A DNA stretch of 64,000 nucleotides from Acidobacteriota bacterium (lineage in GTDB: Bacteria > Acidobacteriota > Thermoanaerobaculia > UBA5066), in contig JAKOVQ010000014.1 of the NCBI GenBank assembly GCA_029781975.1, positions 62,001-126,000 of the forward strand, given 5' to 3'. Made by a program: the position numbers and the translations under genes. Below, one piece after another: positions 1-64,000 of this stretch. Within the stretch, counting starts at the first letter, position 1. Each line of letters opens with the position of its first letter. Under the pieces are notes generated by a model. That model was not told the origin of the DNA and ran no database searches. It saw only the letters and a list, made by a program, of their open reading frames with translations.

Positions 1-764
1 ACCCTCTCGAAGATGTTGTGCCCCGCCGTCGCCATCACCGTCTCGCGGCGCGGGCCCCACTGGACCCTCACCGAGACCGTCGCGTCGGGGAAGAGGGTGT
101 AGACGAGGAACCGGTTCCCGGCCGGGATCTCGGGGAGCTTCCGGAAGTCCGTCACCACGACGTTCGCGTCGACCCACGAGCAGTGGAGGAGCGCGTTCTT
201 GAACTTCTCGTTGTCGCTCCTCATCCGCTCGACCCGCTCCGTGACCTGCGGGCTCCTCAGGACCTCGTCGAGGGTCATGGAGCGGAGCGCCATCCCGAGG
301 AAGAGGAAGTAGTCGCGGAAGTCGCCGAGGCTCGACCTCGAGTCGATCGTGAACCCGAGGAGGATGACCCGCTCGGGCTCCAGGACGTCCCGCTTCGTCA
401 GGTTGGCCGAGTCGAGCCGGTCGGTTCCGGCGATCAGCTCGCCGTAGCGCTCGAAGACCCGCGCCCCCAGCCTCTCGGCGTAGTAGTCGTGGACCAGCCG
501 GGCCGTCGACGGGGCGATGCCGTAGCGCCCCTCGAAGCCCGCCTGCGGCCTCCTGTTCGCGTCGACCAGCTCGTGGTGGTCGAACCAGAGCGCGCAGGCG
601 GGGTGGTAGGGGAGGTTCGCCAGGACGTCCCCGGGGCGGACCTCGAAGCGGCCGTCCGTCAGCTCCTGGGGATGGGTCAGCTCGATCGACTCGATCTTCT
701 CGACCGAGGTGACGAGGACGGAGCAGGTGAGACCGTCGAGGTCCCCGCGGGTGACGAGGCGCAT
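1..764 (-). CDS. DHH-family phosphoesterase (exopolyphosphatase-like), truncated by window edge
   Basis: The frame is open from the ATG at 764 to the window edge, giving 254 visible residues and no stop, so the C-terminus lies outside. The N-terminus has the aspartate-rich start of DHH phosphoesterases (TRGDLDGLTC, Asp8 and Asp10), and the family signature Asp62-His63-His64 follows in WFDHHE. These residues bind the two Mn/Mg ions that hydrolyse phosphoester or phosphoanhydride bonds. The visible end (TAGHNIFERV) resembles the start of the DHHA1 substrate-binding region; the glycine-rich GGGH motif would come next. Nearest known relatives are annotated as exopolyphosphatase-like or oligoribonuclease-like, so the substrate is open. 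It is divergent from corA with 134 bases between them. Confidence 0.85.
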   Translation of the reverse strand, partial: MRLVTRGDLDGLTCSVLVTSVEKIESIELTHPQELTDGRFEVRPGDVLANLPYHPACALWFDHHELVDANRRPQAGFEGRYGIAPSTARLVHDYYAERLGARVFERYGELIAGTDRLDSANLTKRDVLEPERVILLGFTIDSRSSLGDFRDYFLFLGMALRSMTLDEVLRSPQVTERVERMRSDNEKFKNALLHCSWVDANVVVTDFRKLPEIPAGNRFLVYTLFPDATVSVRVQWGPRRETVMATAGHNIFER

Positions 765-898
765 GTCCCGCGCGGATTCTGCTCTTCGCCCCGGTCCCCG
801 GCAACGAAGCCGCCCCCGATGACAGCGCCGGACCGTCCCCGAAGGGAACGATCTCCAGCCCGCCCCGCTCCGCAGTAACCTCGGGCGGGAGGAGAACG

Positions 899-1861
899 AT
901 GATCCGGCTCTACGCCCTGCGGGAAGGAGTCCTCAGGGAGCTCAAGCTCGCTCCCCTCGCGGATGAGACGCCTGCCGCCGGCTGGGACGACGTCGTCTGG
1001 GTGGACCTGCTCGACCCCTCCCGCGAGGAGAAGGACTGGGCCGAGCGGACGTTCTCGGTCGACGTCCCCACCCCCGGCGAGATGCACGAGCTGGAGGCGA
1101 GCTCCCGCTGCTACCAGGAAGCCGACAGCGTCCACCTCGTCACCTCGTTCGTCGTCGCCTCCGAGGCGGGCTCGCACACGGTCGACGTCTGGTTCAACCT
1201 CCACCAGGGCCGGCTCTTCACCGTCCGCCCCGAGAAGGTCCTCCCCTTCCGCCTCTTCCGGATGAGGAGCCAGCAGACGCCCGGCGAGGTGCGCGAGGCG
1301 ATCGACATCCCGCTCGGCGTCTTCGAGGCCGCCGTCGACTACCTGGCCGACACCCTCGAGGCGAGCTACGCGCGGCTCGAGAAGGTGAGCCGGCTCGTCC
1401 TCGCGGAGAAGGACCGCGACCTCGAGGCCGTCCTGGCGACGCTCGCCGCCGAGGAGGACGTCCAGGCGAAGGTCCGCGTCGTCCTCCTCGACCTCCGCCG
1501 GAGCCTCACCTTCCTCATCCGCTGGATCGTCGCGGCGACCCCGCGCGCCACCGTGATCAAGGGGATCCTCCGCGACCTCGACTCCCTCTCCTCGCACAGC
1601 GCCTTCCTCTTCGAGAAGATCGAGTTCCTGATGGACGCCGCCCTCGGCTTCATCAACCTCGAGCAGAACAAGATCATCAAGATCTTCTCCATCGCCGCGG
1701 TCGTCTTCCTCCCGCCGACCCTCGTCGCCAGCATTTACGGCATGAACTTCGAGGTCATGCCCGAGCTCAAGCACCCCTTCGGCTACGCCTTCGCCCTCGT
1801 CCTGATGGCGATCAGCGGGGCGGCTCCCTACGTCTTCTTCAAGCGGAAGGGGTGGCTCTAG
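899..1861 (+). CDS. corA: CorA-family magnesium/divalent-cation transporter
   Basis: A 320-residue protein of the CorA family, which forms pentameric inner-membrane channels for Mg2+ and sometimes Co2+ or Ni2+. The long N-terminal cytoplasmic alpha/beta and helical part is followed by two C-terminal membrane helices (about 260-282 and 292-312). The diagnostic Gly-Met-Asn selectivity motif is present as YGMNFEVMPEL, with GMN at residues 281-283. The length matches the family. The start is supported by GGGAGGAG six bases upstream of the ATG. The last 23 bases overlap the convergent oxidoreductase gene. A ZntB-type role cannot be excluded from sequence alone. Confidence 0.93.
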   Translation: MIRLYALREGVLRELKLAPLADETPAAGWDDVVWVDLLDPSREEKDWAERTFSVDVPTPGEMHELEASSRCYQEADSVHLVTSFVVASEAGSHTVDVWFNLHQGRLFTVRPEKVLPFRLFRMRSQQTPGEVREAIDIPLGVFEAAVDYLADTLEASYARLEKVSRLVLAEKDRDLEAVLATLAAEEDVQAKVRVVLLDLRRSLTFLIRWIVAATPRATVIKGILRDLDSLSSHSAFLFEKIEFLMDAALGFINLEQNKIIKIFSIAAVVFLPPTLVASIYGMNFEVMPELKHPFGYAFALVLMAISGAAPYVFFKRKGWL

Positions 1862-2633
1862 CCGGACGCCGGCGCCCCGTCACGCGCAAGAGCCACCGCA
1901 CCTTCCACGGGACGACCGCGTTCGCGGCGTAGTAGAGCCGCAGCATCAGCGGCGCCCGGACCTCCCGCCGCGGCTTCCGGATCGCCCGCAGGATCACCCG
2001 CGCGCACTCTTCGGGCGTCAGCGTCCCCACCGTCCGCGCGATCCGAGGAAGCCGCTCCCGCGCCCCCGCGTTCCTCTCGAAGTACGCGGACGACACCTCG
2101 CCGAAGACGACGTGGCAGCTCCTCACCCCGGTCCCGCGGAGGTCGGCGTTCAGCGCCTCGTTCAGCCCCCGCAGCGCCCAGCGCGCCGCCGCGTAGCCGG
2201 TCGCCCCGGGCCAGACCATCGCCGAGACGGGCGACCCGACGTGGACGACCACACCCGACCTCCTGGCCAGCATCCCCGGCAGGAACGCGCGCGTCACGAA
2301 CGCGGCGGCGAAGTAGGGCGCCCCCATCATGGCGACGAGCTCCTCGGGCGGCGTCTCCTCGAGGTCCTTCCACGCCCCCGCCCCCGCGCCGTTCACCACG
2401 ACGTCGGGCACCCCGACGTCGTCGATCACCTTGGCCGCCATCGCCTCGACGGCCGCCGCGTCCGCCGCGTCGAGCACCTCGACCACCGGCTCCCCGGGCA
2501 TTCCCTCCGCGACCCTCCGGAGCGCCTCCGCGCCCCGCGCCACCAGCACCACGCGGTACCCCTCCGCGGCCAGGGCTCGCGCCGTCGCGGCTCCGATCCC
2601 GCTGGAGGCTCCGGTCACGAGGGCCAGGGGCAT
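1839..2633 (-). CDS. SDR-family oxidoreductase with YxxxR active site
   Basis: A 264-residue short-chain dehydrogenase/reductase. The N-terminal nucleotide-binding motif TGASSGIG (7-14) and the NGAG motif (81-84) are intact. The catalytic tyrosine is at 147, but the usual lysine four residues later is Arg151 (YAAAR), and the serine is supplied by GSPVS (134-137). A Lys-to-Arg change there is uncommon and may lower or alter activity. An ATG at 2645 in the same frame would add four residues. I prefer 2633 because a -10-like TATGCT lies at 2646-2641, so transcription would begin at about this codon. The C-terminal tail is basic with a hydrophobic stretch and may touch the membrane. The substrate is unknown. 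Confidence 0.85.
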   Translation of the reverse strand: MPLALVTGASSGIGAATARALAAEGYRVVLVARGAEALRRVAEGMPGEPVVEVLDAADAAAVEAMAAKVIDDVGVPDVVVNGAGAGAWKDLEETPPEELVAMMGAPYFAAAFVTRAFLPGMLARRSGVVVHVGSPVSAMVWPGATGYAAARWALRGLNEALNADLRGTGVRSCHVVFGEVSSAYFERNAGARERLPRIARTVGTLTPEECARVILRAIRKPRREVRAPLMLRLYYAANAVVPWKVRWLLRVTGRRRPARATPSA

Positions 2634-2640
2634 TCGGGAA

Positions 2641-2646
2641 AGCATA
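2641..2646 (-). promoter_or_regulatory. -10-like element for a leaderless SDR transcript
   Basis: TATGCT read on the minus strand ends seven bases before the ATG at 2633, and there is no Shine-Dalgarno. It fits a -10 box that would start transcription at the start codon. No -35 match is evident. Confidence 0.4.
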
Positions 2647-2673
2647 CCCGTCCGCCCCTCGCGGTCCCGCGGC

Positions 2674-2719
2674 GGGGTCAGGCCGCGATCCGCGGATCAC
2701 GGATCACAGACCTGACCCC
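2674..2719. repeat. REP-like palindromic element
   Basis: Perfect 9-base inverted repeat: GGGGTCAGG at 2674-2682 and CCTGACCCC at 2711-2719, separated by 28 bases that contain three GATC-centred near-repeats. It fills the 95-base gap between fadA and the SDR gene. GGGGTCAGG/CCTGACCCC arms are typical of dispersed REP-like palindromes associated with RAYT transposases in environmental genomes, as far as I recall. Only one copy occurs in this window, so the repetitive nature is inferred. It could also act as a terminator for fadA, which ends at 2729. Confidence 0.5.
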
Positions 2720-2728
2720 ACCCTGGGA

Positions 2729-6041
<3,313 letters not shown>

Positions 6042-6096
6042 CCGGATCGCTCCTTCCGCTCGGGTGGGGTGCGGGCCGGGGGATGCCCGAACGGTC

Positions 6097-6126
6097 ATCA
6101 TATCCCCGCTCTGCCGCAGTGCGGCA
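6097..6126 (-). promoter_or_regulatory. fadBA promoter with operator-like palindrome
   Basis: On the minus strand a near-consensus -10 (TATGAT) lies at 6102-6097. The -35 position is occupied by a perfect inverted repeat, TGCCGCA-G-TGCGGCA (6112-6126). Initiation would fall near 6090, leaving a leader of about 50 bases that includes the fadB Shine-Dalgarno. A palindrome over the -35 box is the classic place for a repressor such as a TetR-type fatty-acid regulator. The regulator is not encoded next to it. Confidence 0.5.
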
Positions 6127-6309
6127 TGGCCGTTCGCCCCCCGGCGCCGAGGTCCGCCGGACGCGCGCCGCGGAGGCGGAACCGAGCTCCCGTCCCCTCC
6201 CGCCCGCCTGACGCGGCGCGGCGCTACACTGCCGCCAGAGCCCGGGCGCGTTCCCCCTCGCCGGACCGGGCGGCGGGTCGTGGCGCGGTCCCCGGCCGGG
6301 AGGTGGGTG

Positions 6310-7029
6310 ATGTCGGACCGGTCCCCCCTCGAACGGTGTCTCGCCTTCGTCGAGGTCCAGCTCGACCCCGCGTCCCGGGCGAAGGCGCGTCCGGCCCGAC
6401 GGCCGCGCCGCCCGGTCGTCACGATGTCGCGCCAGACCGGGCTCGGCGCCCCCGCGCTCGCCCAATCGGTCGCCTCGGCCCTCGAGGCGAGGCTCCCGAG
6501 GAAGGCGGGCCCCTGGGCGGTCTTCGACAAGGAGCTCGTCGACCGGCTCCTCGAGGAGGAGGACCTGCCGGCGCGCCTGAAGGAGTTCTCCGCCGAAGAC
6601 CCGCTGTCGGGGCTGGCGTTCGCGGTCGAGGAGCTCCTCGGGCTCCATCGCCCCGCCTGGCGCCCGATCCAGGAGCGCGTGGAGACGATCCTCCGCCTGG
6701 GCGAGATGGGGAACGTCGTCTTCGTCGGCCGGGCCGCCAACATCATCCTGAGCCACCTGCCGAACGCGCTGCACGTCCGGCTCGTCGGGTCCGAGGAGCG
6801 GCGCGTCGAGCTGGTGCAGGGGGCTCGCGGGTTGAGCCGCAAGGCGGCCGAAGCCTGGGTCCGCAAGGAAGACGAGGCCCGACGCCGCTTCATCCGCAAG
6901 TACTTCCAGGCGGACGTCGCCGATCCGCTCCGCTACGACCTCCTGATCAACACCGACCGGGTGTCGCAGGCGGAGACGATGGAGCTCATCGTCTCGACCG
7001 TCCTCTCCCGCACCCAGCAAACCGACTGA
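6310..7029 (+). CDS. Cytidylate kinase-like family protein
   Basis: A 239-residue P-loop kinase-like protein. The loop region reads [16 protein letters not shown] (about 38-53), matching the degenerate TISR-x-x-G-x-G start of cytidylate-kinase-like proteins. Further on come a [11 protein letters not shown] helix, the [11 protein letters not shown] strand-helix, an HVRLVGS strand and an Arg-rich lid ([13 protein letters not shown]), as expected for the family. Members are rarely characterised, and true CMP phosphorylation is unproven. The start is the ATG at 6310, after GGGAGG with six bases of spacing; an adjacent GTG at 6307 would add one residue. A TACACT -10-like hexamer lies at 6225-6230. 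The gene diverges from fadB. Confidence 0.78.
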
Positions 7030-7040
7030 CGTCCCCGCTC

Positions 7041-7065
7041 CCGGCGCGGGGCCGCCAGGCGCCGG
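7041..7065. terminator. Hairpin between convergent genes
   Basis: CCGGCGC (7041-7047) pairs with GCGCCGG (7059-7065) across an 11-base loop, just past the stop of the cytidylate-kinase-like gene and ahead of the convergent zinc-finger gene. There is no T-run, so it would be a weak intrinsic or Rho-assisted terminator. Confidence 0.4.
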
Positions 7066-7167
7066 AAGGGGGCCGGGCGGCTTCCCGAGCTCGTCACGCC
7101 GTCGGGAGGACCGCCGGGGAGCTGCTCCCGCCCCTCACCAGGCTCCACCCCGCCCGAAAGGGCGTCG

Positions 7168-7464
7168 CTAGAACGTCCCGCACCGCGGGCAGACGTCGGC
7201 GTACAGGGCGTCGAGGTGTCCCTCGGACTCGGGCCCCTCGAAGCCGCAGCTCGGGCAGAGGAACGAGAAGAAGCGGATCCGGCCGCTTCGCTGGCACCTC
7301 GCGCACGACGCCGTCCCGGTCCCCATGCAGTAGCCGCAGACGATCCAGTGGTCCTCGTTCCCCTGGAAGCGGATCCTCCCGAATCCGCTGCAGCGCTCGC
7401 ACTTTCCGGTCGTGCCCGTGGCGTTGCAGGCGGGGCAGCCGATGGCGCGTTCTCGGGCGATCAT
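7168..7464 (-). CDS. Small DnaJ-type CxxCxGxG zinc-finger protein
   Basis: A 98-residue protein made almost entirely of Cys-x-x-Cys pairs: 10/13, 22/25, 43/46, 54/57, 70/73 and 92/95. The first four pairs follow the spacing and glycine pattern of the DnaJ cysteine-rich domain (CNATG, CSGFG, CMGTG), which would bind two zinc ions. The last two form a separate rubredoxin/zinc-ribbon knuckle. No J domain is present, so it is a stand-alone zinc-binding protein, perhaps a redox or protein-binding accessory factor. GGAGGGAGG lies five bases before the ATG. I infer no specific substrate. Confidence 0.75.
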   Translation of the reverse strand: MIARERAIGCPACNATGTTGKCERCSGFGRIRFQGNEDHWIVCGYCMGTGTASCARCQRSGRIRFFSFLCPSCGFEGPESEGHLDALYADVCPRCGTF

Positions 7465-7533
7465 GCCGGCCTCCCTCCGCCGCGGGAACCAGGGCTTCGG
7501 CGGCGCAGCTCAGTCTAGCCCCGAGACGCCGGC

Positions 7534-9813
7534 TCAGCGCTGGAACGCGTACGAGACCTTCAGGAAGAGCTGGCGGTTCTGGACCGCCAGGCCGCCGTCG
7601 TCCGTGAGGGTCCGCGCGTCCCCGTAGCCCAGGTAGAGGACGCTCTGCCAGTTCAGCTTGTAGGCGAAGAGGACCGACGCCGAGAACGACCCGTCCTCCG
7701 CGGCCACCTGGTCCCGGTAGAGCTCCGGGTTGCGGCGCTCGCCGACGTACTGGCCGATGAGGCGGACGAAGCTCCGGGCCGTGAAGGTCCAGGTCGCCTT
7801 CAGCCGCTCGACGTGGGCGGTGAAGAGACGCCGCTCGGGACCGCCGTCGCCCGCCGGGACTTTCAGCCAGCGGACCTCCCCGAGCGCGTCGAGGGCGAGG
7901 TGGTCCCCGGGCCGGACGGTCGCGGTGAGCGCCGTCCTCCCCCCGTGGCCGCGGCGGACGTTCGCGAAGTCGACCTCCTCGCCGACGGTCCCGTCGAGCG
8001 TCAGGAGGGCGAAGAGCCTCGAAGGCGAGGTCTGGATCGTGTAGACGAGCCTCGTCCGGGGGAGCGGCGTGTCTCCGGCCCTCACCTTTTCCTCGGAGAG
8101 CCGGAGCCTCACGGAGGTGTTCGCTTTCCCGTCGAAGCCGAAGCCGGGCGAGACGATCCGGGTCACCAGGCCGTCGTCCCGGTCCCCGGTGTAGTCCGCG
8201 TAGAGGAACGCCCTCAGGCGGTTGACGAACCCCGTCGGCCGCCAGGTGTACCCCCCCTCGAGCTCCCCCTCGCGGATCCCCACCTGCGGGACGAACCCGA
8301 CGTCGGCCCGGAAGCCGTCGGCGAGGTCCCGGTACTGGCCGAACCAGTCGACCTTCGCGGTGGTGTGGTTCCACGAGACGACCGCGGCGTGGCCCGAGAG
8401 CGTCCGCCCGTCCCACTCCGAGGCCAGGTCGGGGCGGTTCGGCGTGGCGCTCCTGCTGAAGAGGAGCTGGCCCGCCACCACGTCGCGGTCGTTCGGCTTC
8501 CACTGGAAGTCGGGGCCGAAGACCCGGTTGCTCCCCCCGCCCCGGATCTCCCGGTCGGTCGCCAGGAACGAGACGAACGAGCGTCCGATGTCCTGCCTCG
8601 CCCGTCCGACGAGAACCGTCGAGGCGAAGTCCTGGTTCGCGAGGTCCGAGCCGTTGGCGCCCGGGAGGATGACGCTCCCTCCGCCGCGGTCGTCCGCCAC
8701 GAGGGCAGTGAAGCCGGTCCCGCCCAGCTTGCCCGTGACCCGCGCCCCCCAGCGGGGCGAGGTGACCGTCCTCGTGTAGACGGCCTGCACCGGCGTGGAG
8801 AAGAGCTCGACCCCCTCGAGGAAGAAGGGGCGCTTCTCGGGGTAGAGGAGGGCGAAGCGCTCGTTGGCCGTCAGCTGCGCCACGTCCGACTCGACCTGCG
8901 AGAAGTCGGGGTTGACCGTCGCGTCGAGCGCCACCCCGGCCGTCGGCGTCCACTTCAGGTCGACCCCCGCGTCGAGCGCGATCGGCTTCGTGACGAGCCC
9001 CGACCCCGGCGCCTCCCGGGGGACCGTCTCCTGAGCCGCCGTCCCGTAGGGGGCCACGACCAGGTTCCCGCCCGCGGGGAGACCCCGGAGCCCGGTCAGG
9101 ACGTTCTCGCTGCAGATGAAGCAGCTCCGACCCCGCGGGAGCTTCGCGGAGAACATCTGGCGGCGGAAGTCGCGCGGCCAGTTCCTGTAGAGGAGGATCC
9201 CCCACGTCTGGACCTCCTCCTTCGGGTAGCGGAGGGAGGCGAAGGGGATCCGGATCTCGAGGGTCCAGCCGGTCGCGGTCACCTTCCCGGCCGACTCCCA
9301 GAAGAAGTCGGGCGAGGAGTCCTCGTTCCCGTCGTCGGTCACCGCGTCGTACTGGATGCCGCGCGGGTTCGCGAGGAGCTCGAGCCCGGTCCTCCCGTCG
9401 TTCCGCGTGTCGAGGATGATCCCGCCGTAGTCCGTCTCGCCCCCGAGCGAGTCCCGGTCCGCCAGCGGGGCGCGGATCTTCGACGGGTCGGGGTCGTCGA
9501 ACCGGAACCCCGCGTAGAGGGAGCGGTCGTCGTAGGCGAGGTACGCCACGTTCCCCACCTTCGGGGGGACGTTGTCGCCCGGGTTCGTCTCGTACCAGAC
9601 GTCGATGGGCGCGGCGCCCTTCCAGCCCGGGTCGGAGAGGTCGCCGTCCACCACGATGGGCCCCGCCGCCCTCGAGATCCGGAGCTCGGCGCCCCGGAGG
9701 GGGTCGACCGGAGCCTGGGCCGCGAGGGAGGAAGGGGCGGCGGCCGTGGCAACCGCGCCGACCGCGGCGGCAGCCGCCACCAGGAGGGGGAGGAGGGGTC
9801 CCGCGCCTTTCAC
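7534..9813 (-). CDS. DUF5916 outer-membrane protein with N-terminal CBM9-like domain
   Basis: A protein of about 759 residues. A signal peptide (basic start, then a Leu/Ala-rich core ending near LAAQA) is followed by a carbohydrate-binding family-9-like domain (about 30-200; IVVDGDLSDPGWKGA, YLAYDDRSLYAGFR). After that come the DUF5916 signature region with SQVESDVAQLTANERF and YPEKRPFFLEG, then a long beta-strand-rich part ending in Tyr-Ala-Phe-Gln-Arg, typical of an outer-membrane beta-barrel. The family is common in Acidobacteriota and Bacteroidota and of unknown function. The frame is open to 9969, but residues upstream of 9813 look non-coding, so I chose the GTG at 9813, immediately before the signal peptide. 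The start is uncertain. Confidence 0.85.
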   Translation of the reverse strand: MKGAGPLLPLLVAAAAAVGAVATAAAPSSLAAQAPVDPLRGAELRISRAAGPIVVDGDLSDPGWKGAAPIDVWYETNPGDNVPPKVGNVAYLAYDDRSLYAGFRFDDPDPSKIRAPLADRDSLGGETDYGGIILDTRNDGRTGLELLANPRGIQYDAVTDDGNEDSSPDFFWESAGKVTATGWTLEIRIPFASLRYPKEEVQTWGILLYRNWPRDFRRQMFSAKLPRGRSCFICSENVLTGLRGLPAGGNLVVAPYGTAAQETVPREAPGSGLVTKPIALDAGVDLKWTPTAGVALDATVNPDFSQVESDVAQLTANERFALLYPEKRPFFLEGVELFSTPVQAVYTRTVTSPRWGARVTGKLGGTGFTALVADDRGGGSVILPGANGSDLANQDFASTVLVGRARQDIGRSFVSFLATDREIRGGGSNRVFGPDFQWKPNDRDVVAGQLLFSRSATPNRPDLASEWDGRTLSGHAAVVSWNHTTAKVDWFGQYRDLADGFRADVGFVPQVGIREGELEGGYTWRPTGFVNRLRAFLYADYTGDRDDGLVTRIVSPGFGFDGKANTSVRLRLSEEKVRAGDTPLPRTRLVYTIQTSPSRLFALLTLDGTVGEEVDFANVRRGHGGRTALTATVRPGDHLALDALGEVRWLKVPAGDGGPERRLFTAHVERLKATWTFTARSFVRLIGQYVGERRNPELYRDQVAAEDGSFSASVLFAYKLNWQSVLYLGYGDARTLTDDGGLAVQNRQLFLKVSYAFQR

Positions 9814-9953
9814 GGCCCCTGATACGGCCGACGCCTCCCCTTCGTTCCGGCGGGCCGTCGCGCCGCCCCGGAGGCCGGACCGGCGGCCCCCGAGAAAAGA
9901 GGTGCCGGACCGGCGGCGCTGTCGCACGCCACCGGCCCGGCTGGGAGGAGTCA

Positions 9954-9970
9954 GGTGAATCAACTTCACC
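9954..9970 (-). terminator. Short hairpin after the C69 dipeptidase gene
   Basis: GGTGAA and TTCACC flank a five-base loop about 35 bases past the dipeptidase stop, in the 190-base gap before the DUF5916 start. The stem is short and has no T-run. Nothing else is recognisable in this gap. Confidence 0.3.
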
Positions 9971-10003
9971 CATCCCCTTCTACGGGTGCCGCGGGAGAAG
10001 GTT

Positions 10004-11668
10004 CTACTCTTCCTTCTTCTCCCCGGGCAGGACCGGGATCCGGATCGCGTCCCCGCGCTCCTTCACGATCCGCCGGTACCACCCCTCCGGGTACTTCGGG
10101 TGGGTCACCTTCCCCTGCGAGTCGCGGACGTTCCCGTCCATGTACTTCCAGAGGAGGTGCTCCCCCAGCTTCCGCCACCGCGCCGTCACGCCGTCGCCCG
10201 CCGCCACGCTGTAGCGGGTGAGGTAGTCGCGGGCCTCGGCCGGCGAGGCGTCGTAGAGCTTCAGCGCGGCCTTCTCCACGTCGGGCTGGTCGGAGAGGAA
10301 CTTCCCCTCCAGCTGGTCCTGCGCCGTCCGGATCTCCGGGATCATGTCGCCGTAGCGGGTGTAGGCCCAGTTCGACACGAAGTTGAAGACCCAGAAGGCC
10401 GAGTCCCACGAGAACCTGGAGAAGTCCGCGGTCCCGACGGCGAAGCTCCGCGGGACGTCCTGGATCCCGCAGTACATCGGGCAGTAGACCGTGGAATAGG
10501 TGTCGTCGACGCCGAACCAGAGGACTCCGCCGACCGGCGCGGGGAGCCAGGAGCGCATCTGCGCCACCAGCGAGAAGCCGGTCTGCTGGGTGGAGATCGC
10601 CCGCTCGTTGAGGTACTTCACCCCGTCGACGGTGAACGACATCGGCCGCCAGCGGTACGGGAGGAGGAACGGCCCCGCGCCGACGTCCTGCGTCATGTCG
10701 AGGTCTGTCCCCTCGAAGTGGTCCCGCATCAGCTCCATGACGTCCTTCGTCGTCAGCTTCCTGTCGGGCCTGACCGAGAACGGCATCGGCTCGGCCCCGG
10801 GGACCCCCTTGATCCAGTCCGCGGAAAGGATCAGCGACGGCGCCGCGCGGCGGAAGACGCTCCAGACCCGCGCGTCGCAGGCGCGGAGGGTCGCCCCCGA
10901 GAGGGGCGCGTAGACGTCGGCGAAGCTGAACTCCTCGTCCTTGCCGTCGAACCACCCCTTCTCGCGGGCGAAGGAGATCGCGTCCTTCGCGTAGAGGCAC
11001 GTCTTCGGGTCGTGGAGGGGGAAGCGGCGGACGCGGGGCTGGTTGGCGTGGCCGGCGATCGTCCCGTCGGGGACCCTGACGGCGACCCAGACCGCCCCCT
11101 TCCGCTTCTCGCCCTTTCCCACCATCTCCATCACCCAGGCCTCGTTCGGGTCGGCGATGGAGAACGACTCCCCCTCCGAGGCGTAGCCGTGCTCGTCGAC
11201 GAGCCTCGTCATCACCTCGACCGCCTCGCGCGCCGTCCTGGCCCTCTCGAGGGCGATGTAGATGAGGCTCCCGTAGTCGATCGTCCCCGCGGGGACCTGC
11301 AGCTCCTTCCGGCCCCCCCAGGTCGACTCGGCGATCGCGACCTGGTGCTCGTTCATGTTTCCGACCACCTGGTAGGTCACGGGGGGCTGGGGGATCCGGC
11401 CGAGGAGCTTGCCGGTGTCCCACTCCACGACGTCGCGCATCGCCCCGAACCGGTGGACGGCCGCGGGGGTGAAGGTCAGCTCGCCGTAGAGCTCGTGCGA
11501 GTCGGCGGCGTAGGTCAGGTAGGTCGACCCGTCGGCCGAGGCCCCCTTCGTCACGAGGAGGCTCGTGCAGGCGTCGCCCGCCGGGGCGAGGGCGAGCGAG
11601 GCGGCGAGGAGGGACCCGAGGAGGGTCGCGGGCCGGGTCGAGGTCGGGGTCGCGGCGGCTCTCTTCAT
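10004..11668 (-). CDS. Secreted C69-family dipeptidase
   Basis: A 554-residue Ntn-hydrolase of peptidase family C69 (PepD-like). A signal peptide of about 31 residues precedes Asp-Ala-Cys34-Thr; in this family processing exposes the cysteine as the N-terminal nucleophile. Conserved segments follow: GASADGSTYLTYAADSH, the NMNEHQVAIAEST strand, SFSIADPNEAWVMEM and the GHANQPRV loop. Such enzymes hydrolyse dipeptides, and the signal suggests periplasmic action. The reading frame is open well upstream; the ATG at 11668 is chosen because the signal peptide begins there. Its Shine-Dalgarno is weak. The gene diverges from the DUF4097 gene. Confidence 0.9.
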   Translation of the reverse strand: MKRAAATPTSTRPATLLGSLLAASLALAPAGDACTSLLVTKGASADGSTYLTYAADSHELYGELTFTPAAVHRFGAMRDVVEWDTGKLLGRIPQPPVTYQVVGNMNEHQVAIAESTWGGRKELQVPAGTIDYGSLIYIALERARTAREAVEVMTRLVDEHGYASEGESFSIADPNEAWVMEMVGKGEKRKGAVWVAVRVPDGTIAGHANQPRVRRFPLHDPKTCLYAKDAISFAREKGWFDGKDEEFSFADVYAPLSGATLRACDARVWSVFRRAAPSLILSADWIKGVPGAEPMPFSVRPDRKLTTKDVMELMRDHFEGTDLDMTQDVGAGPFLLPYRWRPMSFTVDGVKYLNERAISTQQTGFSLVAQMRSWLPAPVGGVLWFGVDDTYSTVYCPMYCGIQDVPRSFAVGTADFSRFSWDSAFWVFNFVSNWAYTRYGDMIPEIRTAQDQLEGKFLSDQPDVEKAALKLYDASPAEARDYLTRYSVAAGDGVTARWRKLGEHLLWKYMDGNVRDSQGKVTHPKYPEGWYRRIVKERGDAIRIPVLPGEKKEE

Positions 11669-11821
11669 GATCGGAGGGAGCGTCCTTTCCGGGCCCGGGG
11701 TCCGTCCGGGGACCCGGGGCCGCCAGCCGGCCATCGTAACGGAGCCGGCCGGCCCGGGGGCGCGGAACTTCCCGGTCCTCCTTCTCGTATCCGTCGGAGG
11801 AACGTTCGGAAGGAGCCCTGC

Positions 11822-12655
11822 ATGCGCCAGCCTCGTCCCTCCGCCCTTCGCTTCCCCTTCGTCCCGGCCCACGCCTTCGCCGCGGCCGCCGCCCTCGGGC
11901 TGGCGTTCGGAGCCCCTCTCCCGGCCGTCGCCGCCCTGGCGGGGACCTCGAAGGAGGTCTCCCGCACCATCCCGCTCGCCGCCGACGGGACCCTGTCGAT
12001 CGACACCTTCAAGGGGTCCGTCACCGTCGGCACGTGGGACCGCGCCGAGGTGAGCCTGAAGGCGCGGATCGAGCCCGACGGCGACTGCGCCACCTCGGTC
12101 GACGACGTCCAGCGGACCGAGGTCGAGGTCTCGGCCACGGCGCGCGAGGTCCGGCTCCACAGCGACTACTCGCGGATCCCCGAGCGCCCGTTCCAGTGGG
12201 GCGACTGCGGCGCCCGGCCGTTCGTCCACTACGAGCTGACGATGCCCCGGACCGCCTCGCTCCGCCTGAAGGACTACAAGTCGAGGACGAAGATCGACGG
12301 CGTCGCGGCCGACGTCGAGATCGAGACCTACAAGGGGACCGTCCGGGCCACGCGCCTCGACGGCGCACTCAGGATCGAGACCTACAAGGGCGACGTCGAC
12401 GCCGAGCTCCTCGGCGTGAAGAAGGACGTGAGCCTCGAGACCTACAAGGGGACGATCGACCTCTCGATCCCGCGCCGCGCCGCCTTCTCGGTGAGCGGCG
12501 ACACGAGGAAGGGCGAGCTCGACGCCGGGCGGTTCGGGCTCGACTCGAAGGCGACCGGGCGCCGCGGGGCGCGCCTCTCCGGTGACGTCAACGGCGGCGG
12601 GCCGGAGGTCTCGCTCGAGACCTACAAGGGGACGATCCGGCTGAAGGAGCTCTGA
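11822..12655 (+). CDS. Secreted DUF4097 beta-helix-like protein with Lys-Gly repeats
   Basis: A 277-residue exported protein. A signal peptide runs to about residue 38, ending near VAALA. The rest follows the DUF4097 pattern: short beta-strands spaced about 17 residues apart with a Lys-Gly turn. The unit appears as TFKGSV, ETYKGTV, ETYKGDV, ETYKGTI and a final ETYKGTI, with decayed copies DYKSRT and DTRKGEL. Related proteins form right-handed beta-helix or adhesin-like structures at the envelope; the function is unknown. AAGGAG six bases before the ATG fixes the start. Confidence 0.85.
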   Translation: MRQPRPSALRFPFVPAHAFAAAAALGLAFGAPLPAVAALAGTSKEVSRTIPLAADGTLSIDTFKGSVTVGTWDRAEVSLKARIEPDGDCATSVDDVQRTEVEVSATAREVRLHSDYSRIPERPFQWGDCGARPFVHYELTMPRTASLRLKDYKSRTKIDGVAADVEIETYKGTVRATRLDGALRIETYKGDVDAELLGVKKDVSLETYKGTIDLSIPRRAAFSVSGDTRKGELDAGRFGLDSKATGRRGARLSGDVNGGGPEVSLETYKGTIRLKEL

Positions 12656-12684
12656 GGGGGCGCGCCGGCTTCCGGACCCGGCCG

Positions 12685-13431
12685 TCAGCCGAGGGGCGGC
12701 ACCTGCGGTCCGGCCGGGGGCGTCCCGACGGGCTCGTCCGCGAAGCGGACGCGGACGTGGACGTCGTCGGGCGTCCCGTAGGCGCGGAGCAGCCACTGCG
12801 TCACGAACGCGGCCACCTGCCTTCGCGCCGTCTCCCGGACGAGGGGGACGTTTTGCCGGGCCCTCCTCCGGAGAGCGGGCATCAGCTCCCGTCGGAGCTC
12901 CTCCACCACGGCGTCCTCGTCCCGGAAGAGGGACGTCTCCACCTTGCGGAAGGCGAGGCGCGAGACGTCGACGGCCGGCATCCCGAATCCGATCGGGGGG
13001 GCGGTGACGTCGACCGTCCGCCCCGAGAGCCGGAAGTCCCACGTCCCGGCGAGGTCCACGCTGTACGTGTAGGTCACGGGCGCGCGCGCCTCCACGGCGA
13101 CGTCGGGGAGGGAGACCCCGAGGACGGTGGCCCCCTCGCGCCGCTCGACGACCTCCACCTGCGAGAGGGTCGCCACCTCCAGCCGGTTCGTCCCTTCGAG
13201 CCGCGTCGCGGTGCTGGTGAACTCCGTCAGGACGCGGCGCGAGGCGATGGCCGCGGCCAGGCGCCCCAGGGCCGCCCCCGCCGCGTCGCCCGCTGCGGCG
13301 CCGGTGGCCCGGATCGCGGCGGGGACCGATTCCACGAGGAGCTTCGGCAGCTGGGCGAGCCGCCAGCCGAGGAGGGCCACCCCGAGAAGCGCGGCGAGGG
13401 CGACGGCGGCGGCGAGGCGGGAGGGACGCAC
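12685..13431 (-). CDS. DUF4230-like membrane-anchored protein
   Basis: About 248 residues: one N-terminal membrane helix (LAAAVALAALLGVALLGW) and an extracytoplasmic domain with RLEVATLSQVEVVERREG, an alternating-strand region and a helical C-terminus. This resembles DUF4230 proteins, a family without known function; the match is by pattern and only moderately sure. The frame continues upstream to 13761, but that part is low-complexity and antisense to the next gene. The GTG at 13431 has GAAGGG about nine bases upstream and a TACACT -10-like box at 13459-13454. It ends 29 bases from the DUF4097 gene, tail to tail. Confidence 0.7.
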   Translation of the reverse strand: MRPSRLAAAVALAALLGVALLGWRLAQLPKLLVESVPAAIRATGAAAGDAAGAALGRLAAAIASRRVLTEFTSTATRLEGTNRLEVATLSQVEVVERREGATVLGVSLPDVAVEARAPVTYTYSVDLAGTWDFRLSGRTVDVTAPPIGFGMPAVDVSRLAFRKVETSLFRDEDAVVEELRRELMPALRRRARQNVPLVRETARRQVAAFVTQWLLRAYGTPDDVHVRVRFADEPVGTPPAGPQVPPLG

Positions 13432-13537
13432 GGCAGAGGCCCTTCGGTCCTTCAGTGTAGCCCCGGGCCCGGTCCCTCCCTCGACCGGCGAGCCGTCGTT
13501 GGCGAAAATGCGCGGACCTCCGGAGGAGATGGAAGAG

Positions 13538-14146
13538 ATGTCTCTGCTCGTCCCGCTCGCGGCCCTCGCCCTCCCCGCCGTCGTCGCGGCGACGCCCCCG
13601 GCCCCCGCTCCGTCACCCGCCGCCACGCCGGCGGCCGTCCGGCTCCGGGGCGGCTTCGGCGCGAGCGCCGGCGCGGCCTCCGGCTCCCCGACGCTCACCC
13701 CTCCTCCCCGCTCCCTCGCCGAGGCCGCGCGGGCGTCGGGCGGCAGGGCGCGCGTCGCCATCAGCCTGAGCGGGACCCCGGCCCCCGCGCCCGAGAGCGC
13801 GGCGGCTTCGACGCGGAACGCCGGGTCCGCGCCGTCCGCGGGAGGGGCGGCCGGCGGGACCAGCGACGAGGCGGCGCGGGCCGCGCAGGCCCGGATGGAC
13901 CGGGCGGTCCAGCGGGGGCTCCGCTATCCGAACCACGTCCGGACGTCCGGCCCGGCCCGGGCCGCCGCCCGCACCGAGTGGGACGCGGCCGCGGAGGCGT
14001 GTCGGAGGACGCCGGGGTGCGTCCCCGTCTACCGCGACGGCCCGGGCTTCCCCGAGAAGCCGCTGAAGACCGACCAGGAGATCATCGAGGACAAGAAGAG
14101 GGAGCTCGGCCTGAGCGGCTCCGACACGAAGCGCGCCCCGCGGTAG
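13538..14146 (+). CDS. Secreted Ala/Pro-rich hypothetical protein
   Basis: A 202-residue protein not recognised. A signal peptide (SLLVPLAALALPAVVAA) leads into a low-complexity Ala/Pro/Gly region to about residue 110. A compact C-terminal part follows with ARMDRAVQRGLRYPNH, a cysteine pair in ACRRTPGCVPVY that could form a disulfide, and a charged tail (KTDQEIIEDKKREL). Start codons at 13508, 13529 and 13538 share a frame. I chose 13538 because GGAGGAG sits nine bases upstream and the signal peptide begins there. Confidence 0.65.
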   Translation: MSLLVPLAALALPAVVAATPPAPAPSPAATPAAVRLRGGFGASAGAASGSPTLTPPPRSLAEAARASGGRARVAISLSGTPAPAPESAAASTRNAGSAPSAGGAAGGTSDEAARAAQARMDRAVQRGLRYPNHVRTSGPARAAARTEWDAAAEACRRTPGCVPVYRDGPGFPEKPLKTDQEIIEDKKRELGLSGSDTKRAPR

Positions 14147-14162
14147 CCGGGCCTCGCCCGGC
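14146..14162. terminator. Hairpin between convergent genes
   Basis: GCCGGGC (14146-14152) and GCCCGGC (14156-14162) form a perfect 7-base stem with a CTC loop, directly after the stop of the secreted hypothetical and facing the end of the zinc-ribbon gene. No T-run follows. Confidence 0.45.
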
Positions 14163-14199
14163 GATCCGGCGTCGAGGAGTTGCCGCGTCCCGGGCGGGG

Positions 14200-15825
14200 T
14201 CAGCGCGCGGGGAAGATCGCCGCGTCGGGAAGCGGGGTCGACGCCCGGTAGTCGCGGAGCGCCTGGCGCGCCGCCGCCGTCGCTTCGACCGCGCGCCGGA
14301 GCGTCTCGTCCCAGACCGCGAGGAGCCTCTCCATCTCCCGCGTCAGCTGCGGCTCGGCGTCGGGCTCCCAGGACGGGAGCGCCTTCTCCGAAAGGTGCGG
14401 CGTGCCGGGGACGCGCCGCAGGTACGCCCGCCTCAGCTCCGCCGGGAGCGCGTCCCCCCGGAGGCCCACGAGCTCGTGGACGACGGCGGGGACCTCGCGC
14501 GGGAGCTCCACCAGCCGCCGGAGCGCCACCCGGTTCGCCGCCTCGAGCGCCGGTTCCCCGGCGAGGGGGAGGAGGAGGCCGGCCAGCTCCCGGTAGAGCT
14601 CCCCGGGCGCCTCCTCGGGCGGCATCAGGTACTCGCGGAGCGCCGCCTCGCGCGCCGCGTCGGTCCGAAGCGCGGTGAAGAGGGCCATCCGCGCCCGGCA
14701 CGCCTCCGCGTCCGCCGGGAGGCCGACGTAGAAGCAGCGGCCGAGCTCGGGGACGAGCGCGGGGCGCTCCACCGCGGCCTCGTCGATGAAGCCGAGGAGC
14801 GTCTCGGCCGAGTAGTGGAAGCCGGTCCCGGTGATCCGCCGGCGCGCGAGGAGGAGCGCGAACGCCAGCGGCGGGCCGCTCAGGTAGAGCATCCGGTAGA
14901 GGAGGATCTCTCCCATCACGGCGTGCTGCGGGAAGTTGCGCTGGAAGATCCAGTCGACGGCGAGGAGGTTCGCCGTGGCGAGGTCGTCGTCGCCGCGCCG
15001 GTGGGCCAGCTCCGCGGCGTCGAGGAGGAGCTTGAGGCAGACGCCGTCGCCGAGGCCGACCGCGGCGAGGAGAGGCGCGGGGACGGGGGGCTCGAAGAGG
15101 AACGGCTCGACGGCCCGGATCGCCGCGTTCCGGAGCGCCGGGCTCCCCTCGCAGAGGAGCTTGCCGACGAGGTCGGCGATCGGCATCTGCAGCTCGGGGG
15201 GCGCCCCCTTCATCACGGAGAGGAGCGACGGAAGGAGGCGCGCGGCGGTGGCGTTGACGAAGAGCCACTCCTCGAACCGGAGGGCGAGGGCTACCCGCGT
15301 CGCGAGGTCCGGCCCGGTGACGATCCGGTGGACGAGCTGCTCCGTCTCGGGGTCCGCGTCCTCCGGGTGCTCCCGTCGCCGCTCCTCCGGACTCCGGGGC
15401 CGCGGGACGGCCGCGGCCGGGTCGGGGGGCGGCACCCAGAGCCTCCGCTCCATCCGGCAGTCGGTCCCGCACGAGGGGCAGTGCGCGGTGTCCTCGTCGT
15501 CGCGGAGGGGGAGGAGGTCGCCGCAGCCGGGGCAGAGCGCCTGCTCCACGACGCCGTGCCGGTATCCCTCGGCACGGACCCAGGGCGCGGCGGTCGGGGA
15601 GGCGCCCCGCCCCGCCTCGGCGCCCTCGGCGTCGAGGAAGAGGCGCGGCGGCGCGCCGTCCACCTCGGGCTCCACCTTCCGCAGCCGGCGCTGGAGGACG
15701 GCCTTCTCGCCGCAGAACCGGCATGCCACCTCGGGCGCGTCGGCCCCCAGCTCGAGCGGCGTCCCGCACGAGGGGCAGAGGCCGCGCCTGGCGAGGAAGA
15801 GGACCCGCGGGAGGAGCTCGTTCAC
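14200..15825 (-). CDS. Double zinc-ribbon protein with helical repeats
   Basis: A 541-residue cytoplasmic protein of unknown function. Two zinc ribbons open it: Cys17/20/35/38 and Cys98/101/116/119. A Pro/Arg/Glu-rich linker (about 130-160) leads to an all-helical C-terminal region with HEAT/ARM-like character to the end. No enzyme motif is visible. The GTG start at 15825 has no Shine-Dalgarno, with pyrimidine-rich sequence before it. It lies 22 bases after the SPFH stop and is the last gene of the four-gene operon starting at 17911, so it probably depends on translation of the upstream gene. Confidence 0.75.
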   Translation of the reverse strand: MNELLPRVLFLARRGLCPSCGTPLELGADAPEVACRFCGEKAVLQRRLRKVEPEVDGAPPRLFLDAEGAEAGRGASPTAAPWVRAEGYRHGVVEQALCPGCGDLLPLRDDEDTAHCPSCGTDCRMERRLWVPPPDPAAAVPRPRSPEERRREHPEDADPETEQLVHRIVTGPDLATRVALALRFEEWLFVNATAARLLPSLLSVMKGAPPELQMPIADLVGKLLCEGSPALRNAAIRAVEPFLFEPPVPAPLLAAVGLGDGVCLKLLLDAAELAHRRGDDDLATANLLAVDWIFQRNFPQHAVMGEILLYRMLYLSGPPLAFALLLARRRITGTGFHYSAETLLGFIDEAAVERPALVPELGRCFYVGLPADAEACRARMALFTALRTDAAREAALREYLMPPEEAPGELYRELAGLLLPLAGEPALEAANRVALRRLVELPREVPAVVHELVGLRGDALPAELRRAYLRRVPGTPHLSEKALPSWEPDAEPQLTREMERLLAVWDETLRRAVEATAAARQALRDYRASTPLPDAAIFPAR

Positions 15826-15847
15826 GGGAGGGGGGCGGAGACGGGCG

Positions 15848-16924
15848 TCAGAGGCGCTTCAGCCACTCGGCCTTCTTGGCCGCGTACTCCTCGGGGGTGA
15901 TCGCCCCGGCGTCGAGGAGCTCCTTCAGCTGCTTCAGCCGCGCCACCGCGTCGACGCCGGCCTCGGCGGCGGGCGCCGGCCCCTGGGACGCCGGGCCCCC
16001 GTCGCGCGCGAGCCCCGACATCATCTGCGGGACGAGCATGGCGACGCCGAGGCCGACCCCTGCGTCGACGGCGCCGCCGCCGGCCTCGCCGGCGCTCGCG
16101 GCCAGCTCCTTCAGGGCGTCGGTCGTCCCGACGTCGCGGTAGCTCGTCCCCGCGTCGCGGAGCGCGGCGGCCCCCGCGGCCCGCGCCTGAAGGTCGAGCT
16201 GCGTGGCGCGCGCCCGGGCGTACCCCTCGGAGGCGATCTTCGCGTTGCCGTTCAGCGTCGCCTGGATCTCCTCGGTCGTCGTCACCGAGTTGACCGAGAG
16301 GTCGGTCAGCTCGAGGCCGAGCGAGGCGAACTCGGGGCCGAGGAGGGCGCGGACGCCGATCCCCAGCTCGCGGAAGAAGCGCGGCAGCTCGGCGAACGGC
16401 TTCCCGAGCGTGGCGAGCGCGTCGGTGAGCGCCGAGACGAGGTACTGCGACCTCAGGAACTCCTCGAGGTCGCGCTGGCGGAAGAGGGCCCTCGTGCCGA
16501 CCACCTTCGGGACGAAGAGCGTCGGGTCGGCGACGCGGATCGCGAACCGCCCGTTGGCCCGGACGGGCACCTGGAGGAGCATCGGGTCGGGGATCGTCAC
16601 CGGCTCCGGCGTTCCCCAGCGGAGGTCGCGGAAGAGCTGCCGCCCGACGAAGTAGACCTCGGCCCGGAACGGCGTCTCCCCGCCGTAGGCGAGGCCGGCG
16701 ACGAAGCCCGTCACCCCCGCGAAGCTCTGGGTGGAGAGGACGTGGCGGCCCGGCTCGAAGAGGGCCATCGTCCGCCCGTCGCGCTGGAAGAGGGCCGACT
16801 GCCCCTCCCGGACGATCAGCTGCGAGCCCCAGCGGATGACGCCCGGTCCCTCCTCGGGGAACCGGACCGCCAAGACGTCGCCCGCCGGGTCGACGAACTC
16901 CAGGACGTCTGCGAGGTCCGGCAT
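15848..16924 (-). CDS. SPFH-domain protein with C-terminal SHOCT-like helix pair
   Basis: A 358-residue SPFH/Band-7-type protein of the YdjI/virion-core-like group. The SPFH core covers about 20-290, with VIRWGSQLIVREGQ, FEPGRHVLSTQ and VRANGRFAIRVADP strands and a long helix (YARARATQLDLQARAAGAAA). A glycine/alanine-rich link follows. The end (RLKQLKELLDAGAITPEEYAAKK, 329-352) is a SHOCT motif, a short oligomerisation helix pair. Relatives often gather with zinc ribbons and sometimes form large membrane-associated rings. The ATG at 16924 shares its A with the TGA of the upstream gene, so the two are coupled. No signal or membrane helix is seen. Confidence 0.85.
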   Translation of the reverse strand: MPDLADVLEFVDPAGDVLAVRFPEEGPGVIRWGSQLIVREGQSALFQRDGRTMALFEPGRHVLSTQSFAGVTGFVAGLAYGGETPFRAEVYFVGRQLFRDLRWGTPEPVTIPDPMLLQVPVRANGRFAIRVADPTLFVPKVVGTRALFRQRDLEEFLRSQYLVSALTDALATLGKPFAELPRFFRELGIGVRALLGPEFASLGLELTDLSVNSVTTTEEIQATLNGNAKIASEGYARARATQLDLQARAAGAAALRDAGTSYRDVGTTDALKELAASAGEAGGGAVDAGVGLGVAMLVPQMMSGLARDGGPASQGPAPAAEAGVDAVARLKQLKELLDAGAITPEEYAAKKAEWLKRL

Positions 16925-17412
16925 CACCTCACCCCCGCGAGGGTCTCGGCCCGCCGGCGGAAGACCTCCTCGGCGGCGGCGAGGGCGTCGTGCGCGCGGT
17001 CGACCGCCGGCTCCGAGCCGCCGCGGGGGACGGCCTCGAACGCGGCGGTCACCGCCTCGCACGCCTCGCGCGCGGCGAGGTCGGCCGCGTAGATCCGCTC
17101 GAGGAGCGCCTCGTCGACCGGGACCCCCGAGAAGAGCCCCGCGCTCCCGGCCGGGGCGTGGCGGACCGAGTCGGCCAGCGCCTGCGCGCGCCGCTTCAGC
17201 CCCTCCAGCGCCTCCAGGCTCTCGAAGCGCATCCCCTGCGCGCTCGCGGCGATGTTCCGGTCCAGGGCGGCGCGCCCGGCGCCCAGGCGGGCCGCGATCG
17301 ACAGCCGGAGCGCCTGGTCGGTGTCCCGCCGCTTCTCCTTGGCCGCGTAGCCCGTGTAGCCGGGGACGAGCGCCCCCAGCCGGCCGATGAGGCCCTTCAA
17401 CGCCTCGCTCAT
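16924..17412 (-). CDS. Helical hypothetical protein of the SPFH operon
   Basis: A 162-residue, mostly alpha-helical, Ala/Arg/Glu-rich protein that I do not recognise. Helices with heptad-like spacing (DTDQALRLSIAARLGAGRAAL, ALEGLKRRAQALADSV, HDALAAAEEVFRRRAETL) suggest a coiled-coil adaptor. GGAGGAGAGG precedes the ATG at 17412. Its stop overlaps the SPFH start by one base, so the two products are probably made together and may interact. Confidence 0.75.
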   Translation of the reverse strand: MSEALKGLIGRLGALVPGYTGYAAKEKRRDTDQALRLSIAARLGAGRAALDRNIAASAQGMRFESLEALEGLKRRAQALADSVRHAPAGSAGLFSGVPVDEALLERIYAADLAAREACEAVTAAFEAVPRGGSEPAVDRAHDALAAAEEVFRRRAETLAGVR

Positions 17413-17434
17413 CCGCCCCTCTCCTCCCGCGTCC

Positions 17435-17911
17435 CTATGACGCGCCGAGACGCTTCAGCGCCTCGGCGGCCCCCGCGTTCATCCGGGCCATCTCCGCGAG
17501 CGACTCGCAGAGGGTGGTGAGCCACTCGGCCGGGGGGAGGCGCTCGGTCTTGAGCGCGATCCCCCGGACGACGTGGACCCTTTCCGCGACGACCCCGCTC
17601 CCCTCGCGGCGGAGGCGGAACTCGCCGTCGTCGCACGCCACCTTGAGCCCGACCGTCTTCTTCGCCGACAGGAGCCCCCCCTTCCGCTCCACGACCGTCC
17701 GCTCCGGGAAGGCCGAGGAGAGGGTGGACGCCGTCCGCTCGAGGAAGCTCTCGGCGGACGCGAAGTCGGCCCGGACGGAGGCCGCCAGCCGCGCCGGGTC
17801 GAGCCCCGGCCGGTCCGCTGCGCCGCAATAGGGGCAGCTCACCCCGCGGCCGTCCTCCGACCGCTTCACGGGGGCCCCGCAGTTCCCGCACGCCTCGAAT
17901 CGATAGGCCAT
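17435..17911 (-). CDS. Single zinc-ribbon protein of the SPFH operon
   Basis: A 158-residue protein with an N-terminal zinc ribbon (Cys8/11/26/29: CGNC and CPYC) and an alpha/beta remainder in which VVERKGGLLSAKKTVGLKVACDDGEFRL forms strands and the C-terminal 40 residues form helices. I do not recognise the C-terminal part. It is the first gene of the operon. A TAGACT -10-like hexamer lies at 17923-17918, six bases before its ATG, with no Shine-Dalgarno, so the operon mRNA may be leaderless. Confidence 0.78.
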   Translation of the reverse strand: MAYRFEACGNCGAPVKRSEDGRGVSCPYCGAADRPGLDPARLAASVRADFASAESFLERTASTLSSAFPERTVVERKGGLLSAKKTVGLKVACDDGEFRLRREGSGVVAERVHVVRGIALKTERLPPAEWLTTLCESLAEMARMNAGAAEALKRLGAS

Positions 17912-17917
17912 GCGCGA

Positions 17918-17923
17918 AGTCTA
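17918..17923 (-). promoter_or_regulatory. -10-like element for the zinc-ribbon/SPFH operon
   Basis: TAGACT on the minus strand, six bases before the ATG at 17911, in the 93-base divergent gap to the YbjQ gene. A TATAGT hexamer on the plus strand at 17956-17961 could serve the YbjQ gene with a leader of about 37 bases. Confidence 0.4.
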
Positions 17924-18004
17924 CAAGGGCTGTCGAGACCCGGTCGCGGCAGGCGTATAGTCCCTGGTTTCCGAGAGGACACTTTGTTCTCAAAGGAGGT
18001 CCCC

Positions 18005-18910
18005 ATGGCCCTGTTCGGCTCCCGCCCGCCCGATCCCCCTCCGCCGCCGCCCCCCGTGCCCGACCGGGCGCCCACCGGAGGCGAGATCCCGCCGCACGCG
18101 CGCGAGCGGCTCGCCGAGATGCGCGGCGGCGCGGGGAAGCCGTTCCTCTTCACGAGCGACCTCTCGGTCAACGAGTTCCTCCTCGTGCGGCGCGCCGGCT
18201 TCGACCCCCTCGGGCTCGTGATCGGCTCGTCGATCTACCACATCGGCTACCAGCAGGGGCAGTACAACCAGAACCAGGAGCTGGGCGTCCTCTCGCAGGC
18301 GATGTACGCCGCGCGCGAGCTGGCGATGAGCCGGATGGAGGCCGAGGCCGACGCCCTCGGCGCCGACGGGATCGTGGGCGTCAGGCTCGAGGTGTCTCGC
18401 TATTCATGGGGAGAGAACCTGGCCGAGTTCATGGCCGTCGGGACGGCCATCCGGAGCCGCGACGGCCAGAGCCACCGGACCCCGGCGGGCAAGCCCTTCA
18501 CCAGCGACCTCTCCGGGCAGGACCTCTTCCTCCTCCGCGCCGCCGGCTACAGCCCGCTCGGCCTCGTGATGGGGAGCTGCGTCTACCACGTGGCGCACCT
18601 GACGATGCGCCAGGCCTGGAAGACGATCGGCCAGAACATGGAGATGCAGAACTTCACCCAGGCCCTCTACGAGGCGCGCGAGCTCGCGCAGGAGCGGATG
18701 CAGCACGAGGCCTCGAAGCTCGGCGCCCAGGGGATCGTCGGCGTGAGGATCCGCGAGGGGAGCCACGGCTGGGAGAGCCACATCATCGAGTACCTGGCCC
18801 TCGGCACCGCGGTCGTCCCGCGCGAGGCGTCCGCCGAGGAGGCGGCCTGGGCCTGGGCCACGAACCCGACCCTGACCCTCTCGCTGAACGACGCTCCCGG
18901 GACGATCTGA
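18005..18910 (+). CDS. Tandem YbjQ/UPF0145-type (heavy-metal-binding fold) protein
   Basis: A 301-residue protein with two copies of the YbjQ-like domain. After a proline-rich N-terminus the units run at about 45-155 and 160-275. Each carries the core: PFLFTSDLSVNEFLLVR / KPFTSDLSGQDLFLLR, then PLGLVIGSSIYHIGY / PLGLVMGSCVYHVAH, then GADGIVGVRLEVS / GAQGIVGVRIREG. The single-domain family forms pentameric rings and is of unknown function despite the heavy-metal label. A perfect AAAGGAGG precedes the ATG by five bases. It is divergent from, and very likely functionally tied to, the zinc-ribbon/SPFH operon. Confidence 0.85.
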   Translation: MALFGSRPPDPPPPPPPVPDRAPTGGEIPPHARERLAEMRGGAGKPFLFTSDLSVNEFLLVRRAGFDPLGLVIGSSIYHIGYQQGQYNQNQELGVLSQAMYAARELAMSRMEAEADALGADGIVGVRLEVSRYSWGENLAEFMAVGTAIRSRDGQSHRTPAGKPFTSDLSGQDLFLLRAAGYSPLGLVMGSCVYHVAHLTMRQAWKTIGQNMEMQNFTQALYEARELAQERMQHEASKLGAQGIVGVRIREGSHGWESHIIEYLALGTAVVPREASAEEAAWAWATNPTLTLSLNDAPGTI

Positions 18911-18920
18911 CGGAGGGGCC

Positions 18921-18958
18921 CCCGCGGGACGGGCCGCCGGCCTCCCCCGTCCCGCGGG
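18921..18958. terminator. Long perfect hairpin between convergent genes
   Basis: CCCGCGGGACGGG (18921-18933) pairs base for base with CCCGTCCCGCGGG (18946-18958) over a 12-base loop. It sits between the ends of the YbjQ gene and the next, convergent gene and could end transcription from both sides. There is no T-run. Confidence 0.55.
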
Positions 18959-18971
18959 ACCGCGCCGGGTC

Positions 18972-19529
18972 CTAGTTCCGGTTCTCCCACCCCGCGGCGG
19001 CGCGGTCCTTCCGGATCTGGTCGGCCGTGTCGCGGATCGTCTTCTGCAGCTCGACGATGCTGTTCCGGGCGTACTTCAGCGCCTCGGCGTTGGCCTCCTT
19101 GGAGGTGTAGCCGTTGCGCGTCTTCGCGTCCCACGCGAGGACGTCGTCTAGCGTCTTCACCAGGGCCGTGGTGTCGCCGAAGGCCCACTTGTTGATCGGC
19201 CCGCCGACCAGCTCCGTGAACGCGCTGAAGAGCCCCGGGTCGCCGGGGGGGACGTTCTTCGGGTCGGACTTGAGGTGGAAGCGGAACCTCAGCTGCCCGA
19301 CGTAGAACCAGAACGTCGCCTCGTCCTTCTTCCCGTCGAGGAAGAGGCGGTGCGCCAGGACGAAGTAGACGCCCGGGTGCTTGTCCTCGATCCCGACCTT
19401 CAGCTCGGCGGCCGACTTCTTGTAGAGGGACTCCAGGTCGTCCTGGGGCTTCTCCTTGTCCGCGGCGCGGAGGTTGCCGGGAAGGAGGAGGCCGAGGACC
19501 AGGGCTGTCGCGAAGAAACGAGCTCTCAT
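18972..19529 (-). CDS. Secreted hypothetical protein
   Basis: A 185-residue exported protein that I do not recognise. A clear signal peptide (FFATALVLGLLLPGNLRAA) is followed by a helical domain with aromatic-rich segments (YFVLAHRLFLDGKKDEATFWFY) and a C-terminal helix. The RLFLDGKKDEATFWFYVGQLR region is reminiscent of a TPR-like helix pair and of small periplasmic proteins annotated only as hypothetical. A TAGGAT -10-like box at 19542-19537 lies seven bases before the ATG, with no Shine-Dalgarno. Confidence 0.75.
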   Translation of the reverse strand: MRARFFATALVLGLLLPGNLRAADKEKPQDDLESLYKKSAAELKVGIEDKHPGVYFVLAHRLFLDGKKDEATFWFYVGQLRFRFHLKSDPKNVPPGDPGLFSAFTELVGGPINKWAFGDTTALVKTLDDVLAWDAKTRNGYTSKEANAEALKYARNSIVELQKTIRDTADQIRKDRAAAGWENRN

Positions 19530-19536
19530 CGACCCG

Positions 19537-19542
19537 ATCCTA
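19537..19542 (-). promoter_or_regulatory. -10-like element for a leaderless transcript
   Basis: TAGGAT on the minus strand ends seven bases before the ATG at 19529, which lacks a Shine-Dalgarno. No -35 is evident. Confidence 0.35.
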
Positions 19543-19650
19543 CCCTGCCGAGCCCCGGCCGGAGGGGGCGCCGAAATGGCACACCCCGGGACCGAAAAAA
19601 AAGTTGCTTCCCCCTGTCTGAAAAACGGCCCGTTCCGGCCACTTTAGGTC

Positions 19651-19735
19651 GGGAGCCCCGATGTGGCGACGCCTCCTTCTCTCCGCCACCAGCCATACCC
19701 GTGCAGGAATGCGTAAGGGCCGCGTCGGGGCTCCC
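19651..19735. repeat. Structured inverted repeat in a 220-base gap
   Basis: GGGAGCCCCGA (19651-19661) and TCGGGGCTCCC (19725-19735) are perfect 11-base inverted arms. Between them GTGGCG (19663-19668) pairs with CGCCAC (19684-19689). On the minus strand the structure lies directly downstream of the M20 gene. It is followed by a weak GGCC hairpin with TTTTT at about 19629-19616 and then T8, so it may be a terminator complex or a small structured RNA. Confidence 0.4.
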
Positions 19736-19749
19736 TTTCCTCCGCCCGC

Positions 19750-21258
19750 TCAGGCGACGACCGCCAGCTCGTGGAGGTAGTCGACGAACGACCGGACCGC
19801 GCCGTCGAAGCCCGACACCTTCGGGTTCGTCGACTCGATGACGAAGTACTCGTCCGGGGCGTGGGCCCCGCTCCCGTGCCCGAGCCCGAAGTGGGCCGTC
19901 CCGAGCGTCAGCGGCGGGTCGGTGAAGACGTACCCCGGGTAGGAGCCCGCGTTTCGCGGCCAGAGGAGCGGGTCGATGCCGGCCCTCTTGTACACCGCCA
20001 TCTCCGCCCGGATCACCGCCGCGTCGGCGCTCGTCTCGGTCGGGCTGTACCCGCCGGTCGCGTTCACCTCGAGGTCGCCGAAGCCGTGCTTCGCGAGGTG
20101 CGCCTTCAGGGCGGCGAGGGCGCCGTCGTACGTCATGTCGGGGACGAGCCTGAGGTCGAGCTTGGCGACCGCGCGGTGCGGCAGGACCGTCTTCCCGCCG
20201 GGGCCCGTGTAGCCGCCGACGAGCCCCTCGATGTTCACCGTCGGGCGGAAGCAGAGCTCCTCCAGCGACTGGCGCCACGAGGCGTCGTGCGCCCAGCGCG
20301 TCGCGCCGAGGACCTTCTTCGCCGTCGCCTCGTCCATCCGCCGGGCCGCCTCGTCGAGCATCGCGCTCTGCGCCGGGGTCGGCCCCTTGGCCGCCGTCGC
20401 GAACCCCTCGATGGCCGGGTCGCCGTCCTTCGTCACCAGCGTCGCGAGCGCCTGCACCAGGTGGAACGCCGGGCTGTCGAGGCGCGCGCGGTTCGCCGAG
20501 TGGACGTCCTTCGACGGCCCGCGGCCCCACTTTTCGCCGCTGGCGACCAGCTCCACCTCGACCACCCCCTTGGCTCCGAGGGTGACCGCCACCGTCCCGT
20601 CGGGGTCCTGCGACGCCGACGGCATGAAGACCCCGATCGTCTTCGCGAGGGCCGCCGCGACGTCGGGCCGCCTCACCACCTGGTGGAAGTGGGGCGAGCC
20701 GATCTCCTCCTCCCCCTCGGCGACGAGGACGAGGTTGACCGGGAGCTTCCGCCCCGCGCCACGGATGGCGTGGAGCGCCGCGAGGCACGCCGCCTCCGGC
20801 CCCTTCTGGTTCACGGCCCCGCGCCCCACGACGACCTTCCCGAACCCCGGCTTGTCGACGAGCCGCGCCTCGAACGGCGGCGACGACCACTCCGACGGGT
20901 CGGCCTGCTTCACGTCGTACATGAAGTAGAGCCCCACCGTCCGCTTCGCCCCCGCGTCGAGCGTCGCGTAGACGCCCGGCTTGCCGTCGGTCGGGACCCG
21001 ATCGGCGTGCTGGAAGCCGGCCTCGCGGGCGAGCTGCATCATCAGCTCGCACCCCTCCTCCGACGCGCGGTTCTCGGCGGCGATCGACGGGTGCCGGATC
21101 CACTCCTGCAGGCGCTTCAGCGCCTCGTCGTGGCGCCTCTCGATCTCGGCGTAGACCGCCGAGCGGTCGTCGGCGCTGAAGGCGAGGCGCGGGAGGGCGA
21201 GGGCGGCGAGGCCGGTGGCGGTCGCGCCGAGTGCGTCGCGGCGTGTGATGGAAGGCAT
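19750..21258 (-). CDS. Tat-exported M20-family metallohydrolase with altered metal ligands
   Basis: A 502-residue M20/M28-like protein. The N-terminus is a twin-arginine signal (TRRDALG, then an Ala/Leu core ending near AFSAD). The two-domain M20 pattern is clear: EGEEEIGSPHF (181-191, catalytic and metal glutamates), HSANRARLDSPAF and AHAPDEYF near the end. Two usual zinc ligands differ. The His of the GHYDV motif is Met113 (FMYDVKQ), and the bridging Asp of GRGxxDDKG is Asn150 (GRGAVNQKG). Activity as a peptidase is therefore uncertain. The ATG at 21258 is preceded by a TACACT -10-like box; an in-frame ATG at 21294 would add 12 non-signal residues. Confidence 0.82.
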   Translation of the reverse strand: MPSITRRDALGATATGLAALALPRLAFSADDRSAVYAEIERRHDEALKRLQEWIRHPSIAAENRASEEGCELMMQLAREAGFQHADRVPTDGKPGVYATLDAGAKRTVGLYFMYDVKQADPSEWSSPPFEARLVDKPGFGKVVVGRGAVNQKGPEAACLAALHAIRGAGRKLPVNLVLVAEGEEEIGSPHFHQVVRRPDVAAALAKTIGVFMPSASQDPDGTVAVTLGAKGVVEVELVASGEKWGRGPSKDVHSANRARLDSPAFHLVQALATLVTKDGDPAIEGFATAAKGPTPAQSAMLDEAARRMDEATAKKVLGATRWAHDASWRQSLEELCFRPTVNIEGLVGGYTGPGGKTVLPHRAVAKLDLRLVPDMTYDGALAALKAHLAKHGFGDLEVNATGGYSPTETSADAAVIRAEMAVYKRAGIDPLLWPRNAGSYPGYVFTDPPLTLGTAHFGLGHGSGAHAPDEYFVIESTNPKVSGFDGAVRSFVDYLHELAVVA

Positions 21259-21263
21259 GGCGA

Positions 21264-21269
21264 AGTGTA
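21264..21269 (-). promoter_or_regulatory. -10-like element for a leaderless M20 transcript
   Basis: TACACT on the minus strand, five bases before the ATG at 21258, with no Shine-Dalgarno. It supports starting the protein at the Tat signal. Confidence 0.4.
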
Positions 21270-21335
21270 GTCCCGCGGAGCAGCCCTCTCCCATCGGGCC
21301 GGGGCCGGCCGTCCGGCAGTAGACTTCCCTGCTTC

Positions 21336-22043
21336 ATGAAGAACCGCGCGCGGACTTCCTCCGGACCCCGGGCCGCCGGGCAGGCCCTCCGGGCTCCACG
21401 TGTCCCCTCCCCCGTCCCGGCCCTCCTCTTCCTCCTGGCGGCCGCCGGGGCGCCGGCGCTCGCCGCCGGCCCGCCCGCCGCCGCGCCGGCGAAGGGGGGC
21501 CCGTCGCATCCCGCCTTCGACAAGTGCGCCTGGTCGAAGCTCGCCGACGCGAAGGTCGGCCTCGAGGCCTGGGTCCAGACGTGCGACTACGGCGACCGGA
21601 AGATCGACTTCCTATTCCAGGGCGCCTCGCTCGCGATGCGCTACTCCGACGGAGGCGGGAAGCCCGAGCCGGTGGTCGACGTCCTCGACCTCCGCCCCGG
21701 CGAGAGCCTCGAGGCAGGGATGAAGCGCTTCTTCGCGGAGAAGACCCCGAAGGCGGTCGCCGCGCGCTGTGTCCTCGCCCCGTACCGCGAGGGGAAGGTC
21801 CCGGCCGGCGTGAAGCGCTGGACCTTCGTCCCGGACGCCGCCTACGCGAAGGAGCTCGAGAAGACCCAGAGCCCCGACGAGGTCCCCGACCCCCCCTGCG
21901 GCGACTGGGGCACGGCCCCCGACGGCATCCAGTACTTCGAGACCCATCCCGCCAGCGGCGTGCGGAAGTTCCTCTTCGTCAGGGTCGGCCAGGACGACCC
22001 GCTCTTCGACGAGCAGACGCTGAAGCTGCTGCCGGCGCGCTGA
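21336..22043 (+). CDS. Secreted hypothetical protein
   Basis: A 235-residue exported protein that I do not recognise. A long basic start and a hydrophobic core (ALLFLLAAAGAPALAAG) form the signal peptide. The mature part has four cysteines (CAWSKLADAKVGLEAWVQTC, RCVLAP, DPPCGDW) that could make two disulfides, and a strand-rich core (KIDFLFQGASLAMRYSDGG). TAGACT at 21320-21325 lies ten bases before the ATG, which lacks a good Shine-Dalgarno. It is followed by the LysE gene after 13 bases, probably co-transcribed. Confidence 0.75.
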   Translation: MKNRARTSSGPRAAGQALRAPRVPSPVPALLFLLAAAGAPALAAGPPAAAPAKGGPSHPAFDKCAWSKLADAKVGLEAWVQTCDYGDRKIDFLFQGASLAMRYSDGGGKPEPVVDVLDLRPGESLEAGMKRFFAEKTPKAVAARCVLAPYREGKVPAGVKRWTFVPDAAYAKELEKTQSPDEVPDPPCGDWGTAPDGIQYFETHPASGVRKFLFVRVGQDDPLFDEQTLKLLPAR

Positions 22044-22056
22044 GCCGCGCGATGCC

Positions 22057-22668
22057 GTGATCGCGGCCCTCCTGACCGGCGCCGGGTTCGCCTTCGCCGC
22101 CACGGTCCAGCCGGGCCCGTTCCTCGCGTTCCTCCTCGCCCGCGTCGCGGCGCGCGGCTGGCGTTCCTCGCTGCCGGCGGCCTTCGCCCCTCTCCTCAGC
22201 GACGGCCCGATCGCCCTCCTGGCGCTCGTCCTCCTCCAGCGCCTTCCGCCCGGCGTCGAGCGCCTCCTGCGCGGCGCCGGCGGGCTCCTCCTCCTCGCGC
22301 TCGCCGTCGTCGCGCTCCGGAGCCTTCGCAAGCCCGCCGCCGCGGCGCCGGCCGAGGAGAAGGCCTCGCCCCCCCGGACCCTCCTCGAGGCCGCCGTCGT
22401 CAACGCCCTCGGCCCCGGCCCCTACCTCGGCTGGAGCCTCGTCATGGGGCCCGCCACCCTCCGGGCCTGGGCCGAAGCGCCGGCGAACGCCGTCGTCCTC
22501 GTCGGCTCCTTCTACGCGACGATGGTCGTGACCCTCCTCCTGATCATCCGGGCCTTCGGGACGGCCGGTCTCCTGAGCGAGCGCAAGCGCCGCACCCTCG
22601 CCCTCGCGTCCGTCGTCGTCCTCGGGCTCCTGGGGCTCTGGCAGCTGGCGGGGGCCGTCGCGGGCTGA
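22057..22668 (+). CDS. LysE-family translocator
   Basis: A 203-residue inner-membrane protein with about six helices, the usual size of the LysE/RhtB exporters of amino acids and derivatives. The N-terminal helix with the family-type QPGPFLAFLLARVAARGWR segment and the later GPGPYLGWSL turn are present. The substrate cannot be told from sequence. The GTG start at 22057 follows the previous stop by 13 bases; no strong Shine-Dalgarno is visible. Confidence 0.85.
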   Translation: MIAALLTGAGFAFAATVQPGPFLAFLLARVAARGWRSSLPAAFAPLLSDGPIALLALVLLQRLPPGVERLLRGAGGLLLLALAVVALRSLRKPAAAAPAEEKASPPRTLLEAAVVNALGPGPYLGWSLVMGPATLRAWAEAPANAVVLVGSFYATMVVTLLLIIRAFGTAGLLSERKRRTLALASVVVLGLLGLWQLAGAVAG

Positions 22669-22717
22669 CCTCCTTCGAGCGACGGCTGGGAGAGGATTCC
22701 GTCGGGAGACCAAGGGC

Positions 22718-22723
22718 TATCCT
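22718..22723 (+). promoter_or_regulatory. -10-like element for a leaderless DUF748 transcript
   Basis: TATCCT lies six bases before the ATG at 22730, and there is no Shine-Dalgarno. A -35 is not obvious. Confidence 0.4.
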
Positions 22724-22729
22724 TCCCTC

Positions 22730-25700
22730 ATGGAAGCAGGGCGTTCGGCGCGACTCCGCAGCCGCCTTTCGAAGCTCCCCCTCCGTCGTCTCGCGCTCGG
22801 AGCGCTCGCAGCCCTGGCCCTCTACGCCGCCCTCGGCTTCCTCGCTGTCCCCGCCCTCGTCCGGAGCAAGCTCCCCGCCGCGCTCTCCACGAAGCTCCAC
22901 CGGCCCGTCACCCTGAAGGGGGCGCGGTTCAATCCCTTCGCGCTCTCCCTCACGCTCGAGGGGCTCTCGATCGGCGACAGAGCCGGGCCCGGGACGCTCC
23001 TCTCCGTCGAGCGCCTCTACGTGAACGCCGAGGCGTCGTCGATCGTCCGCCGCGGCGTCGTCTTCCGGCAGGTCGCCGTCGAGGCGCCCCACCTCTCCGT
23101 CACGCGAAACGAGGACGGGACGACCAGCATCCAGGACATCCTCGACGAGGCGCTCGCGCCGAAGCCCGACGAGAAGCCGTCCCGCTTCTCGGTCGGCAAC
23201 ATCACCGTCGAACGGGGCGAGATCGACGTCGACGACCGGCTGACGAAGACCCGGCACGCCGTCCGCGACCTCTCGATCGGCATCCCGTTCCTCTCGAACC
23301 TCCCCGTCGACGTCGACGTCTTCACCCGGCCGCGCCTCGCCGCGAAGGTGAACGGCGCGCCCTTCGAGCTGGAGGGAAGGAGCAAGCCGTTCGCGGGGAG
23401 CCGCGAGACGAGCGTCTCGATCGACCTCGCCGACGTCGACCTCCCGTACTACCTCGCCTACATCCCCCGGCCGGGAGAGGCGCACTTCGCCTCGGCGAAG
23501 CTCGACACGGCCCTCGAGGTGACGTTCCGCGAGTCGAAAGGGACGGGGGCGTCTCTCGTCCTCTCCGGGACCGCGGCGCTCAGGGACGTGGAGTGGGTCG
23601 ACGCGGCGAAGGCGCCCCTCCTCCGGTGGAGCCGTCTCGACCTTTCCCTCGCTCCGACCGAGCCGCTCCTCCGCCGCGTCCGCTTCCGGCGGGTCGCGCT
23701 GACCGGTCCCGAGGTCTGGATCACGCGGGATCGGGCGAGCGGCTACCCGATCGCGGAGAAGTTCCTCGGGAAGGCCCCGCCGGGGAAGAGCGGCGGCGGG
23801 GCGGGAGGGGCGGCGGGGACGCGGCCGAAGGTGGCCGAGGCTCCGTGGCAGGTCGACGTCGCGTCGATCGCCGTCGAAGGAGGCCGGATCCACTACCGCG
23901 ACGAGCAGCCGAAGGTCCCGTTCGAGGCGCTGGTGAAGGAGCTGAAGGTCGCCGTCACCGGCCTCACCACCCGCAAGGCATCCGAGGCCGCCTTCACCGC
24001 GTCGGCCGCGACCGACGGCGGAGAGGCGGTCGACGCGAAGGGGACGTTCTCGCTCGACCCGCAGTCCGCCCGGGGGGAGCTGAAGCTGACCGGCGTGCCG
24101 CTGAAGCGGTACGAGACCTACCTGCGCGACACCGCCCGCTTCGACTTCGAGGAGGGGACGGTCGACCTCGCCACGAAGTTCCGGTGGCCCGTGGACGGGG
24201 GCGGAACGGCAGTCTCGGAGCTCGCCGTCGACGCCCGCGCCGTCCGCGCCCGGATCCGCGGCGAGAGGGAGGACTTCCTCCGGATCCCGTCGCTTGCCCT
24301 CAAGGGGACGGAGATCGACCCCGCGAAGAGGACCGTCACGGTGGGTGAGCTGACGCTGACGAAGCCGTTCCTGCGCGCCGTGCGGAAGGCGGACGGCGGC
24401 GTCGACCTGTCGTCGCTGACGCCGCCGGCGCCCGCAGCGACCGGAGGGACGGAGACGGCGGCCCCTCCCGCGGCCCCCTACACGACGCGCGTCGGCACGT
24501 TCGTCATCGACGCCGGGACGCTTCGCTTCGTCGACGAGGCGGCGCCGCGCCCGACCACCGTCGTGCTGTCTCCCGCCTCCACGAGGGTCGAAGGCCTGTC
24601 GACGGTCGCCGGCGAGAAGGCGAAGCTCTCGTCGCAGGTCGTCGTGAACGGCAAAGGGACCGTCTCCGGCTCGGGCACGGTCGGCATCAGCCCGCCCTCG
24701 GCGGAGCTGAAGCTCCAGGCACGCGGCGTCGAGCTCGTCCCGCTCGCGGGCTACGTCCCGGCACGGGTGCTGCTGCGGATGACCGGCGGGACCGTGAGCG
24801 CCGCCGGGACCGTGACGGCGAAGGTGAACCCGGACGGGAGGACGTTCGCCCGCTGGTCCGGGGACCTCTCCTTCGACCGCTTCGGAACGGTCGACCCGGC
24901 CACCTCCGAGAGCTTCCTCGGCTGGAGCTCCCTCTTCCTGGAGGGGATGGACGCCTCGGTCAACCCCGACGCGCTCTCGATCCGGAAGGTCGCGGCGACC
25001 GACCTCTTCACGCGGATCGAGCTCTACACGGACGGCACCCTGAACTACCGGAAGGTCTTCGGCCTCGCGGAGCCGCCTCCCGTGGACGAGGCGGAGGTGG
25101 CGGCGGCGGAGGGAGCGACCGCCGCTCCCGTGGCGCCCGCGGCGGGGCCGGCCGCGGCGCCGCCTGCCGCCACCGCCCCGGCCAACGCCGCCACGGCCGC
25201 GGTCACGCCGGTGCGGATCGACGCGATCACCCTCCAGAACGCCTCGATCCACGTCGACGACACGTTCGTCAAGCCGAACTACCGCGCCGACCTGAAGGAG
25301 GTGGGGGGGCGGATCTCGGGCCTCTCGTCCGAGTCCGGGACCAGGGCCGAGGTGGAGCTTCGCGGGAGCCTCGAGAGCTCGGCGCCGATCGAGGTCAAGG
25401 GCTCCCTCAATCCGCTGGCCGCCACGAAGTTCGCCGACATCAAGGCGTCGTTCCGCGACATCGACCTCGTCCCGTTCACGACGTACTTCGTGAAGTACGC
25501 CGGGTACGCCGTCCAGAAGGGGCGGCTGACGATGAACGTGGAGTACAAGCTGGACGACCGGAGGCTCCAGGCGAAGAACGGCTTCGTCGTCGACCAGTTC
25601 ACCTTCGGCGACAAGGTCGAGAGCCCGACGGCCACGAAGCTCCCGGTGAAGCTCGCAATCTCCCTCCTCAAGGACCCCGACGGCGTCATCCGGCTCGACG

Positions 25701-26392
25701 TCCCGATCTCGGGCTCCGTCGACGACCCGAAGTTCCGGATCGGCCCGATCGTCTGGAAGATCATCGGGAACATCCTCGTGAAGGCGGTGACGTCGCCCTT
25801 CAAGCTCCTGGGGAGCCTCTTCGGCGGGGGGCAGGAGCTCTCGCGCGTCGACTTCGCGCCGGGCCTCGCCACGCTCGACGCCACGGCGACCGGCCGCCTC
25901 GACGCGCTGGCGAAGGCGCTCGCGCAGCGGCCGGCCCTGAAGCTCGACGTGGAGGGGAAGGCCGACGCGGAGAAGGACCCGGAGGGGCTGAAGCGGGCCC
26001 TCTTCGAGCGGAAGGTGAAGGCGAGGAAGGCCGAGGAGCTCGCCAGGAAGGGGGCGGCGGTCCCCGTCGACGACGTCGTCGTCTCGAAGGAGGAGTGGCC
26101 GGAGTACCTCGAGCGGGCCTACCGGAAGGAGAAGTTCCCGAAGCCCCGGACCGCGCTCGGGTTCGTCAAGAAGCTCCCGCCGGAGGAGATGGAGAAGCTG
26201 ATGCTGACGAACATCCAGGTCGGGCCGGACGACCTGCGCCAGCTGGCGCTCGAGCGCGCGACGGCGGTGAAGGACTACCTCCTTTCCGGAGGGAAGGTCG
26301 CCGCCGACCGCGTCTTCCTCGTCGAGCCCGGTGCGGCCCGGAAGCCCAAGCCGGGCGAGACCCTCGCCCGCGTCGACTTCGTCCTGAAGTGA
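22730..26392 (+). CDS. Giant AsmA-like DUF748 envelope protein
   Basis: A 1220-residue protein with one N-terminal membrane helix (about 20-40) and a very long periplasmic part. It starts with an AsmA-type LHRPVTLKGARFNPFALSL strand and continues as repeated DUF748 beta-rich segments. Two Ala/Pro/Gly linkers (about 360-370 and 785-820) separate blocks. The last 180 residues form an OmpA-like alpha/beta domain (SRVDFAPGLATLDATATGRL). AsmA/TamB-like proteins span the periplasm as lipid-transfer bridges or help outer-membrane assembly; that role is inferred. The C-terminal OmpA-like domain would contact peptidoglycan or a partner. Confidence 0.9.
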   Translation: MEAGRSARLRSRLSKLPLRRLALGALAALALYAALGFLAVPALVRSKLPAALSTKLHRPVTLKGARFNPFALSLTLEGLSIGDRAGPGTLLSVERLYVNAEASSIVRRGVVFRQVAVEAPHLSVTRNEDGTTSIQDILDEALAPKPDEKPSRFSVGNITVERGEIDVDDRLTKTRHAVRDLSIGIPFLSNLPVDVDVFTRPRLAAKVNGAPFELEGRSKPFAGSRETSVSIDLADVDLPYYLAYIPRPGEAHFASAKLDTALEVTFRESKGTGASLVLSGTAALRDVEWVDAAKAPLLRWSRLDLSLAPTEPLLRRVRFRRVALTGPEVWITRDRASGYPIAEKFLGKAPPGKSGGGAGGAAGTRPKVAEAPWQVDVASIAVEGGRIHYRDEQPKVPFEALVKELKVAVTGLTTRKASEAAFTASAATDGGEAVDAKGTFSLDPQSARGELKLTGVPLKRYETYLRDTARFDFEEGTVDLATKFRWPVDGGGTAVSELAVDARAVRARIRGEREDFLRIPSLALKGTEIDPAKRTVTVGELTLTKPFLRAVRKADGGVDLSSLTPPAPAATGGTETAAPPAAPYTTRVGTFVIDAGTLRFVDEAAPRPTTVVLSPASTRVEGLSTVAGEKAKLSSQVVVNGKGTVSGSGTVGISPPSAELKLQARGVELVPLAGYVPARVLLRMTGGTVSAAGTVTAKVNPDGRTFARWSGDLSFDRFGTVDPATSESFLGWSSLFLEGMDASVNPDALSIRKVAATDLFTRIELYTDGTLNYRKVFGLAEPPPVDEAEVAAAEGATAAPVAPAAGPAAAPPAATAPANAATAAVTPVRIDAITLQNASIHVDDTFVKPNYRADLKEVGGRISGLSSESGTRAEVELRGSLESSAPIEVKGSLNPLAATKFADIKASFRDIDLVPFTTYFVKYAGYAVQKGRLTMNVEYKLDDRRLQAKNGFVVDQFTFGDKVESPTATKLPVKLAISLLKDPDGVIRLDVPISGSVDDPKFRIGPIVWKIIGNILVKAVTSPFKLLGSLFGGGQELSRVDFAPGLATLDATATGRLDALAKALAQRPALKLDVEGKADAEKDPEGLKRALFERKVKARKAEELARKGAAVPVDDVVVSKEEWPEYLERAYRKEKFPKPRTALGFVKKLPPEEMEKLMLTNIQVGPDDLRQLALERATAVKDYLLSGGKVAADRVFLVEPGAARKPKPGETLARVDFVLK

Positions 26393-26432
26393 GGCGCTGA
26401 CTCGACGCCGGCCGACGCCGACCGCTGCTGCG

Positions 26433-27158
26433 TCACCCCTCGACGTCGTACATCCGCTCGACGTTCCTCACCATCGCCGGCTCCACCCCCTCGGGGGAGG
26501 CGCCGCGCAGGTAGTCCCGTTCCTCCTCGGTGATCCCCAGCTTCTGCTCCTGGCTCTCGCGGTTCACCTCGGTGAGGTTCGAGGAGAAGAGGTCGAGGAC
26601 GGCCTCGTAGGCCGGCAGCGCTCCGTCCTTGTAGAGGTCCTCCCAGATCTCGCCGACGATCTCCGGGTCGGCCTCCTTGCGGCCGAACCCCGTGAAGAGC
26701 GCGTCGCGGCAGGCCGCCTCGAACGCGTCGGCCATCCCGTGGCTCTCGAGCTGCGAGTCGACCTTGTTGAAGTTCGCGTGGAGGTCGTCCGTCAGGCCGA
26801 AGAGCATGTTCAGCCGAGCCGCGGCGAGGATCCCGCGCTGGAGGAGGATCATCCCGGGCGTCCGGCCCGTGATGAGGAGCTGCCCGGGAAGGCGGTGCGC
26901 GGCCTGGTTCTGGAAGCTGCTGTGGACGGACTGCATCACCGCCGCCCCGACCGTGACGATGGGGTTGTCCTCCCGGCGGACGATCCCTTTCACGGCCATC
27001 ACGTGGAGGTGGGTGAGGACGTGCCCCACGGCGTCGTCCCGGTTCCCCTCGTGCTCGCGGGCCTTCTCCGCGAACCCCCTCGGGAGGGGCGGACGAACGT
27101 CGATCCTGTGGATCTGCTTCAGCGGTGCCGGGGAGAGCGGGTGCGCGCGGTAGGCCAT
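26433..27158 (-). CDS. Hypothetical cytoplasmic protein
   Basis: A 241-residue protein that I do not recognise, without signal or membrane segments. It is largely helical, with HVLTHLHVMAVKGIVRRED, FQNQAAHRLPGQLLITGR and LFSSNLTEVNRESQEQKLG. The frame stays open to 28244 inside the antisense of the aldo/keto reductase, so the start was placed at the ATG 27158 from the position of the promoter. That ATG lacks a Shine-Dalgarno, and no in-frame alternative lies between it and the predicted transcript start. Confidence 0.65.
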   Translation of the reverse strand: MAYRAHPLSPAPLKQIHRIDVRPPLPRGFAEKAREHEGNRDDAVGHVLTHLHVMAVKGIVRREDNPIVTVGAAVMQSVHSSFQNQAAHRLPGQLLITGRTPGMILLQRGILAAARLNMLFGLTDDLHANFNKVDSQLESHGMADAFEAACRDALFTGFGRKEADPEIVGEIWEDLYKDGALPAYEAVLDLFSSNLTEVNRESQEQKLGITEEERDYLRGASPEGVEPAMVRNVERMYDVEG

Positions 27159-27230
27159 CGGCGTTTCGGAACGGCTCGCCCCTCCCCCGCACGACGAAGC
27201 GGACCGCCCCTCGGACCTCCTGATCGTCAC

Positions 27231-27259
27231 AATATGAGATCCCGTCTCGGAGCGTGCAA
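27231..27259 (-). promoter_or_regulatory. Sigma-70-type promoter
   Basis: On the minus strand TTGCAC (27259-27254), a 17-base spacer and CATATT (27236-27231). Start of transcription would be near 27224, leaving a leader of about 66 bases to the hypothetical gene at 27158. Confidence 0.55.
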
Positions 27260-27328
27260 GGGGCGGGGCGCCGCGACCGGCGGTCCGGATGACGCGGCTC
27301 ACGGAACCGGCGCCTCGCCGGAGCCTCC

Positions 27329-28321
27329 TCAGCGCGCCGCGTCGCCCCGCCGGTACTCCGCGGTCAGGTCGTCGAGCCGGGCCTTCAGCTCGGGCGAAAG
27401 CGCCGTCGTCGCGGCCGCGAGGGCGGGAGCGAGCTGCTCCGGCCGGCTCGCCCCGACGATGGGCGCCGTCACGGCGGGGTTCGCCAGGACCCACGCGACG
27501 GCCAGCGTCACGAGGTCGAGTCCCGCCTCGGCGGCCACCCCCCGCAGCTTCTCGACCGTCCCGAACATCCCGGGGTGCCAGTAGCGGTCCTGGTAGATCT
27601 TTGCCGCCCCGCCCAGCGTGAACCGCGACCCCGCCGGAGGTCCCGGGTCGAAGACGTGCTTGCCGCTCAGGAGGCCCCCGGCGATCGGGTTGTAGGGGAT
27701 GACGCCGAGCCCCTCCTCCAGGCAGAGAGGGAGGAGCTCGCGCTCCATCTCGCGGAAGAGGAGGTTGTAGCGCGGCTGGACCGAGTCGAACCGCGCGAGC
27801 CCCAGCGCCTCGCTCCGCCCCAGGGCGCGCGCGACCCGCCAGGCGAGGAAGTTCGAGCAGCCGACGTACCGGGCCTTGCCCGAGCGGACGACGTCGTCGA
27901 GCGCGCGGAGCGTCTCGTCGATCGGCGTCTCGGGGTCGAAGAGGTGAATCTGGTAGAGGTCGACGTAGTCGGTCCGAAGGCGCCGGAGCGAGGCGTCGAT
28001 GGCGTCGAGGACGTGCTTGCGCGAGCTGCCGCGCCCCCACGGGTGGTCGGTCATCACCCCGCCGCACTTCGTCGCCAGGACGAAGTCGTGCCGCCTCCCC
28101 GCGAGCCAGCGCCCGAGGATCTCCTCGGTCCGGCCGTTCGTCTGGCGCGTCCCGCCGAGCGGGTAGACGTCCGCGGTGTCCAGGAACGTGATCCCCCCCT
28201 CCGCGGCGGCGTCGAGGATGGCGCGCGACGTCGCCTCGTCGCACTGGACGCCGAAGGTCATCGTCCCGAGGCAGAGCCGGGAGACCGTCAGGCCCGTCCG
28301 TCCGAGTCGCGTCTGCTCCAT
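27329..28321 (-). CDS. Aldo/keto reductase
   Basis: A 330-residue NADPH-dependent aldo/keto reductase (TIM barrel). The catalytic tetrad is visible: Asp48 (FLDTAD), Tyr53 (DVYPLGG), Lys85 (ATKCGG) and His126 (YQIHLFDP). The C-terminal cofactor-binding region includes VIPYNPIAGGLLSGK and PIVGASRPEQL. The substrate is unknown; the closest pattern is the YajO/Kv-beta-like group. GGAGGG about eight bases before the ATG at 28321 supports the start. It shares the strand with the DHA2 transporter gene, which lies downstream. Confidence 0.92.
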   Translation of the reverse strand: MEQTRLGRTGLTVSRLCLGTMTFGVQCDEATSRAILDAAAEGGITFLDTADVYPLGGTRQTNGRTEEILGRWLAGRRHDFVLATKCGGVMTDHPWGRGSSRKHVLDAIDASLRRLRTDYVDLYQIHLFDPETPIDETLRALDDVVRSGKARYVGCSNFLAWRVARALGRSEALGLARFDSVQPRYNLLFREMERELLPLCLEEGLGVIPYNPIAGGLLSGKHVFDPGPPAGSRFTLGGAAKIYQDRYWHPGMFGTVEKLRGVAAEAGLDLVTLAVAWVLANPAVTAPIVGASRPEQLAPALAAATTALSPELKARLDDLTAEYRRGDAAR

Positions 28322-28463
28322 GGTCGTCCCTCCCGCCCGCGGGGCCCGGGGCCGCGGCGCGGGTGGGATCTTCCCACCGCCCCGTCGGGGCACGGAGCGG
28401 CCCGGGAGGCGGCGGCGCCGGGAGGCGGGCCGTCCGGGCCCGCTCGTCACTCGGTCCCGGACC

Positions 28464-30032
28464 TCAGTGCGCGGCCGCGGCCCCCCTCGCGCCGTGGACG
28501 GACCGCCGCATCAGGAAGACGAGGCCCCCCGCGAGGAAGAAGGCGACGGCCATCACCCGGAAGACCTCGAGGATGGCGAGGAGCGAGGCCTGGCGCTGGA
28601 TCGAGCCGTAGACGAGGGCCAGCGCCTCGCGGGTGGCCGTGAAGGCGTCGGCCCCCTTCGCCACGAGGGCTTGCGTGAGCCCCTGCAGCCTCTCGCGGAA
28701 GGCCTCCGAGTACGGGTTCGCGTGTGCGACCAGGCCGCTCTGGTGGACCTGGGCACGGCGCGCGATCCAGGTCGTCAGGAACGAGATGCCGAACGACGAG
28801 CCGACGTTCCGCATGACGCTGTAGAGGCTGGTGGCGTAGCCGGTCTCCTCCCGCGGGATCGGGTCCATCGTCAGCGTCGTCAACGGCACGAAGATGAAGG
28901 CCATCCCCATCCCCTGGTTGAGCTGGTGGAGGAGGATGTCGGTCGTCCCGGAGTCGAGCGTCATGTGCGAGAAGCCGTAGAGCGCGACCGCCGCCGTGGT
29001 GAAGCCGAAGACGAGCAGCCTGCGGCCGTCCCAGCCGCGGCCCAGGAGGTAGCCGACCACCGGCATGCAGAGCGCGGTCCCGATGCCGCGGGGGCTGGTC
29101 CAGATCCCCGCGTTGGCCGCGGACCAGCCGAGGAGCGTCTGCATGAAGATCGGGAGGAGGACGAGGCTCCCGTAGAGGACGAAGCCGAGGACGAAGACGA
29201 GGAGGAGGCCCATCGCGAAGTTCCGGTAGCGGAGGAGGCGGAACCTCACGATCGGGTCCGGGACGATCAGCTCCCTCACGACGAACCCCGCGAGGAAGAC
29301 GACGGCGAGGACCGCGAGGACGGAGATGGTCCGGGAGGCGAACCAGTCCTCCTCCTGCCCCCGGTCGAGCATCACCTGGAGCGAGCCCATCCCGACCGCC
29401 AGCATCCCGAGGCCGATGGCGTCCACCTTCAGCGACCCCCGGCGGATGTACGGCGGGTCCTCGACGAACAGGGCGATCGTGACGATGCTGAAGATCCCGA
29501 CCGGGACGTTGATGAAGAAGACCCACCTCCAGGAGTAGGCGTCGGTGATCCACCCGCCGAGCACCGGACCGAGGATCGGCGCCGCGACGATCCCCATCCC
29601 CCACATGGCCATCGCCTTCCCCCGCTCGGCGAGGGGGAACTCCTCGAGGAGGACGGCCTGCGACATCGGCTGCAGCCCGCCCCCCGTCGTCCCCTGGAGG
29701 ACGCGGAAGAAGATGAGGAGCGGCAGGCTCGGCGCCAGGCCGCAGAGGACGCTCGAGATCGTGAAGCCGGCGACGACGGTCAGGAGCAGCCGTTTGCGGC
29801 CGACGTAGTTCGAGAGCCAGCCGGTGATCGGCAGGATCACCGCGTTCGCGACGATGTACGAGGTGAGGACCCACGTCGCCTCGTCGACCGTCGCCGAGAG
29901 GCTCCCGGCGACGTGAGGGAGGCTGACGTTGACGACCGAGGTGTCGAGCACCTCCATGACCGCGCTCGACATCACCGCGATGCTGACCAGTCCCCTGTGG
30001 ACCCGGGGCGGCTCCGGCTGGACGGAGCTCAC
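28464..30032 (-). CDS. DHA2-family (EmrB-like) MFS drug exporter
   Basis: A 522-residue permease with 14 membrane helices, the DHA2 pattern. Family motifs are present: LDTSVVNVSLPHVAGSL in helix 1, WVLTSYIVANAVILPITGWLS, the GRKRLLL loop after helix 2, and RVLQGTTGGGLQPMSQAVLL and LGPVLGGWITDAYSWRWVFFINVP around helix 5. Such proteins export hydrophobic drugs by H+ antiport, usually with an EmrA membrane-fusion partner, which is not encoded here. The GTG at 30032 with GGAGGG 11 bases upstream was chosen; the frame upstream is open but low-complexity. Confidence 0.92.
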   Translation of the reverse strand: MSSVQPEPPRVHRGLVSIAVMSSAVMEVLDTSVVNVSLPHVAGSLSATVDEATWVLTSYIVANAVILPITGWLSNYVGRKRLLLTVVAGFTISSVLCGLAPSLPLLIFFRVLQGTTGGGLQPMSQAVLLEEFPLAERGKAMAMWGMGIVAAPILGPVLGGWITDAYSWRWVFFINVPVGIFSIVTIALFVEDPPYIRRGSLKVDAIGLGMLAVGMGSLQVMLDRGQEEDWFASRTISVLAVLAVVFLAGFVVRELIVPDPIVRFRLLRYRNFAMGLLLVFVLGFVLYGSLVLLPIFMQTLLGWSAANAGIWTSPRGIGTALCMPVVGYLLGRGWDGRRLLVFGFTTAAVALYGFSHMTLDSGTTDILLHQLNQGMGMAFIFVPLTTLTMDPIPREETGYATSLYSVMRNVGSSFGISFLTTWIARRAQVHQSGLVAHANPYSEAFRERLQGLTQALVAKGADAFTATREALALVYGSIQRQASLLAILEVFRVMAVAFFLAGGLVFLMRRSVHGARGAAAAH

Positions 30033-30307
30033 GTGCGAAGAAGCCCTCCGTGCGGCTCCCGGGGGCTGCCGGCCCTCCCGGGCCCCCGCGGCCGCGCGGC
30101 GATTATCGTCCCGGATGACCTCAGAGGCCGATCGACGCCTGCTTTCGAGGGCCCGGCACGGGAGGGACGCCGAGGAATCGCGAGAGACGCGCCGATCCGA
30201 CAACGGCCGCCGCGGGCTTCCAGGGGGCCCTCTCCGGCGTGGCGCGTCGAGCCCGAAGCGGCCTCCGCGCCCGACGGGCGCGGCCTAGCGGGACGGAGGG
30301 CGCCCTC

Positions 30308-30982
30308 TCAGGCCCCGCGCTCCCCCACGACGTCGACCCGGGCGATGAGGATCGCCGGCCAGTTGAGGATGCTGACGTCGTCCCCGTTGGCCTTCGCCTG
30401 GGCGGCGTTCTCGAACATCCGCTTGTGGGCCTCGTTCCGGCCGGCGGCGATGGGGCTCGAGATCCGGCACTCCTTCGCCGCGGACGCCCAGTCCTGCGCC
30501 TTGCACGCCTCGGGGAACTTGTGCCAGCCGAACTGCGGGAGGGGGATCCCGCCCCACGCCACCCCCAGGAACCCCAGCTGCGCGTCCGCCGGCCACCGGT
30601 CCCAGTCCGCGTAGTAGGCCCGCGCGGAGGCGTTCGACTTGATGTAGTCCTCGATGGCCCCCGCGGCCTGGAGGACCATCTGCTCGATCCCCGCGTCGCT
30701 CAGCTCCAGCTTCGTGATGGGGGCGAACGCCGCGCTCCCCTGCGGCGCCAGGTCCTTGCGCGACTTCACGAGCTGCCACTCGGCCGCCACCTCCCCCGCG
30801 GAGGCCGAGGAGCCGGGACTCCCCTTGTACCCGAACTTCAGCGACGTCGCCCGGCTGACCGGCTCGATCAGGTGCCCGACGCCGACCGTCACGAGACCCT
30901 TCACGTCGAGGTACATGTACCCGACCTTCCCCTCGTAGTCCTTCAGGAAGCTCGACAGCCTGTTCCGGACGCTCTGGTGCAC
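30308..30982 (-). CDS. Phage-type lysozyme-like protein (GH24-like)
   Basis: A 224-residue protein whose N-terminus matches the T4-lysozyme/GH24 active site: Glu17 in KDYEGKVG, Asp26 in YLDVKG and Thr32 in VTVGVGH. These would hydrolyse the MurNAc-GlcNAc bond of peptidoglycan. The middle and C-terminal parts are helical (MVLQAAGAIEDYIKS, GRNEAHKRMFENA). There is no signal peptide, so export would need another route. No other phage gene lies nearby. The start is GTG with AGGAGG seven bases upstream. Structural endolysin folds other than GH24 cannot be excluded. Confidence 0.75.
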   Translation of the reverse strand: MHQSVRNRLSSFLKDYEGKVGYMYLDVKGLVTVGVGHLIEPVSRATSLKFGYKGSPGSSASAGEVAAEWQLVKSRKDLAPQGSAAFAPITKLELSDAGIEQMVLQAAGAIEDYIKSNASARAYYADWDRWPADAQLGFLGVAWGGIPLPQFGWHKFPEACKAQDWASAAKECRISSPIAAGRNEAHKRMFENAAQAKANGDDVSILNWPAILIARVDVVGERGA

Positions 30983-31120
30983 GTGGTCCCCTCCTCTTGC
31001 CGCCCCTTCCGACGACTCTTCGGCCCCGGACCTCCCCGGGGCCGCGCGACTGTCCCGGCGCGTTGGAGCCTGATTATCGGCGGGGAAGGGGGCGAAAGGG
31101 GAACCGGGAGGGATGACCCC

Positions 31121-34100
31121 TCACGGCGCGAGCGAGGCGCCGCCCAGCTGCGCCAGGGCGTCCCAGAAGTCGCACGTCTGGGTCCGGATCCCGTCGGCGG
31201 CCGCCGGCGGGTCGTCGAAAACCAGGGTCCGGTCGGCGGCCGGGTCGTACGCGGGCCAGGCGGGGGCGCCGGGGCCGTTGGGGTCGCCGCTTCCCGCGAG
31301 GAACGCCCACGCGCGGTTCATCTGGTCCGAGAGGCTCCGCTCGAACGGCGTCGGCGTATAGCCGGGGATCCCGTCGAGCGAGCCGAAGACGAACGGGAGC
31401 TCGATCCCGTGGATCGCCCCGTAGAGGCGGTTCGCCGGGTAGCGGAAGAAGTAGCGGAAGACGGGTCCCCGCGCTCCCTGCGCCGCGGCCCGCGCGACGG
31501 CGCGGGAAGGACAGACGAACCGCTGGTCGGTCGTCACGGCCACGAGCGCCTTGCGGGGCGACGGGTACGCGGACGCCGGGTAGCGGGCGAGGATCGCCGG
31601 TGCCAGGAGCGCGCCGTACTGCGCGCGGACGGCCGCCTGGTAGTCGGCCTCCGAGGTGATCCCGCGCGGGACCGCCGCTCCCGTCTCGTCCGCGTTCGCG
31701 CCGATCGCGAAGGCGACGGCGTTCGCGTGGCCGTTCCGGAAGGCGTCGATCGGCGACTCGTCGAGGAGGAAGCCGTCGACGGCCGGCCCGAAGAGCTGTC
31801 CCGAGTTGGACGTGATGGAGACAGCCGGAGGGAAGCGCTCGAGGACCGTCCCGGCGGGGAGCCCCCGAAGGCAGGCGGCCGGGTCGGCGGCGCCCGCGCA
31901 GCCGAGCGCGTCGGCCACGGTGGCGCCGAAGGCCTCGACCTTCTGTGTCGACGGCTGGAAGCAGCCGCCGCTCTCGACGAGCGCCGACGAGAAGAGCCCG
32001 CGCGCAAGAGGCGAGGCGGCGAGGGTGCAGGCGTCGACGCCCCCCGCCGACTCGCCGAAGACGAGGACCCTCGACGGGTCGCCGCCGAACGCGGCCGCGT
32101 TCCTCCGGATCCAGCGGAGCGCCGCCAGCTGGTCGAGGCTGCCGTAGTTCCCGGAGACGCCGCGCCTCGTCTCGGAGGCGAGCTCGGGGAGCGCGAGCCA
32201 CCCGAGGGTCCCGAGGCGGTAGTTCGCCGTGACGACGACCCCGCGGGCGTTCGCGGCGAAGGTCCGTCCGTCGTAGTACGGCTCGGAGCCCGAGCCCTGG
32301 ACGTTCCCGCCGCCGTGGACGAAGAAGAGGATCGGGAGAGGGGACGGCGGGGGAACGAACGGCGTCCAGACGTTCAGGAACAGGCAGTCCTCGCTCCCCG
32401 CCGCCGTTCCGGAGTCGTCGAGCTGGGGGCAGACCGCGCCGAACGAGGAGGCGTCACGCACGCCGCTCCACGGAGAGCCTGCGGCCGGCGGCCGGAAGCG
32501 GAGCGCTCCCGTAGGCGGGGCGGCGTAGGGAATCCCCCGGTAGACGACGCTCCCGCCGTCGGTCACGCCGCGCAGCGCGCCGCTCGACGTCAGGAGCGCC
32601 CCGGCCGGTGCCGCGACCGTCACGGTCGCCGACGCGACCGACTCCGCGCCGCACGGGAGGGTGGCCGCCAGGCGGTACGTCGTCGTGACGGCGGGGACGA
32701 CGGTGAGGGTACCTCCCGCGGGGACGACGAGGTCGCCGGGGGTGACGACGAGGCGCGCGCCGCTCCCGGCGACGGTAGCCGCCAGGGTGACGCTCTCCCC
32801 CGCCGTCACCCCGGGCCGCGACGCCGCGAACGAGACGATGGACGGCGGCGAGCAGCCGGCGGTCGGCAGCCGTTCGGGAGCGAGGACGACCGCGTCCCCG
32901 GTGCCGTTGTCGACGACGCTGGCGTAGAGGGTTGCCGAGCCCGAGGCCACCGTGGCCTCGAGCGACGCCCCCGACGACACGGGGGCGATCCCGAACCAGT
33001 CCGCGAGCGGGCGCTGCTCCCAGGCGTCGGCGGCGAGGGAAGCGTCGGCGGAGGCGACGACGTTCCCCTCGAGGTCCTTCAGGACGAGGTGCAACGTCAC
33101 CCCGGACGCCCCGGTGACGACCGCGACGTTCGTCCGCTGCCCCGTCGTCCCGCCGTCACCGGCGAGCCCGCGGAACGCGGCGCTCGCCCCGGCGGGGAGG
33201 AGACCGGACGAGGGGATCGGTTCCTGGTAGGCGCTGAAGCTCCCCGGCCGTCCGGAGGGATCGAGGTTCCGCGTCCGGGCGAGGGCGAGGAGCGGGCCGG
33301 GGGCCGAGATCGAGAGGGCGCCGGCGACGCCGTCGGGAAGACGGAGCCCGTCGGGGCCGAGGACGTCGTCGACCGACGCGATCGAGCGCGGCGCGACGCG
33401 AACGACGAGAGGCGCCGCCGCGGGGAGCCCCGTCACGGGAACGACCGTCGCGACGACCGCGTCGAGCGACGGGTTGAAGAGCCTGAGGTCGGTCCGCCAG
33501 ACGGTCCCGTTCCGGCCCGGTGTCCGCGCCGCCCCCGGCAGGAGCCACGAGACCGGTCCCGACGCGAGCCCCGGCGGCAGCGGGCGCGCCAGGGCGAGGA
33601 TCCCGTCGCCCGTCACGTCGTCGACGGACGCCGCGTAGGCGACGGCGCGTCCCGAGAGGACGGTCACCTCGGCTCGCCCCGCCGGGATCGAGGGGTTGGT
33701 CACCAGCTCGGCGACAGGCCTCTGCCAGAAGACGGGCGCTGCGGCCCTCACCTCCTCCTCACCCAGGACGACCCCCGCGTCGTCGAGCACCGTCACGCGG
33801 ACGGCGCTCCCGGGGTCGAGGAGCGTGACGGCGAGGTTCGTCCTCGAGGAGCCGGCGCCGTCCGCCCCCTGCGCGAGCCAGAGCGCGTGCCCCGTCTCGC
33901 CCGGGCCGAGGGCCTCGACCTCCGCGAGCGACGACAGCGCGAGGCCGTAGCTCCCCGCCGGGTCGGCGACGTTCGCCGTCGTCCCCCTCAGCTCGAAAGG
34001 AGCGGCGGCGCGAACCACGAGCGTCCCCGCCACGCCGTCGAGCCCGAAGAGCCGCCCGAGCGCGTCGTCGAGCCGGAGGGTCTCGCCCGGACCGACCGGC

Positions 34101-34362
34101 AGGTCGCTGGAGCGGGGCCGCAGCCCGAGCCGCAGACGAGGCCGACTTCCGCCGTGAGCTGCTCGGAGCCCGGGTTCGTCAAGAAGACGGTCGACTCGAA
34201 GCGCGTCCCGTTCGCGCCGTTGGCCCGGGCCACCCCGGGCAGGAGCCTGACGACCTCCGCCCGCGCGGCCGGTGGGACGAGCGTGAGCGCGAGGGCTGCG
34301 GCCGGGGCGAGCCGAAAGACGAGGGCGAACCACGCGGAGCGACGGCGCGGGCGAGACGGCAT
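31121..34362 (-). CDS. Modular secreted type-B carboxylesterase, interrupted by a frameshift
   Basis: A large exported protein read in two frames. From 34362 one frame gives a signal peptide (FRLAPAAALALTLVPPAARA) and the start of a beta-sandwich module (GTRFESTVFLTNPGSEQL). From about 34150 to 34110 the sense continues one frame back, down to 31121. Loss of a single base would explain it. AGAGGAA lies just before the ATG. Order: three to four extracellular modules, an Ig-like domain (about 32,850-32,600) and a type-B esterase domain with RGIPYAAPPTGALRF, EDCLFLNVW, FFVHGGG, the nucleophile elbow GESAGG and the catalytic-His motif IHGIELPFVFG. It is functional only if the shift is an assembly error or is recoded. 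Confidence 0.8.
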
Positions 34363-34448
34363 CTGTTCCTCTCCGATCCTGAAGACGAGGGGCGGCCGTC
34401 CCGGTTTACCGCCGCGGCGTTTCGGTGACCTCCGTCACGGGAGCGGGC

Positions 34449-35402
34449 TCACACCTTCGCGTAGTTCCTCGAGATCGCCCCGACCGAACCCGACTTCCGG
34501 ATCGACTCCCAGTTCCCGTGGGCGGCGAGGAACTTCGCGCCGGTCGTTACGGTGTAGTCCACGACCCCGACGACCTTGATCTGCGAGACGTCGACGCCGA
34601 ACGACTGGAGCCTCAGGAGCGCCTTCACCATCGCCTCGTCGATCGGCTTGTAGTGGCCGCTGTCGTTCGCGATCTGCTTGATCCGGCCCCCCTCCACCAC
34701 CATCGTGCCGGCGCAGAGCACGGGGCCGCCGCTCAGGAGGTTGGAGTGGTAGGAGGCCTTGGACGGCTTCAGCCAGTAGACCTCCCCGGCCAGCGACATG
34801 ACGAAGAGGACCCCCTCGCGGACGTGCCCGAACCCTGTCCCCTCGTCGTCCGAGAAGCCGTCGCTCGAGAGCGGGATCAGCGGGGTCGTCGCCGTTGCGT
34901 CCTCGACGAAGCGGTACGCCAGGCCGCGGCGGAAGAGGACCCGGTAATTCTGGCGCCGCTTGAGGTCCATGTACCCCTTGTAGTCGTCCAGGAAGTCGGT
35001 CCAGAGGCCGTGGTCGGTCATCTCGATCCCGTAGAACTCCCGGAGAGTCCCGGCAAGCTCGATCAGCCGGACCTCGTAGAGCGCCGCCAGCTCGTTCCCG
35101 ACGCAGAGGTTGAGCTTCAGGATCCACGGCCTCCGGCGGGGGTCCATCCGGTCGTCGACCTTGTAGTGGTTCAGCCACCCCATCGTCGCGAAGAAGAGCT
35201 CCCCGAGGGCGAAGGCCTTCTCGCCCCATTCCTCGGCGTCGTTCGCTTCCCCGACCAGCTGGTCGATCCGGACGAGGGCCGGGTCCTTGGAGCGGGCGGG
35301 GCCCAGGTAGTCCCCGACGTAGCTGTCCTTCTTCCACTTCGAGAGGGTCGGGAGCTCGGTATAGGCATGCGTCAGGAGGCTGGGGTCGTGCAGCGTCGGC
35401 AT
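34449..35402 (-). CDS. IQM-like domain hypothetical protein
   Basis: A 317-residue protein with no signal peptide. Residues 219-253 carry a distinctive motif: HSNLLSGGPVLCAGTM, then SGHYKP. This HSxLxGxPVxxAG...SGHYxP block is known from plant IQM (calmodulin-binding) proteins and from some bacterial effector-like proteins. Upstream come helices (DQLVGEANDAEEWGEKAFALGEL) and a YRFVEDATAT strand region, and the C-terminus is alpha/beta. Function unknown; the similarity is recalled from motif memory and not searched. A GGGAG before the ATG at 35402 supports the start. The gene diverges from the adenosine-specific kinase gene. Confidence 0.7.
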   Translation of the reverse strand: MPTLHDPSLLTHAYTELPTLSKWKKDSYVGDYLGPARSKDPALVRIDQLVGEANDAEEWGEKAFALGELFFATMGWLNHYKVDDRMDPRRRPWILKLNLCVGNELAALYEVRLIELAGTLREFYGIEMTDHGLWTDFLDDYKGYMDLKRRQNYRVLFRRGLAYRFVEDATATTPLIPLSSDGFSDDEGTGFGHVREGVLFVMSLAGEVYWLKPSKASYHSNLLSGGPVLCAGTMVVEGGRIKQIANDSGHYKPIDEAMVKALLRLQSFGVDVSQIKVVGVVDYTVTTGAKFLAAHGNWESIRKSGSVGAISRNYAKV

Positions 35403-35693
35403 CTCTCACTCCCGCGGCGGCCCGGCCCGGAGGGAAAGCGACGCGCCGACATCCGATCCGCCCCTTCGCATCGTGGCGAAACGGCACCATCCCGACGACC
35501 CGGGCTCGCCCTTCGCAGATAAGTTGGGAGGAGGTCCTCCTTCAGTCAAGGGGTGGTGGGCCGAGCGGGGCCGCGCCCGACGTCCTCGACCGCAGCCCCG
35601 AGGCCCCAGGGGAGCAGCGCGAGCGGCCCGTCGAGTGGTTCTTCCGCCTCCCCGCCGCGAGCGCTCCCCGGCCGGCGCGCCTATAGTTCGGCC
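35403..35693. other. Divergent intergenic region with no gene seen
   Basis: A 291-base gap between the IQM-like gene and the adenosine-specific kinase gene. I see no coding signal. It holds a short hairpin (GGAGGA/TCCTCC near 35528-35540) and a TATAGT -10-like box at its right end. Confidence 0.5.
35682..35687 (+). promoter_or_regulatory. -10-like element for a leaderless transcript
   Basis: TATAGT lies six bases before the ATG at 35694, which lacks a Shine-Dalgarno. Confidence 0.4.
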
Positions 35694-36176
35694 ATGGAGC
35701 TGAAGACGATCCCCCTCGAGATCCCCGAGGACGGAAACGTCATCGTGGGCCAGAGCCACTTCATCAAGACCGTCGAGGACCTGTACGAGGCGATCGTGGG
35801 GACCGTGCCGCAGATGAAGTTCGGCATCGCGTTCAACGAGGCCTCCGGGGCCTGCCTCGTCCGCGTCGAAGGGAACGACGACGAGCTGAAGGCGAGCGCC
35901 GTTCGCAACGCCCTTGCCGTCGCGGCGGGGCACACGTTCTACGTCTCCCTCAGGAATGGCTACCCGGTCAACGTCCTCGGCCGGATCCGCGACGTCCCGG
36001 AGGTCTGCGCGGTCTTCTGCGCCACCGCGAACCCCGTGGAGGTGATCGTCGCCGAGACCGCCGCGGGCCGGGGAATCCTCGGAGTCGTCGACGGAAGCTC
36101 GCCGAAGGGGGTGGAGACCGAGGCCGACGCCGCCTGGCGCCACGACCTCCTCCGGAAGATCGGCTACAAGCGTTGA
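35694..36176 (+). CDS. Adenosine-specific kinase family protein (DUF355)
   Basis: A 160-residue protein of the small DUF355 family, described as adenosine-specific kinase in archaea and thermophiles. The body follows the family throughout: NVIVGQSHFIKTVEDLYEA, GIAFNEASGACLVRVEGND, HTFYVSLRNGYPVNVL and EVCAVFCATANPVEVIVAE, ending in GRGILGVVDGSSPKG. Length is full. It may phosphorylate adenosine or a related nucleoside, but evidence for the family is thin. Its stop codon overlaps the TTG start of the methyltransferase gene, so the two are translationally coupled. Confidence 0.88.
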   Translation: MELKTIPLEIPEDGNVIVGQSHFIKTVEDLYEAIVGTVPQMKFGIAFNEASGACLVRVEGNDDELKASAVRNALAVAAGHTFYVSLRNGYPVNVLGRIRDVPEVCAVFCATANPVEVIVAETAAGRGILGVVDGSSPKGVETEADAAWRHDLLRKIGYKR

Positions 36177-37576
36177 GCGACCCCTACGACCAGGTCGCCT
36201 ACGTCAGCAGGCCCTTCTGGCAGACGCACCCCGCGCACCTGGCGGTCCTCGGGCGCCTGCACGGCCTCGACCCGGCGCCCGTCGAGAGCGCGCGCGTCCT
36301 CGACGTCGGCGCGGGCGAAGGGGGCAACCTCGTCCCCCTCGCCCTGACGCTGCCGGGTGCGACCTTCGTCGGGATCGACCTCGCCGCCGCGCCCGTCGAG
36401 CGCGGCGCCCGGACGGTCCGCGAGCTCGGCCTCCCCAACGTCCGTCTCCTCCAGATGGACCTCCTCGACGCGGCGGAGGAGCTCGGCACCTTCGACTACG
36501 TCATCGCGCACGGCCTCTACTCGTGGACGCCGCCCGCGGTCAGGGACGGCCTCCTCGACCTCCTCGGCAGGTGCCTCTCGCCGAGAGGCCTCGCCTACGT
36601 CAGCTACACCGCGCTCCCGGGCGGTCGCCTCCGGCAGGTGCTCCGGGAAGCGATGCTCGCGGCGACGCCGCCCGAGCTGCGGGAGGACGTGCCGGCCTTC
36701 CTCGCCCGCAGCCGATCCGTGCTGGCGCTCCTCGCGCAGGGCCGCCCCGTCATGACCCCCTTCGACACCGCGGTCGCGGAGGAGGCGCGGAGGACCCTCG
36801 AGCGAGAGGAGAACGTCGTCTTCCACGACCTCCTCGCCCCGTTCTTCGAGCCGGTCTCGCTCGGCGGCTTCGCCGCCCACGCCGCGCGCCACGGCCTCGT
36901 CCACGTCGCCGACGCCGGCGTCGTCGACTCCTGGAACCTCCTCCTGAGGCCCGAGGCCCTCGAGGAAGCCGCCCGTCTCGTCCCCGACGACCCCCTCGGC
37001 CGCGAGAACCTCGTCGACGCCCTGCGGCTCCGGACGCTCCGGCAGTCGATCCTCGCGTGCGCGGAGGCGTCCCCCGTTCCGGAGTGGGCCCCCCCGAGGA
37101 TCGTCGGGTGCCACGTCTCGTCCTCGGCGCGCGAGACCGAGCCGGGGACGTTCGAGCTGAGGGTGGGCGGCACCCTCACCCTCGGCCGGCCGGAAGCGGC
37201 CGGCTTCCTCCGGCACCTCGCCTCGATCTGGCCCGCGGACGAGGTCGTCGACGACCGCTGGGCCGCGCTCGTCGCGGAGCTCTTCAAGTACGCGGCGGTC
37301 GGCGTCTGGACGGTCCCGTCCGCTGCGGGGAGGGCGGGCGAGCGCCCGCGAGGCTCGCCCCTCGCCCGCCTCCAGGCCGGCCGGGGCGACCCCGTCGTCG
37401 CCTCGCTCGACCACCGGAGCATCCAGATCGTGAACCCCGGCGTCCGCCGGTTCCTCGCCCTCCTCGACGGGAGGCGGACCCGCGAGGAGCTGGCGGTCGA
37501 GGTCGGCGGGACGCGGGAGGAGGTGGACGCCACACTCCTTCACCTCGAGCAGCTCGCCCTCCTCCTGCCCGGCTGA
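36173..37576 (+). CDS. SAM-dependent methyltransferase with regulatory domain
   Basis: A 467-residue class I methyltransferase. Motif I is VLDVGAGEGGNLVPLAL (about 42-58), with GIDLAAAPVERG next. The acidic motif and the FDYVIAHGLYSWTP strand complete the Rossmann core to about 200. The remainder matches the methyltransferase regulatory domain found after such cores (PKMT-like), and the final 80 residues resemble a winged-helix unit (RRFLALLDGRRTREELAVEVGG). The substrate is unknown. The TTG start overlaps the TGA of the kinase gene by three bases. TTG is unusual, but no nearby ATG fits the N-terminal homology. Confidence 0.85.
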   Translation: MSDPYDQVAYVSRPFWQTHPAHLAVLGRLHGLDPAPVESARVLDVGAGEGGNLVPLALTLPGATFVGIDLAAAPVERGARTVRELGLPNVRLLQMDLLDAAEELGTFDYVIAHGLYSWTPPAVRDGLLDLLGRCLSPRGLAYVSYTALPGGRLRQVLREAMLAATPPELREDVPAFLARSRSVLALLAQGRPVMTPFDTAVAEEARRTLEREENVVFHDLLAPFFEPVSLGGFAAHAARHGLVHVADAGVVDSWNLLLRPEALEEAARLVPDDPLGRENLVDALRLRTLRQSILACAEASPVPEWAPPRIVGCHVSSSARETEPGTFELRVGGTLTLGRPEAAGFLRHLASIWPADEVVDDRWAALVAELFKYAAVGVWTVPSAAGRAGERPRGSPLARLQAGRGDPVVASLDHRSIQIVNPGVRRFLALLDGRRTREELAVEVGGTREEVDATLLHLEQLALLLPG

Positions 37577-37579
37577 TCC

Positions 37580-39037
37580 TCAGCCGCGGGCGAGCTCCTC
37601 CCCCTTCCGGGCGAGGGAGTCGAGGACGGCCTCCACGTCCGCGGCCGTCGTCCGCGGGTTCATCACCGTCGCGCGGAGGACGCGGCGGCCGTCCAGGACC
37701 GTCGTCGTGATCCAGCCGTCGCCCGAGCGGTTGAACGTCTCGCGCAGCGCGAGGTTGAGGGCGTCGAGCCGCTCGCCGGCGAGGCTTCCGTCCCCGGTCC
37801 AGCGGAAGCAGAGGATGTTCGACTCCGGCTCGTGGAGCGCCTCGAAGTCGGGCCGCGCGGCGACGGCGTCGTGGAGCGTGCGGGCGGTCGCGCAGAGCCC
37901 GTCGTAGAGCGCGCCCAGGCCGTCGGCGCCGTAGCGCTGGAGCGCCACCCACACCTTCAGGGCGTCGAGCCGGCGCGAGCACTGGAAGCTCCGGGTCCCC
38001 TGGTCCCAGGCGCGTCCCCCGGCCGCCGCGTGGAAGAGGTAGGGCGCCCGCTGGCGGAAGGCGGCCGTCAGGTCGCCTTCGTCGCGGACGAGGACGACGC
38101 CGGCCGAGAGCGGCATCAGCATCATCTTGTGCGGGTCCCAGGCGAGGGAGCGGGCCCTCTCGACGCCGCGCAGGCGGGACCGGTGCGCGCCCGAGAGGAG
38201 GGCCGACGCGCCGTGGGCCCCGTCGACGTGGAGCCAGATCCCCCGCTCCTCGCACAAGCTCCCGACCGCGTCGAGGTCGTCGAACGACCCGGTCGCCGTC
38301 GACCCCGCCGTCGCCACGACCGCCATCACCTTCCGCCCCCTCGCCTCCTGGCGCGCCAGCTCGGCGGCGAGGGCGTCCACGTCCATCCGGTAGCCCCGCG
38401 AGGCGACGGCCACCGCGTTCTCGACCCCCAGCCCCATCGCCCCGACGGCCCGCGTTACCGCGTAGTGAGCGTGCTCGCCGTGGAGGACCACGGGCGGGTC
38501 GGCGCCGACCCCCTTCGTCCAGGCGTCGGGGAGGGCCGCCGACCGGGCGGCGAGGAGGGCCGTGAACGTCGCCTCCGTCCCGCCGGAGGTGAACGTCCCT
38601 CCTGCCGGCGGGCCGAAGCCCGCGAGGTCGCACATCCACCTCACGACGCGCGCCTCGATCACCGTCCCGACCGGCGACATCTCCCAGACCGCGACCGACT
38701 GGTTGAGGGCGGCGGCGAGCGGCTCGGTCCAGACGGCTGCCGGGAGCGGCGCCGAGACCTGGTGGCCCATCGCCCGCGGGTCGCACAGGTGGTTCGAGTC
38801 GGGGACGACGTCGGCCTCGAGCCGGGCGATCACCTCCGCGAGCGGCCTCCCCCCGGACGGGAGCGGCTCGTCGAAGCGCGCCGCGAGGTCGTCCGGGCCG
38901 AGCGGCGTGGAGACGGGGGGGGCGTGCGTCCGGGTCCGGGCCAGGTAGTCCGTCGCCACGCGGAGGAACGCGCCTGCGGCGTCGGGCTCGGCGTCGGCCT
39001 CGACGGCGGAGAAGACGGGGTGGCGGGAGGGATCCAT
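37580..39037 (-). CDS. PLP-dependent group II decarboxylase
   Basis: A 485-residue fold-type I PLP enzyme of the aromatic-amino-acid/glutamate decarboxylase group. Visible are GTFTSGGTEAT (phosphate-binding), the stacking His191 in HAHYAVTRA, VDGAHG with Asp272 for the pyridine nitrogen, and the Schiff-base Lys304 in WDPHKMML. The family usually decarboxylates L-amino acids (Glu, Tyr, Trp, 2,4-diaminobutyrate), and I cannot pick the substrate. The frame is open upstream to 40819, inside the antisense of the DUF294 gene; the ATG at 39037 begins the homology. It ends three bases from the methyltransferase stop, tail to tail. Confidence 0.9.
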   Translation of the reverse strand: MDPSRHPVFSAVEADAEPDAAGAFLRVATDYLARTRTHAPPVSTPLGPDDLAARFDEPLPSGGRPLAEVIARLEADVVPDSNHLCDPRAMGHQVSAPLPAAVWTEPLAAALNQSVAVWEMSPVGTVIEARVVRWMCDLAGFGPPAGGTFTSGGTEATFTALLAARSAALPDAWTKGVGADPPVVLHGEHAHYAVTRAVGAMGLGVENAVAVASRGYRMDVDALAAELARQEARGRKVMAVVATAGSTATGSFDDLDAVGSLCEERGIWLHVDGAHGASALLSGAHRSRLRGVERARSLAWDPHKMMLMPLSAGVVLVRDEGDLTAAFRQRAPYLFHAAAGGRAWDQGTRSFQCSRRLDALKVWVALQRYGADGLGALYDGLCATARTLHDAVAARPDFEALHEPESNILCFRWTGDGSLAGERLDALNLALRETFNRSGDGWITTTVLDGRRVLRATVMNPRTTAADVEAVLDSLARKGEELARG

Positions 39038-39160
39038 CCGTACCTCGAGGACGGGACGAGGCTCACGGGGCCCCGCCGCCGCCCGGGGACGGTAGCACGC
39101 GCGCGGCCCCCGGCCGGACCCCCGTAGTAATCTGGCCGGAGCACCGCAGCCGGGAGGACC

Positions 39161-41095
39161 ATGGCAGCAGCACCGGACCGCGTGGAGGGGGGCGTGGTGG
39201 AGGGCGTGGCGGAGTTCCTCCTCCGCTTCCCGCCGTTCGAGTTCCTCGAGCCCGCCGACCTCCGCGCTCTCGCCGCGCGCGTCTCCGTCCGCCAGGTCCC
39301 CGCCGGGACCGTCCTCTTCCGGCAGGGAACGCAGCCGGCCGACGAGTTCTACATGGTCCGGCAGGGGACCGTCAGCACCTACCTCGAGGGACCGCCCCGT
39401 CTCCTCGTGGACGTCTGCGACGAGGGCGACCTCTTCGGCGTCCGCCCGCTCATCGCCCGCGAGGCCTACCTGGCGACGGCCGAGGCGAAGGAGGACTCCG
39501 TCCTCTACGTCATCCCGGTCGCCGCCGCCGAGCCTCACCTGAGGTCCAACCCGAAGGTCGCGCTCTACTTCGCGGCCGGCTTCGCCTCGGGCCGGCCGCA
39601 GCAGAGGCGGCGCCTCCCCGGCTCCGGCGAGGCCGCGCGTCCCGCACGGCCGAGGACCGATCCCCTGCCTCTCCTCAACGACACGGTGATCCTCGACGCC
39701 ACGAAGACCGTCCTCACCTGCCCCCCCGTCACCCCCATCCGGGCGGCGGCCGTCGAGATGACCGCACGGGGCTTCGGCTCCATCGTCGTCGCGGACGGCC
39801 CGGGCACGCCGCCTCTCGGCATCATCACCGACCGCGACCTCCGCAGCCAGGTCGTCACGGGCCGGTTCGGAGCGGACGAGCCGGTCACCGCGATCATGAG
39901 CAGCCCGGTGAAGACGGTGCAGCCCGGTATCACGGTAGCCGAGGCGATGATCCAGATGATGAAGCAGAAGGTGCACCACCTCTGCGTCACGAGGGACGGC
40001 ACGCCCGGGACCGGCGTCGTCGGCATGGTCTCCGACCACGACCTCCTCCTCGTCCAGGGCTTCAACCCGGCCGTGATGATCAAGGAGGTCCACCGGACCT
40101 CCTCCGTCGACCAGATGGCGAGGATCCGGCTCCGAGCCGAGGAGCTGATGGAGAAGCACCTCGAGCAGGGGGTGCGGATCTCGCACGTGGCCGGGATGAT
40201 GGGGGCCATCACCGACGCCATCGTCCAGCGTCTCGTGGAGCTCCACCTCGAGCGCGCCGGAGCGCCGCCGCGCGACTTCGCGTGGCTCTCCCTCGGCAGC
40301 CAGGGGCGGGAAGAGCAGCTCCTGAGGACGGACCAGGACCACGCGCTCCTCTACGCGGGCGAGGCCGACCCCGGCGCCCGGGCCTGGTTCCTGGGGCTGG
40401 CCGAGTCCGTCAGCAGCGGACTCGAGGCGTGCGGCTTCCAGGCGGACCCCGCCGGGATCTCGGCCACCAACCCCGAGTGGTGCCTGAGCCTCGCCGACTG
40501 GAAGGGGACGTTCCGCCGCTGGGTCCGCCAGCCGGACGAGCGGAGCATCCTCCTGTCGACGATCTTCTTCGACTACCGCGCCAACGCCGGCGCGGTCGAG
40601 CTGGCCCTCGACCTGTCGCGCTACCTCTACGACGAGCTGTCGAAGGCCTCCTTCTTCCTCCCCTTCCTCACGAAGAGCGCCCTCTCGACCCCTCCCCCGC
40701 TCAGCTTCTTCCGCAACTTCGTCGTCGAGAGCAACGGGGACCACAAGGACCAGTTCGACCTGAAGCTCCGGGCCATGCTCCCTCTCGTCGACACCGCCCG
40801 CATCCTCACCCTCTCCCACGCGGTGGTGGGCGAGAACAACACGTGCAAGCGGTACCGGAAGCTGGCCGAGCTCGAGCCGACCAACCGCGAGCTCTTCGAG
40901 GAGGCGGCCGTCGCCTACGAGATCCTCCTCGGCATCCGTGCGCGCTTCGGCCTCAGGAACAGGAACAGCGGCCGCTACATCGACCCCGACGAGCTGAACA
41001 AGATCGAGCGGCAGACCCTGCGCACCATCTTCGCCGCGGTGAAGGAGCTGCAGGACCTCCTGAGCGTCCGCTTCCAGAGCGACTTCATCCGCTGA
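39161..41095 (+). CDS. cNMP-CBS-DUF294 signalling nucleotidyltransferase (copy 1)
   Basis: A 644-residue protein with four parts. A cyclic-nucleotide-binding fold spans 20-140, with FRQGTQPADEFYMVRQG. Two CBS domains span about 178-305, each with a xxITDRDLR or VSDHDLL turn. A nucleotidyltransferase core has LGSQGREEQLLRTDQDHA at 378-395, the GSxGR...TDQD motif of GlnD-like enzymes. An all-helical DUF294 C-terminal domain follows. The cNMP phosphate-binding loop is degenerate (FGVRPLIAREAYLATA lacks the usual Glu and Arg), so ligand binding is doubtful. In other bacteria the family sits beside acetate-type SSS permeases, as here, where the permease gene is convergent. GGGAGG precedes the ATG. 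Confidence 0.92.
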   Translation: MAAAPDRVEGGVVEGVAEFLLRFPPFEFLEPADLRALAARVSVRQVPAGTVLFRQGTQPADEFYMVRQGTVSTYLEGPPRLLVDVCDEGDLFGVRPLIAREAYLATAEAKEDSVLYVIPVAAAEPHLRSNPKVALYFAAGFASGRPQQRRRLPGSGEAARPARPRTDPLPLLNDTVILDATKTVLTCPPVTPIRAAAVEMTARGFGSIVVADGPGTPPLGIITDRDLRSQVVTGRFGADEPVTAIMSSPVKTVQPGITVAEAMIQMMKQKVHHLCVTRDGTPGTGVVGMVSDHDLLLVQGFNPAVMIKEVHRTSSVDQMARIRLRAEELMEKHLEQGVRISHVAGMMGAITDAIVQRLVELHLERAGAPPRDFAWLSLGSQGREEQLLRTDQDHALLYAGEADPGARAWFLGLAESVSSGLEACGFQADPAGISATNPEWCLSLADWKGTFRRWVRQPDERSILLSTIFFDYRANAGAVELALDLSRYLYDELSKASFFLPFLTKSALSTPPPLSFFRNFVVESNGDHKDQFDLKLRAMLPLVDTARILTLSHAVVGENNTCKRYRKLAELEPTNRELFEEAAVAYEILLGIRARFGLRNRNSGRYIDPDELNKIERQTLRTIFAAVKELQDLLSVRFQSDFIR

Positions 41096-41172
41096 GCCCC
41101 GCGCCGTCGGCGGGTCGGCGCGGCCAGACCGCGGGGGCCGGCAGGCAGCCGGGCGCCAGGGGGAAAGGAAGG

Positions 41173-41202
41173 GGGGAGGCGCCCGGAGCCGGGCGCCTCC
41201 CC
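41173..41202. terminator. Perfect hairpin between the DUF294 and symporter genes
   Basis: GGGGAGGCGCCCGG (41173-41186) and CCGGGCGCCTCCCC (41189-41202) are perfect 14-base arms around AG; sterically a 12-base stem with a six-base loop. It lies between two convergent genes and could terminate both. No T-run. Confidence 0.6.
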
Positions 41203-41215
41203 GACCTGATTCGGG

Positions 41216-43021
41216 CTAGGCGGATTCCCTGGGGTACCGGAGGCTCGCGACCATCTCCTGGACGGGCATCGGGGGCTCCTTCGTCACGAGGGAGACGAGG
41301 GTCAGCACGACGAAGTTGATCACCATGCCGATGCTCCCGATCCCCTCGGGCGAGATGCCGAACCACCAGTGCGCGGCCGTGTTGTCGGCCGGGTTCACGA
41401 ACTTGAAGTAGATGATGTACGCCGCGGTGAAGATGATGCCGGCCGCCATGCCGAGCATCGCGCCTTCCTTCGTGGCCCGCTTCCAGAAGATCCCCGCGAT
41501 GATGACGGGGAAGAAGGACGACGCGGCGAGGCCGAACGCGAAGGCGACGACCTGCGCCACGAAGCCGGGCGGGTGGATGCCGAAGTACCCCGCCACGATG
41601 ACGGCGCCGCCCGCGGCGACCCGGGCGTACATCAGCTCGCTCTTCTCCGTGGTGTTCGGCGCGATGATGTTCTTGATGAGGTCGTGCGAGAAGGCCGAGG
41701 CGATGACGAGGAGGAGGCCCGCCGCCGTCGAGAGCGCGGCGGCGAGGCCGCCCGCCGCGACGAGCGCGATCACCCACGGCGGGAGCTTGGCGATCTCCGG
41801 GTTCGCCAGGACGATGATGTCGTTGTCGATGTAGAGCTCGTTCTTGCTCTTGTCGTCGACCGGGGTCTTGACGACGCGCTCGCCCTGCGGGCCCAGCTCG
41901 ACCTTCCCGCTGGCGTCCTTCGCGAAGGCGACCGCCCCCTTGAAGGCGTTCCCCTTCGCGTACTGGATCTTCCCGTCGCCGTTCTTGTCCTTCCAGGCGA
42001 CGAGCCCCGTCTTCTCCCAGTTCTTGAACCAGGAGGGGGCCTCGCTGTACGAGTGGTCGTTCAGCGTGTGGATCATGTTGAGCCGGGCGAAGGCCGCCAC
42101 GGCCGGGGCCGTCGTGTAGAGGATGGCGATGAAGAGGAGCGCCCAGCCGGCCGAGGCGCGCGCGCCCTTGATGGTCGGCGTCGTGAAGAAGCGGATGATG
42201 ATGTGGGGCAGCCCCGCCGTCCCGACCATCAGCGCCAGGGTGATCATGAAGACGTCGATCTTGCTCTTCGTCCCGCCCGCGGTGTAGGCGCTGAAGCCGA
42301 GGTCGATCTGGACCTGGTTCAGCTTCTCCAGGAGGTGCCCCGTGTCGGTCATGCCGAGGATCTTCAGCCCGCCCTCGCTGAGCGTGCTGCCGTAGCCGAG
42401 CTGCGGGATCGGGTTCCCCGTGAGCATGATCGAGATGAAGATGGCGGGGATCAGGTAGGCGACGATGAGGACGCAGTACTGGGCCACCTGCGTGTAGGTG
42501 ATCCCCTTCATCCCGCCCGTGGTGGCATAGAAGAAGACGATCGCCATGCCGATCAGGACGCCCGTGTTGATCGGGACCTCGAGGAACCTGGAGAAGACGA
42601 TCCCGACGCCGCGCATCTGGCCGGCGACGTAGGTGAACGAGACGAAGATCGCGCACACCACCGCCACGACGCGGGCCGTCTGCGAGTAGTAGCGCTCGCC
42701 CACGAACATCGGGACGGTGTACTTGCCGTACTTCCGGAGGTACGGCGCGAGGAGCATGGCGAGGAGGACGTAGCCTCCCGTCCAGCCCATCAGGTACATC
42801 GAGCCGTCGCGCCCCATGAACGAGATGAGGCCCGCCATCGAGATGAACGACGCCGCGGACATCCAGTCCGCCCCCGTCGCCATCCCGTTGAGGACCGGGT
42901 GGATGTGCTTGGCGGCGACGTAGAAGTCGCCGGTCGTCTTCGCCTTCGCCCAGATCGCGATGCCGATGTAGAGGGCGAACGACAGCCCCACGATGATCCA
43001 GGTCCAAGCCAGGATGTTCAT
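41216..43021 (-). CDS. Sodium:solute symporter, acetate-permease type (large subunit)
   Basis: A 601-residue SSS permease with about 13 membrane helices, of the ActP-like group that pairs with a DUF4212 small subunit. Typical segments: FYVAAKHIHPVLNGMATGADWMSAASFISMAG (read in parts), FVSFTYVAGQMRGVG, and FYATTGGMKGITYTQVAQY. A long insert of charged residues lies near 320-400 between helices. These carriers take up short carboxylates such as acetate with Na+ or H+. It is the second gene of the DUF4212 operon, 102 bases after the DUF4212 stop. It does not form an operon with, but converges on, the DUF294 gene. Confidence 0.93.
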   Translation of the reverse strand: MNILAWTWIIVGLSFALYIGIAIWAKAKTTGDFYVAAKHIHPVLNGMATGADWMSAASFISMAGLISFMGRDGSMYLMGWTGGYVLLAMLLAPYLRKYGKYTVPMFVGERYYSQTARVVAVVCAIFVSFTYVAGQMRGVGIVFSRFLEVPINTGVLIGMAIVFFYATTGGMKGITYTQVAQYCVLIVAYLIPAIFISIMLTGNPIPQLGYGSTLSEGGLKILGMTDTGHLLEKLNQVQIDLGFSAYTAGGTKSKIDVFMITLALMVGTAGLPHIIIRFFTTPTIKGARASAGWALLFIAILYTTAPAVAAFARLNMIHTLNDHSYSEAPSWFKNWEKTGLVAWKDKNGDGKIQYAKGNAFKGAVAFAKDASGKVELGPQGERVVKTPVDDKSKNELYIDNDIIVLANPEIAKLPPWVIALVAAGGLAAALSTAAGLLLVIASAFSHDLIKNIIAPNTTEKSELMYARVAAGGAVIVAGYFGIHPPGFVAQVVAFAFGLAASSFFPVIIAGIFWKRATKEGAMLGMAAGIIFTAAYIIYFKFVNPADNTAAHWWFGISPEGIGSIGMVINFVVLTLVSLVTKEPPMPVQEMVASLRYPRESA

Positions 43022-43123
43022 TGGGTTCTCCCTTCGGTCTTCTGGTTCGTACGTTGCGGCTCGTGGAGCCGGGAGCCCGCGGCCGACGGGCCGGGGCGCG
43101 AGACCATCACCGGGCCGTGAGGC

Positions 43124-43384
43124 CTACTGCTCGTGGACGTCATACTTGATGTCGAGGGCGTTCATCAGCTTGACGTACACGGCGATGAGGATCACGAAGA
43201 TGATCTCGGACCCCTGGTTCGCGAACCAGAAGCCAAGCGGGAAGCCGCCGAGCTTCACGGCGTCCAGCTTGTCGGCCAGGATGATCCCGAACAGGTAGGA
43301 GACGACGAACCAGATCCCCAGGAGAATGACGATGTAGGTGAGGTTCTCCTTCCAGTACGCCGATTGGTTTTCTTTCGTAGCCAC
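43124..43384 (-). CDS. DUF4212 symporter small subunit
   Basis: An 86-residue protein with two membrane helices (about 14-37 and 53-75). It matches DUF4212: a KENLTYIVILLGIWFVVSYLFGI helix followed by FPLGFWFANQGSEIIFVILI. The family is the small partner of SSS acetate-type symporters and is found just ahead of them, as here. The GTG start at 43384 has AGGAGG about six bases upstream. Confidence 0.93.
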   Translation of the reverse strand: MATKENQSAYWKENLTYIVILLGIWFVVSYLFGIILADKLDAVKLGGFPLGFWFANQGSEIIFVILIAVYVKLMNALDIKYDVHEQ

Positions 43385-43618
43385 GCGACTCCTCCTTCTT
43401 CCCTTCCGAATTACCCGTTCACCGGGGTGAGAGACGGAGACTCCGGGGAACCGCCGCCGCGGATCCCGCCCCGCGCACGGGACGGGACCACCGGGGGGCG
43501 CTTCGAGGGTGACGCCCGGCGCCGTCCACGGCAGGCCGGCGCGGCCCGGACCGGGGCGGACGACCCGATCCCGCCCGGGCCTTCCCGAAGGCCGAAGCGC
43601 CAGCCGAGGGGAGGAGCG

Positions 43619-43870
43619 TCACGCTCGGTCCACCTGGTACGAGCCCGTCGGCCGGTCGGGCCGCGGGCGCGGGCTCTCGAAGCCCCCTCCCGGCGAAGAC
43701 GGAAGAAAGCGTCCCTCGGCCCGTTCCGGCCGGCCGGGAACCACCTCCACTCGAACGTCGCGGGAGGAACGAGAAAGGAAGGAAGGGGACCCGACGCCCG
43801 GAGCCGCTGGAGAAGCCTCCGCCCGGCTCACCCCGGGCGAGTGGTTCGGCTCCTGCCTGCGGTACTCCAT
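43619..43870 (-). other. Possible leader ORF with Shine-Dalgarno in a hairpin loop
   Basis: An 83-codon frame with a strong AAAGGAG seven bases before its ATG at 43870. The Shine-Dalgarno sits inside GGAAAGGAGTTTCC, where GGAAA and TTTCC can pair and leave GGAG in the loop. The first 18 codons (MEYRRQEPNHSPGVSRAE) end almost only in G or C, as real genes here do. Later codons do not, and the protein is low-complexity, so at most the first part looks coding. It could be a leader peptide or chance. Confidence 0.3.
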
Positions 43871-43935
43871 GAGGAAACTCCTTTCCGGGGTTTTCTCCCG
43901 ATGGCTACCAGGCGTCGACTGGAATTGCGCGGCCG

Positions 43936-43964
43936 ATATTTTCTCGGGCCACCGCGAATGTCAA
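43936..43964 (-). promoter_or_regulatory. Sigma-70-type promoter upstream of the symporter operon
   Basis: On the minus strand TTGACA (43964-43959), a 17-base spacer and AAATAT (43941-43936). Transcription would begin near 43929, giving a leader of about 545 bases before the DUF4212 gene. Confidence 0.6.
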
Positions 43965-44448
43965 GCGCGACGGGGGCATTCTTATTCAGGGAGGTGCAAA
44001 CGCGTCGCTCCGGCAGGCTCCTGCGTTAACGCGAGTTTCGCGCGTCAAAGCCTCTGATCCACGCGGGTCTCTGCGCTTGGCCCCCCACGTTTTACGGTCG
44101 GGAGCCGCCCTTCGAGACCGACCCTCGCCGCTTCGGGCACCAACCGTCGCCGGGTCGTCCGCGGCGGAGCCGGCCTTCCGGAACGTGACCCCCGTCACCG
44201 ACAGGCGGGTGACGAACGGTTTCAATGCTGTCCATCCGGGAGCCATCGGGAGGTCCGACGCGGGCCGCCCCGGGGAGGGGGCTCGCCTGGGGCTCGACGG
44301 CTCCGCGGACCCGGCCGATCCGGGCGACGCCCGGAACCCCCGCCTCATCACCGGCCCCCGCGCGGCGTAGACTCGTCGATTGCCGGCGGGCGCGCCCCCG
44401 GGACGGGGCGTTGCCCCTCCTGGACCGGACCGGCTCAAAGGAGGCACC

Positions 44449-45654
44449 ATGCTGTCCTTCGCGATCCTGGCGGCGACCCTTGCCGCCGCGCCCCCCCTCA
44501 CGGCGCCCGCTCCGGAGCGGTCCAACGCCCTCGCGTTCGAGAACGGCGCCATCCTCCTCTCGGACGGCGGGAGCTACGGCTCGGAGCTGTCGGGCTGGTC
44601 CGCCTGGCACCTGACCGACGGAGACGAGGAGCAGGGATGGTGCTCCCCCGAGGGGAAGCCGACGGGGCTCGCCTTCGTCTGGGACCTCGACACCACCTGG
44701 CGCCTCGACACCTTCGCCGTCAGCACGAAGCATCTTCAGGAAGCGGGCTACCCCGGGATCTCGGCCAGGACGCTCGAGCTCTGGGCCGGGGACGGGTCCA
44801 CGTTCCGGAAGGTGGGGAGCTTCACGATCGGCAAGGAGGAACGGAAGGAGTTCCCCCTCCCGAAGGGGACCTCCGCCCGGCAGGTGAAGGTCGTCGTCGC
44901 CGCCAATCACGGGAACGCCTCCTTCACCGAGATCGCCGAGCTCGAGCTCTTCGGGGAGCGGACCGGGACGGTGGCCCCTCCGAAGATCGCGGGCGAATAC
45001 ACGACGGAGTTCGGCGCGATGAAGCTCGTCGTGGAGGGCCGGGACGTCTACGGCTGCTACGTCCACGGCGACGGGGCCACGGTGGTCGGGACGCTGGAAG
45101 GGCGCAACGCCCGGGTCACCTGGACCGAGCCCGGTCAGACGGTCCGGAGCGGGCCCGCCACCTTCGCGGTGACGCCCGACGGGAAGAGCCTCGTCGGCGT
45201 CTGGTACGAGGGCGGCACCCTCCGCGGCGCCTGGTCGGGCGAGCGCGCCGCGGCGGGGTCCGCGACGTGCACGCTGCCGAGGAAGGGGGGCCAGCTCGAC
45301 ACCCTCGCGAAGCGGGGCCGGGCCGTCCTCTACGGGATCCGGTTCGACTCGGGCTCCGACGTCCCGCGTCCCGAGTCCGACGCCACGCTCGGCGAGGTGG
45401 CGGCGTTCCTGAAGAAGGAGCCGTCGGTCCGCCTCCTCGTGGAGGGGCACACGGACGCCACGAACACGGACGCCTACAACCTCGACCTCTCGCAGCGGCG
45501 CGCCAAGGCCGTGGTGGCGGCTCTGGTGAAGCGGGGCGTCGACGGCGGCCGGCTGAAGGCGGAAGGGTTCGGCCGGACGAAGCCGGTGGCCGACAACGCG
45601 ACGGCGGCCGGGCGGGCGCTGAACCGCCGCGTGGAGGTCTCGGTCCTGAAGTAG
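44449..45654 (+). CDS. Exported OmpA-like protein with F5/8-type N-terminal domain
   Basis: A 401-residue protein. A signal peptide (AILAATLAAAPPLTAPA) is followed by a discoidin/F5-8-like beta-sandwich (about 30-180; FENGAILLSDGGSYGSELSGW, TWRLDTFAVSTKH), a strand-rich spacer (180-280) and a C-terminal OmpA peptidoglycan-binding domain (about 285-401; EGHTDATNTDAYNLDLSQRR, GGRLKAEGFGRTKPVADN). The OmpA domain would tie the protein to peptidoglycan, and the discoidin-like domain may bind glycans. AAAGGAGG precedes the ATG at 44449. Confidence 0.88.
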   Translation: MLSFAILAATLAAAPPLTAPAPERSNALAFENGAILLSDGGSYGSELSGWSAWHLTDGDEEQGWCSPEGKPTGLAFVWDLDTTWRLDTFAVSTKHLQEAGYPGISARTLELWAGDGSTFRKVGSFTIGKEERKEFPLPKGTSARQVKVVVAANHGNASFTEIAELELFGERTGTVAPPKIAGEYTTEFGAMKLVVEGRDVYGCYVHGDGATVVGTLEGRNARVTWTEPGQTVRSGPATFAVTPDGKSLVGVWYEGGTLRGAWSGERAAAGSATCTLPRKGGQLDTLAKRGRAVLYGIRFDSGSDVPRPESDATLGEVAAFLKKEPSVRLLVEGHTDATNTDAYNLDLSQRRAKAVVAALVKRGVDGGRLKAEGFGRTKPVADNATAAGRALNRRVEVSVLK

Positions 45655-45667
45655 GGCGGCCTCGCCC

Positions 45668-46603
45668 CTACCTGCCCGGGTCGCCGGCCCCGACGCGTTG
45701 CTGGAGCGCCGCGATCGCCTGCAGGGCCCGGGCCTCGAGGAGCGGGCCGGCGCCGTCGAGGAGGTCGAAGGTCCGCTCCAGGTCGTCCTTCGTCCCGAGC
45801 CGGCCGACCAGGAGGATCGCTTCCCCGCGGACGGCCTCCGACCAGCCGGAGTCGGCCGCGACCCTCCGCGCGAAGGCGAGGAGGTCGTCGCCGGGCCCGG
45901 CGTCCATCCGGAGGAACGTCTGAAGGACGAAGCCGGGGAGACCGGCAGCAGCCGACGGCGGGGTCACGTCCGCCTCGACCGCCGCGAGCGCGCGTTGGAG
46001 GTCCGCCCGCGCCGCCTGCAGCCTCCCCAGCTCCGCACCCTGCTGCGACGGATCGGCCGCCCGGCGCCTGACCTCGTCCTCCGCGGCCTCGAAGGCGCCC
46101 GCGAAGGTCCGGTCGTAGAGGTCGCCGGGAGGTCCCGGGGCCCGGAGGCGCTCCGCCACAGGGACCGAGTCGAAGCGCCGGACGAGCTCGGGGACCGCCC
46201 GGGGGCCGAAGGAGGCGAGCGCCTTCGACAGCGCCTCGCGCTCCGCGCCGTCGCGCAGGACCGCCGGCCGCTCGTCGAGCACCCGGAGGAGCTGGCCGAG
46301 GGCCTCGTCCGAGCCGAGCGAGCGGAGGGCGGCGATCCCCTGCACCGTCACCTCCCGGCTCTTCGAGCTCCTCACGGCCGCGCCGAGGCGCTCGACGCCC
46401 GGGGCCGGCGGCGTGACGAGGCTCGACCGGAGCGCCAGAGAGAGCGGCGTCTCGTGCGGCCTCACCTCGACCCGGGCCGCGGCCCAGAGGGCGGCGACCG
46501 GCACCACGAGGCCGCCGACGACGAACTTGACGAATCGCGAGCGGGCGTCGGCCCGGTTGAGGAGCTGCCCCCGTCCGCGCCTCCGCCGGCGAGCGAGCGT
46601 CAT
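45668..46603 (-). CDS. HEAT-like membrane protein; N-terminus probably longer
   Basis: From the ATG at 46603 the protein has 311 residues: one membrane helix (FVVGGLVVPVAALWAAA, about 28-44) and an alpha-helical repeat region of HEAT type. The same frame continues upstream with two convincing membrane helices (GFLLELVLPTALGGAALLFL and GLVVFGVLLLALSLALSI) to about 46858 without any ATG, GTG or TTG. The likely real N-terminus reads ITDNPSSPDPP, where the codon before TDN is ATC (46858-46856). So it either uses a non-standard start or lost its start codon. Function unknown. Confidence 0.7.
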   Translation of the reverse strand: MTLARRRRRGRGQLLNRADARSRFVKFVVGGLVVPVAALWAAARVEVRPHETPLSLALRSSLVTPPAPGVERLGAAVRSSKSREVTVQGIAALRSLGSDEALGQLLRVLDERPAVLRDGAEREALSKALASFGPRAVPELVRRFDSVPVAERLRAPGPPGDLYDRTFAGAFEAAEDEVRRRAADPSQQGAELGRLQAARADLQRALAAVEADVTPPSAAAGLPGFVLQTFLRMDAGPGDDLLAFARRVAADSGWSEAVRGEAILLVGRLGTKDDLERTFDLLDGAGPLLEARALQAIAALQQRVGAGDPGR

Positions 46604-46882
46604 CCTGTCGATCGAGATGCTCAGGGCCAGCGAGAGCGCGAGGAGGAGGACGCCGAAGACGACGAGGCCGGGGACGGTTCGCGGGTCCCAGAAGCGGAGG
46701 CGTCCCGCGAGGAAGAGGAGGGCCGCCCCGCCGAGCGCGGTCGGGAGGACCAGCTCGAGGAGGAAGCCGGCGAGGCCGAGCGTCCGGCCGGGGAGCGCCG
46801 GCGGCCCCGACGAGGCCGGCCGGGCTGGAGGGTCGGGGGAGGAGGGGTTGTCCGTGATCGGTGCGGCCTCGGCTCGCGGCCG

Positions 46883-46888
46883 ATTGTA
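46883..46888 (-). promoter_or_regulatory. -10-like element upstream of the HEAT-like gene
   Basis: TACAAT on the minus strand lies 24 bases before the ATC codon at 46858, placing a transcript start near 46875. This favours translation starting near 46858 over the ATG at 46603. Confidence 0.35.
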
Positions 46889-46926
46889 ATCAACGGCGCG
46901 GGGCTGCCCCTCGTCGCCGCGGGACT

Positions 46927-46955
46927 TTGCCGCGCCGATACGGACTTCCTATCCT
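46927..46955 (+). promoter_or_regulatory. Sigma-70-type promoter for the N-acyl synthase gene
   Basis: TTGCCG (46927-46932), a 17-base spacer and TATCCT (46950-46955). Start near 46962, with a leader of about 50 bases containing AGGAG. Confidence 0.55.
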
Positions 46956-47012
46956 GCCGCGCGTGCGGGAGCGGGCCGCCCCGCGATCCGGCCCGCCCGG
47001 ACAGGAGACGTG

Positions 47013-48158
47013 ATGCTCGAGAGATGGCTGCGCGGGATCGAGCGGGTCCACCGCGCCGGCACCCGCGGGGAGCGGGAGGCGATCTACCGGTTCCGTTACG
47101 GCGTCTACGTCGAGGAGCTCAAGCGCGCGATCGGAGGGGTGGACCACCGCCGACGCATGGTGTGCGACGCGGACGACGAGGAGCCGTGGTCGACTCACCT
47201 GTACGTCGGGAGCCCGGACGCGGTCGCCGGCGCGGTCCGCATCCGGGTGTGGGAGCCCGGCCGGGTGCCGCCCGCCGACGCCGACACGCTCTCCCTCGAC
47301 CTCTTCCCGAACGCCGCGGAGCTGAGGATCAGCGAGATCGGACGGTTCATGATCCGGCCGACGATGCGCGGGCGCCTGCTCCTGCCGGCGCTCGCCCACG
47401 CCGGGTACGACCTCCTGGCCGGGGAGAAGGCGGCGGACCTGGCGTTCTGCACCTGCCGGCCCGGCCTCGTCGGCTACTACCGCCGCCTCGGCGCGCGCCC
47501 CTACGGGGGGCGGACCGTCGCCGCGCCCGAAGGGCTGGAGGTCCCGCTGGTGTCGGTGCTCTCGGACGAGGCCACGTTCCGGAGGATGGGCTCGCCGATG
47601 GCCCCGCTCGTGAAGCGCCACTTCGGAAGGGGGAAGCGGCCGCCGGTCGACTCGGCCCCCTTCGCTCACCTGTTTCGCGACGACGACCGGAGCGTCGAGA
47701 CCGACCCGGGGGCCATCTGGAAGGAGCTGGAGTCGCGCCTCCTCCAGCCGGGCGAGGGGCCGCAGACTTTCTTCGAGGCGCTGGGCGAGGACGTGACGCG
47801 GCGGCTCTCGGAGTACGGCGTCGTCCTCTCGACGCCTCCGGGCACCCTCGTCACGCGCGAAGGCCACGCGGAGAAGGAGCTCTTCGTGGTCTTCGAGGGC
47901 GAGTACGAGGTCCGCGCCGGAGGGCGCAAGCTGGCGCGGCTCGGCAGGGGCGCGGTGTTCGGGGAGGTCGGGTTCTTCCGCGACACGGGCGTTCGCTCGG
48001 CGTCCGTCCACGCCGTGAGCGGCGGGAGGGTCCTCGTCCTCTCGCGCAAGTTCCTGAAGGAGCTCGCCGGGCGCGACGCCGAGGCCGCCCACGCCGTCCT
48101 CTTCCAGCTCGGACGGCTGCTCGCGGAGCGTCTCGCCCAGGCGACGGCGCACGCGTAG
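47013..48158 (+). CDS. N-acyl amino-acid synthase-like acyltransferase fused to a cyclic-nucleotide-binding domain
   Basis: A 381-residue fusion. The first 250 residues resemble FeeM-type N-acyl amino-acid synthases and PEP-CTERM-associated N-acyltransferases in the GNAT fold. REAIYRFRYGVYVEELKR is the hallmark N-terminal helix-strand, then AVRIRVWEPG, SEIGRFMIRPTMRG and FCTCRPGLVGYYRRLGARPYGG. Residues about 265-375 are a cyclic-nucleotide-binding domain with GHAEKELFVVFEGEYEVRAGG and an intact phosphate-binding loop FGEVGFFRDTGVRSASV. The enzyme half probably transfers a fatty acyl chain to an amino acid, and the other half may gate it by cAMP or cGMP. The ATG at 47013 follows AGGAG by five bases; a GTG directly before it is the alternative. 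Confidence 0.82.
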   Translation: MLERWLRGIERVHRAGTRGEREAIYRFRYGVYVEELKRAIGGVDHRRRMVCDADDEEPWSTHLYVGSPDAVAGAVRIRVWEPGRVPPADADTLSLDLFPNAAELRISEIGRFMIRPTMRGRLLLPALAHAGYDLLAGEKAADLAFCTCRPGLVGYYRRLGARPYGGRTVAAPEGLEVPLVSVLSDEATFRRMGSPMAPLVKRHFGRGKRPPVDSAPFAHLFRDDDRSVETDPGAIWKELESRLLQPGEGPQTFFEALGEDVTRRLSEYGVVLSTPPGTLVTREGHAEKELFVVFEGEYEVRAGGRKLARLGRGAVFGEVGFFRDTGVRSASVHAVSGGRVLVLSRKFLKELAGRDAEAAHAVLFQLGRLLAERLAQATAHA

Positions 48159-48191
48159 ACGGCGCCGCGCGGACCATCCGCGCGGCGCCGT
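48159..48191. terminator. Perfect 15-base hairpin between convergent genes
   Basis: ACGGCGCCGCGCGGA (48159-48173), loop CCA, TCCGCGCGGCGCCGT (48177-48191). It starts at the base after the stop of the acyltransferase gene and faces the end of the LRR gene. Likely a bidirectional terminator, without T-run. Confidence 0.65.
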
Positions 48192-48201
48192 CCCGGTGGC
48201 T

Positions 48202-51200
48202 TCAGAACCCGATGGCGGGGGGCGGCCCGGCGTTCTGCATCACGAAGATCTGCGGGTTCCTCGAGAGGTTGCCGACGACCGTGACGACGCCGACGACCCC
48301 GCCGGCGCCGTCGACGACCTGCGCGGCCACCTCCACGTTCTGGAACGGCCCGGCGCCGAGGCCGAGGCCGGCGTCCCCGAAGACGTCGGAGACCTGGTAG
48401 TAGGCGTTCGCGGGGATGTCGAGGAGCTTTTCGGCGAGGAGCTGCCCCGTCGGCGAGTAGGCCCGGAGCCGCACCGAGGCGGGCTGGCCCGACGTCTCGA
48501 CCAGGATCAGGTTCGTCCGCTTCACGACGCTCTTCTCCGAGCCCGCGAAGCGCGTCTCCGCCGTCCCGAGCTGCATCACGGCCCCCGAGGTCGTCAGGAA
48601 GCCGCTCACCTGGGCGCTGTTGAGCCCCTTCGCGGGATCGGAGGGGTCGACCAGGGTCGAGATCGTCGCCACGGCCGTGACGTTCGCCACGTCCCCGGTG
48701 ACCTCGAGCCAGCCGCGCGACGGGACCGTGACCCCGAGGACGTTCGTGATGAAGTCCCGGGCGAGCGCCTGGTCGAGGGCGCGGCGCCCCGGCAGCTGCA
48801 GCGTCCCGGTCGCGACCTTCGAGCTCCCGTCGGTCAGGTCGGTGTAGTGGTAGGTCAGGCTCAGGTTCGCGGGGGTCGCGAGGCCGTTCACGACGTTCAG
48901 CCCGGTGAGGTACTGCGTGCCGTTCGCGCCGGTCGCCTTCACGAGGGTGGGGACGACGAAGGCGAGCGGCGAGGCGTCGGCCGGACGGACGCGCGCGGCC
49001 GGGGCCGGCGCGGAGGCGGGGAGCGGGAGACCGCTCACCGCGCTGAAGGAGTTCGAGCGGTTGTCGAGGACCGTGGCGACCGCGGCGAGACGGCCCGTCC
49101 CGGAGGTCACCGAGACCTCGAGCCAGCCTCCCGTGACGGTCTGCCCGGGGGCGATGACCTGGACGATGCGGTTGATCTGCACCTGGCCGTAGGGAGGGAC
49201 GTTGGCCGTCGTGGAGCCGAGGAGCGCGCCCGCCGGGGCGTAGAGGTCGACCTTCGCGCCGACGGCCGCCCCGGAGGTCTCCGCGAGGACGAGGTTGCAG
49301 CGGTTGGCCGCGTCGTCGCTGATGCCGGGGAGGACGAGCGGCGGGCCGTCCTTCACCGCCCCCGCGCCGGAAGCCAGGGCGGGGATCTCCGTGCCGAAGC
49401 CGAGGGCCGGGTCTCCGCCGGTGACCGAATCGACGGTCGTCCGGAGGCTCAGCCCAGCGGCCGCCGGGCTCCGGAGCTCCACCTGCCCGGAGCCCGTGGT
49501 CTGGAAGACCGACCCCAGGAGGTCCGCGAGCCGGACGGTCTGCCCGGGCCCGATGGTCGACTGGGCCTCCAGGACGCCGGTTCCGGTCAGGCCGTCCTCG
49601 TCCCTGGGGGTGAAGAACGCCGCCACCGGCGCGTCCGTCGCGCCGAGGTTCCGGAGCCACCCGTCACCGGAGAAGACGGCCCCGTTCCCCCCCTCGGTCT
49701 TCGCGGTCGTCGGGACGAGGAAGCCCGAAACGGGGGCCGACGAGGCCAGGGACCGGATCGACAGGCCGCTCCGGGCGCCGGCGCCGGACGAGAGCGTCCA
49801 GCTCTCCTGGTCGATCACCTCGACGACGGCGGCGTCCTCGGGGTTGCCGCCGACGGGGGCGAAGGTCACGAGCGCCCGCAGCGGCGGCCCGCCGTCCGCG
49901 GTGGCGCGGCGGCTCCGGTCGACGGAGAGGCTGATCGTCACCTGGCCGCTTTCCGGGAGGGGCTGCGACAGCTCGTTCGACAGGACGAGCCAGCTCCCCC
50001 CGGGGCCGATCGTCGGGGCGAGGTAGAGCGGCCCGCTCCCCGCGACGTGCGGGACGGTCAGCGTCAGCGTCTGCGGCGCGGGCGTCTCCCCCTTCGGAGC
50101 GAGGAAGAGGATCGAGGTGGCGCTCGCGTGGACCTTGCTCCCCGCGTGGGAGCCGGGCGGGATCGGGACGCTCGTGACGGTGAGGGCTCCCTGGGTCGAG
50201 AGGCTCTCGTTCCCCCACGTGCCGACGAGGAGACCCTCCGCCACGCCGGGAGACGCGACCGCGTCGGCGTGGACCGAGAGGGTCACGGTCCCCTTGGCGC
50301 CGGGAGCCAGCGTCAGGGCGGCAGGCGAGACGTCGAAGAGGCCGCCGCGCGCCGAGAAGGAGATCGACCCGGCGGTCGCGCCGACGTTCTTCACCTCCAC
50401 CTCGGCCGTCGGCGGGGCATCCCCCGCGGCCACGATCCAGGCCGGGCTCGAGCGGGTGAAGGCGAACGTCGTCGGCGCCAGGGCGACGGTGAAGCGGAGG
50501 GGGGCGCTGTCGGACCCGACGCTCCCGCAGGAGCTGAGGGCCCGGACGCGGACGTAGAGGTCGTAGGGGGCGTCGGCCCGCGGCGCCGTCAGGACGGCGG
50601 CCGCCGCCGCGGTCTCGAGGGTCGACTCGAGCGTCGAGAAGTCCGGTCCGCGCGACGTCTCCACCACGAAGGTGCTCCCGGCCGGGACGCTCGCCGGGAC
50701 GGTCCAGGTCACGAGGAAGCTCTGGCCGCCGTTCACGGCCGTCGTCGCCGTGGAGAGGACGGGCGCGTCGGGAGGCGGGCACCCGCTGCCGGCGGTGGTG
50801 AAGGACGCCGTCGCGCTCGGTCCGCTCGTGAGGGTGCTCTGGTTCTGGGGCCCCGCGAGCGTCGTCGTCCGGACGTTGAAGTAGTAGGTGGTCCCCGGCG
50901 CGAGGCCCGCGACGAGGAGCGAGCCGTCGCTCTTGCTGGCCGTCTGGCCGGCGGGCTGGAACGGGCCGTCGGGGCTCGTGGAGGTGAAGACCTCGTAGAA
51001 CCCGGGGTCGTCCATGTACGGGATCCGCTTCCACGAGACCCTCGCGTCCGTGGCGGAGAGGACAGGGACGGCCAGGTCCGTCGGGGCGACGGTCTGCGTG
51101 AGGCGGAAGTCCTGCGGGAAGCTCGGGACCAGGGGGGCTCGCGCCCCCACCTGCCCGCCGCACTGGTGCTGGTTCACGAAGTCGACCCGGGCCTGGTTGG

Positions 51201-51822
51201 GCTCCGAGATCATGTTGTAGTCGATCGAGATGCAGCTCTCGACGAGCGTCGTGAAGGAGGGCGGGATCCCGCCGGAGAGCTGGTTCGACGAGACGTCGAT
51301 CCAGTAGAGCGACGTGCCGGTCACGTCCGGGAGCGGGCCGCTCAGCCTGTTGTCGGAGGCCGAGAAGTAGGAGAGGGACGAGAGGCCCGCGAGAGTCGGG
51401 ATGGTCCCCGTCAGCCGGTTGCTCCCGACGTAGAAGTAGCTGAGGAAGGGGAGTCCCGTGAGCTTCGGGATGCTTCCCGTCAACCGGTTGCTCGAGACGT
51501 CGAACGAAGAGAGCTGGGGCAGGCGGGTGAGCGCGCCCGGGAGGGTCCCCGTCAGGCGGTTGTTCCAGAGGCTGATCCCGTTGACGAAGGGACTGTCGTT
51601 GATGTAGGTGCAGGAGACGCCGTACCACGAGCACTCGGTCCCGGCGGGGCCGTTCCAGCCGGTCTGGTTCGTCCAGCCCGGGCCGTTCGTGCTGGCGTAG
51701 AGGTCCAGCAGGTACTGGCGCTCCGTGGCCGGGATCTGGGATTGGGCGGTCGCCGGAAGCGCCGAGAGAGCCAGGGCGGCTGCGAGGGCGGAGCCCAGGA
51801 GCCGGGGAGACCTCATGTGCAT
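48202..51822 (-). CDS. Large secreted LRR and fibronectin-like surface protein
   Basis: A 1206-residue exported protein. Signal peptide (LLGSALAAALALSALPATA), then a plant-type leucine-rich-repeat region (about 25-220) with an N-cap (LYASTNGPGWTNQTGW, CSWYGVSC) and repeats such as SNRLTGSIP. Two fibronectin-III-like domains follow (about 240-450). Then an ASPM/SPD-2-like beta domain (AEVEVKNVGATAGSISFS) and a series of modules like those of the carboxylesterase at 31-34 kb (RTNLILVETSG; NRCNLVLAETSG). No catalytic residues. Probably a surface adhesion or matrix protein. The ATG at 51822 follows AAAGGAG. Confidence 0.9.
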   Translation of the reverse strand: MHMRSPRLLGSALAAALALSALPATAQSQIPATERQYLLDLYASTNGPGWTNQTGWNGPAGTECSWYGVSCTYINDSPFVNGISLWNNRLTGTLPGALTRLPQLSSFDVSSNRLTGSIPKLTGLPFLSYFYVGSNRLTGTIPTLAGLSSLSYFSASDNRLSGPLPDVTGTSLYWIDVSSNQLSGGIPPSFTTLVESCISIDYNMISEPNQARVDFVNQHQCGGQVGARAPLVPSFPQDFRLTQTVAPTDLAVPVLSATDARVSWKRIPYMDDPGFYEVFTSTSPDGPFQPAGQTASKSDGSLLVAGLAPGTTYYFNVRTTTLAGPQNQSTLTSGPSATASFTTAGSGCPPPDAPVLSTATTAVNGGQSFLVTWTVPASVPAGSTFVVETSRGPDFSTLESTLETAAAAAVLTAPRADAPYDLYVRVRALSSCGSVGSDSAPLRFTVALAPTTFAFTRSSPAWIVAAGDAPPTAEVEVKNVGATAGSISFSARGGLFDVSPAALTLAPGAKGTVTLSVHADAVASPGVAEGLLVGTWGNESLSTQGALTVTSVPIPPGSHAGSKVHASATSILFLAPKGETPAPQTLTLTVPHVAGSGPLYLAPTIGPGGSWLVLSNELSQPLPESGQVTISLSVDRSRRATADGGPPLRALVTFAPVGGNPEDAAVVEVIDQESWTLSSGAGARSGLSIRSLASSAPVSGFLVPTTAKTEGGNGAVFSGDGWLRNLGATDAPVAAFFTPRDEDGLTGTGVLEAQSTIGPGQTVRLADLLGSVFQTTGSGQVELRSPAAAGLSLRTTVDSVTGGDPALGFGTEIPALASGAGAVKDGPPLVLPGISDDAANRCNLVLAETSGAAVGAKVDLYAPAGALLGSTTANVPPYGQVQINRIVQVIAPGQTVTGGWLEVSVTSGTGRLAAVATVLDNRSNSFSAVSGLPLPASAPAPAARVRPADASPLAFVVPTLVKATGANGTQYLTGLNVVNGLATPANLSLTYHYTDLTDGSSKVATGTLQLPGRRALDQALARDFITNVLGVTVPSRGWLEVTGDVANVTAVATISTLVDPSDPAKGLNSAQVSGFLTTSGAVMQLGTAETRFAGSEKSVVKRTNLILVETSGQPASVRLRAYSPTGQLLAEKLLDIPANAYYQVSDVFGDAGLGLGAGPFQNVEVAAQVVDGAGGVVGVVTVVGNLSRNPQIFVMQNAGPPPAIGF

Positions 51823-51872
51823 GGCAACTCCTTTCACACGCAGCCCAGCCCCCCTCCGGATTCCTGCCGGTC

Positions 51873-51902
51873 AATATGAGGGGCGGGTGCGGCCCGTGTC
51901 AA
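51873..51902 (-). promoter_or_regulatory. Sigma-70-type promoter for the LRR gene
   Basis: On the minus strand TTGACA (51902-51897), an 18-base spacer and CATATT (51878-51873). Transcription would start near 51866, 44 bases before the ATG. Confidence 0.6.
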
Positions 51903-51975
51903 TCGACCCCGCGTGTCGCCGGGTCCGTGGCGTGAGGCGGAGCCTCCGCGCGGCGCGACTCCCTGCCGGGCGCGC

Positions 51976-53880
51976 TCAGATCCTCGTGTCGGTGGCGTAC
52001 CTCTCGGCGATACCGTCGAGGAGGCGCGAGAGGAGGCGGCAGATCCCCTTCAGGGTGCTCCGCTCGAGGGAGCTCAGCTGCCGGGGGTCGACGTGGTTGT
52101 CCGGCTCCAGGTCCATCGCGATCTGGTCGTGCTGGTGCCGGATCCTCAGCAGGGAGACGAACTCGAACGCGTGCGTGAGGTCGTCCGCCGTCGCCTGCGC
52201 GAGCCGGCCCGCGGACCTCAGCGCGGCGATTCGCCCGGTCGTGGAGGTCTCGGCGAGGTTGCTCTCGAACCCGAGGAGCCGCACGACGTTCACGAGGGGC
52301 GTGAGGCAGCATCGCTTCAGGTCGATCTGGTTCGCGTGGTCGCCCCCCTTCTCCATCTGGAGGGTGCCGAAGAGGCCGAGCGGGGGGCGGTAGTCGACGG
52401 CCTGGCAGGCGACCGCCTTGAGGAAGAACGACTGCCCTTCGAGCGAGCGGTGCAGGTGGAGCTTCAGCTCCGCGGCGAGGCGCAGGTCGCCGTGGAGCCC
52501 GCGGAAGTCGAAGAGGTTGAGCGCTCCCGCCAGCGCCGCCTCGTCGGGCGTGCCGATCCAGCCGCTGAACGTCCTCTTCCACCGGGCGAGCGGGGCGCGC
52601 CATTCCGGGTTGGTGGCCATGAAGCCTCCCCGGCAGAGGGCGAAGCCGCACCTGAGGAAGGCGTCGACGACGAGCTCGGCGAGCCTGCCGAAGTACTCCG
52701 CGGCCGCCTGCGCCTCCTCGTCGTTCCGCGGGTCGGCGTGGACGATGGCGTTGTCCTGGTCGGTCTTGAAGGTCTGCTCCCTCCGGCCCGCGCTCCCGTA
52801 GACGATCCAGCAGAAGGGGACGGGCGGGGGGCCCAGCGTCTCGAGGGCGAGCTCGAGGATCCGGTGCTCGAGGCGGTCGTTCACCGCCGAGATCACGCGG
52901 ATGACGCTGCCGGCCCCGGCCCCCTCGCGCAGGAGGAGGGAGACGAGCCCCCGGACCCTCCGGGCCGAGGCCGCGAGGCCTTCCACGGTGGTCCGCCCCT
53001 CGATCTCCCGGGCGAGGACGAGCGGCGACGTCCCCTGCAGGACCAGGAAGTCGTGGCAGCTGACGATCCCCGCCAGCCTCCCGCCGTCCATCACCGGCAG
53101 GTGGTCGACCCCGTGGCTCATCATCTTGAGGAGCGCCTCGAAGCAGGAGTCGCGGGCGCCCACCGTGATGAGGGGCGCGCTCATCACCTCGCCGGCCGGC
53201 GTGGAGGGGCTCCGCTGCACCGCGAGGACGCGGTCGCGCAGGTCCGTGGAGGTCACGATCCCGGCCGGGAGCCCGCTCTCGTCGACGACCACCAGCCCGC
53301 CCACGCGCCTCGCGGACATCAGCTGCGCGGCCTCGAGGACGGTGGCGCTCGAGGAGACCGTCTGGACGTCGCGGGTGGCCAGGTACTCCACGGGGGTCGT
53401 GAAGAGGGCGGTCTCCGACCCCTCCCCGATCGCCTCCCGCGCGGGGGAGACCGGGGAGAGCCCCGCCTCCTTCTTCGGGAAGTACGCCGGCAGGAAGTAC
53501 TCCTTCAGCTCGGGATGCCCGTCGAGGAACGCCAGCGCGGCGGCACCGTCGGCCACGTAGCAGACGGTGTCGGTCACGGCCTGCACGGACGTGTCGATGG
53601 GATCGTCCTCGCCCCGGGAGAGGAACCCGAACGACTCCCCCGCCCCGCGGAAGTCGATCACCCGCTCCTGGCCCGTCGGCGTGGTCGCGTAGATCCGGAC
53701 GGTCCCCTCGCGGATGACGTGGAGGGTGCGGCAGGACGGGGCCCCCTGGCGCAGGATGTGGACGCCGGACGGGTAGACGACCATCCTGAGGGACCCGACG
53801 AAGCCGTCGAGCGCCTCGTCGTCCAGCAGCCTGAACGGGGCCTGCTCCCGCAGGAACTCCCGCGCTCCCGTGCCCGGCAT
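51976..53880 (-). CDS. cNMP-CBS-DUF294 signalling nucleotidyltransferase (copy 2)
   Basis: A 634-residue paralogue of the protein at 39-41 kb with the same order: cNMP-like domain (about 10-130), CBS pair (about 165-290), nucleotidyltransferase core with YGSAGRREQTFKTDQDNA, and the DUF294 helical domain. The cNMP loop (SFGFLSRGEDDPIDTSV) again lacks the conserved Glu and Arg. It diverges from the receiver/exonuclease/kinase operon with only 69 bases between, so both are probably controlled together. A TATGAT -10-like box at 53906-53901 overlaps one on the other strand. GAGGAG precedes the ATG at 53880. Confidence 0.92.
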   Translation of the reverse strand: MPGTGAREFLREQAPFRLLDDEALDGFVGSLRMVVYPSGVHILRQGAPSCRTLHVIREGTVRIYATTPTGQERVIDFRGAGESFGFLSRGEDDPIDTSVQAVTDTVCYVADGAAALAFLDGHPELKEYFLPAYFPKKEAGLSPVSPAREAIGEGSETALFTTPVEYLATRDVQTVSSSATVLEAAQLMSARRVGGLVVVDESGLPAGIVTSTDLRDRVLAVQRSPSTPAGEVMSAPLITVGARDSCFEALLKMMSHGVDHLPVMDGGRLAGIVSCHDFLVLQGTSPLVLAREIEGRTTVEGLAASARRVRGLVSLLLREGAGAGSVIRVISAVNDRLEHRILELALETLGPPPVPFCWIVYGSAGRREQTFKTDQDNAIVHADPRNDEEAQAAAEYFGRLAELVVDAFLRCGFALCRGGFMATNPEWRAPLARWKRTFSGWIGTPDEAALAGALNLFDFRGLHGDLRLAAELKLHLHRSLEGQSFFLKAVACQAVDYRPPLGLFGTLQMEKGGDHANQIDLKRCCLTPLVNVVRLLGFESNLAETSTTGRIAALRSAGRLAQATADDLTHAFEFVSLLRIRHQHDQIAMDLEPDNHVDPRQLSSLERSTLKGICRLLSRLLDGIAERYATDTRI

Positions 53881-53899
53881 CTCGCTCCTCGGCGGCGGG

Positions 53900-53906
53900 T
53901 ATCATA
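53900..53906. promoter_or_regulatory. Overlapping divergent -10-like boxes
   Basis: TATCAT (53900-53905, plus) and TATGAT (53906-53901, minus) overlap in the 69-base gap between the DUF294 gene and the response-regulator operon. No clear -35 on either side; promoter use on both strands would be mutually exclusive. Confidence 0.35.
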
Positions 53907-53949
53907 AGTTCCTGCAACGGAGTAGGTCCACCTCGGGAGGGAGCGGACG

Positions 53950-54327
53950 ATGCCTCGAATCCTCATCGTCGACGACGAGCCGAACATCGTTCTCGCCCTC
54001 GAGCTGCTCATGAAGCGGGAGGGGTACGAGATCCTCGCGGTGGACGACGGCGAGAAGGCGGTGAAGGCCGTCGAGAGCTTCCGCCCCGACCTCGTCCTCC
54101 TCGACATCATGATGCCGCGGATGGACGGGTACGAGGTGTGCCAGCGGATCCGCGCAAACGCGTCGCTGAAGGACCTCTACATCGTCATGCTGACGGCCAA
54201 GGGGCGCGAGGTGGAGATGGAGAAGGGGCTGGCCCTCGGCGCGGACCTCTACATCACCAAGCCCTTCTCGACGCGGGAGGTCGTCCGGAAGGTCAAGGAG
54301 GTCCTGGCGGCGAAGCCGGGGGCCTGA
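53950..54327 (+). CDS. Stand-alone response-regulator receiver
   Basis: A 125-residue CheY-like receiver with no output domain. The acidic pocket is Asp8/Asp9, the phospho-acceptor Asp52 (LLDIMMPRMDG), with Thr82 (MLTAKG) and Lys104 (ITKPFS). First gene of the operon that ends with the symporter-kinase, its probable phosphodonor. GGGAGG lies before the ATG. It most likely acts by protein contact, perhaps with one of the neighbouring gene products. Confidence 0.93.
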   Translation: MPRILIVDDEPNIVLALELLMKREGYEILAVDDGEKAVKAVESFRPDLVLLDIMMPRMDGYEVCQRIRANASLKDLYIVMLTAKGREVEMEKGLALGADLYITKPFSTREVVRKVKEVLAAKPGA

Positions 54328-54356
54328 AGGCGCGGCGCGAGGAGGACCATTCGCCG

Positions 54357-56420
54357 GTGGCCGGACGACCGCCCCCCTCGATCCTCCTGGCCTGCGGGGC
54401 GCTCCTCTGCGCGGCGTTCTTCGCCGGCCTCGGATGGCTCCTGCCTTCCGGGGCAGGCCCCCCGGAGGCCCGCGCCGAGGCCCGGCTCGTCCTCGCCGGC
54501 GCGGCGGTCCTCGCCTTCCTCCTCCTCGCGGGCCTCGTGGCCGCCGTCCAGCTGCTCGTCCTCCGGCCGCTCGAGCACCTCGCCCGGGAGCTCCGGATCG
54601 TCGGCGTCAACCCCGATCGGACGCTGGAGCTGCCGCGCCGCCACCTGCTGGGCGACCTCCCTCAGGCGCTCCAGGCCGTCGCCGCCACGATCGGGAAGGC
54701 GAGGAGAGCGCCCGACGAGGGGGGCGCCGGGAGCCCGAGCGATTCCGAGGGGCGGCAGGCCCGCCTCGAGGCGATCCTCACCTCGCTCCGGGAGGGAATC
54801 CTCGTCTGCAACGACCGCTCGCGCATCGTCTTCTACAACCCCGCGGCCCGGAAGGTCTTCCGGGAGAACCCCGCCCTCGGGATCGGCCGCTCGCTCTCCC
54901 TCCTGGTGGCGTCCGCTCCGATCGAGGACGTGCTCCAGCTGCTCCGGCAGCGCCAGCTGCGCCGGCACGAGGCGCGCGAGGGGGACGAGGACGTCTCGTT
55001 CGTCTGCGCCACCCTCCAGGGCGGGATGGTCAGCTGCCGGGCGAGGCTCCTCACCGGGTTGCCCGGCCTCCCCTGGTCGTTCCTCCTGACCTGCGAGGAC
55101 GTCAGCGGCGAGGCCCACGCCCTCGGTCGGAGGGAGGGCGTCCTCCGCTCCGCCGTCAAGGGGATGCGCGCGCCCCTGACCGGCCTCGGCCTGGCCGCCG
55201 AGAGCCTCGAGCTGCTCCCCGACATCGAGGCGGCCCACCGCGCCGTGCTGGAGCAGGCGATCGCGCGCGACGCCCGCCTCCTCATCTCGCAGTTCGACGC
55301 CCTCGCCCGGGCGGTGGAGGAATGGGAGGCGCCCCGCTTCCTGGCCAACGACGTCTTCGTGGAGGACCTCGTCGCCTGCGTGGCGCAGCGCCTGGAGGCG
55401 AAGGGGACGCGGCTCACGATGATCGGCGACCCGCTCTGGGTGCAGGCCGACGTCCACGCGCTCCTCTTCCTCCTCGAGTTCTTCGCGCTCGGGATCGTCC
55501 GCTCCTGCGGCGTCCGGGCGATGGAGATCGAGACCCTCCTGGGCGACAAGCGGGTCTACTTCACCTACTGCTGGAAGGGGGCCGTCGTCCCCCAGCCCGA
55601 GATCCAGGGGTGGATGTCCTCGCCGGCGGAGTCGCTGGGAGCGCACACCGTGGGCGAGGTGCTCGAGCGCCACGGCAGCGAGGTCTGGAGCCGGCCCCAC
55701 GAGACGGCGGGCTTCGCGACGCTCTCGTTCCCCGTCCCGTCCTCCCCCAGCCCGTGGAAGCCCCCGCGGCCCGCCCTCCCGGCCCGCGAGGTCTACGTCG
55801 ACGTGCCCGCCGCCGGCGAGATCGTGGAGACGGACGGCCGGGAGGGGCTGCCGCTCGACCGCGTCGCCTTCGTCGTCTTCGACACGGAGACGACCGGCCT
55901 CGCGCCGGAGGCGGGCGACGAGATCGTCTCCCTGGCCGGCGTCAGGATCGTCGACCGGGGCATCGTCGTCGGCGAGACGTTCGACCGGCTCGTGGACCCG
56001 GGGCGGAGCATCCCGCCGTCCTCCACGCGATTCCACGGGATCACCGACGAGACGGTCCGGGGGCGCCCGCGCATCGACGAGGCCCTGCGCGCCTTCCACG
56101 GGTTCGTCGGCTCCGCCGTCCTCGTCGGGCACAACGCGGCGTTCGACATGCGTTTCATCCGCCTGAAGGAGCGTCAGGCCGGGGTCCGCTTCCGCGGGCC
56201 GCTCCTCGACACGCTCGCGCTCTCGCGCTACCTGCACGACCACACCCCGGCCCACTCCCTGGACGCGGTCGCGCGGCGGCTGGGGGTGGAGATCCGCGAC
56301 CGCCACACGGCGCTCGGGGACGCCCTGGCGACGGCCGAGGTCTTCCTCCGGCTCCTCTACCTCCTGCAGGACCGGGGGGTCCGGACGCTGGGCCAGGCGC
56401 TCGAGGTCTCGGCGCGGTGA
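54357..56420 (+). CDS. Pseudo-histidine-kinase fused to a DnaQ-type 3'-5' exonuclease
   Basis: About 687 residues. Two membrane helices (about 5-30 and 45-66) are followed by a HAMP-like stretch, a PAS domain (REGILVCNDRSRIVFYNPAA, about 140-240) and a degenerate kinase core. The HisKA-like helix reads VKGMRAPLTGLGLA where SHELRTPLT is expected, so the phospho-accepting His is missing. The ATPase region has no N-box. Residues 500-680 are an intact exonuclease: DTETTG (Asp509), LVGHNAAFDMRF and RHTALGDALAT. The GTG at 54357 is chosen after AGGAGG, 29 bases past the receiver stop; the start is uncertain. The exonuclease family is known near acetate-permease/DUF294 genes. Confidence 0.85.
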   Translation: MAGRPPPSILLACGALLCAAFFAGLGWLLPSGAGPPEARAEARLVLAGAAVLAFLLLAGLVAAVQLLVLRPLEHLARELRIVGVNPDRTLELPRRHLLGDLPQALQAVAATIGKARRAPDEGGAGSPSDSEGRQARLEAILTSLREGILVCNDRSRIVFYNPAARKVFRENPALGIGRSLSLLVASAPIEDVLQLLRQRQLRRHEAREGDEDVSFVCATLQGGMVSCRARLLTGLPGLPWSFLLTCEDVSGEAHALGRREGVLRSAVKGMRAPLTGLGLAAESLELLPDIEAAHRAVLEQAIARDARLLISQFDALARAVEEWEAPRFLANDVFVEDLVACVAQRLEAKGTRLTMIGDPLWVQADVHALLFLLEFFALGIVRSCGVRAMEIETLLGDKRVYFTYCWKGAVVPQPEIQGWMSSPAESLGAHTVGEVLERHGSEVWSRPHETAGFATLSFPVPSSPSPWKPPRPALPAREVYVDVPAAGEIVETDGREGLPLDRVAFVVFDTETTGLAPEAGDEIVSLAGVRIVDRGIVVGETFDRLVDPGRSIPPSSTRFHGITDETVRGRPRIDEALRAFHGFVGSAVLVGHNAAFDMRFIRLKERQAGVRFRGPLLDTLALSRYLHDHTPAHSLDAVARRLGVEIRDRHTALGDALATAEVFLRLLYLLQDRGVRTLGQALEVSAR

Positions 56421-56710
56421 GGGAGCCCGGGAGAGAGCCGCCGGGGGCCCGCCGCGGAGAGGTCCCGCCGGACGACGAGCGGCGGACGGCCGAGCGGCTG
56501 GTGGCCCTCCTCCTCGCCGGAGGCGCGCTCCTGAACTTCCCGCTCCTCTCCGTCCTCCGGGACCGGGGGACGATCGGCGGGATCCCCGTCCTCTACGCCT
56601 TCCTCTTCCTCGTCTGGGCGCTCCTCGCCGGGGCCACCGCCCTCGTCCTCCGCGAGCGGCCGGCGCCGCCGGACGCGGACGACGACGAGCCCGGGCCGCG
56701 GGAGCCGTAG
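56417..56710 (+). CDS. Small two-helix membrane protein of the kinase operon
   Basis: A 97-residue protein with a charged N-terminus and two predicted membrane helices (about 30-47, AERLVALLLAGGALLNFPLL, and 59-80, YAFLFLVWALLAGATALVL), ending in an acidic tail. Not recognised. Its GTG overlaps the TGA of the exonuclease fusion, and the next gene starts two bases after its stop, so all are coupled. A small membrane partner is usual for SSS-type proteins; it may assist the symporter-kinase. Confidence 0.75.
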   Translation: MREPGREPPGARRGEVPPDDERRTAERLVALLLAGGALLNFPLLSVLRDRGTIGGIPVLYAFLFLVWALLAGATALVLRERPAPPDADDDEPGPREP

Positions 56711-56711
56711 C

Positions 56712-59417
56712 GTGCTCCCGCACGGGCTCATCCTCCTCGTCGGGTTCGGCTACCTCGGCCTCCTCTTCGCCGTCGCCTCCTACGGCGACAAGCGGGCCGA
56801 CGCGGGGCGCTCGATCATCAGCAACCCGTACATCTACACCGCCTCGATCGCGGTCTACTGCACGGGCTGGACCTTCTACGGCAGCGTGGGCCGCGCGACC
56901 GCGGTGGGGGTGGGGTTCCTCCCCATCTACCTCGGGCCCACGCTCGCCGCGACCGTCTGGTGGCTGGTCCTGCGGAAGATCGTCCGCCTGAGCAAGGCCA
57001 ACCACATCACCAGCATCGCGGACTTCATCGCCTCGCGGTACGGGAAGAGCTCGGTGATCGGCGGCCTCGTGACCGTGATCTCGATCGTCGGCATCATGCC
57101 GTACGTCGCCCTCCAGCTGAAGGCGATCTCCTCCAGCTTCAACGTCCTGTTCCACGGCCGCTCCGGCGGGGCGAGCGCGCCGAGCCTCGGCCACGACTCG
57201 GCGCTCTACATCGCCCTCATCCTCGCCGTCTTCGCCATCCTGTTCGGCACGCGGCACATCGACGTCACGGAGCGGCACGAGGGGCTCGTGGCGGCCATCG
57301 CGTTCGAGTCGGTCGTGAAGCTCGTGGCCTTCACCGCGGTCGGGACGTTCGTGACGTTCGGCCTCTTCGACGGCCCGGCGGACCTCTTCCGGCAGGCGGC
57401 CCGCGTGCCGCAGGCGGCCCCCCTGATGGACCTGGCCTGGGGGCCGCAGCAGTACTCGTCGTGGGCGGCGCTGACGGTGATCTCGATGGCCGCGATCATG
57501 TTCCTCCCCCGCCAGTTCCAGGTCCTCGTGGTCGAGAACGTGAACGAGGCCCACGTCCGGACCGCGGCGTGGCTCTTCCCGCTCTACCTCCTCGCCATCA
57601 ACCTCTTCGTCCTCCCGATCGCCCTCGCCGGCCTCGTCGTCTTCCGGGGCGGCGCGGACGCGGACATGCTCGTCCTGACCCTGCCGCTCCACGGCGGGCG
57701 CGAAGGGCTGGCGCTGTTCGCGTTCATCGGCGGGCTCTCCGCCGCCACCGGCATGGTGATCGTCGAGACGATCGCCCTCTCGACGATGATCTGCAACGAC
57801 CTCGTCATCCCGGTCTCGCTGCGCCTCCAGGTCCTCCGTCCGGGGAGCCTGGGGACGACGCTGCTGGCCATCCGCCGCGGGGCGATCGTCCTGATCCTCC
57901 TCCTGGGATACGTCACCCTCCGGCTGATCGGCGAGTCGTACGCGCTCGTCTCCATCGGCCTGGTCTCGTTCGTCGCGGCGGCCCAGTTCGCGCCGCCGAT
58001 CCTCCTGGGGATCTACTGGAAGGGGGCGAGCCGCCGCGGCGCGCTGGCGGGGCTCACGGGCGGGGCCCTGGTGTGGGCCTACACGCTCCTGATGCCGTCC
58101 GTCGCGGGCTCGGGCTGGCTCCCCCTGTCGCTGGTCGAGCCCGGCCCCTTCGGCATCCGGGCGCTCGGGCCCTACCACGTCCTGAACATGACGGGCTTCG
58201 ACCCCGTCACCCACTCGGTCTTCTGGAGCCTCCTCGTCAACGTCGGCCTCCTCGTCGGGGTCTCGCTCGCCGGCCGCCAGAAGGGGCTCGAGCGGCTCCA
58301 GGCCTCGCTCTTCGTCGACGTCTACCGGGCGCGCGTCTCCGATGCGGAGGAGGCGCACCTCTGGCAGGGGACGACCCGGGTGAGCGACCTGAAGGGCCTC
58401 GTCGCCCGGATGATGGGGCCCAAGCGCGCGGACGCGGTCTTCGGCGCCTACGCGGCGCAGCACGGCGTCGTCCTCCAGGGCGACCTGCAGGCGGACGAGC
58501 ACCTCGTCGGCTTCGTGGAGCGCGAGCTCGCGCGGACCGTCGGCGCGGCCTCCGCGCGCGTCATGGTCTCCTCGATCATCGAGGGGGAGGCCCTGAGCAT
58601 CGAGGGGCTGATGAAGATCCTGGACGAGACGTCGCAGGTGATCGAGTACAGCCACAGGCTGGAGGAGAAGTCGCTCGAGCTCGAGGAGGCCAAGCGGAAG
58701 CTGGAGCTGACGAACGCCCGGCTGAAGGAGCTGGACGCCCTGAAGGACGAGTTCCTCTCCACCGTGAGCCACGAGCTGAGGACCCCCCTGACGTCGATCC
58801 GGGCGTTCTCCGAGATCCTCCAGGACGACGAGGAGATGAGCCCGGAGCAGCGCCGGAAGGTCTCGGGGATCGTCGTGCAGGAGACCGAGCGCCTCTCGCG
58901 CCTCGTCGAGCAGGTCCTCGACTTCTCCCGGATCGAGGCCGGCTCGTACAGCTGGGCGAGGGAGAGCGTCGACCTGGCGGCCGTCGTGGACGAGGCGCTC
59001 GCCGCCACCGGCCAGATCGCGCGCATCCGGGGCATCGAGGTCTCCCGGGAGGTCCCCGGGGGGCCCCTCCTCGTCGTGGGCGACCGGGACCGGCTCGTCC
59101 AGGTGGTCATCAACCTCCTCTCGAACGCGCTCAAGTACTGCGAGCCCGAGAGCGGCCCCGTGCGCGTGACGCTCTCCGGGACCTCGACGGAGGCCCGGGT
59201 CGAGGTGGCCGACCGCGGCCCGGGCATCCGGCGGGAGGAGCACGAGCGGATCTTCGAGAAGTTCCACCAGATCCGGGACTCCGCCGGGGGAAAGCCGAAG
59301 GGGACGGGCCTCGGGCTGGCGATCTGCAAGACGATCGTCGAGGGCCACGGCGGCCGGATCTGGGTCGAGAGCGAGCCGGGGCACGGCGCCCGGTTCGTCT
59401 TCACCCTCCCGGTCTAG
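56712..59417 (+). CDS. CbrA-like sodium-symporter/histidine kinase
   Basis: A 901-residue protein. The first 530 residues are an SSS permease domain with about 13 helices (PYIYTASIAVYCTGWTFYGS is typical of this kinase group). A linker and coiled coil (KSLELEEAKRKLELTNARLKEL) follow. Then comes a HisKA domain with the phospho-accepting His687 in STVSHELRTPLTS, and an HATPase domain with the N-box NLLSNALKY, DRGPGI, and GTGLGLAI. CbrA and related kinases sense or carry small carboxylates or amino acids and phosphorylate a partner regulator. Here the partner is probably the receiver at 53950. The start is GTG, two bases after the previous stop. Confidence 0.93.
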   Translation: MLPHGLILLVGFGYLGLLFAVASYGDKRADAGRSIISNPYIYTASIAVYCTGWTFYGSVGRATAVGVGFLPIYLGPTLAATVWWLVLRKIVRLSKANHITSIADFIASRYGKSSVIGGLVTVISIVGIMPYVALQLKAISSSFNVLFHGRSGGASAPSLGHDSALYIALILAVFAILFGTRHIDVTERHEGLVAAIAFESVVKLVAFTAVGTFVTFGLFDGPADLFRQAARVPQAAPLMDLAWGPQQYSSWAALTVISMAAIMFLPRQFQVLVVENVNEAHVRTAAWLFPLYLLAINLFVLPIALAGLVVFRGGADADMLVLTLPLHGGREGLALFAFIGGLSAATGMVIVETIALSTMICNDLVIPVSLRLQVLRPGSLGTTLLAIRRGAIVLILLLGYVTLRLIGESYALVSIGLVSFVAAAQFAPPILLGIYWKGASRRGALAGLTGGALVWAYTLLMPSVAGSGWLPLSLVEPGPFGIRALGPYHVLNMTGFDPVTHSVFWSLLVNVGLLVGVSLAGRQKGLERLQASLFVDVYRARVSDAEEAHLWQGTTRVSDLKGLVARMMGPKRADAVFGAYAAQHGVVLQGDLQADEHLVGFVERELARTVGAASARVMVSSIIEGEALSIEGLMKILDETSQVIEYSHRLEEKSLELEEAKRKLELTNARLKELDALKDEFLSTVSHELRTPLTSIRAFSEILQDDEEMSPEQRRKVSGIVVQETERLSRLVEQVLDFSRIEAGSYSWARESVDLAAVVDEALAATGQIARIRGIEVSREVPGGPLLVVGDRDRLVQVVINLLSNALKYCEPESGPVRVTLSGTSTEARVEVADRGPGIRREEHERIFEKFHQIRDSAGGKPKGTGLGLAICKTIVEGHGGRIWVESEPGHGARFVFTLPV

Positions 59418-59449
59418 CGCCGCCGCGGCGGCGGGAAAGGCGGTCGACC

Positions 59450-59845
59450 ATGGCAGTACGGACGTTTCGCCTCGGGTCGCCCCGGCAGCGCGGCGAGGGC
59501 CTTCGCCTGGGGACCGTCCGGTTCCTTCCGCGAGGGGTCCGGTCGGAGGACTACGCCCGGCTCGACCTCTTCGACGTCTGGCTCCCCACGCTCGCCCCCT
59601 CGCCGGAGACGATGAAGGCCTTCCGAGCCGGAGAGCGGTCGCCGCGGGACTGGAGGCGGTTCGTCGCCGCCTACACCGCCGAGATGGCGAAGACCGACCC
59701 CCGCCAGGTCATCCAGGCCCTCGCCGCCCTCTCCCGCACCACCCGGTTCGGGGTCGGCTGCTTCTGCGACGACGAGGCCCGGTGCCACCGGTCGGTCCTC
59801 ATCCGGCTGCTCGCCGCGGCCGGCGCCGAGGTCGAGGGGGGCTGA
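59450..59845 (+). CDS. DUF488 family protein
   Basis: A 131-residue protein matching DUF488: FDVWLPTLAPSPETMKAF, then RRFVAAYTAEMAK and the cysteine-rich end GVGCFCDDEARCHRSVLIRLL, where Cys-x-Cys-x5-Cys-His is conserved in the family and suggests metal or redox chemistry. The function is unknown. The ATG at 59450 has AAAGG about 11 bases upstream. It lies 32 bases after the symporter-kinase stop, so it may be the last gene of that transcript. Confidence 0.85.
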   Translation: MAVRTFRLGSPRQRGEGLRLGTVRFLPRGVRSEDYARLDLFDVWLPTLAPSPETMKAFRAGERSPRDWRRFVAAYTAEMAKTDPRQVIQALAALSRTTRFGVGCFCDDEARCHRSVLIRLLAAAGAEVEGG

Positions 59846-59971
59846 CCGGCGAGAAGGACGTCCGGGCGGGTCCGGGCCCCGGGGGGACCCGGCCCTCGCG
59901 GCGCTTCCACCCCTCCCGCTCCCGCACGATTCGGAGCTCGGTGTCCCCCCGGCGTACGCTCCGCCCCGGAC

Positions 59972-62545
59972 GTGAGCCTTTCCAGCGGTTCGAAGCTCGG
60001 CCCCTACGAGGTCCTCGCCCCCCTCGGGGCGGGCGGGATGGGAGAGGTCTGGCGGGCGAAGGACTCGCGCGTCGGCCGGAACGTGGCGCTGAAGGTCCTC
60101 CCCGAGGAGCTCTTCGCCGACGAGGAGCGCCGGACGCGCTTCGAGCGCGAGGCGCGGATCCTGGCGAGCCTCAGCCATCCGGGGATCGCGGTCCTCTACT
60201 CCTTCGAGGAGATCGCCGGGCGCCACGTCCTCGCGATGGAGCTCGTCGAGGGGGAGACGCTCCGCCAGCGGATCTCCGAGGGGGCCCTCCCCGTGCGCAA
60301 GGCCGTCGACCTCGGGGCCCAGATCGCGCGCGGCCTGGCCGCGGCGCACGAGAGCGGCATCGTCCACCGGGACCTCAAGCCGGAGAACGTCGTCCTGACG
60401 AAGGACGGGCGCGCGAAGATCCTCGACTTCGGGCTCGCCAGGCAACGGACCGTCGCGGGCGAGGAGGACACCCGGTCGCCGACGCTCGCGCGGGCGACCG
60501 ACGCCGGCACCCTCCTCGGCACGGTCGGCTACATGGCGCCCGAGCAGGTCCGTGGGGAGCCGGCAGACGCCCGGTCGGACATCTTCGCGTTCGGGTGCGT
60601 CCTCCACGAGATGCTCACGGGGTCGCGCGCGTTCAAGGGCAGCTCGGCGGTCGAGACGATGAACGCGATCCTGAAGGAGGAGCCGGCCAGCCCGGACCCC
60701 CCGGGAAAGGTCCCCGCCGAGCTCGAACGGCTCGTCAGGCACTGCCTCGAGAAGAACCCCGCCGAGCGCTTCCAGTCGGCCCGCGACCTCGCGTTCGACC
60801 TCGAGGCGCTCGCGGGGAGCTCCGCGAGCGGCCGCGCGGCACCATCGGCGACGTCCCGCGCTCCCCGCCGGTGGGTGCCGGCGGCCGCCCTCGCCCTCGG
60901 GATCGCCGCGGTCGCGGCGTCGTACACCGTCGGGCACGCGAGGGGAAAGCGCTCGATCGTCGCCGTCCCCTCCTTCGCGCAGCTCACGTTCCGGCAGGAG
61001 CCGATCTTCAACGCCCGGCTCGCGCCCGACGGGAAGACGGTGGTCTACAGCGCGGCGACGTCCGGGAACACGCCGGAGATCTTCGCGCTCCGGTCGGACT
61101 ACCCGGGAGCCAGCCCGCGCTCCCTGCTGCCCAACGGTCACCTCCTCTCGATCTCGTCGCGGGCCGAGCTGGCCGTCCTGATCCGCGCGCGTTACCGCGC
61201 GCATAGCCTCTTCGAGGGGACGCTCGCGCGGATGCCGCTGGAGGGGGGCGCGCCGCGGGAGGTCCTGGACGGCGTGCGAGAGGCCGAGTGGTCTCCGGAC
61301 GGGGCGGAGCTCGCCCTGATCCGGGACGTGGGCGGCAAGGACAGGCTGGAGTTCCCGGCCGGGAAGGTCCTGTGCGAGACGGGGGGCTACTTCAGCGGCC
61401 TCCGGTTCTCCCCGCGCGGGGACCGGATCGCGCTCTTCGAGCACCCCTTCCGGTACGACGACCGCGGCGAGGTCGCCCTGGTGGACCTCGCGGGGAAGAA
61501 GACCGTCCTCTCCGGGGGCTACTGGGGCGAGGAAGGGCTCGCCTGGTCCCCGACGGGCGACGAGGTCATGTTCTCGGCCGGGGACGCCTACAACAACTTC
61601 CGCGTCTACGCGGTCGACCTCTCGGGCAGGCGCCGGACGGCCCTCGAGAGCGCCGGCGGCCTGACGATCCACGACATCCGGAGCGACGGCCGCTGGCTGA
61701 CGACGCGCGACGACTTCTTCAGGGAGATGCCTGTCCTCGCCCCCGGCCAGGAGCGCGAGCGGGACCTGTCGTGGCTCGACCTGTCCGACCCCGCCGCCCT
61801 GAGCCCGGACGGAAGGACGCTCCTCTTCATGGAGGAGAGCGGGAGCGTCGGCGTGAACTACGCGGTCTGCCTGCGGAAGACCGACGGGTCGCCGGTCGTC
61901 CGCCTCGGCGAGGGGGCCGCCCTCGACCTCTCCCGCGACGGGAAGTGGGCCCTGGCCGCGGTGCCGACGACGCCTCCGCAGCTCGTCCTCTATCCCACGG
62001 GCGCCGGCGACCCGCGCCGGCTCGAGCGCGGAGGGCTCCTCAGCTACGAGTGGGGTCAGTTCTTCCCGGACGGGAAGAGGGTCGTCGTCTGCGGCCACGA
62101 GGAGGGGAAGGGGGTCCGGTGCTACCTACAGGACGTCGCGGGCGGAAAGCCCCGCCCCGTGACGCCCGAGGGGACGCGACAGGCGTTCGTGTCGCCCGAC
62201 GGCAGGGAGATCCTCGTCCAGACGAGCGGCGGCGCCCTCTCGATCTTCCCCGCCGAGGGGGGCGAGGGACGGTCCGTCGAGGGGGCGACGCCGGACGATA
62301 CGGTCATCCGGTGGGGAGCGGACGGCCGGTCGCTGCTCCTCTACCGTGGGGATCAGGTCCCGGCGCGGATCGAGCGCCTCGAGGTCGCGACGGGGAAGCG
62401 TCAGGCTGTCCGGACGATCGGCCCCGCCGACCTCACCGGCGTCCTGAGCACCGGCCCCTTCGTCTTCACCGACGACGGCAAGGGCTACGCGTACGCCTGC
62501 CGGCGGATGGTCTCGCACCTCTTCCTGGTGGAGGGAGCGCGTTGA
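59972..62545 (+). CDS. Ser/Thr protein kinase with C-terminal TolB/WD40-like propeller
   Basis: An 857-residue membrane kinase. The kinase domain (about 10-275) is complete: GAGGMGEVWRA loop, VALKVLP (catalytic Lys), HRDLKPENVV, DFGLAR and GYMAPEQV. One membrane helix follows (WVPAAALALGIAAVAASYTV, about 304-323). The outer part is a six-to-seven-blade TolB/PD40-type beta-propeller (RLAPDGKTVVYSA, EWSPDGAELALI, RFSPRGDRIALF, AWSPTGDEVMF). The architecture is very common in Acidobacteriota. The kinase faces the cytoplasm and the propeller probably senses envelope ligands. The GTG start has a TACGCT -10-like box 11 bases upstream and no Shine-Dalgarno. Confidence 0.93.
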   Translation: MSLSSGSKLGPYEVLAPLGAGGMGEVWRAKDSRVGRNVALKVLPEELFADEERRTRFEREARILASLSHPGIAVLYSFEEIAGRHVLAMELVEGETLRQRISEGALPVRKAVDLGAQIARGLAAAHESGIVHRDLKPENVVLTKDGRAKILDFGLARQRTVAGEEDTRSPTLARATDAGTLLGTVGYMAPEQVRGEPADARSDIFAFGCVLHEMLTGSRAFKGSSAVETMNAILKEEPASPDPPGKVPAELERLVRHCLEKNPAERFQSARDLAFDLEALAGSSASGRAAPSATSRAPRRWVPAAALALGIAAVAASYTVGHARGKRSIVAVPSFAQLTFRQEPIFNARLAPDGKTVVYSAATSGNTPEIFALRSDYPGASPRSLLPNGHLLSISSRAELAVLIRARYRAHSLFEGTLARMPLEGGAPREVLDGVREAEWSPDGAELALIRDVGGKDRLEFPAGKVLCETGGYFSGLRFSPRGDRIALFEHPFRYDDRGEVALVDLAGKKTVLSGGYWGEEGLAWSPTGDEVMFSAGDAYNNFRVYAVDLSGRRRTALESAGGLTIHDIRSDGRWLTTRDDFFREMPVLAPGQERERDLSWLDLSDPAALSPDGRTLLFMEESGSVGVNYAVCLRKTDGSPVVRLGEGAALDLSRDGKWALAAVPTTPPQLVLYPTGAGDPRRLERGGLLSYEWGQFFPDGKRVVVCGHEEGKGVRCYLQDVAGGKPRPVTPEGTRQAFVSPDGREILVQTSGGALSIFPAEGGEGRSVEGATPDDTVIRWGADGRSLLLYRGDQVPARIERLEVATGKRQAVRTIGPADLTGVLSTGPFVFTDDGKGYAYACRRMVSHLFLVEGAR

Positions 62546-62582
62546 CGCCGGGCTCGGAGAAGGGCCGCGCCCGGCCGGCGTC
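62544..62582. terminator. Hairpin between convergent genes
   Basis: GACGCCGG (62544-62551) pairs with CCGGCGTC (62575-62582), with a partly self-pairing loop. It spans the 42-base gap between the kinase and the cNMP-DUF1003 gene. Confidence 0.4.
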
Positions 62583-62587
62583 GCGGC

Positions 62588-63415
62588 TCACTCCCGCCGC
62601 GCGGCCGTCGTCCGCTGCTGGAGGAGCATCACGCGGAGCTCGTCGACCTTCCGGTGGAGCTGCTGGACCGCGATCTCGGCCTTGATGTTGACCCGGTAGT
62701 CCATGTCCGCCTGGAGCCGGTCCTTCATCGAATGGCGGTTCTGACTCATCATGATGATCGGCGCCTGGATCGCCGCCACGCACGAGAGGATCAGGTTCAG
62801 GAAGATGAACGGGAACGGGTCGGGCGGGTGCGCGAGGACGCGGTAGGTGTTCAGCCCCATCCAGGCGAAGAGCAGGACGCCGAAGATGATGATGAACGTC
62901 CACGACCCCCCGAACCGCGCCACCTCGTCGGCGATCCGCTCGGCCATCGTCATCCGCTCCTCGGCCACCTCGTTGACGTTGCGGATCTGGAGGCGCGAGA
63001 CGAGCTCGACGGTCCCCCGGAGCCTCTGGGCGATGGCGCCGATGAACTTCCGGGCCGCCGTCGGGTAGCGCTCGAGGAGCGCGATCACGGCGCTGCCGGG
63101 GACGCAGACGAGGCTCGTCCTCTCGGTCGTCCGGGCCGTCGCGTTCCGCGGCCGGTCGTCGAAGATGGCGAGCTCGCCGAAGAACGAGTCGACGTCGAAG
63201 GTCGCCAGGACGAGCTCCTCCCCCGCCGACTCGACGACGACGTCCACCGCTCCGCTCTCGACGACGTAGAGGTACTCCGGCGGGTCGCCCTGCCGGAAGA
63301 CCACCTCTCCCGCCTCGAAGAGCTGACGGACCGCCGCACCCTCCAGCGCGGCGAGGTGCTCGGCGGGAAGCTCCCGGAAGAGGGGAACGCGGTCCAGCTC
63401 GAAGGTCCGGGTCAT
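62588..63415 (-). CDS. Cyclic-nucleotide-binding DUF1003 membrane protein
   Basis: A 275-residue protein. Residues 1-135 form a cyclic-nucleotide-binding domain with QGDPPEYLYVVESGAVDVV and an intact phosphate-binding loop FGELAIFDDRPRNATA. The rest is DUF1003: a helix with RIADEVARFGGSWTFI, two membrane helices (about 175-195 and 208-228) and a conserved SQNRHSMKDRLQADMDYRVN segment. A channel or sensor role is possible, but DUF1003 is uncharacterised. GGGAGG is five bases before the ATG at 63415. It is divergent from the NHL gene. Confidence 0.9.
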   Translation of the reverse strand: MTRTFELDRVPLFRELPAEHLAALEGAAVRQLFEAGEVVFRQGDPPEYLYVVESGAVDVVVESAGEELVLATFDVDSFFGELAIFDDRPRNATARTTERTSLVCVPGSAVIALLERYPTAARKFIGAIAQRLRGTVELVSRLQIRNVNEVAEERMTMAERIADEVARFGGSWTFIIIFGVLLFAWMGLNTYRVLAHPPDPFPFIFLNLILSCVAAIQAPIIMMSQNRHSMKDRLQADMDYRVNIKAEIAVQQLHRKVDELRVMLLQQRTTAARRE

Positions 63416-63579
63416 CGGTGCCTCCCTCGGGCGACGGGCGGCAGCCGGGTTCGCTGCCGGCCCGTCGGAGCCCGCGCGGAGGCTACAGGCGGCATACCGG
63501 GAGCTCCAAACGGACCGGGACGGCCGGCGGCGGGGTCCGCGCCAGCCGACGGGCGGCCTGCCGCTCGCCGCGCCGCCGA

Positions 63580-63610
63580 TTGACCCGAGCGGACGCGATG
63601 GAGCTAGGAT
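63580..63610 (+). promoter_or_regulatory. Possible promoter for the NHL-repeat gene
   Basis: TTGACC (63580-63585), a 19-base spacer and TAGGAT (63605-63610). The spacer is longer than ideal. The leader would contain AGGAGG. Confidence 0.35.
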
Positions 63611-63636
63611 GCTCCCAGACAACCAGGAGGCATCCC

Positions 63637-64000
63637 ATGAGCCGACTCGTCAGGGCCGCCGTCGTCCTCTGCTCCTGCTTTCTTCCAGCGTCCGGCTCGT
63701 TCGCCCAGCCCCTCCTGACCTACGCCGGCGGCGGCACCGACGACGGCAAGCCGGCGACGACGATCGGCTTCCAGTCGACCCGGGGGGTCGCCATCGACGC
63801 CTCGGGCGACATCTACGTCGTCGACGGGGACGCGGCGCGCGTCCGGAAGATCGACGTCTCGACAGGCCTGATCTCCACGGTGGCGGGAACCGGGCGGCAG
63901 GGGTACGGGGGGGACGGCGGTCCGGCCACCCGTGCGACCTTCTCCAACCCGACCGGTGTCGCCGTCGACGGCTCCGGCAACGTCTTCGTCGCCGACACCG
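63637..64000 (+). CDS. Secreted NHL-repeat beta-propeller protein, truncated by window edge
   Basis: The frame is open from the ATG at 63637 to the window end; 121 residues are visible. A signal peptide (AAVVLCSCFLPASGSFA) precedes NHL repeats, whose two visible copies are GVAIDASGDIYVVDGDAARVR and GVAVDGSGNVFVADT, with the YAGGGTDDG and VAGTGRQGYGGDGGPA links typical of the family. Such repeats form a six-bladed propeller. AGGAGG six bases before the ATG supports the start. The C-terminus is outside the window. Confidence 0.85.
   Translation, partial: MSRLVRAAVVLCSCFLPASGSFAQPLLTYAGGGTDDGKPATTIGFQSTRGVAIDASGDIYVVDGDAARVRKIDVSTGLISTVAGTGRQGYGGDGGPATRATFSNPTGVAVDGSGNVFVADT

Follow-up and report, generated by a model that had tools for sequence, protein, structure and literature searches.

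Can an enzyme of lipid synthesis be placed directly under a cyclic nucleotide by joining it to a sensor domain? The question is raised by a 381-aa protein encoded on the plus strand at 47013..48158 of the window, by which we mean the whole 64,000-nucleotide stretch of an Acidobacteriota contig that was analyzed. By its open reading frame, translation, Pfam matches, and predicted structure, this protein consists of a FeeM-type N-acyltransferase domain and a C-terminal cNMP-binding domain. Many bacteria make N-acyl amino acids and aminolipids, but little is known of how these lipids are controlled, and a conserved fusion of these two parts would put the enzyme directly under cAMP or cGMP, which opens a simple test of lipid control. 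The gene encodes a real, conserved two-domain enzyme, which is most likely an N-acyltransferase under cyclic-mononucleotide control.

The gene and its two domains

The reading frame runs from an ATG at 47013 to a stop codon at 48156-48158 (381 codons), shows the codon-position GC content usual for coding sequence in the window (0.75/0.50/0.96), and is preceded by a probable ribosome-binding site in a CAGGAG region (AGGAG; 47002..47007, plus strand). It has no co-directional flanks, as both the 311-aa gene upstream and the 1211-aa gene downstream lie on the opposite strand. The initial annotation had credited the gene with a good promoter of its own. While TTGCCG-17-TATCCT is indeed found at 46927..46955 (plus strand), "good" was generous, since it matches 4/6 plus 4/6 consensus bases and its total of 8/12 falls below the 9/12 threshold of our promoter scan, which found none for this gene. 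Eleven sites of at least 8/12 lie on the plus strand of the 64-kb window, and this one is the sole start in 46600-47013; as a promoter it is suggestive only, and the consensus scored may not be the promoter type of this phylum.

A perfect 16-bp inverted repeat between the fusion gene and its convergent neighbor (48158..48192, no strand assigned) overlaps the stop codon and likely forms a hairpin, the stretch folding at -41.6 kcal/mol (z -5.55). We rejected it as an intrinsic terminator, since this strong repeat has no T-run and the scan gave no terminator-like site there. The convergent neighbor itself (48202-51837, minus strand) encodes the 1211-aa protein, which is probably secreted and carries leucine-rich repeats and fn3 domains by Pfam. 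Farther along, at 51976-53880 (minus strand), lies a second cNMP-domain protein with a cNMP-CBS-DUF294 nucleotidyltransferase architecture.

The initial annotation described a FeeM-like N-terminal half, for which it quoted the peptide REAIYRFRYGVYVEELKR, and a cNMP C-terminal half. The peptide is present in the translation, and the domain search that the annotation had proposed places both halves above their curated Pfam cut-offs. The FeeM acyltransferase domain (PF21926) covers residues 23-167 (47079..47513, plus strand; E 1.1e-12) with 48.4 bits against a cut-off of 27, and the same stretch was recovered in the genome search; Acetyltransf_5 also matches above its cut-off at residues 27-124 (E 4.2e-7). 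The cNMP-binding domain (PF00027) covers residues 274-353 (47832..48071, plus strand; E 4.6e-12) with 46.2 bits against 27.5. Between them lies a weakly conserved linker (residues 186-250; 47568..47762, plus strand), in which 6 of 65 columns are invariant among the six clade-A sequences aligned (clade A is defined below) and pLDDT drops below 50 at residues 224-235.

An AlphaFold2 model of the protein, built on a seven-row family alignment, reached a mean pLDDT of 77 and a pTM of 0.54, which leaves it uncertain how the two domains are placed relative to each other. Within this predicted model, VIA-align placed residues 7-190 on FeeM (2g0b_C; Z 16.1, rmsd 3.1, 168/184 residues aligned, 13% identity) and matched the AHL synthases TofI, RpaI, and BjaI at Z 14.6, 14.1, and 13.8, respectively. 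Residues ~252-381 were placed on CRP/CAP structures, several of them with cAMP, at Z 15-16, and the best 50 Foldseek rows for the model were all cNMP-domain or CRP-family proteins. General GNAT acetyltransferases equal FeeM as matches (5jph, Z 16.2), and it is therefore Pfam, not the fold alone, that separates the subfamily. The likeness to FeeM thus comprises the predicted fold over 168 residues, the Pfam family, and a glutamate where the catalytic one is presumed to lie, whereas the identity in the structural alignment is low and the 184-residue FeeM chain has no cNMP domain.

Spread of the fusion and conservation of its key residues

All counts of spread come from Acidobacteriota genomes. 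The FeeM-cNMP fusion occurs in 9 of the 148 genomes searched of the class and in 4 of the 14 genomes of the family, a patchy distribution. In a draw of 396 genomes across the phylum, 29 gave FeeM matches, 33 in total; 30 of these matches had loci and were read, and a cNMP domain was found in 5 proteins and absent from the other 25. Seven family members went into the cNMP profile used on these 30, which makes it circular where they are concerned; the independent test is provided by Pfam. Fusions elsewhere in the phylum add four genomes (G212, G384, G408, and G409), of which G408 and G409, the latter with two copies, came from a search of the family of G212; among the seven genomes there, two match in the cNMP part only and one not at all. 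In total, we count 14 fused genes in 13 genomes. A scan of genome contigs recovered three close relatives only, and the single matching record in a plasmid collection covered the cNMP part alone.

In a tree of the acyltransferase domain comprising 33 of 36 proteins (all but L046, L061, and L068), the ten fused proteins that it contains group with one unfused long-branch sequence (support 86/70). Clade A, to which the window protein belongs, is supported at 96/96; the tree covers six of its ten genes, and those of G010, G427, G428, and G442 were assigned to it by similarity and by the glutamate described below. This topology is consistent with, although not proof of, a single old fusion within the sample. 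Among G010, G011, and G012, dN/dS ranges over 0.24-0.29 in the acyltransferase and over 0.15-0.23 in the cNMP part, which indicates purifying selection on both parts in close relatives. The copy in G010 has one in-frame stop, and intact copies exist.

The residues expected of an active enzyme can be located by alignment. In a profile search of the PDB with the family, AHL synthases were the best sequence matches (TofI, 3.1e-12; BjaI, 3.4e-7). The window protein's E108-x-x-R111, a putative catalytic glutamate and a conserved arginine (47334..47345, plus strand), aligns with the E-x-x-R of WELSR in TofI, and D52 and D55 align with the matching acidic pair. E108 is placed via the AHL synthases and not via Glu95 of FeeM, as 2g0b was not among the matches listed in the profile searches with alignments A4 and A6. 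The initial annotation had named missing acyl-CoA/ACP-binding residues as grounds for abandoning its reading; as far as alignment can show, the reading is not refuted, since the window protein has an intact E-x-x-R motif of the AHL-synthase/FeeM type of fold. E108 is kept in all ten clade-A genes (G000, G010, G011, G012, G380, G408, the first copy of G409, G427, G428, and G442). In the sister clade, clade B (G252, G212, G384, and the second copy of G409), the fusion is present with Ile or Thr at the position of E108, and these proteins may perform other chemistry.

On the sensor side, the phosphate-binding cassette of the window protein, G317-E318 ... R328-S329 (47961..47999, plus strand), was located by alignment, reads FGEVGFFRDTGVRSASV, and is complete in its Gly-Glu ... 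Arg-Ser/Thr pattern. All ten proteins aligned in A5 share the Gly-Glu, the Arg ten residues past the cassette Glu is found in all ten clade-A genes, and the Ser/Thr right after that Arg in only seven. These data bear on a rival explanation that we regard as unlikely, namely, that the cNMP-fold domain is no longer a nucleotide sensor and serves as a dimerization or docking module, the acyltransferase being constitutive. CRP-fold domains without cyclic-nucleotide binding are known, CprK for example, and the CprK fold is among the structure matches of our model. The missing Ser/Thr in three clade-A genes points the same way, as does the shortened copy in G380, whose cNMP domain is without part of the barrel and scores 24.9 bits against the Pfam cut-off of 27.5. 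Against this stands the selectivity of the conservation: only 17 of 130 cNMP columns are invariant among the six aligned clade-A sequences, the cassette Gly-Glu and Arg are among them, and no residue of the pattern is missing from the window copy.

Proposed function and its relation to known systems

We hold with moderate confidence that the protein is an N-acyltransferase of the FeeM/AHL-synthase branch that is allosterically set by a cyclic mononucleotide and makes an N-acyl amino acid or a lyso-aminolipid. In this scheme, the acyltransferase, whose branch belongs to the GNAT fold, would acylate an amino acid or a similar small amine at its amine, with acyl-ACP or acyl-CoA as the donor of the fatty acyl group. 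A cyclic mononucleotide, most likely cAMP, would occupy the C-terminal CRP-like domain and set the activity allosterically, its signal reaching the acyltransferase through the ~65-residue linker. The resulting N-acyl amino acid or lyso-aminolipid would serve membrane-lipid remodeling or signaling. The idea of cyclic-nucleotide control over an N-acyltransferase, put forward in the initial annotation, is backed by sequence, predicted fold, conservation, and recurrence across the phylum, whereas we infer the acyl transfer itself, the substrate, the ligand (cAMP or cGMP), the direction of regulation, and the identity and role of the product. The genome to which the window belongs has six Guanylate_cyc matches (class III cyclase domain), one of them marginal, which makes a cyclic nucleotide plausible in this organism.

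How new would such a wiring be? FeeM, as an ACP-dependent synthase, and TyzA are treated in one paper (PMC10404671), and aminolipids in another (PMC11631085). The closest published architecture that we found is that of Nas343 and Nas354, in which, according to the published report (PMC4897644), a FeeM-type domain is followed by a C-terminal PilZ-type c-di-GMP domain. The same paper states that the E103A exchange at the putative active-site glutamate kills Nas354, that the architecture was new at the time, and that no relation between the c-di-GMP domain and activity could be established. Nas343/Nas354 and the window protein share an N-terminal NAS domain, a linker (residues 200-278 in Nas), and a C-terminal second-messenger domain; they differ in that this last domain is PilZ there and a CRP-type cNMP domain here; a search of the window protein up to E 1 gave no match to PilZ. 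A literature search pairing the two domains among open-licence papers found no paper, and within that literature the fusion is one of known parts in a combination for which no paper was found. The initial annotation's claim of a new wiring goes too far and is right only in part, as both the FeeM-PilZ architecture (PMC4897644) and cAMP-controlled cNMP-GNAT enzymes (PMC4964394, PMC5861322) had been published.

The latter enzymes supply a second rival, which we consider improbable: the N-terminal domain might acylate a protein, as MtKat does, so that the output would be protein modification instead of a lipid. According to those two papers (PMC5861322, PMC4964394), cAMP activates MtKat, a cNMP-GNAT protein acetyltransferase, and direct cAMP control is published for MtKat/MtPatA Rv0998 and MSMEG_5458, which likewise join a cNMP domain to a GNAT-fold acyltransferase. 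The equally good match of our model to plain GNAT acetyltransferases such as 5jph would also suit such an activity. However, these published enzymes have the cNMP domain at the N terminus, act on protein lysine, and carry a catalytic domain of another family, whereas the window protein has the opposite order, acyltransferase then cNMP; its sequence similarity to FeeM and the AHL synthases, together with lipid-related neighbors in some relatives, argues further against protein acylation. Least probable is an AHL synthase variant that would use SAM to produce a quorum signal, for although AHL synthases are the best PDB sequence matches and two sister-clade members match Autoind_synth weakly to moderately, we rejected a LuxI identity on the lack of any PF00765 (Autoind_synth) match at E up to 1 in the window protein, and the Trp of TofI "EQLGW", presumably diagnostic for AHL synthases, aligns with non-Trp residues in the family.

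Three other identities were tried and rejected. The ornithine lipid enzyme OlsB model NF052554 gave 17.6 bits against an NCBIfam equivalog cut-off of 350, and the PEP-CTERM/exosortase acyltransferase model TIGR03694 gave 13.1 bits against 111.95. A defense function (Pycsar, from a PADLOC listing) was set aside as well, as the matches cover residues 259-380, the cNMP domain alone, and no defense partner was seen beside the gene in the window.

Gene neighbors and unfused relatives

The least expected part of the finding is a link to cNMP-domain lysophospholipases. In G012 (L078), the fusion is followed after 12 bp, on the same strand, by the gene for a protein that combines two cNMP domains with an NTE P-loop and a patatin domain; this protein is encoded at the corresponding place in G011, likewise on the strand of the fusion. 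The frame at that place in G010 comprises two cNMP domains only, with no patatin domain in the stretch read, and in G442, which belongs to another family than G011 and G012, the fusion and a gene for an NTE-patatin protein converge. A full NTE neighbor is thus present in 3 of 13 genomes, in two arrangements and two families; none was seen in the stretches taken from the other fusion genomes, some of which are short contigs. The genome of the window has one NTE-family gene, located elsewhere and not beside the fusion. NTE-family lysophospholipases (cNMP-NTE_Ploop-patatin) resemble the fusion as lipid enzymes joined to cNMP domains, whereas they are hydrolases with an unrelated catalytic fold.

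We put forward, as a tentative and rather doubtful extension, that in part of the Acidobacteriota two lipid enzymes form a module under the direct switch of one cyclic mononucleotide; the FeeM-cNMP protein would synthesize an N-acyl amino acid or an aminolipid, while the cNMP-NTE-patatin protein would break down phospholipid. If so, a single second messenger would exchange phospholipid for aminolipid with no transcription factor involved. The recurring cNMP-bearing neighbor of lysophospholipase type suggests that membrane lipids are under coordinated posttranslational control in this phylum, for which genetic tools are scarce.

Other neighbors vary among the relatives. Genes for LolA-like and MMPL proteins lie upstream of the fusion in G408 and G409, and a semialdehyde dehydrogenase gene and a PKS/NRPS gene lie downstream of it in G408. 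Genes divergent from the fusion encode TIR-domain proteins in G428 and G427 (L102, 3667-5487; L104, 3-920) or a caspase-domain protein in G380 (L080, 3668-5818), all of them large f11 genomes. Beside the clade-B fusions of G212 and G384 lies a gene for a Haem_oxygenas_2 protein, an iron-containing redox enzyme (L082, 6455-7093; L083, 6647-7276). Directly upstream of those of G252 and G409, a protein of ~300 aa is encoded (L081, 1857-2753; L086, 4990-5958), 54% identical between the two; it matches no Pfam family, and by eye, from a motif, we take it to resemble a shortened adenylate-forming enzyme.

The other FeeM-domain proteins of the Acidobacteriota belong to the same Pfam acyltransferase family, with the domain standing alone or followed by a C-terminal aminotransferase class-V part, and differ from the window protein in having no cNMP domain. 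Seven of them (L042, L045, L048, L050, L053, L056, and L063) continue after the FeeM-type domain for ~330 residues; in L063 this part matches aminotransferase class V in Pfam, and the other six look alike by eye.

Follow-up and report, generated by a model that had tools for sequence, protein, structure and literature searches.

A predicted membrane exonuclease fused to a dead histidine kinase core recurs beside a single-domain receiver, an SLC5-type sensor kinase and a DUF294 protein

Introduction

What could a histidine kinase core that seems to have lost its catalytic residues do when it is joined to an exonuclease that seems to have kept its own? The question is raised by a gene in a stretch of 64,000 nucleotides (hereafter, the window) from an Acidobacteriota bacterium (contig JAKOVQ010000014.1, positions 62,001 to 126,000 of the forward strand; coordinates below are those of the window). 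An initial annotation of this DNA described a membrane protein with a PAS domain, a catalytically dead kinase and an intact DnaQ-type exonuclease, flanked by genes for a receiver and a sensor kinase, and proposed nucleotide or nucleic-acid turnover as a signalling output. One dead kinase core with a known role is that of DivL, whose DHp serves as a phospho-specific sensor of the receiver DivK~P (PMC4211667). Here, we follow up the fusion gene, its relatives and its neighbours.

Results

The fusion gene (54357..56420, forward strand) starts with GTG at position 54357, just downstream of an AGGAGG sequence, and runs for 687 codons to a stop at 56418-56420; its open reading frame, Pfam, alignment and AlphaFold2 together describe a 687-aa TM-PAS-pseudohistidine-kinase-DEDDh exonuclease. 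Pfam matched PAS (residues 136-215) and RNase_T (506-663, E 1e-36) in the protein, the latter (PF00929) at 127 bits against a curated cut-off of 24 and with the model covered from 1 to 164 of 164, and returned no match to HisKA or HATPase_c. An AlphaFold2 model built with 41 family members had a mean pLDDT of 82 and a pTM of 0.46, so that its domain folds are usable and their mutual arrangement is not. It places, in order, two N-terminal helices of hydrophobic sequence (residues 7-31 and 36-84; 54375..54608), a PAS domain (residues 135-250; 54759..55106), a DHp hairpin (residues 250-321; 55104..55319), a CA-like, that is HATPase-like, domain (residues 331-462; 55347..55742), a disordered linker (469-491) and the predicted 3'-5' exonuclease domain (residues 500-687; 55854..56417), all on the forward strand. 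The two helices and the PAS match thus agree with the membrane-bound, PAS-containing N-terminus annotated initially. Within the PAS domain, residues C151, G177 and R178 (54807-54890) are invariant in a 41-row alignment, and a ligand or redox role for them is possible.

The kinase core has kept its fold and lost its chemistry. Its H-box-like motif, VKGMRAPLT, begins at residue 267 and puts K268 at the phospho-His position, with R271 and L274 kept, as the H-box Arg and Leu are in the family alignment. Phospho-His is missing in 73 of the 74 alignment rows: the site is occupied by Glu in 53 rows, by R, Q, T, K and other residues in the remainder, and by His in a single relative from Noviherbaspirillum (L055), in which the N-box is absent all the same. 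The inspected rows (alignment of residues 345-470) have neither the N-box asparagines nor the G-boxes. The reading of a Lys in place of the phospho-His and of a missing N-box is therefore borne out, and the alternative that a conserved His lies elsewhere in the DHp was rejected, since the family alignment contains none. When the family profile was compared with solved structures, residues 215-468 matched a VicK-type kinase (4i5s, E 9e-18) and residues 249-407 the pseudokinase DivL (4q20, E 6e-4), and Foldseek searches with the modelled core returned WalK, LOV-HKs, VicK and DivL. Hence, by profile and predicted structure, the DHp-CA fold that marks kinase ancestry is retained, while the phosphorylatable His and the N- and G-boxes are gone. 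That the core still acts as a kinase through another residue is extremely improbable; the one relative with His would speak for it, whereas the loss of the N- and G-boxes in the rows inspected and the variability of the acceptor site speak against it. From its distribution, we infer that the loss of kinase chemistry is old and shared.

The exonuclease site, by contrast, is constrained, because all 74 rows carry the five DEDDh residues (D509, E511, D597, H650 and D655) unchanged while the kinase motifs have disappeared. The exonuclease part of the family profile matched PolC (E 1.5e-50) and DnaQ, and VIA-align placed the domain with PolC (Z 25.2, rmsd 1.7 over 189 residues); among solved structures, it comes nearest to the exonucleases of PolC and DnaQ and to RNase T and Exo X. 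Together with the full-length RNase_T match, this leaves the annotated intact active site standing. The fusion shares its fold and all five active-site residues with these DEDDh exonucleases (DnaQ epsilon, PolC exonuclease, RNase T and Exo X) but differs from them in being joined to a pseudokinase of signalling type and to a membrane anchor.

A scan of genome contigs yielded 80 loci, 73 of which were aligned with the query to give the 74 rows. About 70 full-length relatives occur in Nitrospirota, Gamma-, Beta- and Alphaproteobacteria, Desulfobacteraceae, SAR324, Chloroflexota and others, and the conservation of the whole fusion over several phyla rules out a chance join or a frame artefact. 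The combination, which had been called unusual at the outset, is not a curiosity of one genome: it forms a recurrent family in a conserved operon, and its generality had been understated. None of 60 relatives of the source genome carries the full fusion, which makes the source the sole carrier of the 61 genomes searched, and the nearest proteins come from Nitrospirota (53-56% identity to the query); lateral acquisition of the operon (51976-59417) is therefore likely. In Accumulibacter, the fusion gene is apparently broken at two loci (L026 and L080), with the N-terminal and exonuclease parts in separate frames or the exonuclease cut, reflecting either decay or assembly error. Accumulibacter adjunctus has two fusion copies in one genome (L038 and L039), one inside the operon and the other with no receiver, kinase or DUF294 gene nearby.

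The neighbourhood had been described as a receiver and a sensor kinase. Both were recovered by domain matches on the two sides of the fusion gene, but that description had missed the DUF294 enzyme, the single-domain nature of the receiver and the type of the kinase. In the window, a reverse-strand gene (51976..53880) for a putative nucleotidyltransferase of cNMP_binding-CBS-CBS-DUF294-DUF294_C make-up, with its GSAGRREQ..DQD motif intact, is followed on the forward strand by a 125-aa single-domain response regulator (53950..54327; phospho-acceptor Asp, Thr and Lys intact), the fusion gene, a small hydrophobic ORF (56417..56710) whose start overlaps the exonuclease stop (GTGA), and a transporter-type sensor kinase of the CrbS/CbrA kind (56712..59417; SLC5 (SSF)-HisKA-HATPase, His intact). 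The small ORF, which is conserved before the SLC5-type kinase (SLC5-HK), matched no Pfam or NCBIfam model, and Rfam gave no match over 51500-60000. In relatives the set recurs, and a frequent arrangement is small ORF, SLC5-HK, receiver, fusion and DUF294. The SLC5-HKs at family loci retain HELRT and the N- and G-boxes, and the adjacent receivers are short (a domain of about 120-130 aa), with Asp, Thr and Lys preserved. Because such a receiver is short and carries no output domain, it should need a protein target, and the fusion encoded next door bears a kinase-derived domain.

To describe co-occurrence, we surveyed 397 Pseudomonadota genomes, fetched the flanks of the best matches and scored domain make-up with our own profiles. 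Among the 100 loci of the pseudohistidine-kinase (pHK) type with at least 500 bases upstream, a receiver gene is adjacent at 83, an SLC5-HK is present at 63 and DUF294 lies within 3 kb at 66; the 17 loci that have no adjacent receiver by the criteria used include some merged frames and second copies. At related exonuclease loci of other make-up, with no clear pHK, an adjacent receiver was found at 1 of 33, and this exception (L162) retains a DHp-like remnant by eye. The association of pHK with an adjacent receiver is strong when the loci are counted as independent (Fisher p 3e-17), although the rows are related and this value is uncorrected for kinship. A tree of the exonuclease domains shows at most six changes of pHK, only two of them on well-supported branches; in random pairings on the tree, the receiver changes in the same way as pHK or stays equal, never the opposite. 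A kinship-corrected test of pHK against receiver on this tree did not reach significance, which lies out of reach because the independent changes of pHK are too few.

The same survey bears on the possibility that the pseudokinase is a dimerisation or signal-relay module only, with PAS or membrane signals controlling the exonuclease and the receiver acting elsewhere. Several loci (L081, L082 and L147-L156) encode TM-PAS-exonucleases of about 470-570 aa that adjoin DUF294 and have neither a pseudokinase nor a receiver, so that in some lineages a PAS-exonuclease seems to suffice. We nevertheless consider a relay-only role unlikely, given that pHK and the adjacent receiver occur together and that weak-pHK proteins with no receiver have, by eye, a shortened DHp. 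The latter proteins (L159, L160, L161, L165 and L167) lie next to DUF294 and are possibly a decaying pseudokinase. DUF294 is found within 3 kb at 14/14 PAS-only and 5/5 weak-pHK loci.

A profile of the pseudo-DHp ranked every SLC5-HK DHp (about 48; at least 29.7 bits) above all other kinases of the panel (at most 28.0 bits). At the positions of response-regulator specificity, which we take to be those known from work on HK853, identity between the pseudo-DHp and the SLC5-HK DHp is 0.25, against 0.26 elsewhere. These residues show no enrichment, and we discarded them as proof of a shared interface; the lack of special conservation towards the SLC5-HK would also fit a relay-only role. Since the ranking is positive and the specificity positions are null, descent of the pseudo-DHp from an SLC5-type kinase is favoured, while a receiver docking surface common to pHK and SLC5-HK is only compatible with the data, and the similarity may reflect descent alone. 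The closeness of the two DHps raises another option, namely that the pseudokinase heterodimerises with the SLC5-kinase of the operon, an interaction in which either partner might tune the other and which would take the place of receiver reading; RetS with GacS provides a precedent for such a heterodimer. We regard this as distinctly improbable, because the DHp cores are alike in part only and the receiver gene is a steadier immediate neighbour than the kinase gene (83 vs 63 of 100, a count biased by short contigs).

The nucleotidyltransferase motif GSxGRxE..DxD was recovered in 105 of the 106 DUF294 partners; the remaining one is truncated at the end of its contig. At five loci (L172-L176) an exonuclease, two CBS domains and DUF294/DUF294_C form one polypeptide; Pfam confirmed RNase_T, two CBS, DUF294 and DUF294_C in L172 (4537-6648, reverse strand) and L174 (5996-8464, forward strand). 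These chains contain the same kinds of exonuclease and partner as the window but, unlike the fusion, have no TM, PAS or pseudokinase. The neighbourhood, the single-chain fusions and the PAS-exonucleases that lie beside DUF294 with no pHK together indicate that the exonuclease-DUF294 pair is the common core, to which, judging from these domain arrangements, the membrane PAS and the pseudokinase are attached in different lineages.

A related pair has been studied in Pseudomonas. In P. putida, the SLC5-HK system MxtR/ErdR controls an operon of PP_0353 (RNase_T) and PP_0354 (CBS-DUF294); the exonuclease mutant is delayed on pyruvate and the DUF294 mutant is not, which weakens the notion of a simple exonuclease/DUF294 pair, and the authors suggest mRNA decay, leaving the matter unsettled (PMC9927547). 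In P. fluorescens, a DUF294 protein belongs to the CrbS/R regulon and gave no phenotype (PMC5715377), and PA3232-PA3235 are induced on propionate (PMC9765439). PP_0353/PP_0354 (the PA3232/PA3233 region in P. aeruginosa), targets of MxtR/ErdR = CrbS/CrbR, thus resemble our locus in pairing an RNase_T exonuclease with CBS-DUF294 and in their tie to an SLC5-type kinase, there with acetate and pyruvate use (PMC9927547, PMC5715377). They differ in that PP_0353 is a separate exonuclease, whereas here the exonuclease is joined to a TM-PAS-pseudokinase, and in that their transcription is under a DNA-binding regulator, whereas the receiver of our operon has no output domain.

These data also frame the possibility of a conventional 3'-5' nuclease that has mRNA or DNA as its target and whose substrate is unrelated to DUF294; this view bears on the substrate alone and leaves room for receiver control. 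The nearest solved folds of the exonuclease and the mRNA decay considered for PP_0353 (PMC9927547) favour such an activity, while the repeated adjoining of exonuclease and CBS-DUF294, up to their fusion at five loci, argues against it; on balance we find it plausible enough to keep in mind, though not probable. The initial proposal of nucleotide or nucleic-acid turnover as an output remains plausible and is strengthened by the DUF294 partner.

Discussion

An SLC5-HK, a single-domain receiver, a membrane PAS-pseudokinase-exonuclease and a CBS-DUF294 protein are recurrently encoded together across the genomes sampled. The best-supported reading, to which we give about an even chance, is that the receiver reads into the pseudokinase and that the exonuclease is the output of a conserved two-component circuit; we favour it because the phospho-His is lost but the DEDDh residues are invariant, the kinase fold is kept and the receiver co-occurs. 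In such a circuit, the SLC5-kinase would respond to a solute, for instance a small carboxylate, by phosphorylating the receiver, which would then, like DivK~P on DivL, dock on the dead DHp; docking and PAS input together could alter the dimer geometry and, in turn, how active the C-terminal exonuclease is or how readily substrate reaches it. This exonuclease and the DUF294 enzyme would act in one pathway, in which the former would most likely turn over something that the latter makes or modifies, either an oligonucleotide or a nucleotidylated protein, and thus be the eraser to the DUF294 writer. This step is the least certain of those proposed. The broader conjecture that a membrane exonuclease switched by the phospho-receiver erases what DUF294 writes, so that transporter-kinases would signal by reversible nucleotidylation or a nucleotide messenger and not by transcription, is one we advance tentatively and hold to be rather doubtful, the more so as the exonuclease and DUF294 mutants of P. 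putida have no phenotype in common.

The closest parallel to receiver reading is Caulobacter DivL, which combines the same modules, i.e., PAS, a DHp-CA fold with the phospho-His replaced and a single-domain receiver partner; however, DivL retains the other kinase boxes (N, G1, F and G2), which the fusion family lacks in the case of the N- and G-boxes, and has no exonuclease, and its reading of DivK~P was established by experiment, whereas here receiver reading is deduced (PMC4211667). The kinase at 56712-59417 shares the SSF-HisKA-HATPase architecture of the SLC5/STAC histidine kinases CrbS, CbrA and RpuS. Those kinases work with a regulator that has a DNA-binding domain, whereas a single-domain receiver adjoins the SLC5-HK here, and at this locus the pair departs from the CrbS/R type, in which the response regulator binds DNA.

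The modules are each known; their combination was not found described in the open-access literature, in which we looked for exonucleases with DUF294, PAS-DnaQ-kinases and pseudokinase-exonuclease fusions. Some matches for 'DUF294' concerned DUF2946 and were set aside. If receiver reading is correct, the locus would represent a two-component system that has an exonuclease under the control of a dead kinase as its output and acts through nucleotide hydrolysis rather than gene switching. It would also offer a testable entry to DUF294, a putative nucleotidyltransferase, and might help to make sense of the late growth of the Pseudomonas PP_0353 mutant on pyruvate and of the way in which transporter-kinases that have no DNA-binding regulator may act.
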